From a bacterium (GTDB lineage: Bacteria > Patescibacteriota > Dojkabacteria > JAKAPS01 > JAJZLI01): DNA of 49,729 nucleotides. A program made the position numbers and the translations under genes. Each line of letters opens with the position of its first letter. Positions within the stretch are counted from its first letter, which is position 1. Where the stretch lies: the NCBI GenBank assembly GCA_021810605.1, contig JAJZIL010000007.1, positions 1 through 49,729 on the forward strand, read 5' to 3'. Positions 1 through 49,729 of this stretch are shown here, one piece after another. Under the pieces are notes generated by a model. The model did not search any database, had not been told where the DNA came from, and worked only from the letters and a program-made list of their open reading frames with translations.

Positions 1-343
1 TTATAATATTAAATGGAGTTTTCAAATATATTACTATTACATCTGACATAAATCTTTCCCCTATATCCCTCACTACATCTCTATGCTCTACTTTACCTCC
101 CAAATTATCATATATTACAGATTTATTTTTTCTCAGTTCACCAATCAGTATCTCTTCACATTTACCATTTACATATTTCTAACCTTCAGTTTTGTCTCTT
201 GGAAAATTTAAATCACTTGTTTCTAATTTTACCCATAGTTCATCAAAACTAACTCTAGTATACCCAGTAAAAACAGAAATTTTTTTAGAAAGAGTGGTTT
301 TTCCTGAAAAAGGTAATCCACACATTACATATATTTTTATCAT
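1..343 (-). pseudogene. P-loop nucleoside/zeta-toxin-like kinase with in-frame amber codon, 3' end outside window
   Basis: The frame starts at an ATG at 343 and carries a Walker A motif, GLPFSGKTT, right after the first beta strand (MIKIYVMC). It resembles the AAA_33/zeta-toxin-like family of small ATP-dependent kinases. A TAG lies at 179-181 (minus strand), but the same frame continues to the window edge with family-like sequence, including KCEEILIGEL, SVIYDNL and RDVVRDIGER. In relatives the position before KYVNGKCEE is usually Trp, so TGG to TAG is the simplest lesion. An earlier in-frame ATG at 361 would add six unlikely residues and lies between the -10 element and the chosen start. Substrate is unknown. 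Either a real nonsense pseudogene, a suppressed amber codon, or a sequencing error. Confidence 0.65.
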
Positions 344-351
344 ATGATAAA

Positions 352-380
352 AGATTAACATCTTAATTTTATGTATTCAA
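352..380 (-). promoter_or_regulatory. promoter of the P-loop kinase gene
   Basis: On the minus strand TTGAAT (375-380) is followed by 17 bp and TAATCT (352-357). Only 8 bp separate the -10 hexamer from the ATG at 343, so the transcript would start at or within a base or two of the start codon. There is no Shine-Dalgarno. The same geometry recurs upstream of several genes in this window. Confidence 0.5.
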
Positions 381-396
381 CTCTAATTTTGGTTCT

Positions 397-1252
397 AACT
401 TTGTCTACGACAGCGAGAATTGTACTTGGATCACTCCATTTTTATAATGGTATCTAAAAGATTTTTGAGACTATTAACTAATACCTCACTTCCAAATCGA
501 GGATTCCACTCTAGATCTCCTAAAGAATCACTTATTACAAAACGGGAGGCTATATTAACTTTTCTTAATTGACATACAGAAAATAAGGCCGATGCTTCCA
601 TTTCGACTGTTAGAATTCCTAAATCTTTATAATGATTAATCTCTTCAATTGTCTCTCTATATGGTGTATCTATAGTCCAACTCCCTCCTTTAATATATTT
701 TATATTAGCTTTATAAAAAATTTTTTCTAATTTTAATGTTAAATCTTTTGTTGGATAAGAATACATAGATCTCTTTGTATAATGGTACGATACACCTTCA
801 TCCCTTAATTGCTTTTATACATAAAACTAAATCTCCTATATTAGATTTATTTTGCAATCCACCTGTAGTCCTCAAATTTATAAATGTATCTATACCTAGA
901 GCTATCATCTCCTTTAAAGAAGTTACTGTTGTTGGAGCGCCAATACCCTCAATCTTTAAGATACCTACTGACATATTTTTTAATAAATAAAAATCTCCAA
1001 AACTTTCTATATGTTCAGTTTCATATGTCTCTAAAATATATTTTAGAAGGTTAGAGGAATATATTAATATTACAACTTTAGGATTTTTAAATTCTATCCA
1101 ATCTTTAGATTTTTTAGAATATGCTATAAAGTCTTTAGCAGAAAAATATGATTTGTATAAATGTTTATTTTTTAAATTTGGATAAGACATACATAATTTA
1201 TATCATAATAGGAATAATTCTATATTATTTCAGCTTTAACTTTGTCTACGAC
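397..1252. repeat. 15-bp direct repeat flanking the broken phosphorylase gene
   Basis: The 15-mer AACTTTGTCTACGAC occurs exactly at 397-411 and at 1238-1252, just outside the nucleoside phosphorylase gene (431-1190). A few bases around it also agree loosely (a T-rich stretch before the core). It could be a shared regulatory site for the two minus-strand genes downstream of each copy, or a scar of an insertion or duplication. No transposase or inverted ends are seen. Confidence 0.45.
431..1190 (-). pseudogene. nucleoside phosphorylase (PNP/UDP family), frameshifted
   Basis: Two adjoining minus-strand frames (1190-798 and 766-431) are the two halves of one PNP_UDP-type nucleoside phosphorylase, which cleaves purine or pyrimidine nucleosides with phosphate. 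The first half has GIGAPTTVTSLKEMIALG and LRTTGGL, the phosphate- and ribose-binding region. The second has VEMEASALFSV, the signature that contacts the ribose. Reading the second frame upstream of its ATG gives DEGVSYHYTKRS, which joins directly to ...CIKAIK of the first half. Removing one G from the GGG run at 802-804 restores a continuous protein of about 250 residues. The gene ends in TGA at 431-433. It sits next to another damaged gene, so genuine decay is likely, though a homopolymer sequencing error is possible. Confidence 0.8.
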
Positions 1253-1376
1253 TGGGAACTTTTTATATTTTCATAAAAAATATCTACTACCAACAGCCAA
1301 ACCATTGACAAAAACTATAAGATATGACATGCTTTGTCTATTAATTTTTAGTTTATTTAAATATTAGTAATAGTAT

Positions 1377-3005
1377 ATGATTTATCCAGAAAGACCTTCG
1401 GATATAAATACAGGTTCTACACATAATAGTACAACTATTAATGTATCTGAGGTACATACAATAGAAGAAAGTTTATATGAACAATTTGATAAAATAAAAG
1501 AAGATCCTGTAAATACAATATCTTTTTTTGGAGTAGAATACTTTCAGACAACAGAAGGTCAGACTTTACTACAAAATATTTTAACAGAAACTCAAACGGA
1601 GTTATTGCCTGGAACAGATCTAAATAATATTCTTAAAATATTAGATAAAATAGATTTTTCCAAATTAACTAAAAAAAGAAGAGATCAAATAATGACAGAA
1701 GTAAATAATTCTACTGAAGAAATATTATTTAATGAATTAAAAAAATACTTAATTAATAATAATGTCGACAGTTCTTTAGATAAAATCATAATACCTACTA
1801 AATATGAAATAGTTTTAAATCCAGAATCTGTAATTAAAAGATTAAATAATCTAAGAAAATTAAAAGGACAATTAAAAGAAGAAAGAAAAAACTATATTAA
1901 CAACCCAAAGATACTTTCTTCATATAGAGTATATATGGAGAAAATAAATATTCTTATTGTGGATTGCATTTATAATGTTATAGAAATAAAAGATAAAGAG
2001 GTAAGGATAGGAAATGATACTGAAGGATATCTTTCATATATAAAATCATTCAATAATATGCAAAAAAGAGAAAGAAACCTTTCAAGATTTGATTTTTTCA
2101 AAAATGGTGCAGGTGTAATTCAAAAAGGCAGATATACTCCTTTTGGAGAAAATCTTTTATCTTTCATAGATACATTAAAAAAAGAACAAATAGAAGATTT
2201 CGATACTGAAGACTTTAAAACTGAATTCGGAGAGAATTTCTTGGTTTCACCTGAATTTATGAAAGAACTATTTGAAGTAATGCTAGAATCTAATAAATTT
2301 GAAGGTTGGAGAGTCATAATAAGCGAAAAAGCGACTACATTATACGTAAATAACTCAAAAAGAACTATAACAATACCTAAAAGTTTTAAAAGAAATTTCT
2401 ACTCAATAAAACCTACTTCATCTGTACTAGCAATTGTAGCTCATGAAATGACTCATGTATTTCAAGCAGAAACTAGAAAAAAAATAGGAATAACTCTATT
2501 TACAAGAACAAATCCAGCAAGAAATAAGATATCTAGTGAAGGCGCTGGAGTGAGACAAGAAAAGAAAATACAAAATAAATTAAGTCTCCATAGACCAAGT
2601 AATTATCAATACTTTGATACAATGCAAAAAAAAATAGATGGGGGGAATTATGTAGAATGTGTCATAGTTTTTTATAAATCACTCCTTACTCAACATCCTC
2701 ATATTGATAAAGAAGAAGCATTAAAACTTGCGATCAATAGAACCAAAAGAATTTTTAGAAATCTAGGTGATACAAAAAGTACCGATGGATTTATTAGTAA
2801 TTCAGATCAATTAAACTATTTAGAACAAGAGATAACTACACTTTTAGATAAATATGGAGCTATTACCCCTTATGCAAAATATCTCATAGATTCAGGAGTG
2901 ATCAATCTAAAAGAAATAGAAGAGATAGAAAAAACATTTAAAACTGTAAATGAAATTATTACCCCAGATACAATCAAAGGATTAAAAAATAGATTCAATT
3001 TGTAA
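1377..3005 (+). CDS. zinc metallopeptidase, DUF1704/MatCAP-like
   Basis: This 542-residue protein has an HExxH zinc site, AHEMTH (H356, E357, H360), and about 28 residues later SSEGAGVRQE, which places E388 as a probable third ligand. The arrangement resembles the DUF1704/MATCAP gluzincin-like family, where HExxTH is followed by an EEGLA-type motif. The first 300 residues are charged, helical and not recognised. There is no signal peptide and no transmembrane segment, so a cytoplasmic peptidase is expected. The substrate is unknown; known relatives include tyrosine carboxypeptidases acting on tubulin, which cannot be transferred to a bacterium. It has no operon partner and converges on alr. 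Confidence 0.6.
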   Translation: MIYPERPSDINTGSTHNSTTINVSEVHTIEESLYEQFDKIKEDPVNTISFFGVEYFQTTEGQTLLQNILTETQTELLPGTDLNNILKILDKIDFSKLTKKRRDQIMTEVNNSTEEILFNELKKYLINNNVDSSLDKIIIPTKYEIVLNPESVIKRLNNLRKLKGQLKEERKNYINNPKILSSYRVYMEKINILIVDCIYNVIEIKDKEVRIGNDTEGYLSYIKSFNNMQKRERNLSRFDFFKNGAGVIQKGRYTPFGENLLSFIDTLKKEQIEDFDTEDFKTEFGENFLVSPEFMKELFEVMLESNKFEGWRVIISEKATTLYVNNSKRTITIPKSFKRNFYSIKPTSSVLAIVAHEMTHVFQAETRKKIGITLFTRTNPARNKISSEGAGVRQEKKIQNKLSLHRPSNYQYFDTMQKKIDGGNYVECVIVFYKSLLTQHPHIDKEEALKLAINRTKRIFRNLGDTKSTDGFISNSDQLNYLEQEITTLLDKYGAITPYAKYLIDSGVINLKEIEEIEKTFKTVNEIITPDTIKGLKNRFNL

Positions 3006-3062
3006 AATATAATATATACTAATTTTACAATATTTTATAGATATAATTAAATCTTTACAAAT

Positions 3063-4166
3063 CTAAATTATTACTCTTTTTAGATCCTGATTAATATGTA
3101 CCAAAACATCATAGGGGATAGTTTCAATTTTTTTTGCTATCTCTACTACACTATTTTTATCTTTAGGATTATTCGATATGACTAATACCTCCTCTCCTAC
3201 TTTAATATTATTTAGACCAGTTATATCTATAGCTACCATATTCATACTAACTAATCCTACTATTGGACAAAATTTATTATTTATAGATATAAATCCTTTA
3301 TTACTAAGCCTTCTGTCAACTGCATCATAATAACCTATTGGAATTATTCCAATTATAGAATCTTTTACAACCTTGAATGTATCAGAATAACCAATTGTCT
3401 CTCCTTTCTTTATCTTTTTAATCTGAATTATATGAGTTTTTAATTTTAAAACTACACAAAGATCCTTTTGATATTTTGGAATAGGAGATATACCATATAG
3501 ACCGAGACCTAATCTAGCTGCATTAAATTCATTTTTAACATTTAATAGTCCAGATGTTGCAGAAATATGTTTATATAAAAATTTAAAACCCTCATTTTCA
3601 AACATATTCACAGCAGTTCTAAATACATTAAGTTGCCTTTGAGAACTTTGAGAAGAATGAGTATTATCTGCATCTGAGAAATGCCCCATTATACCTTCTA
3701 CAAAAACATTCCTAAATTTCTTTAGATTTTTTATAAAATATGGGATATCTTCTAATTGTAATCCTAATCTATGCATACCACAATCAATTTTTATATGTAT
3801 TTTTGGATTTTTCTGATATTTATCAAGTACATTTATAGTATCTAGATCAAACACTTCAAATGAAAAATTAAGATTTTTAACCTTATAATTATAAGGATCA
3901 GTATATCCAATTATTAAAATAGGAGTTTTTATTCCCGATTTTACTAGTTTATATGCCTCAAAAAGACTATCAACTGCAAGATATTTCAAATTAAAATTAT
4001 CTAATATCTTTGAAATTTCTACGATTCCATGCCCGTATGCATTCGATTTTAAAACTGGAAAAATATCCATATTAGGATTATTATTTTGAAAATATTTAAG
4101 ATTATGCTCTAAATTAGATCTATTAATCTCAACAATATTTAGGTTCTTATATTTTAATCTGAACAT
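3063..4166 (-). CDS. alr: alanine racemase
   Basis: A PLP-dependent enzyme interconverting L- and D-alanine for peptidoglycan. The length of 367 residues is normal for the family. The PLP lysine is K40 in PVLKSNAYGHG, the catalytic tyrosine is Y260 in GETIGYSDTF, and LGLYGISP and VSMNMVAID match the conserved C-terminal barrel and beta-domain segments. It is monocistronic on the minus strand, convergent with the metallopeptidase. Its presence implies the cell makes or edits its own peptidoglycan. No Shine-Dalgarno is evident at the ATG. Confidence 0.93.
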   Translation of the reverse strand: MFRLKYKNLNIVEINRSNLEHNLKYFQNNNPNMDIFPVLKSNAYGHGIVEISKILDNFNLKYLAVDSLFEAYKLVKSGIKTPILIIGYTDPYNYKVKNLNFSFEVFDLDTINVLDKYQKNPKIHIKIDCGMHRLGLQLEDIPYFIKNLKKFRNVFVEGIMGHFSDADNTHSSQSSQRQLNVFRTAVNMFENEGFKFLYKHISATSGLLNVKNEFNAARLGLGLYGISPIPKYQKDLCVVLKLKTHIIQIKKIKKGETIGYSDTFKVVKDSIIGIIPIGYYDAVDRRLSNKGFISINNKFCPIVGLVSMNMVAIDITGLNNIKVGEEVLVISNNPKDKNSVVEIAKKIETIPYDVLVHINQDLKRVII

Positions 4167-4231
4167 ATAACTCTTTAGTTTTTTATAACAATATTATATA
4201 TTATCATATATTAAATTCATAAATCACAGAT

Positions 4232-4423
4232 ATGGATAAACCTTATATTGAAAAAAGTAATAATATTAATGGAGTAAAAGCTTGGCAACTATGGATATTA
4301 GCTTTTCTAATAATTCTATTTATATTTACAATCGCATTAATATTCTATGTCCTGCTTACAAAAAATATATCTCGAAGTAAGGATATAAAAAATAAAGTAA
4401 ATATAACGAAAATTAAAAATTAA
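4232..4423 (+). CDS. small single-pass membrane protein
   Basis: The 63-residue product has one strong transmembrane segment (about residues 19-43, from WQLWILAFL to FYVLL) and a basic, Lys-rich C-terminal tail of about 20 residues. I do not recognise a family. It is divergent from alr, and the stretch after it carries a YggT-family pseudogene. Confidence 0.5.
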   Translation: MDKPYIEKSNNINGVKAWQLWILAFLIILFIFTIALIFYVLLTKNISRSKDIKNKVNITKIKN

Positions 4424-4658
4424 ATACAACAGCTAATACTTGATAAATCAGTAATATAGGACTGTGCAACTAGTTTTATTATATAAATAATAACATAGGG
4501 TTTATAAAAAATACTATATAGAAGATATTTCTTCTACATATACAATTACAAATAGATATTATTTCACATTATTGTAATATCCTATAAAAAAAATATACTG
4601 AATGTATCTATTTTAGAATTAATCATAATAGAAGAAAATACAAATAATACAACGAAAA

Positions 4659-4974
4659 ATGAGTATAAGACAAAAAAGTTATTTTTAGAGCATATCAAAT
4701 AGTTGGAATCTATTAAGAATTATTAAAGTATTACTTGCATTTAAATTTATACTACTTCTTTTTAGAGAAAATCCTCAAAGTGATTTCGTAAATTTTATAT
4801 ATTCAATTAGTAATATTTTTTCTATACCTTTCCTCTAGTATATTTAATAATACTGTTAGTAACAGCTCTATATTTGAATGATCTATACTAATTGGAATAA
4901 TAGTGTATCTAATAGTGGATTATGCTCTTGTTAAATTAGTTCAATTAATAAATCCTACTACTCCTCAAAAATGA
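4659..4974 (+). pseudogene. YggT-family membrane protein, degenerate (three frameshifts and one TGA)
   Basis: No long frame exists here, but the three frames together give a clear YggT-like protein. From ATG 4659, removing one A from the A-run near 4672-4677 leads into VIFRAYQIV. Adding one T in the GTTGG near 4700 gives WNLLRIIKVLLAF and then LLLFRENPQSDFVNFIYS. Removing one C in CTTTCCTCT (near 4830) joins IFSIPF to SSIFNNTVSNSSIFE. A TGA at 4879-4881 then replaces the Trp of the usual FEWS motif, followed by SILIGIIVYLIVDYALVKLV to the stop at 4972-4974. YggT proteins are small integral membrane proteins often near cell-division or translocation genes. Four lesions make this a true pseudogene. 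Confidence 0.75.
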
Positions 4975-5039
4975 AAGATACCATTGACTAAAAAAATTAA
5001 TTGACAGTTAACACAGCTATTTAGTAGACTATAATTTAT

Positions 5040-5381
5040 ATGCCAAATAAAGATAATATTTTTAGTGATAAGGAAATATTAGTATCTATATTAACTTATT
5101 TTATAATAGGAATAGTTTGGTTTTTTGTTGATAATAGAATTCAAGATAGTAGTTTTATAAAATTTCATGTAAAACAAGCAATTGTACTCTTTATTGCAGA
5201 TTTACTTTTATCAGTAATCATAGATTTTATTTACTATATTCCTATACTAGGATCTATACTCTCTGATATTGCATATATACTAATGTTAATATTAGTAATC
5301 ATTGGAATCTTTAATGCACTATCATCAAAGCAAAAAGAGCTTCCTTTAATAGGGAAATATTCTTCATATCTAAAATTTTAG
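5040..5381 (+). CDS. DUF4870/Tic20-like small membrane protein
   Basis: The 113-residue protein has about three hydrophobic segments (near residues 13-30, 47-68 and 74-92) and the motif IKFHVKQAIVLF, typical of the DUF4870/Tic20-like family (KFHarQA). A TATAAT at 5030-5035 lies only four bases before the ATG, and no Shine-Dalgarno is seen, so a leaderless transcript is likely. Five bases separate it from the methyltransferase gene, suggesting co-transcription. Function is unknown. Confidence 0.6.
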   Translation: MPNKDNIFSDKEILVSILTYFIIGIVWFFVDNRIQDSSFIKFHVKQAIVLFIADLLLSVIIDFIYYIPILGSILSDIAYILMLILVIIGIFNALSSKQKELPLIGKYSSYLKF

Positions 5382-5386
5382 ATATT

Positions 5387-5950
5387 ATGCATAATCATAA
5401 ATTTCAATACAAAGAGGAAGAAAGAAGAAAAAGACAAAATCCTGAAGAAATACTTAACTCAATTGGACTTAAGAAAAATGATACATTTATAGATTTAGGT
5501 TGTAATGATGGATTTTTCACAATACCTGCTGCAAAAATTGTTGGAGAATTAGGGAAAGTATATGCTGCAGATATAGATACAGATGCAATTTCAAGACTTC
5601 AACAAAAAGCAAAAGACCAGAATATAGTTAATATTGAAACTAAAGTAGATAAAGCCGAAAATATAATATTTAACAAAGGTATTGCAGATATAATATTTTT
5701 AGGAACAGTACTCCATGATTTTGAAAATCCTATAAAGGTTTTACAAAACTCTAATTTAATGTTAAAAAATTCTGGAATTATTGTCGATTTTGACTGGAGA
5801 AAAGATTCTTCAGAACTTGGACCACCTCAAGATATAAGATTATCTTTGGAAGATGTTTCTAAGATATCAGAACAATCAGGACTTAAAATTATAGAAGAAA
5901 AGAATATATCAAATCTTTTTTATCAGATTACTCTTTCTAAAAGTATATAA
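5387..5950 (+). CDS. class I SAM-dependent methyltransferase
   Basis: A 187-residue Rossmann-fold methyltransferase. The SAM-binding motif I is FIDLGCNDGFFT (about residues 36-47), followed by VYAADID for motif II and IADIIFLGTVLHDF for motif IV. The overall pattern is closest to small UbiE/Methyltransf_11-type enzymes. The substrate cannot be deduced. It follows the DUF4870-like gene by 5 bp. Confidence 0.75.
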   Translation: MHNHKFQYKEEERRKRQNPEEILNSIGLKKNDTFIDLGCNDGFFTIPAAKIVGELGKVYAADIDTDAISRLQQKAKDQNIVNIETKVDKAENIIFNKGIADIIFLGTVLHDFENPIKVLQNSNLMLKNSGIIVDFDWRKDSSELGPPQDIRLSLEDVSKISEQSGLKIIEEKNISNLFYQITLSKSI

Positions 5951-6024
5951 TTCAATATACAAGTTTGTAATTATAAGTTTCTAATATATAATGTAGAAAT
6001 CTGATTTTTTATATATAATCAATT

Positions 6025-7650
6025 ATGCTTATAAATGTAAATATAAAAGAAAAAACTATAGGAGAAAAAATTCTTTATGAAGATTTTAGTTTTTCAATAA
6101 ATGAGGATGAAAAAGTAGGCTTCATAGGACGTAATGGTACTGGAAAAACATCTTTATTCAGAATTCTCGATGGAGAGGATACTGATTTCATAGGTAATGT
6201 AGAAATAAAAAAAAACATTAATATTATAGTTACTAAACAAGAATATCTAAATGATAAAAAAACTACAGTATTAGAATATATATTAAATGAGCTTCCTGAG
6301 TTTGTAAAACTTAAAAATATCATAGATACATATCCTGAAACTATGGGAGATGATCTTGATAAAATCCAAATTTATACTGATGCCATAACAGAATTCAGTG
6401 AATTAGGATACTTTAATATTGAAGAGAAGATTATACAATCACTCATAAGTTACAAGATCGATAAGAATAAATATTTAATGCCATTAATAAAACTATCTGG
6501 AGGAGAGAAAAGGTTTGTAGAATTAGTTAAAGTAATGTATTCAAAATGTGATATAGCTCTAATTGATGAACCTACTAATCATATGGATGATACTGGGAAA
6601 TTAGATTTTATATCTTGGCTAAAAAATACTAACCATAGTGTTTTTGTTATCACACATGATAGAGATGTTCTAAATTATGTTCAGAAAATAATAGAAATTA
6701 AAGATAGAAAAGCTCTATCTTTTACTGGGAATTATGATTCCTATCTGAAGCAAAATAGTATTAAAAATATAACAAATATAAGAACCTATGAAGAATCTGT
6801 AAAAAATATGGATAATCTGAAAAAACAGATAGCCAATATTAAGAAAAGAGGAGCACATGCTTCTACAAGAGTAATGTATGAGCGAGTTGAGAAGGAATAT
6901 AATAAAATTAAAGATACTATAGAGAAACCATCTATTTGGATAGATGAGAATTCTATTGAAAATAGCGATAAAAACATTATAGAAAAATACGAAAAATATA
7001 AGGATAAGAACATTAACCTTGCGAGTAGTAATAATACAGAACAAAAAGGAGTACTTTTAAGTGTAAAAAATTTGTCTATTGGATATAATAACCCATTATT
7101 CTATGACATAAACTTTGAACTTTCATATAAAGATAGAATTCAAATAAAAGGAAGAAATGGTGCAGGAAAAACATCTCTTATAAAAACGATAATATCTACT
7201 ATATATTCCCAACATAATATTGCAACTATATATTCAGGGAAGATAGAATTTAGCCCAAAAATAGTTTTAGGCATTTATGAACAGGAAATTAGTGAGAAAT
7301 ATCTTAAAATGACACTTACAGAGGGTATATCCGATATATACAGAGAAAAAAGAATTGATATTCCTAATATTAATAAGATTTTAAAAGATTATCTATTTAA
7401 TCCATCCTTAGATAAGGATCTTCTGATAGAAAGATTATCTGGAGGACAGAAAGCTCGTTTTCAAATTATAAAAATGCTTTTAGAAAATCCTAATGTATTA
7501 ATTTTAGATGAACCTACTAATCACTTGGATCTCCCATCAATTGAAGAGTTAGAGAATTCTCTACTAAATTTCAATGGAGCTATTCTATACGTATCTCATG
7601 ATAGTTATTTTGTAAAAAAAATAGGAGGAGATACTATAGAGATAATTTAA
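6025..7650 (+). CDS. ABC-F family ATPase
   Basis: A 541-residue soluble protein with two ABC ATPase domains and no membrane segments. Domain 1 has Walker A GRNGTGKT (35-42), signature LSGGEKR and Walker B IALIDEPTNH. Domain 2 has GRNGAGKT (about 376-383), LSGGQKAR and VLILDEPTNHLD. The Lys-rich linker between them is the ABC-F interdomain region. ABC-F proteins act on ribosomes, either as translation factors or in protection against antibiotics; which applies is unclear. TATAAT at 6014-6019 lies five bases before the ATG. The gene is convergent with the synthase-rhodanese gene, 10 bp away. Confidence 0.88.
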   Translation: MLINVNIKEKTIGEKILYEDFSFSINEDEKVGFIGRNGTGKTSLFRILDGEDTDFIGNVEIKKNINIIVTKQEYLNDKKTTVLEYILNELPEFVKLKNIIDTYPETMGDDLDKIQIYTDAITEFSELGYFNIEEKIIQSLISYKIDKNKYLMPLIKLSGGEKRFVELVKVMYSKCDIALIDEPTNHMDDTGKLDFISWLKNTNHSVFVITHDRDVLNYVQKIIEIKDRKALSFTGNYDSYLKQNSIKNITNIRTYEESVKNMDNLKKQIANIKKRGAHASTRVMYERVEKEYNKIKDTIEKPSIWIDENSIENSDKNIIEKYEKYKDKNINLASSNNTEQKGVLLSVKNLSIGYNNPLFYDINFELSYKDRIQIKGRNGAGKTSLIKTIISTIYSQHNIATIYSGKIEFSPKIVLGIYEQEISEKYLKMTLTEGISDIYREKRIDIPNINKILKDYLFNPSLDKDLLIERLSGGQKARFQIIKMLLENPNVLILDEPTNHLDLPSIEELENSLLNFNGAILYVSHDSYFVKKIGGDTIEII

Positions 7651-7660
7651 CAATATAATA

Positions 7661-9121
7661 TTATTGATAAAGATTACAAATATCAGGCTTCCATCTTGGG
7701 AGATCATCCCTTGACCACTCACTCATTCCTCCTGATACAGAATATGATTCTATATTGTTATCCCGTAGCATTTTACTAGCTGATTGAGATGAAATTCCAT
7801 AATTACATACTACAATAATTTTATTACTTTTTAATATATCAACATATTTTGAAATATTATCTTCTAGATCTTCATATTCAATATTTAAAGATCCAGGAAT
7901 ATGGTAATGTAAAAAATCATTCTTTTTTCTTATATCCAAAATTTTTATATTTTTATTAATTTCAACTAATTTATCTGAAAGTACTTGACTCCAAACAATA
8001 TTAGGGTTGCTTTTAAATATCATATTATATGCTTTTCTAACTGATATTTCATATTTTGAGTCTGTATTGAAAGTAGAAATTTCACTTTTAGAATTCTTTG
8101 GTAATAGATATTCATTTTCTATCTTAGGAAATTCAGACTCCCCTAGATATTCAAAATATTCATCTACATATGGAATTGGACTATCACATGATATGAATAC
8201 TGCAATAATTTCTCCATTTTTATTTCTAAATTTATCTAAATTATTCTGTTTTTTAAGAAATTTTAAGAGACCTTCAAAAGCAAAACCAGAACTAGGTCCT
8301 ACTACTAAACCAAATCTACATAAATCTAGACTTGATTTAAAAGATTCTTTAGTCCCAATCTCTACCAATTCATCTACATATTGTTTCCAAATAAAAGGAA
8401 TTTCTTCTAATAGATTTTTGGTTCTTACACCAGGAACAGGATTATTAGGTATTCTCGATACACCTACTGTAGTAATACTATTTGATTTAGATTTTAAAAA
8501 TTTAGATGTTCCTTGTATTGTACCAGTGGTCCCCACTCCAGCACAAAAAATGCTAATCTCTCCTTCTGTTTGATCCCATATCTGTGGCCCTGTCCATTTT
8601 TCATGTGCCTTTGGATTATTCTCATTTGTATACTGTCCAGGATTGAACCAATCTTTATGTTTACTAGCCAAAATTTTAGATTTATAAATACCACTAGTTT
8701 TATCTTTTGGATCAGGACAAATTGCTTCCTTATTTACAATTACTTCTACTCCAAAAAGTCTCAATAAATTTAACTTTCCTCTTGAAACTTCATTAGATAC
8801 AATAGCTTTAGTATGATCTATTCCTAGAAGTTTTCCTATAACAGCAAGAGAAAGTACTGTATTCCCAGATGAATTTTCTATAAGGGTATTGACTTGATCC
8901 AACTCTCCCAAATCTTTAGATGAGAATAACATATTTAAAGCAGGTAATGACTTCACGTTAGTAAGAGGAAGAGTATTCATAAGTTTTGTATATATTCTTA
9001 CCTTATCATTATAGAATGGGTTAAGAACTCTAGGAATCTCGACTAATGGAATATATTCATTTTTATCAGGATTGAGATAATCTAATACCGAATTTTTACC
9101 TGAAAATACAGATTTATTCAT
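7661..9121 (-). CDS. cysteine synthase/CBS-like PLP enzyme fused to rhodanese domain
   Basis: The first 320 or so residues are a fold-type II PLP enzyme of the cysteine synthase/cystathionine beta-synthase family: K57 in TNVKSLPA is the probable PLP lysine, ENSSGNT (83-88) binds the substrate carboxylate, GVGTTGTIQG is the phosphate-binding loop and VVGPSSGFA is the C-terminal motif. A rhodanese domain occupies about residues 375-480, with catalytic C439 in VVCNYGISSQSA. A fusion of this kind couples cysteine or persulfide chemistry to sulfur transfer. It is the third gene of the fur operon and its ATG overlaps the stop of the CooC-like gene by 4 bp, so it is probably translationally coupled. 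Confidence 0.82.
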   Translation of the reverse strand: MNKSVFSGKNSVLDYLNPDKNEYIPLVEIPRVLNPFYNDKVRIYTKLMNTLPLTNVKSLPALNMLFSSKDLGELDQVNTLIENSSGNTVLSLAVIGKLLGIDHTKAIVSNEVSRGKLNLLRLFGVEVIVNKEAICPDPKDKTSGIYKSKILASKHKDWFNPGQYTNENNPKAHEKWTGPQIWDQTEGEISIFCAGVGTTGTIQGTSKFLKSKSNSITTVGVSRIPNNPVPGVRTKNLLEEIPFIWKQYVDELVEIGTKESFKSSLDLCRFGLVVGPSSGFAFEGLLKFLKKQNNLDKFRNKNGEIIAVFISCDSPIPYVDEYFEYLGESEFPKIENEYLLPKNSKSEISTFNTDSKYEISVRKAYNMIFKSNPNIVWSQVLSDKLVEINKNIKILDIRKKNDFLHYHIPGSLNIEYEDLEDNISKYVDILKSNKIIVVCNYGISSQSASKMLRDNNIESYSVSGGMSEWSRDDLPRWKPDICNLYQ

Positions 9122-10080
9122 ATACTACTGGGATCAAAATTATCATCAATCTGATATGTAAGATCTCCAAATCTATCTTTAATAGAATCTTGAGATACAT
9201 ATTTTCTATGTAATTCATATAATTTTTCTAATCTAGATTTTAAATCAGGAGTAATAAAATCTAGCATCTTTTTAATATTAGAAAATAAATCCATATTATT
9301 ATCTTCAAGTTTATCTATATCAAGAGGAGAATAATCTTGATCAGCATCTGATAAATACTCTGATAAATACAAATATCCAATTATTTTATTTTCAGGAATA
9401 AATGATTTTAAGAAATTTTTATCTTTATTATTTCTAATCTTATTTCCTACAACAAAAAGTAAATTTTCTACACCTGCAACCTTAGCAAGTTCTATATACT
9501 GGTTATATACATCTACTCCTCTTCTAGTAGGTTCTACAGATAAAAATAATCTATCAAATTGTGCATGAAGACTTCCTGCGAAAGCATCTATTCCTGCTAC
9601 CATATCAGAGACTACATAGCCATCTCTATCTATAAGGTGAGAAAGAATATTCTCAAGTATAGCCAGATTATTATGGTAACAACTAGCCCCTATCTCTCCT
9701 TTTTCATAAGTACCTACATTCATAAGATATATATTATCCTTCTCAAGAGTATAATTAGAAAGTATATAGTCATCTTTATTACTAAGATTTACAAAATTTG
9801 ATAAACTGTTAGGTGGAGTTGTTTTTCTAAACTCTACTAAAGATTTAATTTTATCATTATCTCCTTTCAAATAGGTTTTTATATCTTTTATAGACTCACT
9901 ATCAGATATATTAAGCTTAGTTTTAGTTTTATCATCAAAACCAATTAAACCTCCAAGATGCATATTTATATCTGCATCTACAGCAAGTATTGGTAATCCT
10001 ATTTTTTTTAAATACTCAATTGTTAAAGCTGAAAGTGTTGTTTTGCCACTTCCACCTTTTCCTACAAATGCAATTCTCAT
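9118..10080 (-). CDS. CooC/MinD-like P-loop ATPase
   Basis: This 320-residue SIMIBI-class ATPase begins with the deviant Walker A motif GKGGSGKTT (7-15). DADINMHLGG follows, then DMVAGIDAFAG (switch II region) and LSVEPTRRGVDVYNQY, the CooC-like nucleotide-binding segment. CooC proteins help insert nickel into carbon monoxide dehydrogenase, but no such enzyme is visible here, so the partner is unknown. Its place between a Fur regulator and a sulfur-transfer fusion suggests metal or Fe-S handling (inference). It is one of the few genes here with a strong Shine-Dalgarno. Confidence 0.78.
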   Translation of the reverse strand: MRIAFVGKGGSGKTTLSALTIEYLKKIGLPILAVDADINMHLGGLIGFDDKTKTKLNISDSESIKDIKTYLKGDNDKIKSLVEFRKTTPPNSLSNFVNLSNKDDYILSNYTLEKDNIYLMNVGTYEKGEIGASCYHNNLAILENILSHLIDRDGYVVSDMVAGIDAFAGSLHAQFDRLFLSVEPTRRGVDVYNQYIELAKVAGVENLLFVVGNKIRNNKDKNFLKSFIPENKIIGYLYLSEYLSDADQDYSPLDIDKLEDNNMDLFSNIKKMLDFITPDLKSRLEKLYELHRKYVSQDSIKDRFGDLTYQIDDNFDPSSI

Positions 10081-10086
10081 AATTTA

Positions 10087-10093
10087 CTCCTTC
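10087..10093 (-). promoter_or_regulatory. strong Shine-Dalgarno of the CooC-like gene
   Basis: On the minus strand GAAGGAG ends six bases before the ATG at 10080. It overlaps the TGA stop of fur (10092-10094), so the two genes are one transcript. This contrasts with the promoter-proximal genes of the window, which lack such a site. Confidence 0.7.
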
Positions 10094-10532
10094 AATTATT
10101 TAATTTATTTTGACACTTCAAACAAACACCAAAAAATTCTATAAATTTATTGGTTATTTTAAAATCACTTACAGTCTCTATTCTGATTTTTTCTTTATCT
10201 AAATACTCTTCATTTATTTTTATGTGTTTAATACTACTACATTCATTGCAAATTAAATGATGATGATGAAAATATTCATTACTGTACTCATATAATTTTG
10301 ATTTTTTTAATTTACCTATATTAACTTCTGTAATAAAATTCTTATCTAAAAGAAAATATAGTTCTCTATATATAGTAGTTTTATTAGCAGTAATATTTTT
10401 TTTATTTAAAAGATAAAGTATTTTATCTGCAGAATATATACCCTTTTTAACATAAAAAATAGATATTATATTGAATCTTATAGGAGTCATCCTATAACCC
10501 TGAATTTTAAACTTAGATAGAATATTATCCAT
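10092..10532 (-). CDS. Fur-family metal- or redox-responsive repressor
   Basis: A 146-residue Fur/Zur/PerR-type regulator. The N-terminal winged helix has the DNA-binding segment ITANKTTIYRELYFL, followed by the His cluster YFHHHHLICNEC and a C-terminal GVCLKCQ, i.e. two CxxC pairs that usually form the structural zinc site. The metal sensed is not deducible. The start is taken at the ATG at 10532: a longer frame begins at 10568 but that stretch is the promoter (-35, spacer palindrome, -10). Transcript start would coincide with the ATG. It heads the operon fur, CooC-like, synthase-rhodanese and is probably autoregulated through the palindrome. Confidence 0.88.
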   Translation of the reverse strand: MDNILSKFKIQGYRMTPIRFNIISIFYVKKGIYSADKILYLLNKKNITANKTTIYRELYFLLDKNFITEVNIGKLKKSKLYEYSNEYFHHHHLICNECSSIKHIKINEEYLDKEKIRIETVSDFKITNKFIEFFGVCLKCQNKLNN

Positions 10533-10539
10533 TCTATAT

Positions 10540-10568
10540 ATTATAATGCAACTATGTTGCATTTGCAA
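10540..10568 (-). promoter_or_regulatory. fur operon promoter with palindromic operator filling the spacer
   Basis: On the minus strand: TTGCAA (-35, 10563-10568), 17-bp spacer (10546-10562), TATAAT (-10, 10540-10545), then 7 bp to ATG. The entire spacer is a perfect inverted repeat, ATGCAAC-ATA-GTTGCAT (7-3-7). A dimeric repressor there would block RNA polymerase completely, and the first gene encodes a Fur-type dimer. No second copy of the palindrome was found in the window. Confidence 0.75.
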
Positions 10569-10579
10569 TTCACATAATT

Positions 10580-10841
10580 ATGAATAATGAAATTTTGAAT
10601 AAATATTATAGTTTTTTTGATGATTTTTCTAAAGAGCTTAATCAGTTTCAATAACAATAACCTTCTTTAGAAATATATTAACATCTACTAAATTCAATTA
10701 TTAATCAATATATCATTTAGTATACAAGAAGAATCAGAAATGATGAATAATTTTATAAATAAGATCATACAAACAAATATAGATTCAAAAACAATCCTTA
10801 ATATTCAGAAACTTATTACTTTTTCTAAATCCAACGTCTAA
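10580..10841 (+). pseudogene. possible remnant of a small helical protein gene
   Basis: The stretch has coding-like pieces in different frames. ATG 10580 gives 24 residues starting MNNEILNKYYSFFDDFSKEL before TAA. A second frame gives VSITITFFRNIL and then stops. A third gives SFSIQEESEMMNNFINKIIQ and ends at the TAA 10839-10841, inside the 3' end of the opposite gene. Composition is like an amphipathic helical protein. No family recognised; the pieces could also be chance. Confidence 0.3.
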
Positions 10842-11262
10842 CTTTTCTTTTATATTCAATATAAGTATCTCCAAATTTTTTTTCTATGTTTTTCTCTTCT
10901 TTAGGAATAATAAAAAAGTTTATAATAAGAAAAAAAATTATTATATTTATAAAGGATATAATTGCAAAAAAATAGAAATCTAGACCAAACAATATAATTA
11001 ACATGCTCAAATAAATTGGATTTCTAGATATTTTAAAAGGGCCATTTTTAATAAGTATACTTGGAGTTTCATTTGGATTTATTGTAGTTTTATTTATTAT
11101 TATTGTATAAGAAGAGTATACTGCTAAAAAGATTCCTATAACAATAAATATTAAAGATAAGATATAAATACTTTCAAATTTATATATTGGAGTAAAAAAG
11201 AATAATATTAAAGATACTAAAAAAGAAAAAATAAAAATTATTGGAGGAATTGGTATATCCAT
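10825..11262 (-). CDS. isoprenylcysteine methyltransferase (ICMT/PEMT)-like membrane protein
   Basis: A 145-residue integral membrane protein with about four hydrophobic segments. It has the family signature NGPFKISRNPIYLSMLI followed by the C-terminal EEKNIEKKFGDTYIEYKRKV, matching the SAM-binding region of the ICMT/phospholipid methyltransferase-like family (hGpyryvRhPmYl... E..l...fG..Y..Y...v). The substrate, a lipid or a small molecule, cannot be told. Confidence 0.8.
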   Translation of the reverse strand: MDIPIPPIIFIFSFLVSLILFFFTPIYKFESIYILSLIFIVIGIFLAVYSSYTIIINKTTINPNETPSILIKNGPFKISRNPIYLSMLIILFGLDFYFFAIISFINIIIFFLIINFFIIPKEEKNIEKKFGDTYIEYKRKVRRWI

Positions 11263-11559
11263 ATCTTATACTATACCTTATTTCTTTTTTTAAAGAAAAG
11301 TATGAAAATACGAAACTTACTTATTATATACAATTACCATAATAAATAGATATAATCGCAAGACATACAAAAACTTTGGAATAATATTTTCCAACCTAAA
11401 GCTAAAGATAGAGATTTTAAATTATAATATAAAATACCCCACAAAAAACTTTATATAAAAGGAAGATTGATATAATAAAATTTATAAGCATAATTCTTTT
11501 TAAGTTCAATATAAATAAAGATATTTATTAATTATAATATATATAGCTTATATATATAA

Positions 11560-11588
11560 TTGATAAAAACTATAGGTAATGATATAAT
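11560..11588 (+). promoter_or_regulatory. promoter of HTH-array gene copy 1
   Basis: TTGATA (11560-11565), 17-bp spacer, TATAAT (11583-11588), then TCCCACT and ATG at 11596. The -35 hexamer coincides with the TTG that opens the longest frame, so that TTG is not the start codon. The 7-bp gap implies a leaderless mRNA. The same promoter is conserved in copy 2. Confidence 0.75.
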
Positions 11589-11595
11589 TCCCACT

Positions 11596-14500
11596 ATGGG
11601 AAATGAACAATACAGACATATTCAAAATGAATATTTTCAAAATCAGTTGAATGATATTCTACAAAGTAATTTAACTCCAGATAATGAAATTTTCGAAGAA
11701 AGGAAAGAAGTTCCACATTTAAAAATTTTACTATTCTTATTAAAAGAAAATTTAGGAATAGATATTAATGATAGTAATGAACTTACCATTATAAAGGGAA
11801 AAGTAGATTCTAATATGATGAGAAATTCCCCTTATTATGGAGTAAAAATACTATCTTTAAATAGAACAGTATTGATTTGTGATCAGATAGATAATGTAAC
11901 ATTTATATTAGATAATAATTTATTACATATACAAGATGATGAGTTGCTAAATCTAACTAAAGATGAATTAAAGAATTTTATTGAATTTAATAAGAACTTA
12001 GGAAAAATGATACAATATTCAGAAAACTATATCCAAGATATTATTTTTGCACTCACTAATAAATTATCACAATCTAATACAGATCCTGAAACATTAACAG
12101 ATCTCTATCCAAAACCTATACATAATATATTAAGTATTAATGGAATGAGTACTTTGTTTGGTATATCAAACTCTACTCTTTCTAAAGTTATTAAAGAACT
12201 TCAGGAAGATTTAGGTGAAGTACAAAAATATAGTCTTGGTACCAGAATAACAGAGGGTTATACATTAGAACAGCAAGAGAAAATTAGACAAGGATTAAAA
12301 GATAAAGGGGTATTTACAGAAAAGGCACCTGAGAATATCTTAAGTATAACAGGAATAAGTACTTTGTTTGGTATATCAAGACCCACTCTTTCTAGAGTTA
12401 TTAAAGAACTTCAGGAAGATTTAGGTGAAGTACAAAAATATCGTTTTGGTACCAGTATAACATATGGTTATACATTAGAACAACAAGAGAAAATTAGACA
12501 AGTATTAAAAGATAAGGAGGTATTTACAGAAAAGGCACCTGAAGCACCTGAGAATATCTTAAGTATAAGAGGAATGAGTACTTTGTTTGGGATATCAAAC
12601 TACAATATTTCTAAAGTTATTAAAGAACTTCAAGAAGATTTGGGTGAAGTACAAAGATATAGTTTTGGTACCAAAATAACAGATGGTTATACATTAGAAC
12701 AGCAAGAGAAAATTAGACAAGGATTAAAAGATAAAGGGGTATTTACAGAAAAGGCACCTGAAGCACCTGAGAATATATTAAGTATTAATGGAATGAGTAC
12801 TTTGTTTGGTATATCAAACTCTACTCTTTCTAAAGTTATTAAAGAACTTCAGGAAGATTTAGGTGAATTACAAAAATATCGTTTTTATTCAAAAATAACA
12901 GAGGGTTATACATTAGAACAGCAAGAGAAAATTAGACAAGGATTAAAAGATAAAGGGGTATTTACAGAAAAGGTACCTGAAAATATATTAAGTATTAATG
13001 GAATGAGTACTTTGTTTGGTATATCAAGCCAAACTATTTCTAAAGTTATTGAAGAACTTCAAGAAGATTTAGGTGAAGTACAAAAATATTATTTTGGGAA
13101 AGTAGTAACATATGGTTATACATTAGAACAACAAGAGAAAATTAAACAAGGATTAGATAAGAGGGTATTTACAGAAAAGGCACCTGAAGCACCTGAGAAT
13201 ATATTAAGTATTAATGGAATGAGTACTTTGTTTGGTATATCAAAACCCACTCTTTCTAAAGTTATTAAAGAACTTCAAGAAGATTTAGGTGAAATACAAA
13301 AATATCGTTTTTATTCAAAAATAACATATGGTTATACATTAAAACAGCAAGAGAAAATTAGACAAGAATTAGATAAGAGGGTATTTACAAAAAAAGTACC
13401 TAAAGAACCTGAGAATATCTTAAGTATAAGGGGAATGAGAAATTTGTTTGGCATATCAAACTACAATATTTCTAAAGTTATTAAAGAACTTCAAGAAGAT
13501 TTAGGTGAAGTACAAAAATATAGTCTTGGTACCAGAATAACATATGGTTATACATTAGAACAGCAAGAGAAAATTAGACAAGGATTAAAAGATAAAGGGG
13601 TATTTACAGAAAAGGTACCTGAGAATATATTAAGTATTAATGGAATGAGTACTTTGTTTGGTATATCAAACTACAATATTTCTAAAGTTATTAAAGAACT
13701 TCAGGAAGATTTAGGTGAAATACAAAAATATCGTTTTCGTTCAAAAATAACAGAGGGTTATACATTAGAACAGCAAGAGAAAATTAGACAAGGATTAAAA
13801 GATAAAGGGGTATTTACAGAAAAAGTCCCTGAGAATATATTAAGTATTAATGGAATGAGTACTTTGTTTGGTATATCAAACCCCACTCTTTCTAAAGTTA
13901 TTGAAGAACTTCAAGAAGATTTAGGTGAAGTACAAAAATATCGTTTTTATTCAAAAATAACAGAGGGTTATACATTAAAACAGCAAGAGAAAATTAGACA
14001 AGAATTAGATAAGAGGGTATTTACAGAAAAGGCACCTGAAGCACCTAAGAATATATTAAGTATTAATAGAATAAGTACTTTGTTTGGTATATCAAGACCC
14101 ACTCTTTATAGAGTTATTAAAGAACTTCAGGAAGATTTAGGTGAAGTACAAAAATATCGTTTTCGTTCAAAAATAACAGATGGTTATACATTAGAACAGC
14201 AAGAGAAAATTAGACAAGGATTAGATAAGAGGGTATTTACAGAAAAGGTACCTGAGAATATATTAAGTATTAATGGAATGCAAACTTTATTTGGTATATC
14301 AAGCTATAATATTTCTAAAGTTATTGAAGAACTTCAAGAAGATTTAGGTGAAGTACAAAAATATCATTTTTATTCAAATATAACATATGGTTATACATTA
14401 GAACAACAAGAGAAAATTAGACAAGTATTAAAAGATAAGGGGTTATTTTCAGAAAAAGCACCTGAAGCACCTGAGAATATATTAAGTATAAGAGGAATGA

Positions 14501-14676
14501 CTACTTCGTTTGGCACATCAAACTACACTATTTCTAAAGTTATTAAAGAACTTCAAGAAGATTTAGGTGAAGTACAAAAATATTATTTTGGTACCAAAAT
14601 AACATATGGTTATACATTAGAACAGCAAGAGAAAATTAGACAAGCAATTCAACAAAAAAATAAGAAAAATATTTGA
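11596..14676 (+). CDS. tandem helix-turn-helix array protein, 12 repeats (copy 1)
   Basis: The 1026-residue protein has an N-terminal region of about 176 residues, unrecognised (conserved with copy 2: SPYYGVKILSLNRTVLICDQ), then 12 direct repeats of 66-73 residues to the stop. Each repeat looks like a complete HTH unit: MSTLFGIS (helix 2 and turn), a recognition-type helix ending KVIKELQEDLGE, a wing-like QKYRFYSKITEGYT and a helix LEQQEKIRQGL, then a Pro-rich linker (KAPE, KAPEAPE, KVPE). Backbones are nearly identical. Changes cluster at the two residues after GIS (NS, RP, NY, SQ, KP, NP, SY) and in the wing. No enzymatic domain or signal peptide. I infer a modular nucleic-acid-binding protein; the role is unknown. 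The start is set by the promoter. Confidence 0.8.
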   Translation: MGNEQYRHIQNEYFQNQLNDILQSNLTPDNEIFEERKEVPHLKILLFLLKENLGIDINDSNELTIIKGKVDSNMMRNSPYYGVKILSLNRTVLICDQIDNVTFILDNNLLHIQDDELLNLTKDELKNFIEFNKNLGKMIQYSENYIQDIIFALTNKLSQSNTDPETLTDLYPKPIHNILSINGMSTLFGISNSTLSKVIKELQEDLGEVQKYSLGTRITEGYTLEQQEKIRQGLKDKGVFTEKAPENILSITGISTLFGISRPTLSRVIKELQEDLGEVQKYRFGTSITYGYTLEQQEKIRQVLKDKEVFTEKAPEAPENILSIRGMSTLFGISNYNISKVIKELQEDLGEVQRYSFGTKITDGYTLEQQEKIRQGLKDKGVFTEKAPEAPENILSINGMSTLFGISNSTLSKVIKELQEDLGELQKYRFYSKITEGYTLEQQEKIRQGLKDKGVFTEKVPENILSINGMSTLFGISSQTISKVIEELQEDLGEVQKYYFGKVVTYGYTLEQQEKIKQGLDKRVFTEKAPEAPENILSINGMSTLFGISKPTLSKVIKELQEDLGEIQKYRFYSKITYGYTLKQQEKIRQELDKRVFTKKVPKEPENILSIRGMRNLFGISNYNISKVIKELQEDLGEVQKYSLGTRITYGYTLEQQEKIRQGLKDKGVFTEKVPENILSINGMSTLFGISNYNISKVIKELQEDLGEIQKYRFRSKITEGYTLEQQEKIRQGLKDKGVFTEKVPENILSINGMSTLFGISNPTLSKVIEELQEDLGEVQKYRFYSKITEGYTLKQQEKIRQELDKRVFTEKAPEAPKNILSINRISTLFGISRPTLYRVIKELQEDLGEVQKYRFRSKITDGYTLEQQEKIRQGLDKRVFTEKVPENILSINGMQTLFGISSYNISKVIEELQEDLGEVQKYHFYSNITYGYTLEQQEKIRQVLKDKGLFSEKAPEAPENILSIRGMTTSFGTSNYTISKVIKELQEDLGEVQKYYFGTKITYGYTLEQQEKIRQAIQQKNKKNI
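12124..14673 (+). repeat. 12 tandem coding repeats of 198-219 bp
   Basis: Repeat starts are at 12124, 12334, 12553, 12772, 12982, 13198, 13414, 13624, 13834, 14050, 14257 and 14476. Length differences come from the linker (one or two APE-type units) and from a deletion changing LKDKG to LDKR. DNA identity between repeats is very high, including synonymous positions, so the array must expand, contract or convert by recombination. The last two repeats share features with the last two of copy 2 (VLKDKGLFSEKAPE, then a common C-terminus AIQQKNKKNI). Confidence 0.92.
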
Positions 14677-14840
14677 TATATTGAAGGTATTCATAGTTTT
14701 TCCTACTAAAATTCAATCTATTCCAAATTTCTATTTCTGAGATTTCTATCTAACATTACCACTTATCAGCATAATTCTTTTTAAGTTCAATACAGATAAA
14801 GATATTTATTAATTATAATACATATAACTTATATACATAA

Positions 14841-14869
14841 TTGATAAAAACTATAGGTAATGATATAAT
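14841..14869 (+). promoter_or_regulatory. promoter of HTH-array gene copy 2
   Basis: TTGATA (14841-14846), a 17-bp spacer identical to that of copy 1, TATAAT (14864-14869), then GCCCACT and ATG at 14877. As in copy 1 the TTG of the longest open frame is the -35 element. Confidence 0.75.
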
Positions 14870-14876
14870 GCCCACT

Positions 14877-16775
14877 ATGGAAAATGAACAATACAGACAT
14901 ATTCAAAATGAATTCAGTCAAAGTGAATATTTTCAAAATAAGTTGAATGATATCCTACAAAGTAAATTAACCCCAGATAATGTAGATGAATATACAGAAA
15001 CAGCATTATCTTTATTAATTAACTTATCTAATGAAGTAACTACTTGTTTTAAGAAGGATATAAAAAAGAATTTTGCTAATCTTTCAGAAGGAGAAATTGA
15101 AGATCTTGCATTTGAACATTATAAAATTCAAAATATATCTGAAATATTAGACCAAATACATAATATTACTTATAGTCTAAAAGATATCGATCATAGAATT
15201 TCAAATATTCCTGAATGTAACCTAATTATTGTCCCCCCAGATAAAAAAGATATTACACTATATAAAAGAAATGGAGTTTTCGAAGAAAGGAAAGAAATTC
15301 CACGTTTAAAAATTTTACTATTCTTATTAAAAGAAAATTTAGGAATAGATATTAATGATAGTAATGAACTTACCATTGTAAAGGGAAAAGTAGATTCTAA
15401 TATGATGAGAATTTCCCCTTATTATGCAGTAAAAATACTATCTTTAAATAGAACAGTATTGATTTGTGATCAGATAGGTAATGTAACATTTGTACTAGAT
15501 AATAATTTATTATATATACAAGATAATGAATTACTAAATCTAACTAAAGATGAATTAAAGAATTTTATTGAATTTAATGAAAACTTAGGAAGAATGATAC
15601 GATATTCAAAAAATTATATCCAAGATATTATTTTTGCACTCACTAATAAATTATCACAATCTAATACAAATCCTGAAACATTATTTAATGTTAATAAATA
15701 TCTTTATCCAAAACCTATACATAATACCTTAAGTATAAGGGGAATGAGCACTTTGTTTGGCATATCAAGACGCACTATTTCTAAAGTTATTGAAGAACTT
15801 CAAGAAGATTTAGGTGAAACACAAAAATATCGTTTTAGTACAATAATAACAGATGGTTATACATTAGAACAACAAGAGAAAATTAAACAAGGATTAGAAG
15901 CTAGAGGGTTATTTACAGAAAAGGTACCTGAGAATATCTTAAATATAAAGGGAATGAGTACTTTGTTTGGGATATCAACACCCACTATTTCTAAAGTTAT
16001 TGAAGAACTTCAAGAAGATTTAGGTAAAGTACAAAAATATAGTTTTGGTCAAAAAAATGTTGTAACACATGGTTATACATTAGAACAACAAGAGAAAATT
16101 AAACAAGGATTAGAAGCTAGAGGGTTATTTACAGAAAAGGCACCTAATGATATCTTAAGTATTAAGGAAATAAGTACTTTGTTTGGGATATCAACACCCA
16201 CTATTTCTAAAGTTATTGAAGAACTTCAAGAAGATTTAGGTAAAGTACAAAAATATAATTTTTATTCAAAAAATGTTCTGACAGATGGTTATACATTAGA
16301 ACAACAAGAGAAAATTAAACAAGGGTTAAAAACTAGAGGGTTATTTTCAGAAAAAGCACCTGAGAATATCTTAAGTATAAGAGGAATGACTACTTTGTTT
16401 GGGATATCAACAGAAACTATTTCTAAGATTATTGAAGAACTTCAAGAAAATTTAGGTGAAGTACAAAAATATCGTTTTCGTTCAAAAATAACAGATGGTT
16501 ATACATTAGAACAACAAGAGAAAATTAGACAAGTATTAAAAGATAAGGGGTTATTTTCAGAAAAAGCACCTGAGAATATCTTAAGTACTAATAGAATGAG
16601 TACTTTATTTGGTATATCAAACCCCACTATTTCTAAAATTATTAAAGAACTTCAAGAAGATTTAGGTGAAGTACAAAAATATAGTTTTGGTACCAGAATA
16701 ACATATGGTTATACATTAGAACAGCAAGAGAAAATTAGACAAGCAATTCAACAAAAAAATAAGAAAAATATTTGA
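14877..16775 (+). CDS. tandem helix-turn-helix array protein, 5 repeats (copy 2)
   Basis: A 632-residue paralogue of the preceding gene. Its N-terminal region is longer, about 282 residues, with a helical segment (KKDIKKNFANLSEGEIEDLA) missing from copy 1 through an in-frame 97-codon difference. The block LKILLFLLKENLGIDINDSN to IIFALTNKLSQSN is shared. Five HTH repeats follow. Residues after GIS are RR, TP, TP, TE and NP. Repeats 2 and 3 carry two extra residues in the wing (QKNVVTHGYT, SKNVLTDGYT). The extra N-terminal segment suggests copy 2 is nearer the ancestral form. Function is unknown; DNA binding is inferred from the HTH pattern. Confidence 0.78.
   Translation: MENEQYRHIQNEFSQSEYFQNKLNDILQSKLTPDNVDEYTETALSLLINLSNEVTTCFKKDIKKNFANLSEGEIEDLAFEHYKIQNISEILDQIHNITYSLKDIDHRISNIPECNLIIVPPDKKDITLYKRNGVFEERKEIPRLKILLFLLKENLGIDINDSNELTIVKGKVDSNMMRISPYYAVKILSLNRTVLICDQIGNVTFVLDNNLLYIQDNELLNLTKDELKNFIEFNENLGRMIRYSKNYIQDIIFALTNKLSQSNTNPETLFNVNKYLYPKPIHNTLSIRGMSTLFGISRRTISKVIEELQEDLGETQKYRFSTIITDGYTLEQQEKIKQGLEARGLFTEKVPENILNIKGMSTLFGISTPTISKVIEELQEDLGKVQKYSFGQKNVVTHGYTLEQQEKIKQGLEARGLFTEKAPNDILSIKEISTLFGISTPTISKVIEELQEDLGKVQKYNFYSKNVLTDGYTLEQQEKIKQGLKTRGLFSEKAPENILSIRGMTTLFGISTETISKIIEELQENLGEVQKYRFRSKITDGYTLEQQEKIRQVLKDKGLFSEKAPENILSTNRMSTLFGISNPTISKIIKELQEDLGEVQKYSFGTRITYGYTLEQQEKIRQAIQQKNKKNI
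15723..16772 (+). repeat. 5 tandem coding repeats of 198-216 bp
   Basis: Repeat starts are at 15723, 15933, 16149, 16365 and 16575. Repeats 1-3 form a subfamily (KIKQGLEARGLF or KTRGLF), while repeats 4-5 match the 3' end of the copy 1 array. This pattern fits internal gain or loss of units between fixed outer repeats. Confidence 0.9.
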
Positions 16776-17048
16776 TATATTGGAGGTATTCATAGTTTTT
16801 TCTACTAAAATTTAATCTATTCCAAATTTCTATTTCTGAGATTTCTATCTAATATTACTATTATCTTTATTATATTTTGGAAAATATAGAAATATATTAT
16901 TATTTTCCCTTACATTGTACAAAAAGATGCTTTTATTTTATAAAGATGATATACTGTATTCTTGCAATAGTTAGTATAGGTATTATAAGTTTATTTTAAG
17001 ATCTATAAGAGCTAGATCAAATTAAATAAATTTATAATATATAATACT

Positions 17049-18323
17049 ATGTATAACAATAATAGAGATAACAGTAGATGGGATAATAGAAATAGTTATT
17101 CTAGAAATAGAAATCAGGGGAACAATAATAGACAAGGTTTTGGTGGATATAATAATAGAAAATCATTTAATAACAATAGAAACTCTAGATATGGCAACAA
17201 TAAAAGTAGAATAGATATATCTAGATATGTCTATGAAGTATCTAAGGTAATAGAGAATACTGAGAACAATACAGTAAAAAGTAATTTTTCAGACTTCAAT
17301 CTAGAACAATCACTTATAAGGAATATTGAGTCAAAAGGATATATACATCCAACATCAATCCAAACAGAAAGTTTAAAACATATAATAGATGCAGAAGATG
17401 TAGTAGGACTTGCACAGACAGGAACTGGAAAAACAGGAGCTTTCCTGATACCTCTTATAAATAAAGTAATAAGAGATAGATCTCAAAAAGTAATAATAAT
17501 AGTTCCAACAAGAGAATTAGCTATACAAATTAACTCAGAATTATACTCTTTTACAAGAGGGTTAAATATTAATTCAGCAGTATGTATAGGTGGAGTTGAT
17601 ATAAGAAGACAAATATATGATATAAGAAAAAATATAGATTTTCTAATAGGTACAGTTGGGAGAATTCAAGATTTATCTAAAAGAGGAATTATTAGATTTG
17701 AAAATTTCAATAATGTTGTATTAGATGAAGTTGATACAATGCTTGATATGGGATTTGTTGATGATATTAAATTTATAGTTGGAAGATTACCAAAAAAGAG
17801 ACAATCTCTATTTTTTTCAGCTACAATAAATAAACTTGCAGAAGATATCATTCATACATTTCTTGATAATCCTATAACTATATCTGTAGGAGAGACTAAG
17901 GATCCTTCAAAAAATGTTAATCAAGATATTATAAAATTCAGTAAAAATAATAATGAAAATAAGATTGAAGTACTTCATGAACTACTAACAAAAGAAGGAT
18001 TCAGAAAAGTATTAATATTCTCAAAAACCAAACGGGACACTGAATTCCTCTCAGATACTTTAAATAAAAGAGGATTTAATGTACAATACATACATGGTGA
18101 TAAATCTCAGTCAAAAAGAGAGAAAGCACTTGCGCTATTTAAACAAAATAAGATCAATATACTCGTAGCTACTGATATAGCCTCTAGAGGATTAGACATT
18201 TCAGATATTACTCATGTAATAAACTATGATCTACCCGAAAATTACCAAGATTATATCCACAGAATAGGAAGAACAGGAAGAGGAGAAAAGATAGGTAATG
18301 CTATAACGTTTATACCAGTATAA
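17049..18323 (+). CDS. DEAD-box RNA helicase
   Basis: A 424-residue superfamily 2 helicase. Motifs in order: IQTE (Q), AQTGTGKT (I), PTRELA (Ia), LDEVD (II, DEVD in place of DEAD), FSATI (III), ATDIASRGLD (V) and HRIGRTGR (VI). A low-complexity N-terminal tail of about 55 residues rich in Asn, Arg, Gly and Tyr replaces the C-terminal tail of typical RNA helicases and probably adds non-specific RNA binding. It ends right after motif VI. Two overlapping -10-like TATAAT hexamers sit at 17033-17038 and 17040-17045 before the ATG. The RRM gene follows by 49 bp, suggesting an RNA-remodelling pair. Confidence 0.92.
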   Translation: MYNNNRDNSRWDNRNSYSRNRNQGNNNRQGFGGYNNRKSFNNNRNSRYGNNKSRIDISRYVYEVSKVIENTENNTVKSNFSDFNLEQSLIRNIESKGYIHPTSIQTESLKHIIDAEDVVGLAQTGTGKTGAFLIPLINKVIRDRSQKVIIIVPTRELAIQINSELYSFTRGLNINSAVCIGGVDIRRQIYDIRKNIDFLIGTVGRIQDLSKRGIIRFENFNNVVLDEVDTMLDMGFVDDIKFIVGRLPKKRQSLFFSATINKLAEDIIHTFLDNPITISVGETKDPSKNVNQDIIKFSKNNNENKIEVLHELLTKEGFRKVLIFSKTKRDTEFLSDTLNKRGFNVQYIHGDKSQSKREKALALFKQNKINILVATDIASRGLDISDITHVINYDLPENYQDYIHRIGRTGRGEKIGNAITFIPV

Positions 18324-18372
18324 AGATTTTTATTTTATTATTTAGTTTATTTTATTTTATATATATAAGTTT

Positions 18373-18627
18373 ATGTCAAAGAAGTTATTTGTAGGAAGAC
18401 TACCATATAGTACAACTGATGAAGAATTAGAAGAATTTTTTTCTACTATCGGAAAAGTTGTTTCTGCTAAAGTTATAATGGATAAATTTACAGGACAAGG
18501 AAAAGGATTTGGTTTTGTTGAGATGTCAACAGAAGAAGAGGCAAGAAAAGCCGTTGAAGAGCTTAATAATAAAGAATTAGGTGGAAGAAGTATCGTTGTA
18601 AACGAAGCTAGAGAGCAACAAAGATAA
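18373..18627 (+). CDS. single-RRM RNA-binding protein
   Basis: An 84-residue protein made of one RNA recognition motif. RNP2 is KLFVGRLP (4-11) and RNP1 is GKGFGFVEM (43-51), with the aromatic residues that stack on RNA present. It matches bacterial RbpA-like glycine-poor RRM proteins, which are often cold- or stress-induced. It lies directly after the DEAD-box gene and is followed by a terminator. Confidence 0.93.
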   Translation: MSKKLFVGRLPYSTTDEELEEFFSTIGKVVSAKVIMDKFTGQGKGFGFVEMSTEEEARKAVEELNNKELGGRSIVVNEAREQQR

Positions 18628-18656
18628 TTCTGTAAACTATTTACTTCTTGTTCGAT

Positions 18657-18686
18657 AAATAGGGATCTAAAAAATCCCTATTTTTT
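18657..18686 (+). terminator. Rho-independent terminator after the RRM gene
   Basis: A 10-bp perfect stem (18657-18666, AAATAGGGAT, pairing with 18674-18683) with a 7-base loop runs into a T-tract ending at 18686. It closes the helicase-RRM unit. A-rich loop bases precede it on the other strand, so it may also serve the convergent MazG-like gene. Confidence 0.85.
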
Positions 18687-19083
18687 ATTCTTCTAAAATT
18701 TTTTTTATTCTAGGCTCAGCTTTAAAAAAATTATCTGATTTCAAAACTTTCCCATCATCTCTTAGTATCACATTACCATCGCTATCAAGTTTACTCATAT
18801 TACTCTCATGAGTAATACTGAAAATATCATCAAACTTATCTTGCAATCCATATGCTATAATAGTCCCATATACTACATATATTAGATCTGATAGTTCTTT
18901 TGATAGATGAAGTATATCTCCTTCATCCATAGCTTCAATAACCTCTTCTAATTCTTCTCTCATAAGAGATTCTCTCAAAGATTTTATATCCTGAGGAATA
19001 TTTGTAGTAGGATGATCTGATATAAAAACACTAAATACTTTAGAAAAATGTAGAACTTTAGATAAACCTTTATTCATATTCAA
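18685..19083 (-). CDS. MazG-like NTP pyrophosphohydrolase
   Basis: A 132-residue all-alpha NTP-PPase of the MazG/PRA-PH-like superfamily. The metal-binding pattern is REELEEVIEA followed by ELSDLIYVVYGT, and the C-terminal THESNMSKLDSDG and DDGKVLKS are typical of the phage- and CPR-type branch. It is expected to hydrolyse non-canonical or excess (d)NTPs. Start: two closely spaced ATGs (M1, M3); either works. Confidence 0.85.
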   Translation of the reverse strand: MNMNKGLSKVLHFSKVFSVFISDHPTTNIPQDIKSLRESLMREELEEVIEAMDEGDILHLSKELSDLIYVVYGTIIAYGLQDKFDDIFSITHESNMSKLDSDGNVILRDDGKVLKSDNFFKAEPRIKKILEE

Positions 19084-19098
19084 TCAAACTTTATATTA

Positions 19099-19803
19099 TC
19101 AAGTAAGAATATATCCTACAAAAAATACTATCCATGCAAATAGAAATGCTAGCCAAACAATTGATATATTATAAAATCTAGAAATTGATGAGACTATTGC
19201 AATCAAGATAACAGCTATAAGTATAAATAGAACCCCTATACTTCTTTTAGATATAGTTTTAGCCTTATAATCATTCATAAAAGAGTATACAGATATATAA
19301 ACTAGCTCTAATGTACCAATAGTATTAAGAGCTATAAGAGGAACTAACCAATAACCATTATTTATAACTCCTACTCCTAAAAGGGATATCTTTATGTCTG
19401 CTGCAGTAACGATATTTTTAAATATTAAATTTGAAAGATTATTGAAATTTAATACAGATATAGTAGAAAAGAACAAAAGTACTATTAAAAGTAAAGATAG
19501 AATAAACGTTAGATATGATAGTATTGTATGAATTTTATATTTTCCTTCTTTAAACAGATACACAGAACCTAATCCCAATAGTGCTGGAGTTAATCCTGCA
19601 CCTAAAAAATAGTATATATAGAAAAAAACATGACTTTTAGTGTATATTGATATTAGAAAGGAAGATATAGCTATAAATGCTTCGAAAAAACCTAATGACC
19701 ATAAGAGTTTATTCGTGTTTTTACGATCTATATACTTCTTAAAAGAAAATATGAATAGTATTAATACTACAACATCAGAAAAAATTATACTTAATATTGA
19801 CAT
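19099..19803 (-). CDS. multi-pass membrane protein of unknown function
   Basis: The 234-residue product consists of about seven hydrophobic segments with short loops, and one basic loop (DYKAKTISKRS) near residue 190. There is no family I recognise and no catalytic motif. It ends 15 bp before the MazG-like gene. A well-formed promoter lies directly upstream, inside the start of the divergent trehalose synthase-like gene. Confidence 0.55.
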   Translation of the reverse strand: MSILSIIFSDVVVLILFIFSFKKYIDRKNTNKLLWSLGFFEAFIAISSFLISIYTKSHVFFYIYYFLGAGLTPALLGLGSVYLFKEGKYKIHTILSYLTFILSLLLIVLLFFSTISVLNFNNLSNLIFKNIVTAADIKISLLGVGVINNGYWLVPLIALNTIGTLELVYISVYSFMNDYKAKTISKRSIGVLFILIAVILIAIVSSISRFYNISIVWLAFLFAWIVFFVGYILT

Positions 19804-19808
19804 TATCT

Positions 19809-21287
19809 ATGAGTATATCAAAAAATAAATTTTGGTACAAAGAGAGTGTTTGGTATGAAGTATATATTGATTTATTTTATGATAGTAATTCAGATGGTAT
19901 TGGAGATATACAAGGATTAATATTAAAACTCGTATATTTAAAAAGCATAGGAGTAAATACTCTCTGGCTTCTTCCATTTTTCAAATCCCCAATGAAAGAC
20001 TATGGTTATGATGTATCTTCATATAAAAGCATACGAAAAGAGATAGGCTCAATTAAAGATTTCAAAGAATTAGTTACTAAAGCTAAAACTCTAGGGATAA
20101 ATATAATTATTGATATTCCACTAAATCATACATCATATAAACATCCATGGTTTATAAAATCAGAAAAAAATGATCCAAAATATTCTAACTATTATATTTG
20201 GGACCATTCTAATACTAAATATTCAAAAGCTAATATTATATTTAAAGATTATGAAACTAGTAATTGGGAGTATAGCAAAAAAAGAGGAGAATATTATTTT
20301 CATAGATTCTATAAATATCAACCAGATTTAAATTGGAAAAATCCAGATGTTTTTGATGAATTTGTAAAGATACTAGATTTCTGGGCAGGATTAGGAATAA
20401 GAGGTTTTAGAATAGATGCAGCACCTTATCTTATAAAAAAAGAAGGTACTAATTGTGAAAATTTAAAGGAAACTCATAAAGTTATAAAAAAACTAAAAGA
20501 TTCTATAAATAATAAATATAGTGATGTGATATTTATATCTGAATCTAATCTTAAACTAAATAAAATAAAAGAGTATTTTAATGAAATTGAAATGTCATTT
20601 AATTTTAATATGATGCAAAAATTAATGCTAAGTTTAAAAGCAGAAAATGATAAATATATAAGAGATTATATCAAAGAATATAATGATATACCGGGTAAAA
20701 ATCAATTTGCAGGATTTTTGAGAAATCATGATGAAATGACATTTGACAATATGAATAATAGAGAAATAAAACTTTTTTCAAAAGGATATGAGCGATATAT
20801 TTATAACAATGGAATAGCGTTAAGATTATCCACCTTACTAAACAATAATACAGATAAAATTATTCAAGGGTTTGCTATACTAATGAGTCTTAATGGTACT
20901 CCTATAATATATATGGGCGATGAATATGGAGAAATAGAAAGTAATATAAAAATAAATAAGAAGATTGATAAACGAATGTTTGTAAGAAATAAATTTAGAT
21001 GGGATAAGATTAATAGTAATATAATAATAGATAATTTAAGAAAGATCTCAAAAGTTAGAGAAAAATATATTGATATAATAGGATATAAACATTCTCATTA
21101 TAATAAATTTAAAGATATAAGTATTCTTTCATTTAAAAAAGATAAATTAGAATTCATCTATAACCTATCCTCTAAAGAACATATATTAGAGAATAAGTAT
21201 AAAAATATTGTATTATCAAGAAATATTGAGATTGTTGGGAAAAAGATATTAATGAAGAGATATTCTTATATTTGGGTACTCTCTTAA
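19809..21287 (+). CDS. GH13 alpha-glucanase, trehalose synthase-like
   Basis: A 492-residue GH13 enzyme. It starts WYKESVWYEVYIDLFYDSN and has GDIQGL, LNHTSYKHPWF, the nucleophile D203 in GFRIDAAP, the acid/base E245 in FISESNL and D308 in FLRNHDEMT. The LRNHDE form and the N-terminal sequence point to trehalose synthase (maltose to trehalose isomerisation) rather than a secreted amylase; there is no signal peptide. No maltokinase or trehalose-6-phosphate gene is nearby. The start is taken at ATG 19809; an upstream in-frame TTG (19797) lies inside the divergent gene. The C-terminal domain is short, so other GH13 specificity is possible. Confidence 0.82.
   Translation: MSISKNKFWYKESVWYEVYIDLFYDSNSDGIGDIQGLILKLVYLKSIGVNTLWLLPFFKSPMKDYGYDVSSYKSIRKEIGSIKDFKELVTKAKTLGINIIIDIPLNHTSYKHPWFIKSEKNDPKYSNYYIWDHSNTKYSKANIIFKDYETSNWEYSKKRGEYYFHRFYKYQPDLNWKNPDVFDEFVKILDFWAGLGIRGFRIDAAPYLIKKEGTNCENLKETHKVIKKLKDSINNKYSDVIFISESNLKLNKIKEYFNEIEMSFNFNMMQKLMLSLKAENDKYIRDYIKEYNDIPGKNQFAGFLRNHDEMTFDNMNNREIKLFSKGYERYIYNNGIALRLSTLLNNNTDKIIQGFAILMSLNGTPIIYMGDEYGEIESNIKINKKIDKRMFVRNKFRWDKINSNIIIDNLRKISKVREKYIDIIGYKHSHYNKFKDISILSFKKDKLEFIYNLSSKEHILENKYKNIVLSRNIEIVGKKILMKRYSYIWVLS
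19812..19840 (-). promoter_or_regulatory. promoter of the 19803 membrane-protein gene
   Basis: On the minus strand TTGTAC (19835-19840), 17 bp, TATACT (19812-19817), then 8 bp to the ATG at 19803. The promoter lies wholly inside the first codons of the opposite GH13 gene, whose ATG is only 5 bp away from this one. Confidence 0.6.
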
Positions 21288-21318
21288 AATTATATAATTA
21301 ATCTATATTAAAAAAGTA

Positions 21319-21768
21319 TTATCTTAATTCTGCATCTTCTATAGCATCATTTATAGGATTCTTTTTTCTCCAAGTAAATAAAATATTAATTGTAAAATTA
21401 ATTATAAAACTCAATAGTATACTTATATTATTAGCAAGAAGAGTTGACATAAATTTATCAATATGAAAAATAAAAAAATTATAGAATATTGGAAATAGAA
21501 CTACACGAGATACAATGAATCCCACTATTATTGATGCATGATATTTTAAAATTCTATTCCAAAAAGATCCAGAAGTTCTATCTTGAAATGTCCAACGATC
21601 ATTAAAATAAAAATTATTAAGGTTTCCTACTTCTGCAGATATTAGTGTTGCTATATATGGAGATATATGTACAATATATTCTAGAAATAGTATTGCGAGA
21701 TTATCTATAAAAATTCCTAATACCCCAACTGCAAAATATTTATATAGCTTATTTAATGTGTCTTTCAA
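21319..21768 (-). CDS. GtrA-family membrane protein
   Basis: A 149-residue four-helix membrane protein with the GtrA pattern: YFAVGVLGIFIDNLAIL, then NFYFNDRWTFQ and a C-terminal NILFTWR. GtrA-like proteins are thought to move polyprenol-linked sugars across the membrane or support cell-surface glycan assembly. No ATG is available; a TTG at 21768 gives the expected N-terminus. It is the last gene of a minus-strand run with the PHP and GH1 genes. Confidence 0.85.
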   Translation of the reverse strand: MKDTLNKLYKYFAVGVLGIFIDNLAILFLEYIVHISPYIATLISAEVGNLNNFYFNDRWTFQDRTSGSFWNRILKYHASIIVGFIVSRVVLFPIFYNFFIFHIDKFMSTLLANNISILLSFIINFTINILFTWRKKNPINDAIEDAELR

Positions 21769-21784
21769 AAACTTACATAATAAA

Positions 21785-22564
21785 TTAATTTTTCTTATTT
21801 TTAGCTTTAGGAATAATATTCAGAAATTTTCTTTTATAGAGCATATTAATAGGAATTGGATCAAATAACATATGATATCCTATATATGGCATGCTCTCTC
21901 TTCTATCTGCAAATATAAATCCATAACTAACTTTGTTACTCTTTATATCATATACTAAATCATCTTCATAGAGAGTATATGCACTACCTATAGCCCTAAG
22001 CATATGTGCATCAGATGCACCTACAATTGTAACATTATATTTATTTGCAAGATTAATAGTACTAAGATTTGATCTAGAGATAGATACAGTTTTATTAAGT
22101 ATTTTTCTATTTTTATATGGAATAGTTTGGTAATTAAGAGATCCATTTACCTCTATTGCAAATGGAATTTTTTCTTTTTGAAGAAGTTTTACAATACTTT
22201 CTCCAGGAATATGTCTTAATCTGAAAAATGGATTAAAAGGATGAGCTATTATAGGAAATCCTCCATCTGAAATAATATCTTGTGCTGTATCTATTACACT
22301 TCTACCTTTTTTAATATTATGCTTTATTCCTAAAGCTACTACATGACAATCTTCTGAGGAGATCTCTGATCCAATTCCAATATCTATATTATAGTTATGT
22401 TTTAATGCATGATCTCTAGCTCTCAAAGATCCATCTATATTATCATGATCTGTAATATATATCTTATCTAATACTTTCATATTCTCAGCAAAATCTACTA
22501 TGTTCTCAGGTGATCTAACACCATCAGATAGAGATGAATGAATATGTAAATCTGCAATCTTCAT
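21785..22564 (-). CDS. PHP-domain phosphoesterase
   Basis: A 259-residue protein of the polymerase and histidinol phosphatase superfamily. Metal-binding motifs: DLHIHSSLSDG (motif I), ITDHDNIDG (motif II), GSEIS, IIAHPFNP (motif III) and GASDAHM (motif IV). The family includes phosphatases that act on nucleotides, sugars or DNA ends; the substrate here is not deducible. It is 17 bp upstream of the GtrA gene in the same direction, so possibly related to polyprenyl-phosphate or glycan metabolism (inference). Confidence 0.85.
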   Translation of the reverse strand: MKIADLHIHSSLSDGVRSPENIVDFAENMKVLDKIYITDHDNIDGSLRARDHALKHNYNIDIGIGSEISSEDCHVVALGIKHNIKKGRSVIDTAQDIISDGGFPIIAHPFNPFFRLRHIPGESIVKLLQKEKIPFAIEVNGSLNYQTIPYKNRKILNKTVSISRSNLSTINLANKYNVTIVGASDAHMLRAIGSAYTLYEDDLVYDIKSNKVSYGFIFADRRESMPYIGYHMLFDPIPINMLYKRKFLNIIPKAKNKKN

Positions 22565-22612
22565 AAGCTTATTATTATCTTTTAATATTATTAATTATAT
22601 ATTAAATATTAA

Positions 22613-23815
22613 TCATAGTGAATTATTCTTAATAATATTAGAATAATACTTTCCAGATTTTTTCAAAACTCTTTCTCCATTATTATTTATAAAAGCTATC
22701 CCAAATTTAGGTTTAAAACCTTCAATCCATTCAAAATTATCAATCATACTCCAATGAAAATATCCCTTTACATGAGCTCCTTTATCAATAGCCTTAAGTA
22801 GGTACTCTAGATTATCCTTTATATATTTAGATTTTCTTGTATCTTTTATATCAGATAACCCATTTTCAGTTATATAAATATCCTTTTTATACCTATTATG
22901 TATATCCATAACAATATTATACATTGATTTAGGATTTATATCCCAATTTATAATATCCTGTTTATCAAAATTATGTAGAGAGAGAGTTCTAAATAAAAAA
23001 TTCCCCTTAGAAAATGGATCAAATACAATTTCACTATAAAAATAAATATTTAAACCTATAAAATCAATATAATTTCTAACTCTGTTAAGATAAGAATAAC
23101 TAAATATATATTTTAAAAACCAAACATATAATTTAGATATAAAATCTTTTCCAACTATATCTGTATTATTTTTAGATATAGAGATAGAAGGTTTGCTCCA
23201 ACCATACTTCTTATATAATTCATTTATTCTCTTATATGATTGTATATGCGCTATTTCTAAATTTCTAATAACTTTGAAATACTTTATATATGAGTTCCTT
23301 CTTCCAGGAGGCCATTCCCCCGTAATATACCCCAACGTACTATATATCTCTGGCTCATTTATAGTGATCCAAAAATTAACATCCGAACCTAAATTTTCTA
23401 CTACAAATCCTACATACCTTTTAAAATACTCTATTATTTTCTTATTTTCAAAACCTTTTTCCCTTGAAACCCATTGAGGGAGAGTAAAATGAAATAAAGT
23501 AACAAATGGCTCAATATTCTCTATTTTCAACCTTTTAATCATATCTTTATAATGTTCAATTGCCTCTATATTCCAATCTCCTTCATTTGGCTCTATTCTT
23601 GACCACTCTAAAGAAAATCTATATGAATTTACATTTATTTTTTTTAAAAGCTCAATATCCTCAATATATTTTTCATATGAGCCACAAGCATTTCCTGCCT
23701 TATCAAGTCCTTTTTTTTCTTCCCATAAAGCCCAATCAGCATTATTATTCCCACCTTCAATTTGATAAGAAGAAGTTGCAACCCCCCATTTAAAATCTTT
23801 TGGAAAATTTCTCAT
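22613..23815 (-). CDS. GH1 family beta-glycosidase
   Basis: A 400-residue GH1 beta-glucosidase/beta-galactosidase-type enzyme. N-terminal FKWGVATSSYQIEGG binds the sugar. The acid/base is E154 in TINEPE and the nucleophile is E317 in ITENGLSD. FHWSMIDNFEW completes the aglycone/glycone site. It is somewhat shorter than the usual 440-480 residues. No signal peptide, so it acts inside the cell on imported or recycled beta-glucosides. It follows the YeaQ-like gene after one base and precedes the PHP gene. Confidence 0.93.
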   Translation of the reverse strand: MRNFPKDFKWGVATSSYQIEGGNNNADWALWEEKKGLDKAGNACGSYEKYIEDIELLKKINVNSYRFSLEWSRIEPNEGDWNIEAIEHYKDMIKRLKIENIEPFVTLFHFTLPQWVSREKGFENKKIIEYFKRYVGFVVENLGSDVNFWITINEPEIYSTLGYITGEWPPGRRNSYIKYFKVIRNLEIAHIQSYKRINELYKKYGWSKPSISISKNNTDIVGKDFISKLYVWFLKYIFSYSYLNRVRNYIDFIGLNIYFYSEIVFDPFSKGNFLFRTLSLHNFDKQDIINWDINPKSMYNIVMDIHNRYKKDIYITENGLSDIKDTRKSKYIKDNLEYLLKAIDKGAHVKGYFHWSMIDNFEWIEGFKPKFGIAFINNNGERVLKKSGKYYSNIIKNNSL

Positions 23816-23816
23816 A

Positions 23817-24056
23817 TTATTTAGTTTTATTTATAGCAATTTTAAATAAGTAAAGAAGTAAAATAGAAAAAATTATAGAAAACAATATATCTAAAAGTAT
23901 ATTCGTAGATATAAAAGCTGAAGTAAATAATTCTCCTAATAGAGATCCTATTATACCCGTAAGAATATATATATATAGTCCTCCTTTTACCCTATATCTT
24001 TTAGAAAATATAACACCAAAGATTATTCCCAATATAACATATATTAAAAGACTCAT
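23817..24056 (-). CDS. YeaQ/YmgE (GlsB) transglycosylase-associated membrane protein
   Basis: A 79-residue protein with three hydrophobic segments and the glycine-rich pattern of the family: LGIIFGVIFSK, then KGGLYIYILTGIIGSLLGELF. The role of these stress-associated small membrane proteins is unclear despite the name. It sits between typA and the GH1 gene on the same strand, with a 1-bp gap to the latter. Confidence 0.75.
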   Translation of the reverse strand: MSLLIYVILGIIFGVIFSKRYRVKGGLYIYILTGIIGSLLGELFTSAFISTNILLDILFSIIFSILLLYLFKIAINKTK

Positions 24057-24109
24057 ACAATTTATTATATATAAAATTAAAAAATAAAAATATGCTTAAC
24101 CTATAAATA

Positions 24110-25939
24110 CTATGATTTATTCTTTTTTACTCTTTGGGATTTATTTAGAATTTTTTTCCTTAAACGTATATTCTTAGGAGTAATCTCCATTAACTCATCA
24201 TCCTCAATAAAATTCATACCATACTCAATTGTAAGAGGAATAGGAGGATAAAGAACTATACTATCATCAGTCTTCTCTGTATGCATATTTGTAGCATGTT
24301 TCTCTTTAATAACATTTACATCCATATCTTGTTGATATTTATTAATTCCTAGTATCATTCCTTCATATACTTCTGTACCTGGAGATATAAATAACTCTCC
24401 TCTATCTTGTGCATTGTTAAGTGAGTAAGCTGTAGCAATTCCTCTCTCAGTTGAAATTAATACTCCATTTCTCTCAGTTATAAAACCTTTTGAAAAAGGT
24501 ATGAAATCTAAAAAGTTATGATTTATGATAGCCATTCCTTTTGTTTTATTTATAAGATCATTTCTAAGACCAAATAAATTTTTTGTCAGAATCTTATAAT
24601 AAAATCTTACTCTATCCTCTCCTTCCTCTACCATATTAGATAGTTCTGCAGATCTTTTAGCAAGCTCACTACTTATCTCCCCAATGAACTCTTTTGGAAC
24701 ATCAATTATAAGTTCTTCTCTCGAATCGTAAATCTTCCCATCAATATTTTTTTCTATAGCCTCAGGTTTTGAGATCTGAAATTCATAGCCCTCTCTTCTT
24801 AAAGTTTCAATTAAAATTGATATATGTAACTCTCCTCTCCCTGATATAAGATAACTCTCCCCTACAATATCAAGCTTCATTGCTACATTCTTCTCCATCT
24901 CTTTATTGAGTCTCTCTAAAAGCTTTCTTGATGTAACAATATCCCCTTCTCTTCCTACTAATGGAGATGTATTTGCTTCAAATGCAACTTTTACTGAAGG
25001 CTCTTGAATCTTGATATCAGGTAATCTCTCTTTATGAGACAAAACAGCTATTGTATCTCCAACCTTTACATCACTTGCTCCAATTATCGTTACAATATCT
25101 CCAGAAAATGCTTCCATAACTTCTTCTTTCTTTGTACCACCTCTATTCTCTAAAAGTTTAGATACTTTAAACCTATGCATAGACATATCCTCATCAATAA
25201 CATTAAGATCCATACCTACTTGTATACTTCCTTGTAGAATTTTTCCTATAATTGACTGACCTAGATAATTATCATACTCAATTGAAGAGACTTGCATTAA
25301 AAATGGAAGATCAATAAGATAATCAGGTGCTGGAATATATTTTATAATACCATCAAAAAGTATTGTTACATCAGACATATCATCAAATGATTTAGGTAAA
25401 GTCTCAGATATTTTCCCTTCTCTTGCTATTGCATAATAAATAGGAAATTCTAATTGATTCTCGTTTACAGCAAGTTCTAAAAATAAATCATAAATTCTAG
25501 ATAAAGTTTTATCTATATCTACAAATTTTTTATCAATCTTATTTACTACTACTATAATTTTTTTATCCATCTCAATTGCCTTTTTAAGAACAAATCTTGT
25601 CTGAGGCATAGGACCTTCTTGAGCATCCACTATAAGTAAACATCCATCAGCCATATTTAAGACTCTCTCTACCTCTCCTCCAAAATCTGCATGTCCAGGA
25701 GTATCTATTATATTTATTTTATAATCTTTATATGGAATAGATAGATTTTTTGAAGTAATAGTAATTCCTCGCTCTCTTTCTAAATCTCCACTATCCATAA
25801 TAAGATTTTCATTCATAATTTTCTCATTATCTCTATAGATATTAGATTTCTTAAGAAAACTATCCACAAGAGTAGTCTTCCCATGATCTACATGGGCAAT
25901 AACTGCAATATTACGAATTTTTAAATCTGTATCATTCAT
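24110..25939 (-). CDS. typA: translational GTPase TypA/BipA
   Basis: A ribosome-binding GTPase of 609 residues, normal for TypA/BipA. G1 is AHVDHGKTT, G2 RERGITITS, G3 DTPGHADFGGEVER and G4 VNKIDK. Domain III/V and the TypA-specific C-terminal domain follow, with SGRGELHISIL and ITERNGVLISTERG. It assists ribosome assembly and translation under stress or cold. The promoter is TTTACT-17-TATATT, 8 bp before the ATG. Confidence 0.96.
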   Translation of the reverse strand: MNDTDLKIRNIAVIAHVDHGKTTLVDSFLKKSNIYRDNEKIMNENLIMDSGDLERERGITITSKNLSIPYKDYKINIIDTPGHADFGGEVERVLNMADGCLLIVDAQEGPMPQTRFVLKKAIEMDKKIIVVVNKIDKKFVDIDKTLSRIYDLFLELAVNENQLEFPIYYAIAREGKISETLPKSFDDMSDVTILFDGIIKYIPAPDYLIDLPFLMQVSSIEYDNYLGQSIIGKILQGSIQVGMDLNVIDEDMSMHRFKVSKLLENRGGTKKEEVMEAFSGDIVTIIGASDVKVGDTIAVLSHKERLPDIKIQEPSVKVAFEANTSPLVGREGDIVTSRKLLERLNKEMEKNVAMKLDIVGESYLISGRGELHISILIETLRREGYEFQISKPEAIEKNIDGKIYDSREELIIDVPKEFIGEISSELAKRSAELSNMVEEGEDRVRFYYKILTKNLFGLRNDLINKTKGMAIINHNFLDFIPFSKGFITERNGVLISTERGIATAYSLNNAQDRGELFISPGTEVYEGMILGINKYQQDMDVNVIKEKHATNMHTEKTDDSIVLYPPIPLTIEYGMNFIEDDELMEITPKNIRLRKKILNKSQRVKKNKS

Positions 25940-26281
25940 AGAAGGTTAATATATCATAAATTTTAATATCAGTAAAGAAAAAGTTGTTATATCAATATAT
26001 AATTTCAAAATTAATATTATTGAAATAAAAAAGCTTTTTTAAATTTTACACTCACCCATTTAGTATATATTCATATAATACTTTAATTTAAAATAGATAT
26101 AGAATTATAGTATTTTTGTAATATCAATAAAATAAATACTTGCTCTTAATAAAATGGATTTAATAAGTCTAATCTATACTAAAACTTTCTACACTTATTA
26201 GATTATCTAATATATTCTCATATTTACTATTACATAAATCTATATATTATTAATCGATTTCTTCCTACTTTAATGTTTTTT
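25940..26281. other. 342-bp intergenic region with the typA promoter
   Basis: The right-hand part contains no frame of note and no RNA gene I recognise. A perfect 14-bp palindrome, AAAAAAGCTTTTTT, lies at 26027-26040 and could be a weak bidirectional terminator or a chance A/T palindrome. The left part holds the typA promoter. Confidence 0.4.
25948..25976 (-). promoter_or_regulatory. typA promoter
   Basis: Minus-strand TTTACT (25971-25976), 17-bp spacer, TATATT (25948-25953), then AACCTTCT and ATG at 25939. The 8-bp gap implies a leaderless or near-leaderless typA message. Confidence 0.6.
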
Positions 26282-26677
26282 TTATTTGGATTTTTTAGTA
26301 GTAGTTTTACTTCTACTTTGACTACTCTGAGGAATCTTTTTAGAATTTCTCTTAACAGATGTAGGCACTGATTTAGATGATTGATTACTGCTAGTTTTTT
26401 TAGATACACTCTTTGCTCTTGTTTTATTAGATTTAGATACTTCTTTCTTAGAAAGATTCTTTTTGGAAGGTGTCTCTAAATCAATCTCAATATTCTCAGT
26501 CTTACTTTTTGGTATACTACTAATTACAAACCTAATATCTCCTGTAAATGATGAGATAATTAAATATAATCCTATTAGAACTACAATTATTTCTATAACT
26601 ATGTTAGGAATAGAGAATCCTAGTAAAGTAATTAACAGACCTAATGCAAAGAAAAAGAATTTTTGATATATACTCAT
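26282..26677 (-). CDS. membrane protein with basic Ser/Lys-rich tail
   Basis: Of 131 residues, the first 45 form two hydrophobic segments (FFFFALGLLITLLGF and IVIEIIVVLIGLYLI). The last 60 are low-complexity and strongly basic (KKTSSNQSSKS, RNSKKIPQSS, TTTKKSK), resembling a histone-H1-like tail. The topology would put a polycation on one side of the membrane. No family recognised. TATAAA lies 7 bp before the ATG. Confidence 0.5.
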   Translation of the reverse strand: MSIYQKFFFFALGLLITLLGFSIPNIVIEIIVVLIGLYLIISSFTGDIRFVISSIPKSKTENIEIDLETPSKKNLSKKEVSKSNKTRAKSVSKKTSSNQSSKSVPTSVKRNSKKIPQSSQSRSKTTTKKSK

Positions 26678-26699
26678 GATTATTTTTATATAATATAAG

Positions 26700-27371
26700 C
26701 TATGATAACATTTTTTTTAAAATATTTAAATCCTCATTCCAAAAAGAACCAGATAAATTATCTTTATCAAACCATTCACATCCTTTAAACTGTAGTTTAT
26801 ATACTGATTCTTTACTGTACACACTACCTAAATAGAAAAAATTAAATCCCTTATTTTTAAAATACTCAATACTTTTAGTCATCATACCAATACCTAAACT
26901 TTTTGATATATAACTAGTGTCATAGAATGGATATGCATAATGAATAATTCCATCTAAGATAAAACAAATTGTATAACCCAATATATTATCTTTATTCGAA
27001 AATTTTAGAATACTATTAAAAGAGCTATCTTCCTCTTTTACAATAGATTTAATCCTATTTGCACTCATCACATTATCCCCGAATTTTTCTTTATAAAATC
27101 TATAACCCATTGCATGTATTCTCCAATCATAGTTATCTTTAAGAGGAAGCTTTAGTATTTCTAAATTAAGACTCTCATTTTTTCTAAGTATTCTTCTATT
27201 CTCAGATGAGAGTTCAAACTTTCTAAGATCTATTCTTAAGCTTCTAATCTTCTGCATTACTCCTACACCTTTTCTAGTAAGTATAAATCCACTATCATAG
27301 AGATAAGTGATTTTACTAGGATCTTTTTCTATTATTTCTTCTTCAAATATATATTTACTCATATATCTCAT
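26700..27371 (-). CDS. GNAT-fold protein resembling arginyl-tRNA--protein transferase C-terminal domain
   Basis: A 223-residue protein whose C-terminal half (residues about 95-223) has the pattern of the ATE/Bpt acyl-transferase domain: GIIHYAYPFYDTSY, SLGIGMMTKSIEYFKNKGF, FFYLGSVYSK and a final KLQFKGCEW. ATE/Bpt enzymes move Arg or Leu from tRNA onto protein N-termini. The N-terminal Cys cluster of eukaryotic ATE1 is absent. The match is to the fold and motif order, so a general GNAT acyltransferase is also possible. It is divergent from the NicO-like gene. Confidence 0.55.
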   Translation of the reverse strand: MRYMSKYIFEEEIIEKDPSKITYLYDSGFILTRKGVGVMQKIRSLRIDLRKFELSSENRRILRKNESLNLEILKLPLKDNYDWRIHAMGYRFYKEKFGDNVMSANRIKSIVKEEDSSFNSILKFSNKDNILGYTICFILDGIIHYAYPFYDTSYISKSLGIGMMTKSIEYFKNKGFNFFYLGSVYSKESVYKLQFKGCEWFDKDNLSGSFWNEDLNILKKMLS

Positions 27372-27422
27372 TATATCAAAATATAGAAATGATTATCAGT
27401 TATATGCTATTATGTAAGAATT

Positions 27423-28283
27423 ATGGGAGGAATCTTATTTTTGTTGCTATATTCTCTACTTCTAGGAGTAATACATGGTATTACCCCTGATGAGCACACT
27501 TGGCCAATTACATTTAGCTATGCGATTGGAGCATTCTCTACTAAAAAGGGTATTTTTGTAGCTTTTCTATTTACTTTGGCATTTACGTTTCAAAGAGCCA
27601 TAGCATCAGAAATTGTATATCTTGCAATAATAAATGTAAAAGCATTTTATTCTATAAACGGCTATATATATACTATTGTAGGAATTGTTATGCTTGTAGC
27701 AGGAGTATATGTTCTAAATAAACATAGTATACTACACTTAGATTTTTTCCCTGCATCTTGGCTAGGAAAAAAACATACACATGATATGGAAGAGTATCCA
27801 AAAGAAATAAAGCCTTCTATGGCTCTCGTTCACGGATTTATTGCAGGATGGGGTTTTGGATCATTTGCTCTTATTCTATATACAATAATAGTACCTCAGA
27901 TGCCTAATGCCTATACAGCATTCCTTCCAGGAGTAATGTTTGGATTAGGAACTATGCTTGTACAAGCAGTTTTTGGAGGACTTTTTGGCCAATGGATAAG
28001 AAAAATGAATCTGCCAGAAAATAAAGGACTCGAGATTGCATCAAAAATAGCAGGAAATACTCTTACTTATGGAGGGTTAGTATTTATTATAGGTGGAATA
28101 TTTACTCTATCTTTACCTAAAATAGCTAATCTATCAGTCAATACAGGTATAGATATAGGAAACTTACATCACTTAGGAATAGGATTTGTAATGGTAACAT
28201 TTACTGTATTAATCATAGGAATGGGATCTTTATACTATTTTGTAAGAGAAACTAAAAAAGAATATGCCAATAAAGGAAACTAA
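27423..28283 (+). CDS. NicO/UreH-like metal transporter-type membrane protein
   Basis: A 286-residue protein with about seven membrane segments. The first helix carries GVIHGITPDEH, like the HX4DH metal-binding motif of nickel/cobalt transporters (NicO, RcnA, UreH). A second short His-rich loop, KKHTHDMEE, lies near residue 118. The family moves nickel, cobalt or related substrates; direction and ion cannot be told. It overlaps the start of the hexokinase-like gene by 20 bp. Confidence 0.65.
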   Translation: MGGILFLLLYSLLLGVIHGITPDEHTWPITFSYAIGAFSTKKGIFVAFLFTLAFTFQRAIASEIVYLAIINVKAFYSINGYIYTIVGIVMLVAGVYVLNKHSILHLDFFPASWLGKKHTHDMEEYPKEIKPSMALVHGFIAGWGFGSFALILYTIIVPQMPNAYTAFLPGVMFGLGTMLVQAVFGGLFGQWIRKMNLPENKGLEIASKIAGNTLTYGGLVFIIGGIFTLSLPKIANLSVNTGIDIGNLHHLGIGFVMVTFTVLIIGMGSLYYFVRETKKEYANKGN

Positions 28284-29166
28284 CAATTATATAATCAATA
28301 ATATAAAAACAGTCATATACTCAAATAGTTTTAACTCTCTTATAAAGAGAGAACGATTGTCAAAAAAACAAAATTCTACAGTAATTGGTATAGGAGGATC
28401 ACACATATATTTTTCAAAATTATCCGGATTGAAAATAGAAAGAACCCATAAAGAAAGGATAAATTTTAAAGATAAGGATAAATTTTTTGAAAATATTATA
28501 TATAAATACAATGAAGAAAAATTTCAAAATAAAAATACTATTGTAATATTCTCATATCCTTTTAGAGCATATAGAAAAGATACTATTATTGATGGAATAT
28601 ATAAAAAAAATACTGAGGTTACTAAAGTAATTCCATTCAAAGATGATACTTTTAATCTATCAGATAAGCTTAATAGTAATTTCAATATTGTAAATGATGC
28701 AGTGGCAGTTAATTTATATAATATATATAAATATTCTGGATATGATATATATATTTCAGCTATATCTGGAACTGGAGTAAATATTGCTTATACACAAGAT
28801 AACTTAGTTATAAATTCTGAATATGGAAATATACAAATTCCAAAAGATATTATTAGCCTAACAAATATTTTTTCAAATTCTACATTTGAGAGTGTTATTG
28901 CAGAAAATTCTTTAAGAAAAATATCAAAAATAAAAGATATAGATTACAAATATTTAAAAAAAATATCTGCAAAAATATTTGCTCTTTCCATAGTATCTTT
29001 TATATCAGATTATAAATCTGCATCTGTTCTATTCCAAGGATCATTTATTTGTAAAGACAAAGAGTATAGAGATAGAGTAATAAGCATAATAAAGGCTAAT
29101 TATAAAGGTCATATTCATATAGATTATGATAATCTCTCAGATATAAAAGGGGCTTCTCTTATATAA
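28264..29166 (+). CDS. ASKHA-fold kinase, hexokinase-like
   Basis: The 300-residue protein has the phosphate-1 loop GIGGSHIYFS (42-51), a catalytic-type Asp D145 in IVNDAVAVN, the phosphate-2 loop ISGTGVNIAY (167-176) and an adenosine-like VLFQGSF near residue 255. This order fits a hexokinase/ROK-type sugar kinase of the ASKHA superfamily. It is smaller than typical hexokinases, and the sugar-binding segment is divergent. Its ATG lies inside the preceding transporter gene, so translation is probably coupled. Confidence 0.6.
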   Translation: MPIKETNNYIINNIKTVIYSNSFNSLIKRERLSKKQNSTVIGIGGSHIYFSKLSGLKIERTHKERINFKDKDKFFENIIYKYNEEKFQNKNTIVIFSYPFRAYRKDTIIDGIYKKNTEVTKVIPFKDDTFNLSDKLNSNFNIVNDAVAVNLYNIYKYSGYDIYISAISGTGVNIAYTQDNLVINSEYGNIQIPKDIISLTNIFSNSTFESVIAENSLRKISKIKDIDYKYLKKISAKIFALSIVSFISDYKSASVLFQGSFICKDKEYRDRVISIIKANYKGHIHIDYDNLSDIKGASLI

Positions 29167-29188
29167 ATGATATAATCATGTAATATAT

Positions 29189-30001
29189 ATGAATATTATT
29201 GTAAAAGATTTCAACTTAGCATATACGCTTGAATCAGGACAATGTTTTAACTTCAAGAAAGAGAGAGAGAATAAATATTTTGGAATCATAAAAGATAAAT
29301 TTGTAATTATAGAGCAGATAGGAGATGTACTTCAAATAGAATCTACTCCAAAGATTAGAGAGGAAGATATACGAGAATATTTTAATCTAGATATAGATTA
29401 TACAAAGATATTGGAGATCATATCAAGAGATAGTAAATTAAAAAAATTAACAGAAAAATATAGAGGACTAAGAGTAATAAATCAGGATGAATATGAATGT
29501 ATGTTTTCATATATAATATCAAGTTTTAACTCTGTTACAAAAATCAAAATGAGTATTGAAATCCTTTCAAAAAAATTAGGAGCTCATATTCTAGGAGATA
29601 TATATTCATTTCCTAGAATAGAAATATTGAAAAATGCATCATTAGATATACTGAAAGATGCAAAACTAGGATATAGAGATAGATTTGTAATAAATAGTGC
29701 AAAAAAAATAATTGACGAGAATATAAATATTTATGATATAAAAAAACTAGATTATGATACTGCAAAAAAAAAGTTAAAAGAATTTGATGGAATAGGAGAT
29801 AAAGTATCAGAGTGTATAATGTTATATTCTATGAATTTTCATAATGCATTTCCTGAAGATGTCTGGATCAATAGATATCTAAAAGGAGAATTTAAAAACA
29901 CTAGAGAGGGAAAAATTTCAATACAGAATAGTTTTGAAGGATTTGCAGGATGGGCTCAACTTTTTATATATACTGGACTAAGAGATAAATTTTTAGATTA
30001 A
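29189..30001 (+). CDS. ogg: 8-oxoguanine DNA glycosylase/AP lyase (Ogg family)
   Basis: A 270-residue base-excision repair enzyme. The N-terminal Ogg domain has TLESGQCFNF. The helix-hairpin-helix GIGDKVSECI supplies the catalytic lysine K205, and D224 in FPEDVWI is the activating aspartate. Length and order match Ogg1-like glycosylases. It removes oxidised guanine and nicks the abasic site. It lies 22 bp after the hexokinase-like gene in the same direction. Confidence 0.88.
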   Translation: MNIIVKDFNLAYTLESGQCFNFKKERENKYFGIIKDKFVIIEQIGDVLQIESTPKIREEDIREYFNLDIDYTKILEIISRDSKLKKLTEKYRGLRVINQDEYECMFSYIISSFNSVTKIKMSIEILSKKLGAHILGDIYSFPRIEILKNASLDILKDAKLGYRDRFVINSAKKIIDENINIYDIKKLDYDTAKKKLKEFDGIGDKVSECIMLYSMNFHNAFPEDVWINRYLKGEFKNTREGKISIQNSFEGFAGWAQLFIYTGLRDKFLD

Positions 30002-30225
30002 TGTAGTATTAATTATAAAACTCTATGGTGTATTAGTAATCATACTAAGATATCTTTTAGATCTATAAGATATAGTAACATCTCTAAAAAACATTTATAC
30101 GGATATTATACACAAGGATTAATTGATTATTATCTCTATATAATCTTAATTTAATAAGACTTTACATATATATAAAGAATCAGTATTGTTTTAAATTAGA
30201 TCTAGTGAGAAGTTGTAATCAAAAT

Positions 30226-31119
30226 TTATTCTAGATAACCTAAATTTTTAAATATAGAGTATATCTTAGTCCAATATACGCTACTAAATACAGAAAGTAA
30301 TGCTGATGCATAGAGAACTATGAGTGTTCCTATAATTTCAAAACTAACCCCCAACATAAAATTATATTTTATTATATCTAGTGCTACTGAAACTATTATG
30401 GACTCCATTATTCCTAAAATGAAAGATAGAATTATAATTGTCATGATATAAAAAGATATTACTCTGAGATATTCTAATTTATTTTTCCAGAAAGATTTAT
30501 ATGACAATATTATAGAATCGATTATATCTAATTCTTTATCTGGATCAAGAACTAGTCTTATTCCTACAAATGATAGAGAAAATAATATTATAAAGAATAA
30601 CATTAATAGAATAAGAACAATAAAATTTATTACAGGAATAATTAAGAAAAATATTGCTATTAAAATAACAATAATTGAGATAATAATTGCAAGAATATAA
30701 TAGATTATATAATACACTATATATTCTTTCCATTTTTCCTTTCCTCTATCCCATGATGATATAAAATTTTCATTCCCTTCACCTGAAATGACATATTTTA
30801 TGAGTGCAGTAGATGAAAAGGATGTAAAGTAGATTGATGCAACTATATATACTAAAAGTAATACAAGTATTATAAATATTTCACTTGTATGTACTGTATA
30901 GATTGAATATAGTTTGGAATAAAAATGATTAACATAAGATTGTGTTATTTTTGTAGGAATATTAAATTCTTTAATATGAATATAATTTATTATAAATACA
31001 ATAGATGAGAAAATCACAGAAATAATCCCCAAATAAAATATATTTATATTTTGAAAAAACATAGATATAGCATTTCTAGATATGCCTACAAGTTGACTAA
31101 ATGAAAAGTTTTCGTTCAT
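30226..31119 (-). CDS. multi-pass membrane protein of unknown function
   Basis: A 297-residue protein with about six hydrophobic segments, several very long and Ile-rich (from AIIISIIVILIAIFFLII). Between segments are soluble loops such as ISSWDRGKEKWKEY and SYKSFWKNKLEYLRV. The layout resembles CPR membrane proteins of the glycerophosphoryl-diester-phosphodiesterase membrane-domain/DUF type, but I cannot assign a family. TACAAT lies 9 bp before the ATG. Confidence 0.5.
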   Translation of the reverse strand: MNENFSFSQLVGISRNAISMFFQNINIFYLGIISVIFSSIVFIINYIHIKEFNIPTKITQSYVNHFYSKLYSIYTVHTSEIFIILVLLLVYIVASIYFTSFSSTALIKYVISGEGNENFISSWDRGKEKWKEYIVYYIIYYILAIIISIIVILIAIFFLIIPVINFIVLILLMLFFIILFSLSFVGIRLVLDPDKELDIIDSIILSYKSFWKNKLEYLRVISFYIMTIIILSFILGIMESIIVSVALDIIKYNFMLGVSFEIIGTLIVLYASALLSVFSSVYWTKIYSIFKNLGYLE

Positions 31120-31365
31120 AGTTATTCTATTGTACTGTATAAATAATATTTTTTAAATATTTCTATTTTTCAATACTCTCAATTAATAATAAAGGCTTAA
31201 TTTACTTTCTGTATCAAGTCTAAATTTTTAAGTTCCACATTAGATTAGAACCATTATAATTTGGAACCTCAATAACTATACCTACAAAATTAGAGATTTT
31301 AATTTTTATAAGAACGATACTTTTTCAAATTTGAAACAGTATGTTATAATATACTATCTATATAT

Positions 31366-32493
31366 ATGGCCCAAACAAAAAAAATAAAAAATAATTCACT
31401 CTCCGATATACTTATCGAAAAAGGTAAATTGAAAGGATTTCTCACAGAAGAGGATATCCTTAACACTATACCTTTTGTTGAAAATGAGATAGATGAGATA
31501 GACAATCTTTTCATAAAACTTAATGAAGAGAATATTGATTTGATATATGACGAAGATAGACCAAAAGAGACAGAAGCTGGTCAAAAGAAATCTAGTAAAA
31601 AAGAAGTTCTCTCACTAGATGATAAAATAAAAATACTCAGAGGAATTCAAGCAAATATTGATTCTGACCCAATTAGGGCATATTTACAAGAAATAGGTAA
31701 GATTCCTCTTCTTACAGGACCTGAAGAAATAATTCTTGCAAAAAGAATTAAAAAAGGAGATAAAAAAGCAAAGGAATATTTGACAACTTCAAATCTAAGA
31801 TTAGTTGTATCTATTGCAAAAAAATGGGCTAGAAAAGGAAGCTTAGATTTATTAGACCTTATACAAGAAGGTAATTTAGGTCTTATGAGAGCAGTTGATA
31901 AGTTTGATTATAGAAAAGGATATAAGTTTTCAACGTATGCAACTTGGTGGATAAGACAAGCAATAACAAGAGCTATTGCAGATCAGGAAAGAACAATTAG
32001 GGTACCTGTTCATATGATTGAAACAATACATCAAATGCAAAAAATAAGAGGAAAACTCGCAATTGAGCTACAAAGGAATCCTAAACCAGAAGAGATTGCT
32101 GAAGCTATGGGAAAAACTGTAGAACAAGTACAGGAGATCATCAAGATTTCTCAATATCCAACTTCTCTATCTACTCCTGTAGGTGATGATAATTCAAATA
32201 CAATTGCAGATTTCATAGCAGATGAGGATAATCCTCGACCTGCAGAGATAGCAAGCCGAGATTATCTTAAAAAACAAATCCAAGAAGTTCTTTCTACACT
32301 ATCAGATAGAGAAAGAAAGGTAATAGAACTTAGATTTGGACTTCAAGATGGAGTTGCAAGAACTCTAGAAGAAGTTGGAAGAGAATTTAAAGTAACTAGA
32401 GAAAGAATAAGACAGATAGAAAGTAAAGCTTTAAAAAAACTAAAAAACAAAGAAGTGGAAAAATTACTTACTGACTATAGAGAAGTTAACTAA
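31366..32493 (+). CDS. rpoD: RNA polymerase sigma factor RpoD (sigma 70)
   Basis: A 375-residue primary sigma factor. Region 1.2 has [17 protein letters not shown]. Region 2 has [32 protein letters not shown] and [13 protein letters not shown]. Region 3 is [13 protein letters not shown], and region 4 has [21 protein letters not shown] short acidic N-terminal extension of about 95 residues stands in for region 1.1. It recognises the TTGACA/TATAAT-type promoters seen in the window. A TATAAT at 31345-31350 lies 15 bp before the ATG. Confidence 0.97.
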
Positions 32494-32584
32494 CCTTGCA
32501 CTTTAACTAATATAAATAAATAATATAGACAAATTGATATAAATATGATAAAAAGAACATATTATATTATATATAGCCTATATT

Positions 32585-33220
32585 ATGAATGAATTGACTG
32601 TTTTTTTACTAAGATCTGGAATTCAAGAAAATACTTTATATATACTGCTAGCAATACCTTTAGCTGCTACAATAATACTATTTGCTAGAGATATTATAGG
32701 GATACAATCTTTTAACCTATATACTACTGTTATAGCTGTACTTGCTTTTGCTTCTACTGGAATATTTTTAGGATTAATAATTACAATATTAATACTCATA
32801 TTTGACTATATAGTTAAATATTTTATTAAGGATTTAAAACTACATTATGCATCAAAAGTAGCAATTGTTATATCTATAGTAGCACTATCAATAATATTAT
32901 CCCTTTATATAGCACATACATTCTTAAGATTGAATACTCAAATATCAGTATATTCTATGCTTATATTAATTCTTCTTGCAGACTCTCTGTCATTTACAAA
33001 AATAAATAAAGGAGAAAGTAAAGGTAGTATTATATACACTCAAACTGTGATACTTGCAATTGTAACTTTTATATTAATAGATAACTCATTTACTCATATA
33101 ATCCTATTGAAATATCCTTATATATCAATTCTAGCAATACTACTTGATATATATATAGGTAAAACTTCTTCACTAAGACTGAAAGAATTCTATAGATTTA
33201 GAAATATATCCAAAGAATGA
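32585..33220 (+). CDS. 7TM membrane protein paired with ATP-grasp/retropepsin gene
   Basis: A 211-residue protein with about seven hydrophobic segments. Its TGA stop overlaps the ATG of the next gene (ATGA). In other bacteria a 7TM protein (often fused to an inactive transglutaminase domain) is encoded beside an alpha-L-glutamate-ligase-like ATP-grasp gene and a retropepsin-like protease. Here only the membrane part is present. By that context it probably belongs to the same peptide-ligase system (inference). The sequence itself shows no catalytic motif. Confidence 0.6.
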   Translation: MNELTVFLLRSGIQENTLYILLAIPLAATIILFARDIIGIQSFNLYTTVIAVLAFASTGIFLGLIITILILIFDYIVKYFIKDLKLHYASKVAIVISIVALSIILSLYIAHTFLRLNTQISVYSMLILILLADSLSFTKINKGESKGSIIYTQTVILAIVTFILIDNSFTHIILLKYPYISILAILLDIYIGKTSSLRLKEFYRFRNISKE

Positions 33221-34626
33221 TCAAGTTTTTAGAAGAATATAAAAAAATATCAAATAATATTCTTGGTATAAATGCAAGGAATTTATCATATATAGATAGA
33301 TCTTCTATAAGGGTATCTAATTCTAAAATAAGAGTAAAGAAAATTCTTAACGATAATAATATACCTACTCCTAAAACAATTTCAATAATAAAAAATATAG
33401 AAGATCTTGATAATTTTAATTTCAATAATCTTCCAACAAGTTTTGTAATTAAACCTAATAAAGGATTAGGAGGAGAAGGTATTATTATAATATACGGTAA
33501 AAGAAAAAAAAGAAATGAGAATGAAGAAGATGCTTGGATCGCACCTAATAAAGAAATACTTACTCTAACTGAGATAAAAATACATATTTTAAACATACTT
33601 AATGGGTACTATTCAATTAATAAAAAGAATGATATGGCTATTTTTGAGGAGAGAATAATAAATTCACAATTTTTAAGAGAAAATTTACATATTAAAGAAG
33701 GCCTTCCAGATATTAGAGTCGTAATTTATAAGAATTTCCCAATTATGGCTGAGTTAAGAATTCCTACAATTGAATCAAAAGGAAAATCTAATTTACACTC
33801 AGGAGGAATTCTAGTAGGAATAGATATAGCAAGTGGAATTACTACTAATGCTATCATGAAAGACAACTATATAGACACTCATCCTGATACAGATCAAAGA
33901 CTAAGTGGAATAAGAATCCCTTATTGGAATAAAATATTAGATCTATCTATACAATCAAATATAGCAATACACTCAAAATTCAGCGGAGTAGATATATCTT
34001 TAGATAAAGAAAGAGGACCTTTGGTTATGGAAGTAAATGCTAGACCTGGGCTTGCAATTCAAATTGCTAATAAATCTGGACTAAAAGAAAGGTTAGAATC
34101 TGTATCTAAATTAAAAGTAAGAAATGCAGCTTCTGCGATTAGAGTATCTAAAGAAATATTTGGAGGAGAGATAGAAGAAGAGGTTAATGAAATCACAGGA
34201 AAAATTATACTCGGGAGAGAAACAAAAGTTAAGCTTAATGATATTCCCGATTTTTATAATGCAAAAATTGATACAGGAGCATATTCAACATCTATATCTC
34301 AGGATATTGCAGAAAAAATAGGACTTAAGGATACTATTGATAGATTTAATTCTATTGGAAATAGATTTGATAAAAATATTTCTAATATATATAAGATAAG
34401 AGATAATATTAAAAAGGAATTTCCAGAATTCAATATTACAATTGTAAAATCAGGAAATGGTATGAGTGTGAGATTAGTAGTTGATATTACAATAAACTTC
34501 ATAGATGAAAATATTAGTATAGAAACCAAAGCTACTGTTGAGAATAGGGAACATTTAAAATATAATTTAATAGTAGGGAGAAAAGATCTTAAAAATTTTC
34601 TTATTGACGTAACTAAAAATACATAA
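33217..34626 (+). CDS. ATP-grasp (RimK-like) ligase fused to retropepsin-like protease
   Basis: Residues 1 to about 305 form an ATP-grasp amino-acid ligase of the alpha-L-glutamate ligase type: FVIKPNKGLGGEGIIII is the ATP loop, PDIRVVIYKNFP a central strand and VMEVNARPGLAIQIAN the metal-binding motif. Residues from about 325 form a retropepsin-like domain (RimB/Zn_protease family) with the aspartate D352 in AKIDTGAYSTSIS. The pair is usually encoded by two genes; a fusion suggests the ligase adds, and the protease trims, amino acids on a shared target. The gene overlaps the 7TM gene by 4 bp. Confidence 0.82.
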   Translation: MIKFLEEYKKISNNILGINARNLSYIDRSSIRVSNSKIRVKKILNDNNIPTPKTISIIKNIEDLDNFNFNNLPTSFVIKPNKGLGGEGIIIIYGKRKKRNENEEDAWIAPNKEILTLTEIKIHILNILNGYYSINKKNDMAIFEERIINSQFLRENLHIKEGLPDIRVVIYKNFPIMAELRIPTIESKGKSNLHSGGILVGIDIASGITTNAIMKDNYIDTHPDTDQRLSGIRIPYWNKILDLSIQSNIAIHSKFSGVDISLDKERGPLVMEVNARPGLAIQIANKSGLKERLESVSKLKVRNAASAIRVSKEIFGGEIEEEVNEITGKIILGRETKVKLNDIPDFYNAKIDTGAYSTSISQDIAEKIGLKDTIDRFNSIGNRFDKNISNIYKIRDNIKKEFPEFNITIVKSGNGMSVRLVVDITINFIDENISIETKATVENREHLKYNLIVGRKDLKNFLIDVTKNT

Positions 34627-34640
34627 TAATATCTTCTTTA

Positions 34641-35009
34641 ATGAATAAGCATAATTCTTATAAAAGGTATACTAAAATATTACTCTCTCTTACAATAATT
34701 TTAATTATAATATTTCTTATATCTACTCAGTATTTGCTTTCACCCAAGAATTCATCAGGAGATGTTATTGCACTTAATGTGTATATAGTTTCATTTGAAA
34801 TTTTTCTCATTTTATTTTTTCTAATACTTATGATATTAGATCTTCTCAAGAAAATATCTTTTTTAAATATTGTAAAAAATGCTATACTAATACCTATAAC
34901 AATAATATCTTTAATACTTCTTAACTCCTTTTCCAACCTTAGTATTCTTATGATAATAGCAATTCCTATATCAGCTATAATACTGTATGTAACACTATCT
35001 ATAATATAA
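34641..35009 (+). CDS. four-segment small membrane protein
   Basis: A 122-residue, Ile/Leu-rich protein with about four transmembrane segments (near 13-30, 44-66, 78-95 and 101-121) and a basic N-terminus. No family recognised. It lies 14 bp after the ATP-grasp/retropepsin gene and 21 bp before metG, so it may be co-transcribed with the former. Confidence 0.5.
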   Translation: MNKHNSYKRYTKILLSLTIILIIIFLISTQYLLSPKNSSGDVIALNVYIVSFEIFLILFFLILMILDLLKKISFLNIVKNAILIPITIISLILLNSFSNLSILMIIAIPISAIILYVTLSII

Positions 35010-35030
35010 TATATGATATAATGAGAACCT

Positions 35031-36608
35031 ATGAAAAAGGAAAAGGAAAAAAAATTAATAGCAGTCTCCCTCCCTTATGCTAATGGAGAAGCTCATATAG
35101 GGCATATTGCAGGAGCATACCTTCCAGCTGATATATATCACAGATTTTCAATACTTACAGGAGAAGACAGTATATTTATATCCGGAACAGATATGCATGG
35201 AACAGGTGTAGTTCTATCTGCAGAAAAAGAAGGTATTGATCCATATGTATTCTCTCAGAAACATCATGAAAAATTTAAAGAAATATTTGGGAAACTGGAT
35301 ATAAAGTTTGATATGTACTCCAATACTCAAAGCGACATACATATAGAAACTGTACATGATTTTTTTTTAGATCTATATAAATCAAAATATATAAAAATAA
35401 GGGAAGAAGAACAGCCATACTGTGAGTATGATAATAGATTCATTCCTGATAGATATGTTGAAGGAATATGCCCAGTATGTAATGATAAAAATGCTAAAGT
35501 CTCTGAAAGCTGTGATGTATGCTCTACTCTAATACAATTTGATACTATTATTGAACCTCGTTGTAAGATATGTGGAAATACCCCAATACTTAAAAAAACT
35601 AAAAATTTTTTCCTAGAATTAGAACTTTTAGAGAAAGAAATACGTAATTATATAGATAAAAAAAATAATTTCAGAAAAAATGTAAAAGAATTTTCATTAG
35701 AATACATAAAAAATGGATTAAATCCAAGATCTATAACAAGAGATATGAAGTATGGAGTAAGTATACCAATTAAAGGGTTTGAAGAAAAAATAATTTATGT
35801 ATGGTTTGAAGCTCTAATAGGATATATTTCTGCTACAAAAGAACTTAAACAAAATCACTGGATAGATTATTGGAGAAATAACTCTAAATCAATATTCTTT
35901 ATGGCAAAAGATAATATTGTATTTCATAGTATAATACTTCCCTTTATACTTCTTGCAAACAATAATAAATTAAATCTCCCATATCAAATAGTAGCTAATG
36001 AAAATCTACTTTTGGAAGGTGAAAAAATGTCTAAAAGTAAAAATCATTTTATGCTTGCAAAAGATGCACTTTCAAGATATGGAAAAGATAATTTAAGATT
36101 TTATATAGCAGCAAATCTTCCAGAAAAAAAAGATTTTAATTTTAAAGAGGAAGAATTAATAAATCTAGTAAATACTACTCTATCCTCTAATATTGGAAAT
36201 TATATCAATAGAACTTTAACATTTTTATACAAAAATTTTGATGGATCTATCAATAAATTTGAATCTAATGATGATGAGGATTATATAAAAAATATATTTA
36301 AAAGTATAAATATAGAATTATCTGAATTTAGAATAAAAAGTGCTGTACATAAAATAATAGAATTTTCAGATTATGCAAATAAGAGATTTGATACACTTAA
36401 GATATGGGAGAATAAGAATATAAAAAATATGTATATATTAATACAGTATGTATATGCATTAGGAATACTACTATCTCCAATTATACCAGAATCATCTGAG
36501 AAAATACTCTCTATTCTAAATAAAAAAAATGAGGGTTTTTACTATACCCCATATTTTGGAAAAATCAATAAGCCTTATATAATATTCCCAAAGATAGAAT
36601 TAATATAA
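35031..36608 (+). CDS. metG: methionyl-tRNA synthetase
   Basis: A class I aminoacyl-tRNA synthetase of 525 residues. The HIGH motif is HIGH at 22-25 (GEAHIGHIAG), and EKMSKSKNH carries the KMSKS signature (about 330-334). The connective domain has four CxxC-type pairs (CPVC, CDVC, CKIC plus an upstream Cys), consistent with a zinc-knuckle insert. The anticodon-binding helical domain is present; the C-terminal tRNA-binding domain of some relatives is not. TATAAT (35017-35022) lies 8 bp before the ATG. The last base of its stop codon is the first base of tatD. Confidence 0.95.
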   Translation: MKKEKEKKLIAVSLPYANGEAHIGHIAGAYLPADIYHRFSILTGEDSIFISGTDMHGTGVVLSAEKEGIDPYVFSQKHHEKFKEIFGKLDIKFDMYSNTQSDIHIETVHDFFLDLYKSKYIKIREEEQPYCEYDNRFIPDRYVEGICPVCNDKNAKVSESCDVCSTLIQFDTIIEPRCKICGNTPILKKTKNFFLELELLEKEIRNYIDKKNNFRKNVKEFSLEYIKNGLNPRSITRDMKYGVSIPIKGFEEKIIYVWFEALIGYISATKELKQNHWIDYWRNNSKSIFFMAKDNIVFHSIILPFILLANNNKLNLPYQIVANENLLLEGEKMSKSKNHFMLAKDALSRYGKDNLRFYIAANLPEKKDFNFKEEELINLVNTTLSSNIGNYINRTLTFLYKNFDGSINKFESNDDEDYIKNIFKSINIELSEFRIKSAVHKIIEFSDYANKRFDTLKIWENKNIKNMYILIQYVYALGILLSPIIPESSEKILSILNKKNEGFYYTPYFGKINKPYIIFPKIELI

Positions 36609-37366
36609 TGATAGATACTCATTCACATACAAATAAATTTTATTATCCTGATATAGATAACATACTTGAAAAATCAAAAAAAAGTGGAGTTGAAAAAATT
36701 ATAGTTCCAGCAACAAGTCTAGAGGATTCTTTAACCAATCCACAATTTATCCATCCTATGCTTTATTATGCAATTGGATCTCATCCAGAATTATCAAAAC
36801 AAATTATAACCAGAGAACAATTGGAATCAGTTTATACAGAAAATATTATTGCAATTGGTGAATGTGGGTTAGATTACTATAGAGATAATAATAAGGAGAA
36901 TCAAGAAAAAAATTTCAGAGTACAAATTGAATATGCATTAGAGAAAAATCTTCCTTTAATAGTTCATACAAGAGAAGCTTTAGAAGATACACTAACAATT
37001 CTTTCCGATTATTATAAAAAAGGGGATACAAATAAAGGAGTTATTCATTCTGCTGATGGAGATATTTCTATATTAGAAAAAATTGAAGATAGAGGATTTT
37101 ATCTTTCTTTTAATGGAATATCTACATTTAAAAATGCAGATAAGATAAGAAATATTATTAAAAATACAGATTTATCTAAAATATTAATAGAAACAGATTC
37201 TCCATTCCTTACACCTGAACCGATAAGAAATGAAAAAATAAATAATTCATCAAATATAATTTATGTACTTGAAAATATAGAAAAGATTAAAAATACTCAA
37301 GCAAAAGAGAAAATTTACCAAAATTCAATTGCATTATTTAAATTAAACAATGAAAAATATATCTGA
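36608..37366 (+). CDS. tatD: TatD-family metal-dependent DNase
   Basis: A 252-residue TIM-barrel hydrolase. Metal ligands: MIDTHSHTN at the N-terminus, IGECGLDYY, LIVHTREA, VIHSADG and LIETDSPFLTPEP. It is near the usual 255-265 residues. TatD enzymes have 3'-5' exonuclease activity and take part in DNA repair. It overlaps metG by one base and the RodZ-like gene by 17 bases. Confidence 0.93.
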   Translation: MIDTHSHTNKFYYPDIDNILEKSKKSGVEKIIVPATSLEDSLTNPQFIHPMLYYAIGSHPELSKQIITREQLESVYTENIIAIGECGLDYYRDNNKENQEKNFRVQIEYALEKNLPLIVHTREALEDTLTILSDYYKKGDTNKGVIHSADGDISILEKIEDRGFYLSFNGISTFKNADKIRNIIKNTDLSKILIETDSPFLTPEPIRNEKINNSSNIIYVLENIEKIKNTQAKEKIYQNSIALFKLNNEKYI

Positions 37367-38270
37367 AATACTAAAAAAAACTAGAATTCAAAGTGGTATT
37401 ACAATTGAACAAGTAGAAACTGCTACTAAGATAAAAAAATCATATATAGAATTTCTAGAACAAGGTGAATTTGAAAAATTACCATCAATTTCTGCAACAA
37501 AAGGTTTTATAAAAATCTATGCCAAATATCTTGGATTAAACTCCGATGATGCTCTAGTTATTTTTAGAAGAGAAAATAAACTTGAAGAGTATCACATGAT
37601 GCCTAAAAAAAAGAGGAATACTAAAATTAATTCAATAAGACATAGAAGAATATCTTTATATCTATTATTTATATTAATAGTTGTAATACTTGCTATTATT
37701 TATGCAGTACATGAATATATATCATTTAAAACCCCTCCTAAAATAACAATCTACTCCCCTAGAAGTTCTACTATAACATCATATAAATCATCTATACTTT
37801 TCTCAGGAAAAATAACATTAGGAAATTCTCTATATATTGATGGTGATAAGATTAATAGTATTAATTTAAATGGAGTATTCTCCCAACAAATAGGATTACA
37901 AGAAGGATTAAATAATATAGTTATAAAGGTTGTAGATCCTCTAGGAGGTGATAATATTAAATATTACCAAATTGATTACATAAATAAATTAATCAATAAA
38001 AAGGATATTGCTAATACATTTTATATAAATATAAAAGATATTATAAAACCAGTATTTATAAATGCTGTTGTAGAAAATAAAACTGAATATAATAAAATAT
38101 TAAAAGGAGAAATACAGATAAAGGGATTATATAATATAGTTTTAAGTATAGGGGAGATTCAATATACAGAAATATTTTATAAAGGGAAAAATATAACTCC
38201 AACTGGAACAGGATTTTCTGTAATTATAATAAAATATAATAATGGGAAATTACAGGTAACAAAAAATTAA
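37350..38270 (+). CDS. RodZ-like HTH membrane protein
   Basis: A 306-residue protein with an N-terminal Xre-type HTH (residues 1-70: ISEILKKTRIQSGITIEQVE), as in RodZ/HTH_25, which binds MreB-type filaments. A basic stretch (KKKRNTKINSIRHRR) precedes one transmembrane segment (about 104-122). The extracellular part starts with PPKITIYSPRSST and has an Ig-like/glucodextranase-type domain. It is a likely cell-shape or division scaffold. The gene overlaps tatD and precedes the FtsA-like block. Confidence 0.72.
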   Translation: MKNISEILKKTRIQSGITIEQVETATKIKKSYIEFLEQGEFEKLPSISATKGFIKIYAKYLGLNSDDALVIFRRENKLEEYHMMPKKKRNTKINSIRHRRISLYLLFILIVVILAIIYAVHEYISFKTPPKITIYSPRSSTITSYKSSILFSGKITLGNSLYIDGDKINSINLNGVFSQQIGLQEGLNNIVIKVVDPLGGDNIKYYQIDYINKLINKKDIANTFYINIKDIIKPVFINAVVENKTEYNKILKGEIQIKGLYNIVLSIGEIQYTEIFYKGKNITPTGTGFSVIIIKYNNGKLQVTKN

Positions 38271-38292
38271 AAAATTATGCTATATTAATAGT

Positions 38293-38589
38293 ATGAATAT
38301 AATATATAGTGTACTATTTTCTATAATTGGAATTTTAATAATAATATTTCTTATTATTATAATTAAAACTGTATTTGATATAGATAAAAATGTTGTTAAA
38401 GGAAAAGATATAATAGAAAATGTATCTGAAATAACTCAAAACACAAAAAACGAACAAGAAAAGATCCATTCAATGATTAATGATAAAATAGATAAGGTAA
38501 ATATAATATCTAAATTTAAAATAGCTGAAAATCTAATTGAGACTTTTACAAAAGTTTATAGAAATAAAAAGAAAAACAAAACTTTATAA
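38293..38589 (+). CDS. single-pass membrane protein with helical tail
   Basis: A 98-residue protein with an N-terminal transmembrane segment (from IIYSVLFSIIGILII to about residue 27) and a charged helical tail. The family is unknown. Its stop overlaps the ATG of the FtsA-like gene (TAATG), so the two are co-expressed. It may be a membrane tether for the FtsA-like ATPase (inference). Confidence 0.5.
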   Translation: MNIIYSVLFSIIGILIIIFLIIIIKTVFDIDKNVVKGKDIIENVSEITQNTKNEQEKIHSMINDKIDKVNIISKFKIAENLIETFTKVYRNKKKNKTL

Positions 38590-39812
38590 TGCCAATATTT
38601 GGAAAGAAAACAAAAGAAGATAATAATTCATTTATATCTCTCGATATAGGGACAGAGTTTGTAAAAACTTTAATATGTAATATTGAAGAGGATAATGTAG
38701 TAATATTAGGGTTTGGTAAGGTAAGACAACCTTTGCATGCAATGAAGGGTGGTGTTGTAACAAATATAAAGAGTGTTATTTCTACATGTCAAAAGTCAAT
38801 TGATCTTGCAATGGAGGAGTTAAATGATATAAATACTCCAAAAAGGGTTGTCGTGGGAATTGCTGGGGAGTTAGTTAAAGGAGTAGGTATAAAAATAAAT
38901 TATGAAAGAGAAGATGCAGAAAAAAATATTGATGAGAAAGAAATTAAGAATATATTAGATAAGGTACATGATACTGCTTATGATGAAGCTATTAAAAAAT
39001 TTACAGCATCTACTGGATCAGAAAAGACACAAATAAAATTAGTAAATGCCACAGTAACAGATACATATATTGATGATTATAAAGTTACAACTCCAATTGG
39101 ATTCAAAGGTAAAAAAGTTACATTGAATATATATTTTGTATATACACCTTTGATATTTGCAGGAGCTTTAGATGATATATTAAAAGAATTAAATCTTTCT
39201 CCTATAATAATAGCTGTACAACCATTTGCAATAGCAAGATCAGTAAAAGGAGCTCGAGATTCAAGTTTTGATGCCATAATAATTGATGTTGGTGGAGGAA
39301 CTACAGATATTGCACTCGTATCTCAAGGAACATTCCAAGATACTCAAATGTTTGCAATGGGAGGAAGATCATTTACAAAAAGGATAGCTGCTGATTTATC
39401 TATATCATACGAAGATGCAGAAAGTTTAAAAATTCAATATACAGAACAAGATATTGATCGAGGAAAATCCCTACAAATAAGAGATGCAGTAAAAAAAGAT
39501 ATAGATTTATGGATATCAGGAATCGAAATATCATTAGAAGAAATGGAAAATATTAAAATATATCCAGATCAAATACTTCTTTGTGGAGGAGGATCAAAAT
39601 TATCTGAAATAAGAACAAAATTAGTAGAATATCCTTGGTCGGTACTTCTACCTTTTAATAGAAATCCCAAGATAAATTTTCTATCTCCAGAAAAGATTGA
39701 TGGAGTAATTGATAAAACACTTAAATTAAATAAACCAGAAGATGTTACTCCTGTATGTTTAGCTAGGATTGTATTAGATATAGTAAAAGATGATGTTATT
39801 ATTGCAATATAA
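38589..39812 (+). CDS. FtsA/PilM-like actin-fold ATPase
   Basis: A 407-residue ASKHA protein. Phosphate-1 is FISLDIGTEFVKTLI (15-29), phosphate-2 is AIIIDVGGGTTDIALV and the adenosine motif is ILLCGGGSKLSEIR. The insertion between them fits the SHS2-type subdomain of FtsA and PilM. The C-terminal FtsA amphipathic membrane helix is not evident. In CPR genomes such proteins are usually named FtsA or PilM; which process it serves here is uncertain. It is flanked by a small membrane protein and a large surface protein. Confidence 0.78.
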   Translation: MPIFGKKTKEDNNSFISLDIGTEFVKTLICNIEEDNVVILGFGKVRQPLHAMKGGVVTNIKSVISTCQKSIDLAMEELNDINTPKRVVVGIAGELVKGVGIKINYEREDAEKNIDEKEIKNILDKVHDTAYDEAIKKFTASTGSEKTQIKLVNATVTDTYIDDYKVTTPIGFKGKKVTLNIYFVYTPLIFAGALDDILKELNLSPIIIAVQPFAIARSVKGARDSSFDAIIIDVGGGTTDIALVSQGTFQDTQMFAMGGRSFTKRIAADLSISYEDAESLKIQYTEQDIDRGKSLQIRDAVKKDIDLWISGIEISLEEMENIKIYPDQILLCGGGSKLSEIRTKLVEYPWSVLLPFNRNPKINFLSPEKIDGVIDKTLKLNKPEDVTPVCLARIVLDIVKDDVIIAI

Positions 39813-39817
39813 AAAAT

Positions 39818-41665
39818 ATGAAAGATACTAAAGTATTCGTTGATCTAGATGACGAAATAACATTTATAACAGAAAAAATTCTAAAGGCCCAAACCAATAG
39901 AGTTATACTTATTATCCCAGAAAGATCTGATGTAATAACATCACTAGTAGGATTAAAAATGATCCGAAAAGTTATTGATAAAAATGATAAAGATGTTGTT
40001 ATTGTAACAATGGATGAGCAGGGAAAGAACATAGCTTTGTCTGGAGGATTTGTATCTGTATCAAAAATAGGAGAAATTAATGAAGAGATATGGAGAGAAG
40101 TAGTAAGATTAAAAAAAAGAATACATGATGCAATGTATATGTCCAATAAGGTTCCTTTTAAGGAAGATATATACAAAACAATAGATAATTCTGATACAAA
40201 AAAACTCTCTCAAGAAGAACAATTCTTTGAATATAAACCAGATCAAAATAATGCTATACCTTTAGGAGAAGATTCAAAAATAAATAAGAAAAAAGAAAAT
40301 ATTAAAAGAGTTGAATTCAATAAAGAACCTATCATATCGTCACAAAAGGTTTCATTAGATGGATTCGAACTTATTGCAGGAGGAGATGTTGCATCATTCA
40401 GAGATAGTAATAAGGAAGATACAGAGCATAGTAATAAATTTACTCAAGAAAAAGATGAGACTCACAAAGATTTAAATAAAGATACTTTAAAACCTAATAT
40501 GTTTAAAAGTGCTTTCTTCAAAGATAGAGAAAAAAGTAAAAAATTAAATAAATTAATAATTTTCGTAGGGATATTTATACTACTTGTAATATTTATTATT
40601 TATTACTTATTCTTAACAGTTTCTAGTGTAAATATAACTATAACAGGTAAAAAAATAAATTCACAAGAATTAATAACCATAAATCCAAATATATCCAACG
40701 TTCAAGGATACAACTTAAATATACCATCCAAAATAGTAAGTTCAAATGAATCAGGATCAAGTTCAATACCTACAACTGGAAGTAAAACTATACAAACAGG
40801 AAGTTTCGCTAGTGGATCAGTAACATTTTCAAATACATCTACATCTGCAGTAACAATTCCTGCATCAACTCAATTTTCAGATTCTAATAATATATCATTT
40901 ACTCTATCCTCTTCAATAACTGTACCTGCTGCAACAGTAACAAATACTGCTACCTCATCTACAACAAATTATGGAACAATTAATGAGAATGTTGTTCTAA
41001 ATACTAATACTGCAATTGGTGCAAATGATACATTTTCAAATAATAACTATAGCTCAATCACAGTAACTAATCCTTCTGCATTTTCTCAAGGAAATGAATC
41101 TACATCTACAGAACAGGTTGTAACACAAAACGATATAAATAATCTTTCAAGTACTTTATCTCAACAATTATTTGCAAGAGGAAGAGGAGCTTTAGTATCT
41201 TCAGGAAATAATAAAATAATTCAACAGTCAATAAAAAATATTATTATATCTAAAAACTTTGACCACTCTCTAGGAGCTGTTGCTTCAATTCTTAACCTTT
41301 CAATGAATACTAAAACTGAAGCTCAAGAATATAATTATAATAATATACAAATTGCAATTGAAAAAAATGCCTTGTATAAAGGGAATATAATAAAAAATAT
41401 TAATTTTTCAATACAGAGAATATTTTTAGACTCCTCTGGTAATATAAAAATATCTATTTCTTATTCTGGAGAATTATTTAAGAATATAAATAAAAATAAT
41501 ATACTATCTTCAATTAAGGGAAAATCTTTCTCTTCAGCAGAAAATTATATTAAAACTATAAAAAATGTTAAAGAGGTATCAATCAATGATAATCCTTACA
41601 TTTTCTCTATAATAGGATACTTACCATCTAATAGTAATAATATAAAAATTAATATAAATAATTAG
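39818..41665 (+). CDS. anchored surface protein with baseplate-J-like ectodomain
   Basis: The 615-residue protein has a cytoplasmic alpha/beta domain (1-110: VILIIPERSDVITSLVGLKM) and then an acidic, disordered linker. One transmembrane segment follows (about 246-266: IIFVGIFILLVIFIIYYLFL). The extracellular part is Ser/Thr/Asn-rich, with TIQTGSFASGSVTFSNTST and VTIPASTQFS, like the baseplate J/gp47-type beta domain seen in CPR. It starts 6 bp after the FtsA-like gene, so its cytoplasmic domain could be engaged by that ATPase (inference). Confidence 0.6.
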   Translation: MKDTKVFVDLDDEITFITEKILKAQTNRVILIIPERSDVITSLVGLKMIRKVIDKNDKDVVIVTMDEQGKNIALSGGFVSVSKIGEINEEIWREVVRLKKRIHDAMYMSNKVPFKEDIYKTIDNSDTKKLSQEEQFFEYKPDQNNAIPLGEDSKINKKKENIKRVEFNKEPIISSQKVSLDGFELIAGGDVASFRDSNKEDTEHSNKFTQEKDETHKDLNKDTLKPNMFKSAFFKDREKSKKLNKLIIFVGIFILLVIFIIYYLFLTVSSVNITITGKKINSQELITINPNISNVQGYNLNIPSKIVSSNESGSSSIPTTGSKTIQTGSFASGSVTFSNTSTSAVTIPASTQFSDSNNISFTLSSSITVPAATVTNTATSSTTNYGTINENVVLNTNTAIGANDTFSNNNYSSITVTNPSAFSQGNESTSTEQVVTQNDINNLSSTLSQQLFARGRGALVSSGNNKIIQQSIKNIIISKNFDHSLGAVASILNLSMNTKTEAQEYNYNNIQIAIEKNALYKGNIIKNINFSIQRIFLDSSGNIKISISYSGELFKNINKNNILSSIKGKSFSSAENYIKTIKNVKEVSINDNPYIFSIIGYLPSNSNNIKININN

Positions 41666-41895
41666 CACTATTAACTATTCTCAATATATATTTAATACTT
41701 ATTAATTAATATATAATAAAAAATAATCAATAAATTTATAACTAGGATACTTTATTTTAGTAATATAAAAAAATAAATACTGAGATATATTAACGATGAG
41801 TTTTATTATCAAGACACAATAATTTTTTCTAAAACATCAATAAGTTATTGATTATTAATCAAATAAAATATAAATATTGTCAATATTCTAAATAT

Positions 41896-42642
41896 TTAAT
41901 TATTTATTGTGATCTTTTTTATATAGATCTTCAAATATGGTCTATGATGATCCTTTGCATTAACAGGAACATTTCCTATTTTCTCAACAACACTCATCCC
42001 ACTTGTAACCTTACCAAATACAGTGTATAGTCCATTCAATTGAGTATCTTTTGCAAGTGTAATAAAGAATTGAGATCCATTTGTATTTGGACCACTATTA
42101 GCCATAGCAAGAACTCCAGTAGAAAATGGAATAGACTTTAAATTTGTATCATAGGTATACCCCTTCTTCTCATATGCACTTACCAATACTTGAGGCATAC
42201 CTAAGCTCAATGCATTAATTTGATCTTTAAAAGTGTACCCTGGACCACCAGAACCTGTTCCAGTAGGATCTCCTGTTTGAACCATAAATCCCTTTATTAC
42301 TCTGTGAAATATAATATTGTTGTAAAATCCAGATTTTGATAAAAATATAAAATTATTAACAGCTAATGGAGCTGCTGCAGAATTAAGAGTAACATTTATA
42401 TTTCCATAATTAGTTTCTATTGTAGCTGTATAATTCTTATTCTTATCTATACACATCTTTGGATAAGAAGAATATTTTTTTACTGATGGTTGATAAGTAA
42501 TATTACATGCATTATTTGAAAAATTAAGATTAATTTTATTCCCTGCTGAAATATATACAAGCAATAGCATTAAAGCTAATACCAAAATAGCTAGTGCTAA
42601 ATAAGAAAATAGAGCTATTTTTTTTACATTAATGTTATTCAT
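41896..42642 (-). CDS. membrane-anchored cyclophilin-type peptidyl-prolyl isomerase
   Basis: A 248-residue protein with an N-terminal signal-anchor (about 8-32). The cyclophilin domain has NIIFHRVIKGFMVQTGDPTGTG, with the catalytic Arg in FHRV, followed by MANSGPNTNGSQFFIT and LNGLYTVFGKV. It would catalyse prolyl isomerisation outside the cytoplasm. The start is taken at the ATG 42642. A TTG at 42648 is 6 bp downstream of the -10 and could be used too. Confidence 0.9.
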   Translation of the reverse strand: MNNINVKKIALFSYLALAILVLALMLLLVYISAGNKINLNFSNNACNITYQPSVKKYSSYPKMCIDKNKNYTATIETNYGNINVTLNSAAAPLAVNNFIFLSKSGFYNNIIFHRVIKGFMVQTGDPTGTGSGGPGYTFKDQINALSLGMPQVLVSAYEKKGYTYDTNLKSIPFSTGVLAMANSGPNTNGSQFFITLAKDTQLNGLYTVFGKVTSGMSVVEKIGNVPVNAKDHHRPYLKIYIKKITINN

Positions 42643-42654
42643 ATTCAAATAGAG

Positions 42655-42683
42655 ATATTATCATAAAATATAGAGTTTCTCAA
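42655..42683 (-). promoter_or_regulatory. promoter of the cyclophilin gene
   Basis: Minus-strand TTGAGA (42678-42683), 17 bp, TAATAT (42655-42660). The ATG at 42642 is 12 bp further on, the in-frame TTG at 42648 only 6 bp. The promoter is back to back with TATAAT (42702-42707) of ftsK. Confidence 0.5.
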
Positions 42684-42711
42684 ATTTATATGGTAAACTT
42701 TTATAATAACA

Positions 42712-44868
42712 ATGGGAAGAAAGAAAAAATCTGCAATTGAAAAAAACCTATCAGCTAAAAAGAGCCCCAAACTTGAAGGACAAGATACATATATTATTAT
42801 AGGTATAATATTACTTATACTATCATTATTATCTTTTTTAGGATTTTTTGTTCATATAAATGCATTAAAATTCTTATACACCCTCTTAGGTGATGGAATA
42901 ATAATTTTTGCAATATTTTCATTCTTACTATCATTAAGATTTCTAGGAACTAAAATAAAATTTAATACTGTATCCTCAATTATTGGACTTTTAATCTTTA
43001 TTGTAGCAATACTTTCATTTATAAATCTTATGTATTCTCAACCAGTATCCTTACTACTCTCTTCTCAAGGAAAACTTGGAGGAGCAATAGGATACCTATC
43101 ATCACAGTACCTTCGATCTGAACTGAGTAGATTAGGTTCAATAATAATACTTATTCCTATTATTATCATATCTTTAATGATGTCTATATCTCTATCTTTT
43201 ATAGAATCAATAAGAAAAATAAAAGAGTTTATTAATTTTCTAGTTGAAAAAATATTAGAATTTCAAAAGTCTTCAGAAGAAAAAGAGAAAGTACAAAAAA
43301 ATGATAATAATATACAAAATATAGAATTCGAAGTAACTGGAAAGAATGATGATACTATGGTAGGGACATTATCTGGAAAGAATACACTTACTAGAAAAAA
43401 TAATAGTGTTCAAAATTCTCCTATAGAAACAGTACATTTTGATAACTGGGAACTGCCTTCTATTAACTTTCTAAATGAAATTAAAAGAATAAATGTTGTA
43501 AATGATACTGATATAAAAAGAAATTCTGAAATTATAGAAAGAACATTAGAAAGCTTTAATATAATATCTAGAGTGGTTGATATTTCAGTAGGACCAGTTA
43601 TTACAAGATATGCACTTCAAATAAAAACCGGAACAAAAGTCTCTAAAATAAATACACTTTCAAGAGATATAGCACTAGCTTTAGCTGCACCTTCAGGATC
43701 TGTAAGAATTGATGCACCAATACCAGGAACTTCACTTGTAGGAATTGAAATGCCAAATCCTAAATCACAAATAGTATCTTTTAAAAATCTTATTAATAGT
43801 CCTGAATTTAATGATCCTTCTAATAAAATACCTCTTGCTATGGGAGAAGATGTTACTGGAGAAATCATAATAAAAGACCTTACATCTATGCCTCATCTTT
43901 TAGTTGCAGGATCAACTGGATCAGGAAAGAGTATGCTTATAAATTCATTTTTACTAGGACTTCTATATAAACACTCTCCTGATACTCTTAAATTAATACT
44001 TATTGATCCTAAACATGTTGAATTATCAGTATATAATGGAATTCCTCATTTACTAACTCCTGTGATTACTGATATGAATAGTGTTAATAATGCATTAAAA
44101 TGGGCTCTCTCAGAAATGACACGAAGATATGATCTCCTTAAAAATGATGGAATGAGAAATATAGATGGTTATAATGAAACAAAAGAAAAAGATGAAAAAT
44201 TATCTAGTATTATCATAGTAATCGATGAAATGGCTGATTTAATGCTTACAAAAGGAGTTGAAATTGAAAATTCAATAGTAAGATTAGCTCAAATGGCAAG
44301 AGCAGTAGGAATACATCTAGTACTTGCAACCCAAAGACCTTCTGTAAATGTAATTACTGGACTAATCAAAGCTAATATACCTGCTCGAATAGCTTTATCT
44401 GTAGCATCAGCAATAGATTCAAGAGTAATATTAGATCAAATGGGAGCAGAAACACTTTTAGGAAAAGGAGATATGCTATTTAAATCACCTGATCTAGGAA
44501 GGACTATAAGACTTCAGGGACCACTAGTAACAGAAGAAGAAATATCTAGAGTTATAACCTTTATCTCAAAACAAGGTATAGAGACATCATATAATGATGA
44601 GATACTCAATTCCCAAAATGGAGACTCAATAGTTTCAGATCAAACTGTAGGATCATATGAAGATGATCTATTTCCTGATGCTGTAAGAGTTGTAGTTAAC
44701 GCTAAAAGAGGATCTGCATCAATACTTCAATCAAAATTAAAAATAGGATATGCTAGAGCTGCAAGACTCATTTACGAACTAGAAAATAATGGAGTTGTAG
44801 GACCTCAAGATGGATCCAAACCAAGAGAGGTACTTATTGATGATGCTGATAGCTTTCTATCAGAGTAA
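42712..44868 (+). CDS. ftsK: FtsK/SpoIIIE DNA translocase
   Basis: A 718-residue septal DNA pump. About four transmembrane helices (residues 26-160) are followed by a linker and the alpha and beta motor domains. Walker A is GSTGSGKS (400-407), Walker B is IIVIDEMADLM and ATQRPSVNVITG is the conserved sensor region. The C-terminal gamma winged helix starts at GSASILQSKLKIGYARAARL and reads polar DNA motifs. TATAAT lies 4 bp before the ATG. The 3' end overlaps map by 9 bp, tail to tail. Confidence 0.96.
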   Translation: MGRKKKSAIEKNLSAKKSPKLEGQDTYIIIGIILLILSLLSFLGFFVHINALKFLYTLLGDGIIIFAIFSFLLSLRFLGTKIKFNTVSSIIGLLIFIVAILSFINLMYSQPVSLLLSSQGKLGGAIGYLSSQYLRSELSRLGSIIILIPIIIISLMMSISLSFIESIRKIKEFINFLVEKILEFQKSSEEKEKVQKNDNNIQNIEFEVTGKNDDTMVGTLSGKNTLTRKNNSVQNSPIETVHFDNWELPSINFLNEIKRINVVNDTDIKRNSEIIERTLESFNIISRVVDISVGPVITRYALQIKTGTKVSKINTLSRDIALALAAPSGSVRIDAPIPGTSLVGIEMPNPKSQIVSFKNLINSPEFNDPSNKIPLAMGEDVTGEIIIKDLTSMPHLLVAGSTGSGKSMLINSFLLGLLYKHSPDTLKLILIDPKHVELSVYNGIPHLLTPVITDMNSVNNALKWALSEMTRRYDLLKNDGMRNIDGYNETKEKDEKLSSIIIVIDEMADLMLTKGVEIENSIVRLAQMARAVGIHLVLATQRPSVNVITGLIKANIPARIALSVASAIDSRVILDQMGAETLLGKGDMLFKSPDLGRTIRLQGPLVTEEEISRVITFISKQGIETSYNDEILNSQNGDSIVSDQTVGSYEDDLFPDAVRVVVNAKRGSASILQSKLKIGYARAARLIYELENNGVVGPQDGSKPREVLIDDADSFLSE

Positions 44869-45603
44869 TGTTAGTATTTCAGGATTAGAATCTGTAACTA
44901 AGATAGTATGTTCAAAATGTCCTGACATAGAATGATCCTTACTTCTTATTGTCCAACCATCATTATCTTCTGTAATATCACTTTTTCCCATATTAATCAT
45001 ACTCTCTATTGCTAGTGTCATATTTTTAACAAGTTTTAATCCAGTTTTCTTTTTTCCATAACCCAATATAAAAGGATCTTCATGAAGTCTATATCCAATT
45101 CCATGCCCAGCTAACTCTTTTACAACTGAATAGCCTTTTTTATTTACTGGTTGCTCCATTGCATAAGATATATCTCCAACAAAATTACCAACCTTTGAAA
45201 CTTTAATACCATCATCCCTAGATTTCTTTACTGTATCTAAAAATTGAGATATTTCATCAGTCTTTTTTCCTACTTGAAATGATATAGCAGCATCTGTATA
45301 TAAACCTTTATATATAACTCCATAATCTAGCGAAACAATATCTCCATCCTTTATTCTATACTCTGAGGGAATTCCATGCACAATCTTATCATTAATACTA
45401 ATACATAAAGATTTAGGAAATCCTTTATATTTTAGAAATGCTGGGGTAACAGAATAGCTTTTACATAAATCCATAGCTATATTGTCTAATTCTATTTCAG
45501 ATACACCAATCTTTGAATGTAATTTAAGATTAGATAATATTTTTGCCAAAATTTTACCACCTTTTCGCATATATTTAATTTCATCAGGACTTTTAGGTTT
45601 CAT
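44860..45603 (-). CDS. map: methionine aminopeptidase type I
   Basis: A 247-residue enzyme that removes the initiator Met. It opens with MKPKSPDEIKYMRKGGKILA. Metal ligands are in GDIVSLDYGVIYKGLYTDAA (both Asp), AGHGIGYRLHEDP (His) and LAIESMIN with GHFEHTILV (both Glu). The start is the ATG at 45603, since the longer frame to 45657 lies inside adk. It overlaps the 3' end of adk by 11 bp, so it is coupled to it. Confidence 0.95.
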   Translation of the reverse strand: MKPKSPDEIKYMRKGGKILAKILSNLKLHSKIGVSEIELDNIAMDLCKSYSVTPAFLKYKGFPKSLCISINDKIVHGIPSEYRIKDGDIVSLDYGVIYKGLYTDAAISFQVGKKTDEISQFLDTVKKSRDDGIKVSKVGNFVGDISYAMEQPVNKKGYSVVKELAGHGIGYRLHEDPFILGYGKKKTGLKLVKNMTLAIESMINMGKSDITEDNDGWTIRSKDHSMSGHFEHTILVTDSNPEILTLL

Positions 45604-46150
45604 TATTAATAATTGATAAAATATTTCTAAATATAACCTCTTTACTATTACTTGCATCTATAAGTACTAGTCTTTCTTTATAATAATCTCTAATCATAGA
45701 TATATTGTCATAATAAGATAATATTCTCTTCTGTATAGTAGAGAAAGATTTATCATCTGAACGTAGTTCAGTTTTTTCTCGATTCTTTATCCTTTCTAAA
45801 ACAATTTCTTTTTTTATATTGAATTCAAAAACGTAAGATAAATCTCTACCATTATCTTTAAGAAAATTATCCAATGTTATCGCTTGAGCTAAAGTCCTAG
45901 GAAATGCATCAAACAAAATATTTTCTATTTGAAAATTAACTTTTGATAAAACTAATTTTGATATTATATTATCAGGAACCCATTCCCCCTTTCCCCAATA
46001 ATTATTATATAAATCAATACCCTCTTGTGAAGATTGTAAATACATATCTCTTAAAATCCTTCCTCCAGATATAGATAAAAAATTATCTTTTAACATTTCT
46101 GCTTGAGTTCCCTTTCCAGATCCTGATACTCCTATAAGACTAATAATCAT
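45593..46150 (-). CDS. adk: adenylate kinase
   Basis: A 185-residue adenylate kinase with the short-LID form. The P-loop is GVSGSGKGTQ (7-16), the AMP-binding region contains SGGRILRDM and FDAFPRTLAQA, and KTELRSDD with the following ILSYYDN marks the LID-to-core region. The start is the ATG at 46150; a GTG at 46177 would add nine residues. It forms the canonical adk-map pair of the secY operon, although secY itself is separated by two opposite-strand genes. Confidence 0.9.
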   Translation of the reverse strand: MIISLIGVSGSGKGTQAEMLKDNFLSISGGRILRDMYLQSSQEGIDLYNNYWGKGEWVPDNIISKLVLSKVNFQIENILFDAFPRTLAQAITLDNFLKDNGRDLSYVFEFNIKKEIVLERIKNREKTELRSDDKSFSTIQKRILSYYDNISMIRDYYKERLVLIDASNSKEVIFRNILSIINNET

Positions 46151-46425
46151 ACTCTTTAAGAAATAAAATAAATACACATATAATGATTATATTTTCTATA
46201 CTATGTAATCTATTATTAGTATTAGATTAATTTTATCATATATATACTATATATTATATAAGACTAATAATAATAATATTTAAGAAATAAAATAAAGATG
46301 CTAAACTAATACTTAATGAATGCCTTAAAAAAAATAAATATATATATAGATAAATATATTTTCTATTCTCTATCGTCTATTATTATTGTTATATTAATTT
46401 TATCATATATACACTATTACTATAT
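46134..46425. repeat. degenerate direct duplication at the adk/sensor-gene junction
   Basis: Unit 1 (about 46134-46255) and unit 2 (about 46258-46425) share blocks in the same order. The first is ATAAGACTAATAAT plus a TTTAAGAAATAAAATAAA block; in unit 1 this is the 5' end of adk. The second is ATTTTCTAT ... TATTAATTTTATCATATATA, in unit 2 part of the first transmembrane helix of the downstream sensor-like gene. Unit 2 has about 45 extra bases in the middle. It suggests a tandem duplication whose first copy has decayed. Confidence 0.6.
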
Positions 46426-47425
46426 AATTCAATCATTTAGCTTACTATTAATATTAATAAATATAATAACTATAATATCTATATATTCCTCTGAATATTT
46501 TTATCAAAGATATGGAAATATATTTTATAGCTTTCTAAAATATTTATTATTCTCTACAGAAATGGTATTTATATATTTTTATGGAGTTCATTCAGCATAC
46601 CTTATTTTAATGATAATACTGAACATATATATTATAATCTATGAAGATAAAAAAATATTTTCTCAAATATTCTTTATTGTATCTATAATTACTATATATA
46701 TAACATATATACTCTCTCAATCAAATCTAATAAATGAATTATTATATCTTATAATATACATATCAATTTTCTCTATACTTTACTATTATAAAAAAGATTA
46801 CTTAAATAGAGTAATCTATCTAAGATCAGTGATTTTAAAAAATAATAAATCTATTCAAAAAGAAAAATTTGAGAATCATTCAATTCATAAATTGAAAAAT
46901 ATAATTACTTCAAATATAAAAGATATAATAGAAAAATTTCAATTTGAATATTTATCTTACCAAGCGAATATGTATCTTAATGGAATATTTTTTGAAAAAA
47001 ATTATGAAAATAGAGATATATATTTTCATGTAGAAATAGCTAATATAGAAGATATAATAAAACAAATAATTGATGAATATAAGAAATATTATATAATCAA
47101 TGTAAATTTAGAAAGTAGTATAAGAAATGAAAGGTTTATAATTACAGATGTAGAGAAATTAAAGAATTTTATAAGATTGATTTTTGATTTTAGTAAACAA
47201 AATGATGCCAGAAATTTAACTATAAAACTATCTATATCAGGAACTGATATAAAAACTGAATTTTTATTTGATGATAAAATTGTAAATTATATTGGTAATA
47301 AAACTATAACTGATATACAAAAACAAACACTTTGGATAAGATTATCAGACATAATATCAAAGATTACAGGAAATTATTATAAAAGAGAGGAAAATAGTCT
47401 TATTTTAACTTTTAAAAAGATATAA
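46316..47425 (+). CDS. sensor-kinase-like membrane protein with degenerate ATPase domain
   Basis: A 369-residue protein with about six Ile/Tyr-rich transmembrane segments (14-158) and a cytoplasmic part laid out like a histidine kinase. A possible phospho-acceptor box is H191 in IHKLKNIITSN. The ATPase-like region (about 260-369) has LIFDFSKQND where the N-box is expected but no conserved Asn, and no DxGxG boxes, so ATP binding is doubtful. It is followed two bases later by a second such gene with the opposite defects. No response regulator is seen in the window. Confidence 0.5.
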   Translation: MNALKKINIYIDKYIFYSLSSIIIVILILSYIHYYYIIQSFSLLLILINIITIISIYSSEYFYQRYGNIFYSFLKYLLFSTEMVFIYFYGVHSAYLILMIILNIYIIIYEDKKIFSQIFFIVSIITIYITYILSQSNLINELLYLIIYISIFSILYYYKKDYLNRVIYLRSVILKNNKSIQKEKFENHSIHKLKNIITSNIKDIIEKFQFEYLSYQANMYLNGIFFEKNYENRDIYFHVEIANIEDIIKQIIDEYKKYYIINVNLESSIRNERFIITDVEKLKNFIRLIFDFSKQNDARNLTIKLSISGTDIKTEFLFDDKIVNYIGNKTITDIQKQTLWIRLSDIISKITGNYYKREENSLILTFKKI

Positions 47426-47426
47426 A

Positions 47427-48602
47427 ATGGAGATAAGAGAAGTTTATTACAAGAGGAAAGAAAAAAAAGATATACTCATAAATTTTATACTTTCATCTAT
47501 AATAATTTTTATTTTTTTTATATACTCTGAATATATAAACATACAATTTACTCTTTCAATATTAATAATAAGTCTATCTGCATTATCAATTCTTACAATA
47601 ATATATCTTTTTATATTTAATAAAAAAAATATATATAAGAATAATCTAATTGAGATTTATTCAATTCTTTCTTTTTCAATTTTTTACTTTTTTATAATAT
47701 ATATATTAAATGTATCATATAGTGAATTCTTCCTTATTATAACTCTACTATTTTCAAAAAGTATGTTTTTTGAAAATGATAATATAAGTATATATATATA
47801 TATAATACTTTATGAAATTATATCTATAATATTACTTCACAATACTTCTCTATGGTATATTTTTCTATCAGTAAATATATTCTTTGTATTAATATTTATA
47901 TTTGTAAATAAATTTAAAAATATATCATCTGATTTAGAAGATAAAATTTATAATATAAATAGTGAAAATATATCATATAAAAATCAACATCAATCAAATT
48001 CTAATTTTATTAATCAAATATTATTTGAATTAGAGGATTATCTTAAGAATCTAACATTGAGAAATGAGTATAAAAAAAATATTGTTGTAATAAGAAGTAT
48101 ACAAAAAAAATTAAAAGAGAGAGTTTCTATTATAAATAAAAAGACTTCTTTAAATATTGAAGTTTTTAGTATTGATAAAGTTATATCAGAAATATTAGAT
48201 AATTACTCTCCAATAATAATAGAAAAAAATATTAGTATATATTTTAATAAATTTACAAAAATAGATTATACTCTCAATACTGATAAAAATAAAATTAAAG
48301 AAATTCTATCAGAGGTGATTGAAAATGCTATTAATTTTTCTTATGAAAATTCATCTATAATTATTACTGAAGATAAAATTTATGACAAAATATCAATAAA
48401 AATAAAGAACTATTCTGAGAATAATATAAACACAGATAAAATATATAAACTTAATTATTCTCATGGAAAAAATTCATCTACAGGTATTGGTTTATATATT
48501 GCAAAAAAATATTCTCAATTAACAGAAACTAAATTGAATATTTATAAAGATATTATGACAGAAGATATAATATCTGATATAGATATTAAGATAATGATTT
48601 AG
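47427..48602 (+). CDS. histidine-kinase-like membrane protein with HATPase domain, no phospho-acceptor His
   Basis: A 391-residue protein with about six transmembrane segments (16-162) and a helical dimerisation-like region. Its HATPase_c domain has an N-box, EVIENAINFSYENS (N300), and a G2-type motif SSTGIGLYIAKK (350-361). G1 is weak (IKNYSENNI). Where kinases have HELRTPL it has FELEDYL (F200), so the acceptor His is missing. It could phosphorylate a partner or be a signalling pseudokinase. Co-transcribed with the preceding gene and convergent with secY. Confidence 0.6.
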   Translation: MEIREVYYKRKEKKDILINFILSSIIIFIFFIYSEYINIQFTLSILIISLSALSILTIIYLFIFNKKNIYKNNLIEIYSILSFSIFYFFIIYILNVSYSEFFLIITLLFSKSMFFENDNISIYIYIILYEIISIILLHNTSLWYIFLSVNIFFVLIFIFVNKFKNISSDLEDKIYNINSENISYKNQHQSNSNFINQILFELEDYLKNLTLRNEYKKNIVVIRSIQKKLKERVSIINKKTSLNIEVFSIDKVISEILDNYSPIIIEKNISIYFNKFTKIDYTLNTDKNKIKEILSEVIENAINFSYENSSIIITEDKIYDKISIKIKNYSENNINTDKIYKLNYSHGKNSSTGIGLYIAKKYSQLTETKLNIYKDIMTEDIISDIDIKIMI

Positions 48603-48609
48603 AATTTAT

Positions 48610-49729
48610 TTAAACATATACTGAGTAGGAGCGTGTTACCATTTGTGATTTTATATTTTTTATCATAGTTAATAGTACAGTTACTATAATAAGGATACTT
48701 GTTCCACCTATACTTACTGTAGTTATATTAGTATATCCCTGAACAATAAGAGGAATAATTGCTATTATTGCTAAAAAGATAGAACCTACAAATGTTAGAC
48801 GCAGTAAAATATCATATATATAACTTTCAGTCTGTTTACCTGGCCTAAAACCTGGAACAAACCCCCCCTGCTTTTGTATATCTCTTGCTACATCTTCAGG
48901 TTTAAAAACTATAAAGGTATAAAAATATGTCATAAATATTATAAGTAGAGCATATATAATACCATAGTATGTTTGATTTGAAAGAAATGTAAAGACATTA
49001 GTAGCAACACTGTGAACTAAAGGAATCTTATTACTTTCTAGTATATTAGATAACTCTGTTGGAACAAGTATTAAAGACAAAGCAAAAATTATAGGCATAA
49101 CCCCTGCAGTATTAATCTTAATTGGAATATATGATTTTTCTCCTCCTACAAGTTCAACTCCTCTAGCCATTCTAGTATAATTTACAGGAATATTACGAGA
49201 TGATTCATTAATAATGATTATAGAAATAATCATACCTAAGAATAGAAGTATTAATATTATACCAACAATACCATTAATGCCCTGTGTTGTAGCTGCAGAT
49301 ATAACTTGTTCAGGTAGGGTAGCAAGTATACCTAGTGCAATTAGTAATGATATCCCATCTCCCACTCCATATTCAGTAATAAGTTCTCCTAACCACATTA
49401 AAAATATTGAACCTGCACTCATTGTAATTATAAAAGTAACAATTTGAAGTGTATTTAGATTAGATATAATAGGAGTACTTGAAGCATTAAGCAAGAATAA
49501 ATATATTCCATATGATTGTAAAATTGCTATAGGAACCGTGATTATCCTTGTATACTGATTAATAATTTTCTGACCTCTCTCTCCTTGTTCTTGTAACTCT
49601 TTAATTTTAGGGATAATATAACCTAAGAATTGAAATATAACAGTAGCTGTAATAAAAGGACCTAAACCTATACCTACTATTGCAGCTGTAGAGAGAGTTC
49701 CTCCTGAAAATATATTTAAAACACAGATC
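48610..49729 (-). CDS. secY: preprotein translocase subunit SecY, 5' end outside window
   Basis: The frame is open from the window edge to the TAA at 48610 (about 372 residues present). It contains SGGTLSTAAIVGIGLGPFIT, NPxx-type helices, LGELITEYGVGDGISLLI, AGVMPIIFA and the C-terminal GFVPGFRPGKQTESYI. SecY is the channel of the Sec export machinery. The shorter frame starting with a TTG at 49494 is only the 3' part of the gene. Upstream ribosomal protein genes are expected outside the window. Confidence 0.96.
   Translation of the reverse strand, partial: ICVLNIFSGGTLSTAAIVGIGLGPFITATVIFQFLGYIIPKIKELQEQGERGQKIINQYTRIITVPIAILQSYGIYLFLLNASSTPIISNLNTLQIVTFIITMSAGSIFLMWLGELITEYGVGDGISLLIALGILATLPEQVISAATTQGINGIVGIILILLFLGMIISIIIINESSRNIPVNYTRMARGVELVGGEKSYIPIKINTAGVMPIIFALSLILVPTELSNILESNKIPLVHSVATNVFTFLSNQTYYGIIYALLIIFMTYFYTFIVFKPEDVARDIQKQGGFVPGFRPGKQTESYIYDILLRLTFVGSIFLAIIAIIPLIVQGYTNITTVSIGGTSILIIVTVLLTMIKNIKSQMVTRSYSVYV

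Follow-up and report, generated by a model that had tools for sequence, protein, structure and literature searches.

Tandem arrays of predicted winged helix-turn-helix units in a Dojkabacteria genome vary at putative DNA-contact positions

In TALE and TALE-like proteins (Xanthomonas, Ralstonia, BurrH, MOrTL), near-identical tandem repeats show variability that is confined to the reading positions, each TALE repeat being a helical hairpin of about 34 residues which reads one base. A homogenised scaffold with diversifying DNA-contact positions is also found in PRDM9 and C2H2 zinc-finger arrays, which are eukaryotic and of a fold unrelated to the one described here; PRDM9-type arrays are rapidly evolving, with their contact positions diversifying (PMC8925151). 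BldC (68 residues), phage Xis and RdfS are small winged helix-turn-helix (HTH) proteins that line up head to tail along DNA. BldC protomers do so on 9-bp direct repeats, with the recognition helix in the major groove and the wing in the minor groove (PMC5859096), and in the filaments of all three, recognition is largely by indirect readout, be it of DNA shape or of minor grooves rich in AT (PMC5859096, PMC11963761). TraN of pIP501 (PDB 4P0Z, 6G1T) is a single chain with two winged HTH units of the MerR type, and in its crystal with DNA the contacts are made by R23, N24, Q28, G47, G48, H82, R86, G100 and K101 (PMC10877727). Here we describe two genes whose products would join such units into long arrays. 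While the parts are known, their assembly into such arrays appears to be new: no described family was matched, and no paper describing such arrays was found in a literature search that leaves many journals outside its coverage, in line with what an earlier note on this DNA, made from the letters alone, had stated. A TALE-inspired screen covered only repeats of 30-43 residues (PMC5472282), and it would thus have missed units of 70 residues.

The window, i.e. the whole stretch of 49,729 nucleotides that was analysed, comes from an AT-rich genome of 746 kb, a size and composition that would suit the CPR origin guessed at in the earlier note, and contains two intact, co-oriented ORFs on the plus strand. 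Gene A (11560..14676, +) starts with TTG, an alternative start being the ATG at 11596, and encodes 1038 amino acids: an acidic N-terminal region of 188 residues (pI 4.7) followed by 12 predicted winged-HTH units. Gene B (14841..16775, +) encodes 644 amino acids, with a likewise acidic N-terminal region of 294 residues and 5 units. Array A (12124..14673, +) is composed of units A1-A6, starting at 12124, 12334, 12553, 12772, 12982 and 13198, and A7-A12, starting at 13414, 13624, 13834, 14050, 14257 and 14476; in array B (15723..16772, +) units B1-B5 start at 15723, 15933, 16149, 16365 and 16575. ORFs and profile matches therefore agree with the earlier note, which had described two adjacent genes with 12 and 5 tandem units of about 70 residues. 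The units are 66-73 residues long, their DNA identity is 81-97%, and all 17 represent different versions of one scaffold; linker length differs between them, and in B2 and B3 the wing tip is longer by two inserted residues. As the longest exact repeat is 96 bp, the number of units in the assembly could have been obtained from ordinary reads. Elsewhere in the window, the sizeable ORFs at 1377-3005, 27423-28283, 28264-29166 and 30226-31119 have no Pfam match at E 0.001.

Genes A and B are tandem duplicates, as the DNA identity of their N-terminal parts (88-92%) and of their 3' ends and flanks (95%) indicates. The 3' end of gene A together with its downstream sequence (14642..14767) recurs as a 95% copy at the 3' end of gene B (approximately 16741-16865), and this repeat is the mark of a tandem gene duplication. 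The N-terminal region of gene B (14841..15722, +) has a counterpart in gene A that is shorter by about 97 internal residues. This in-frame difference, around 11683 in A and at about 14979-15272 in B, was either lost from A or gained by B, and the extra residues are mostly predicted to be helical. Neither homologue and family profile searches nor PADLOC models gave the N-terminal region a convincing relative or match, and its predicted model had no confident fold (pLDDT 41); the only weak relative, in G044, contains three internal stops and is probably a chance match. The acidic N-terminal region may serve for contact with a partner.

Differences between the units are concentrated in a few columns. 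Ranked by entropy over the 17 units, the most variable columns are 17, 16, 37, 41, 44, 39, 57, 6, 40 and 9; columns 16, 17, 37, 39, 40, 41 and 44 have four to six residues each, nearly all variable residues being polar, charged or aromatic, while most codons of the scaffold show little or no difference, matching the almost invariant scaffold of the earlier note. Its claim that variation sits in two spots, the recognition helix and the wing, holds for the top of this ranking and fails for columns 6, 9 and 57, which vary as well. Of the 80 minimal changes over 174 columns, 35 fall in the top 8 codons against 26 expected, and clustering this extreme was obtained in 0 of 20,000 uniform random placements, while in invariant codons 6 of 7 fourfold sites never vary; the variation is thus far from uniformly spread. 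The two spots appear to be shuffled with respect to each other: all 17 helix/wing combinations are distinct, and units with similar helices are no more alike in their wings (Mantel r ~0, p 0.50). For instance, the wing SLGTR occurs with different helices in A1 and A7, and the helix NYNI with different wings in A3, A7 and A8. Helix and wing alleles thus combine independently, which suggests reassortment of the two halves.

One could assume that all this goes back to a single HTH unit which was recently amplified in tandem and has no function, the variation being due to drift or a mutational hot spot. The family is indeed very rare (see below), the gene duplication is recent, and dN/dS between the N-terminal regions of A and B is 0.73, which points to weak constraint there. 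However, both long frames are intact with in-frame indels only, near-invariant scaffold codons lie beside hypervariable ones, and a second genus, with an identity of about one half, has the same scaffold and variable sites. A diversity-generating retroelement is excluded as the source of variation, since a scan of the entire genome (96% complete) for RVT_1 gave no match while the positive controls did. We therefore regard functionless amplification as very improbable.

Each unit is predicted to be a winged HTH of the MerR/BldC/excisionase type, and the earlier note's proposal of winged-HTH repeats is thus supported by modelling. AlphaFold2, given four units and an alignment made of sliding windows along the arrays, returned in each unit, with moderate per-unit confidence, the topology H5-12, H16-25, E34-38, E41-46, H48-60, that is, a helix-turn-helix, a two-stranded wing and a third helix. 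BldC has its elements in this order as well (PMC5859096). Confidence in the array model is low (mean pLDDT 60), with only unit 1 mostly at 70-80, and the arrangement of units in it is poorly supported (pTM 0.28). In a Foldseek search of this model against the PDB, chains of TraN were among the best local matches (probability 0.93-0.96, E 0.005-0.015), no match reaching E 0.001; Cox, PrtN, excisionase and MerR-type HTH proteins were among the matches in viral models. At the level of sequence, a search of the PDB returned nothing significant, the single first unit stayed below every Pfam cut-off, and MerR and HTH_17 were absent from the 25 families listed for 13 units in a Pfam scan. Dozens of HTH families assigned to the whole proteins (Pfam, PHROGs, NCBIfam, PADLOC) were rejected as sums of weak matches over the units, the single units that were tested being below cut-offs; the PADLOC defence models, too, matched only such summed weak HTH stretches.

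TraN is the most telling solved relative of the units. An ordinary gapped alignment of the units to TraN, whose sequence was taken from plasmid pRE25, gave no usable register. When columns 4-28 were slid along TraN without gaps, the best two offsets, 7 and 61, were TraN's two HTH halves, a placement that is not decisive for the wing alone. In this register R23, N24, Q28, G47 and G48 correspond to columns 16, 17, 21, 40 and 41, and H82, R86, G100 and K101 to columns 21, 25, 39 and 40. Five of these seven columns (16, 17, 21, 25 and 39-41) are among the most variable ones, with a mean entropy of 1.39 bits at TraN-contact columns versus 0.41 elsewhere (permutation p 0.0002). Columns 21 and 25, where TraN makes base contacts, are almost constant, and column 57 is variable though it lies outside the expected DNA-facing surface. 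With BldC contacts placed by secondary structure (our register, after PMC5859096), the effect was weaker (p 0.03). In G007, a genome of another genus, 5 of 5 wing columns chosen beforehand differ between two units as opposed to 6 of 21 others (p=0.007), so the same wing columns vary in a homologue. By this alignment, the hypervariable columns fall where TraN touches bases and the minor groove, and the earlier suggestion that the variable positions are DNA-contact positions of known folds gains weight. Yet the units of TraN number just two, have diverged strongly and pack into an internal dimer, and the protein lacks repeat amplification, a near-identical scaffold and an N-terminal region; its family is defined by two units in about 120 amino acids encoded in a conjugation operon, whereas the arrays have 12 and 5 units and no transfer genes were recognised among the neighbouring genes scanned.

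Tandem winged-helix proteins with RNA or protein roles also exist, such as SelB and ESCRT-II, and ESCRT-II and Pol III winged-helix subunits matched weakly in the fold search, so the units might recognise RNA or protein instead of duplex DNA. This seems quite unlikely to us, because the best local structural matches are DNA-binding proteins of the MerR/excisionase type and the variability follows their DNA contacts.

A more serious question is whether DNA would be read specifically. The arrays could act as a nucleoid-type architectural or bridging protein of low specificity, with the variable residues being a weakly constrained surface. On one hand, BldC, Xis and RdfS depend largely on indirect readout (PMC5859096, PMC11963761), GC content of the window is 25.6%, and the arrays are only mildly basic (pI 8.5-8.7; array A 8.5). 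On the other hand, nonsynonymous divergence at the contact columns is 2.9 times the overall synonymous level, compared to 0.58 elsewhere (TraN contacts; p 0.00015), and relaxed constraint alone would not give such an excess of amino-acid change; moreover, hardly any variation is seen at exposed positions on helix 3 and on the rear face of helix 2. In the values we report, contact columns were set by TraN or BldC contacts or by G007; dN/dS on columns chosen for being variable was discarded as circular. We consider low-specificity binding rather unlikely.

We lean towards a different explanation, namely a covalent, BldC-like head-to-tail filament of winged-HTH units, each of them reading its own DNA subsite, with selection keeping the contacts different. 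In such a filament, 12 and 5 MerR/BldC-type units would be joined head to tail in A and B. The scaffold (hydrophobic core, F12/I14, Y36, F38, GYT, linker) would hold the unit and probably contact the next one. In BldC, Phe21 and Val23 pack between neighbouring protomers (PMC5859096); in the secondary-structure register they correspond to F12 of the units, which is invariant, and I14, present in 16 of 17, and we infer that this conservation fits a fused filament. On the DNA side would lie columns 16-18, which form the first turn of the recognition helix, and columns 37, 39-41 and 44 of the wing, with residues that change from one unit to another. If the chain follows duplex DNA as BldC does on its 9-bp repeats, every unit being on its own subsite, array A could span roughly 110 bp and array B roughly 45 bp. 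BldC, Xis and RdfS filaments consist of identical, non-covalently associated protomers, whereas here the units are fused and their contact residues differ, so a chain of this kind would be expected to bind a long, non-repeating site. Units may have spread by duplication and recombination, and the arrays might regulate genes, organise the chromosome, or act in defence, whether for mobile DNA or against it; binding, specificity, spacing and role are all to be read as inference.

The earlier note compared the layout to TALEs. This comparison is apt as regards a constant scaffold with variable sites; the fold is different (33-35 residue two-helix repeats with a variable inter-helix pair in TALE-like proteins, longer units with a wing here), and the BldC/Xis/RdfS filament is mechanically nearer. 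It is a tentative idea, and one we would sooner doubt than assert, that the arrays represent a modular, potentially programmable class of DNA readers in which helix and wing form a transferable code reassorted by recombination for long DNA. Should this hold, modular arrays to set beside TALEs and zinc fingers would have been built from the winged HTH, which ranks among the commonest DNA-binding folds in bacteria. With their shared scaffold, the 17 natural units would then amount to a ready-made experiment on how helix and wing determine specificity, and a new engineering scaffold could be developed from them.

In a profile search, units were present in 2 of 86 genomes of the class, namely the window's own genome and G007, which belongs to the same family. 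Among 380 genomes across the phylum there was no convincing match, the few weak hits being single short matches (L028 and L030, found among the weak order and phylum hits, have no array and look like chance), and genome contigs, viral contigs, phages and plasmids gave no homologues. The G007 copy ends at a contig end after about 1.5 units. Its contig C22 (L050, 1-327) starts inside the array, and thus more members of the family may be concealed where assemblies collapse repeats.

In a genome of the same genus (G001), the PEMT-like and DEAD-box genes are adjacent (L045), while the window has about 5.6 kb extra between them (approximately 11280..16915). Since nearly all relatives are without arrays, a gain in the window's lineage is a simpler account of these sequences than a loss in G001, which is possible too. 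Visual inspection of the insertion edges showed no evident target-site duplication. The G007 array adjoins a pilM/ftsA-like gene, whose homologue in the window lies at 38589, another locus. At 7661-10568 (-) in the window, PALP/rhodanese, CooC/ArsA-like ATPase and Fur-like genes form a cluster that is 77-89% identical to one in G007. G001, G002, G003, G005 and G006 yielded no copy of the CooC/ArsA-like ATPase gene, and the cluster, being common to just the two array-bearing genomes among those compared, suggests lateral transfer.
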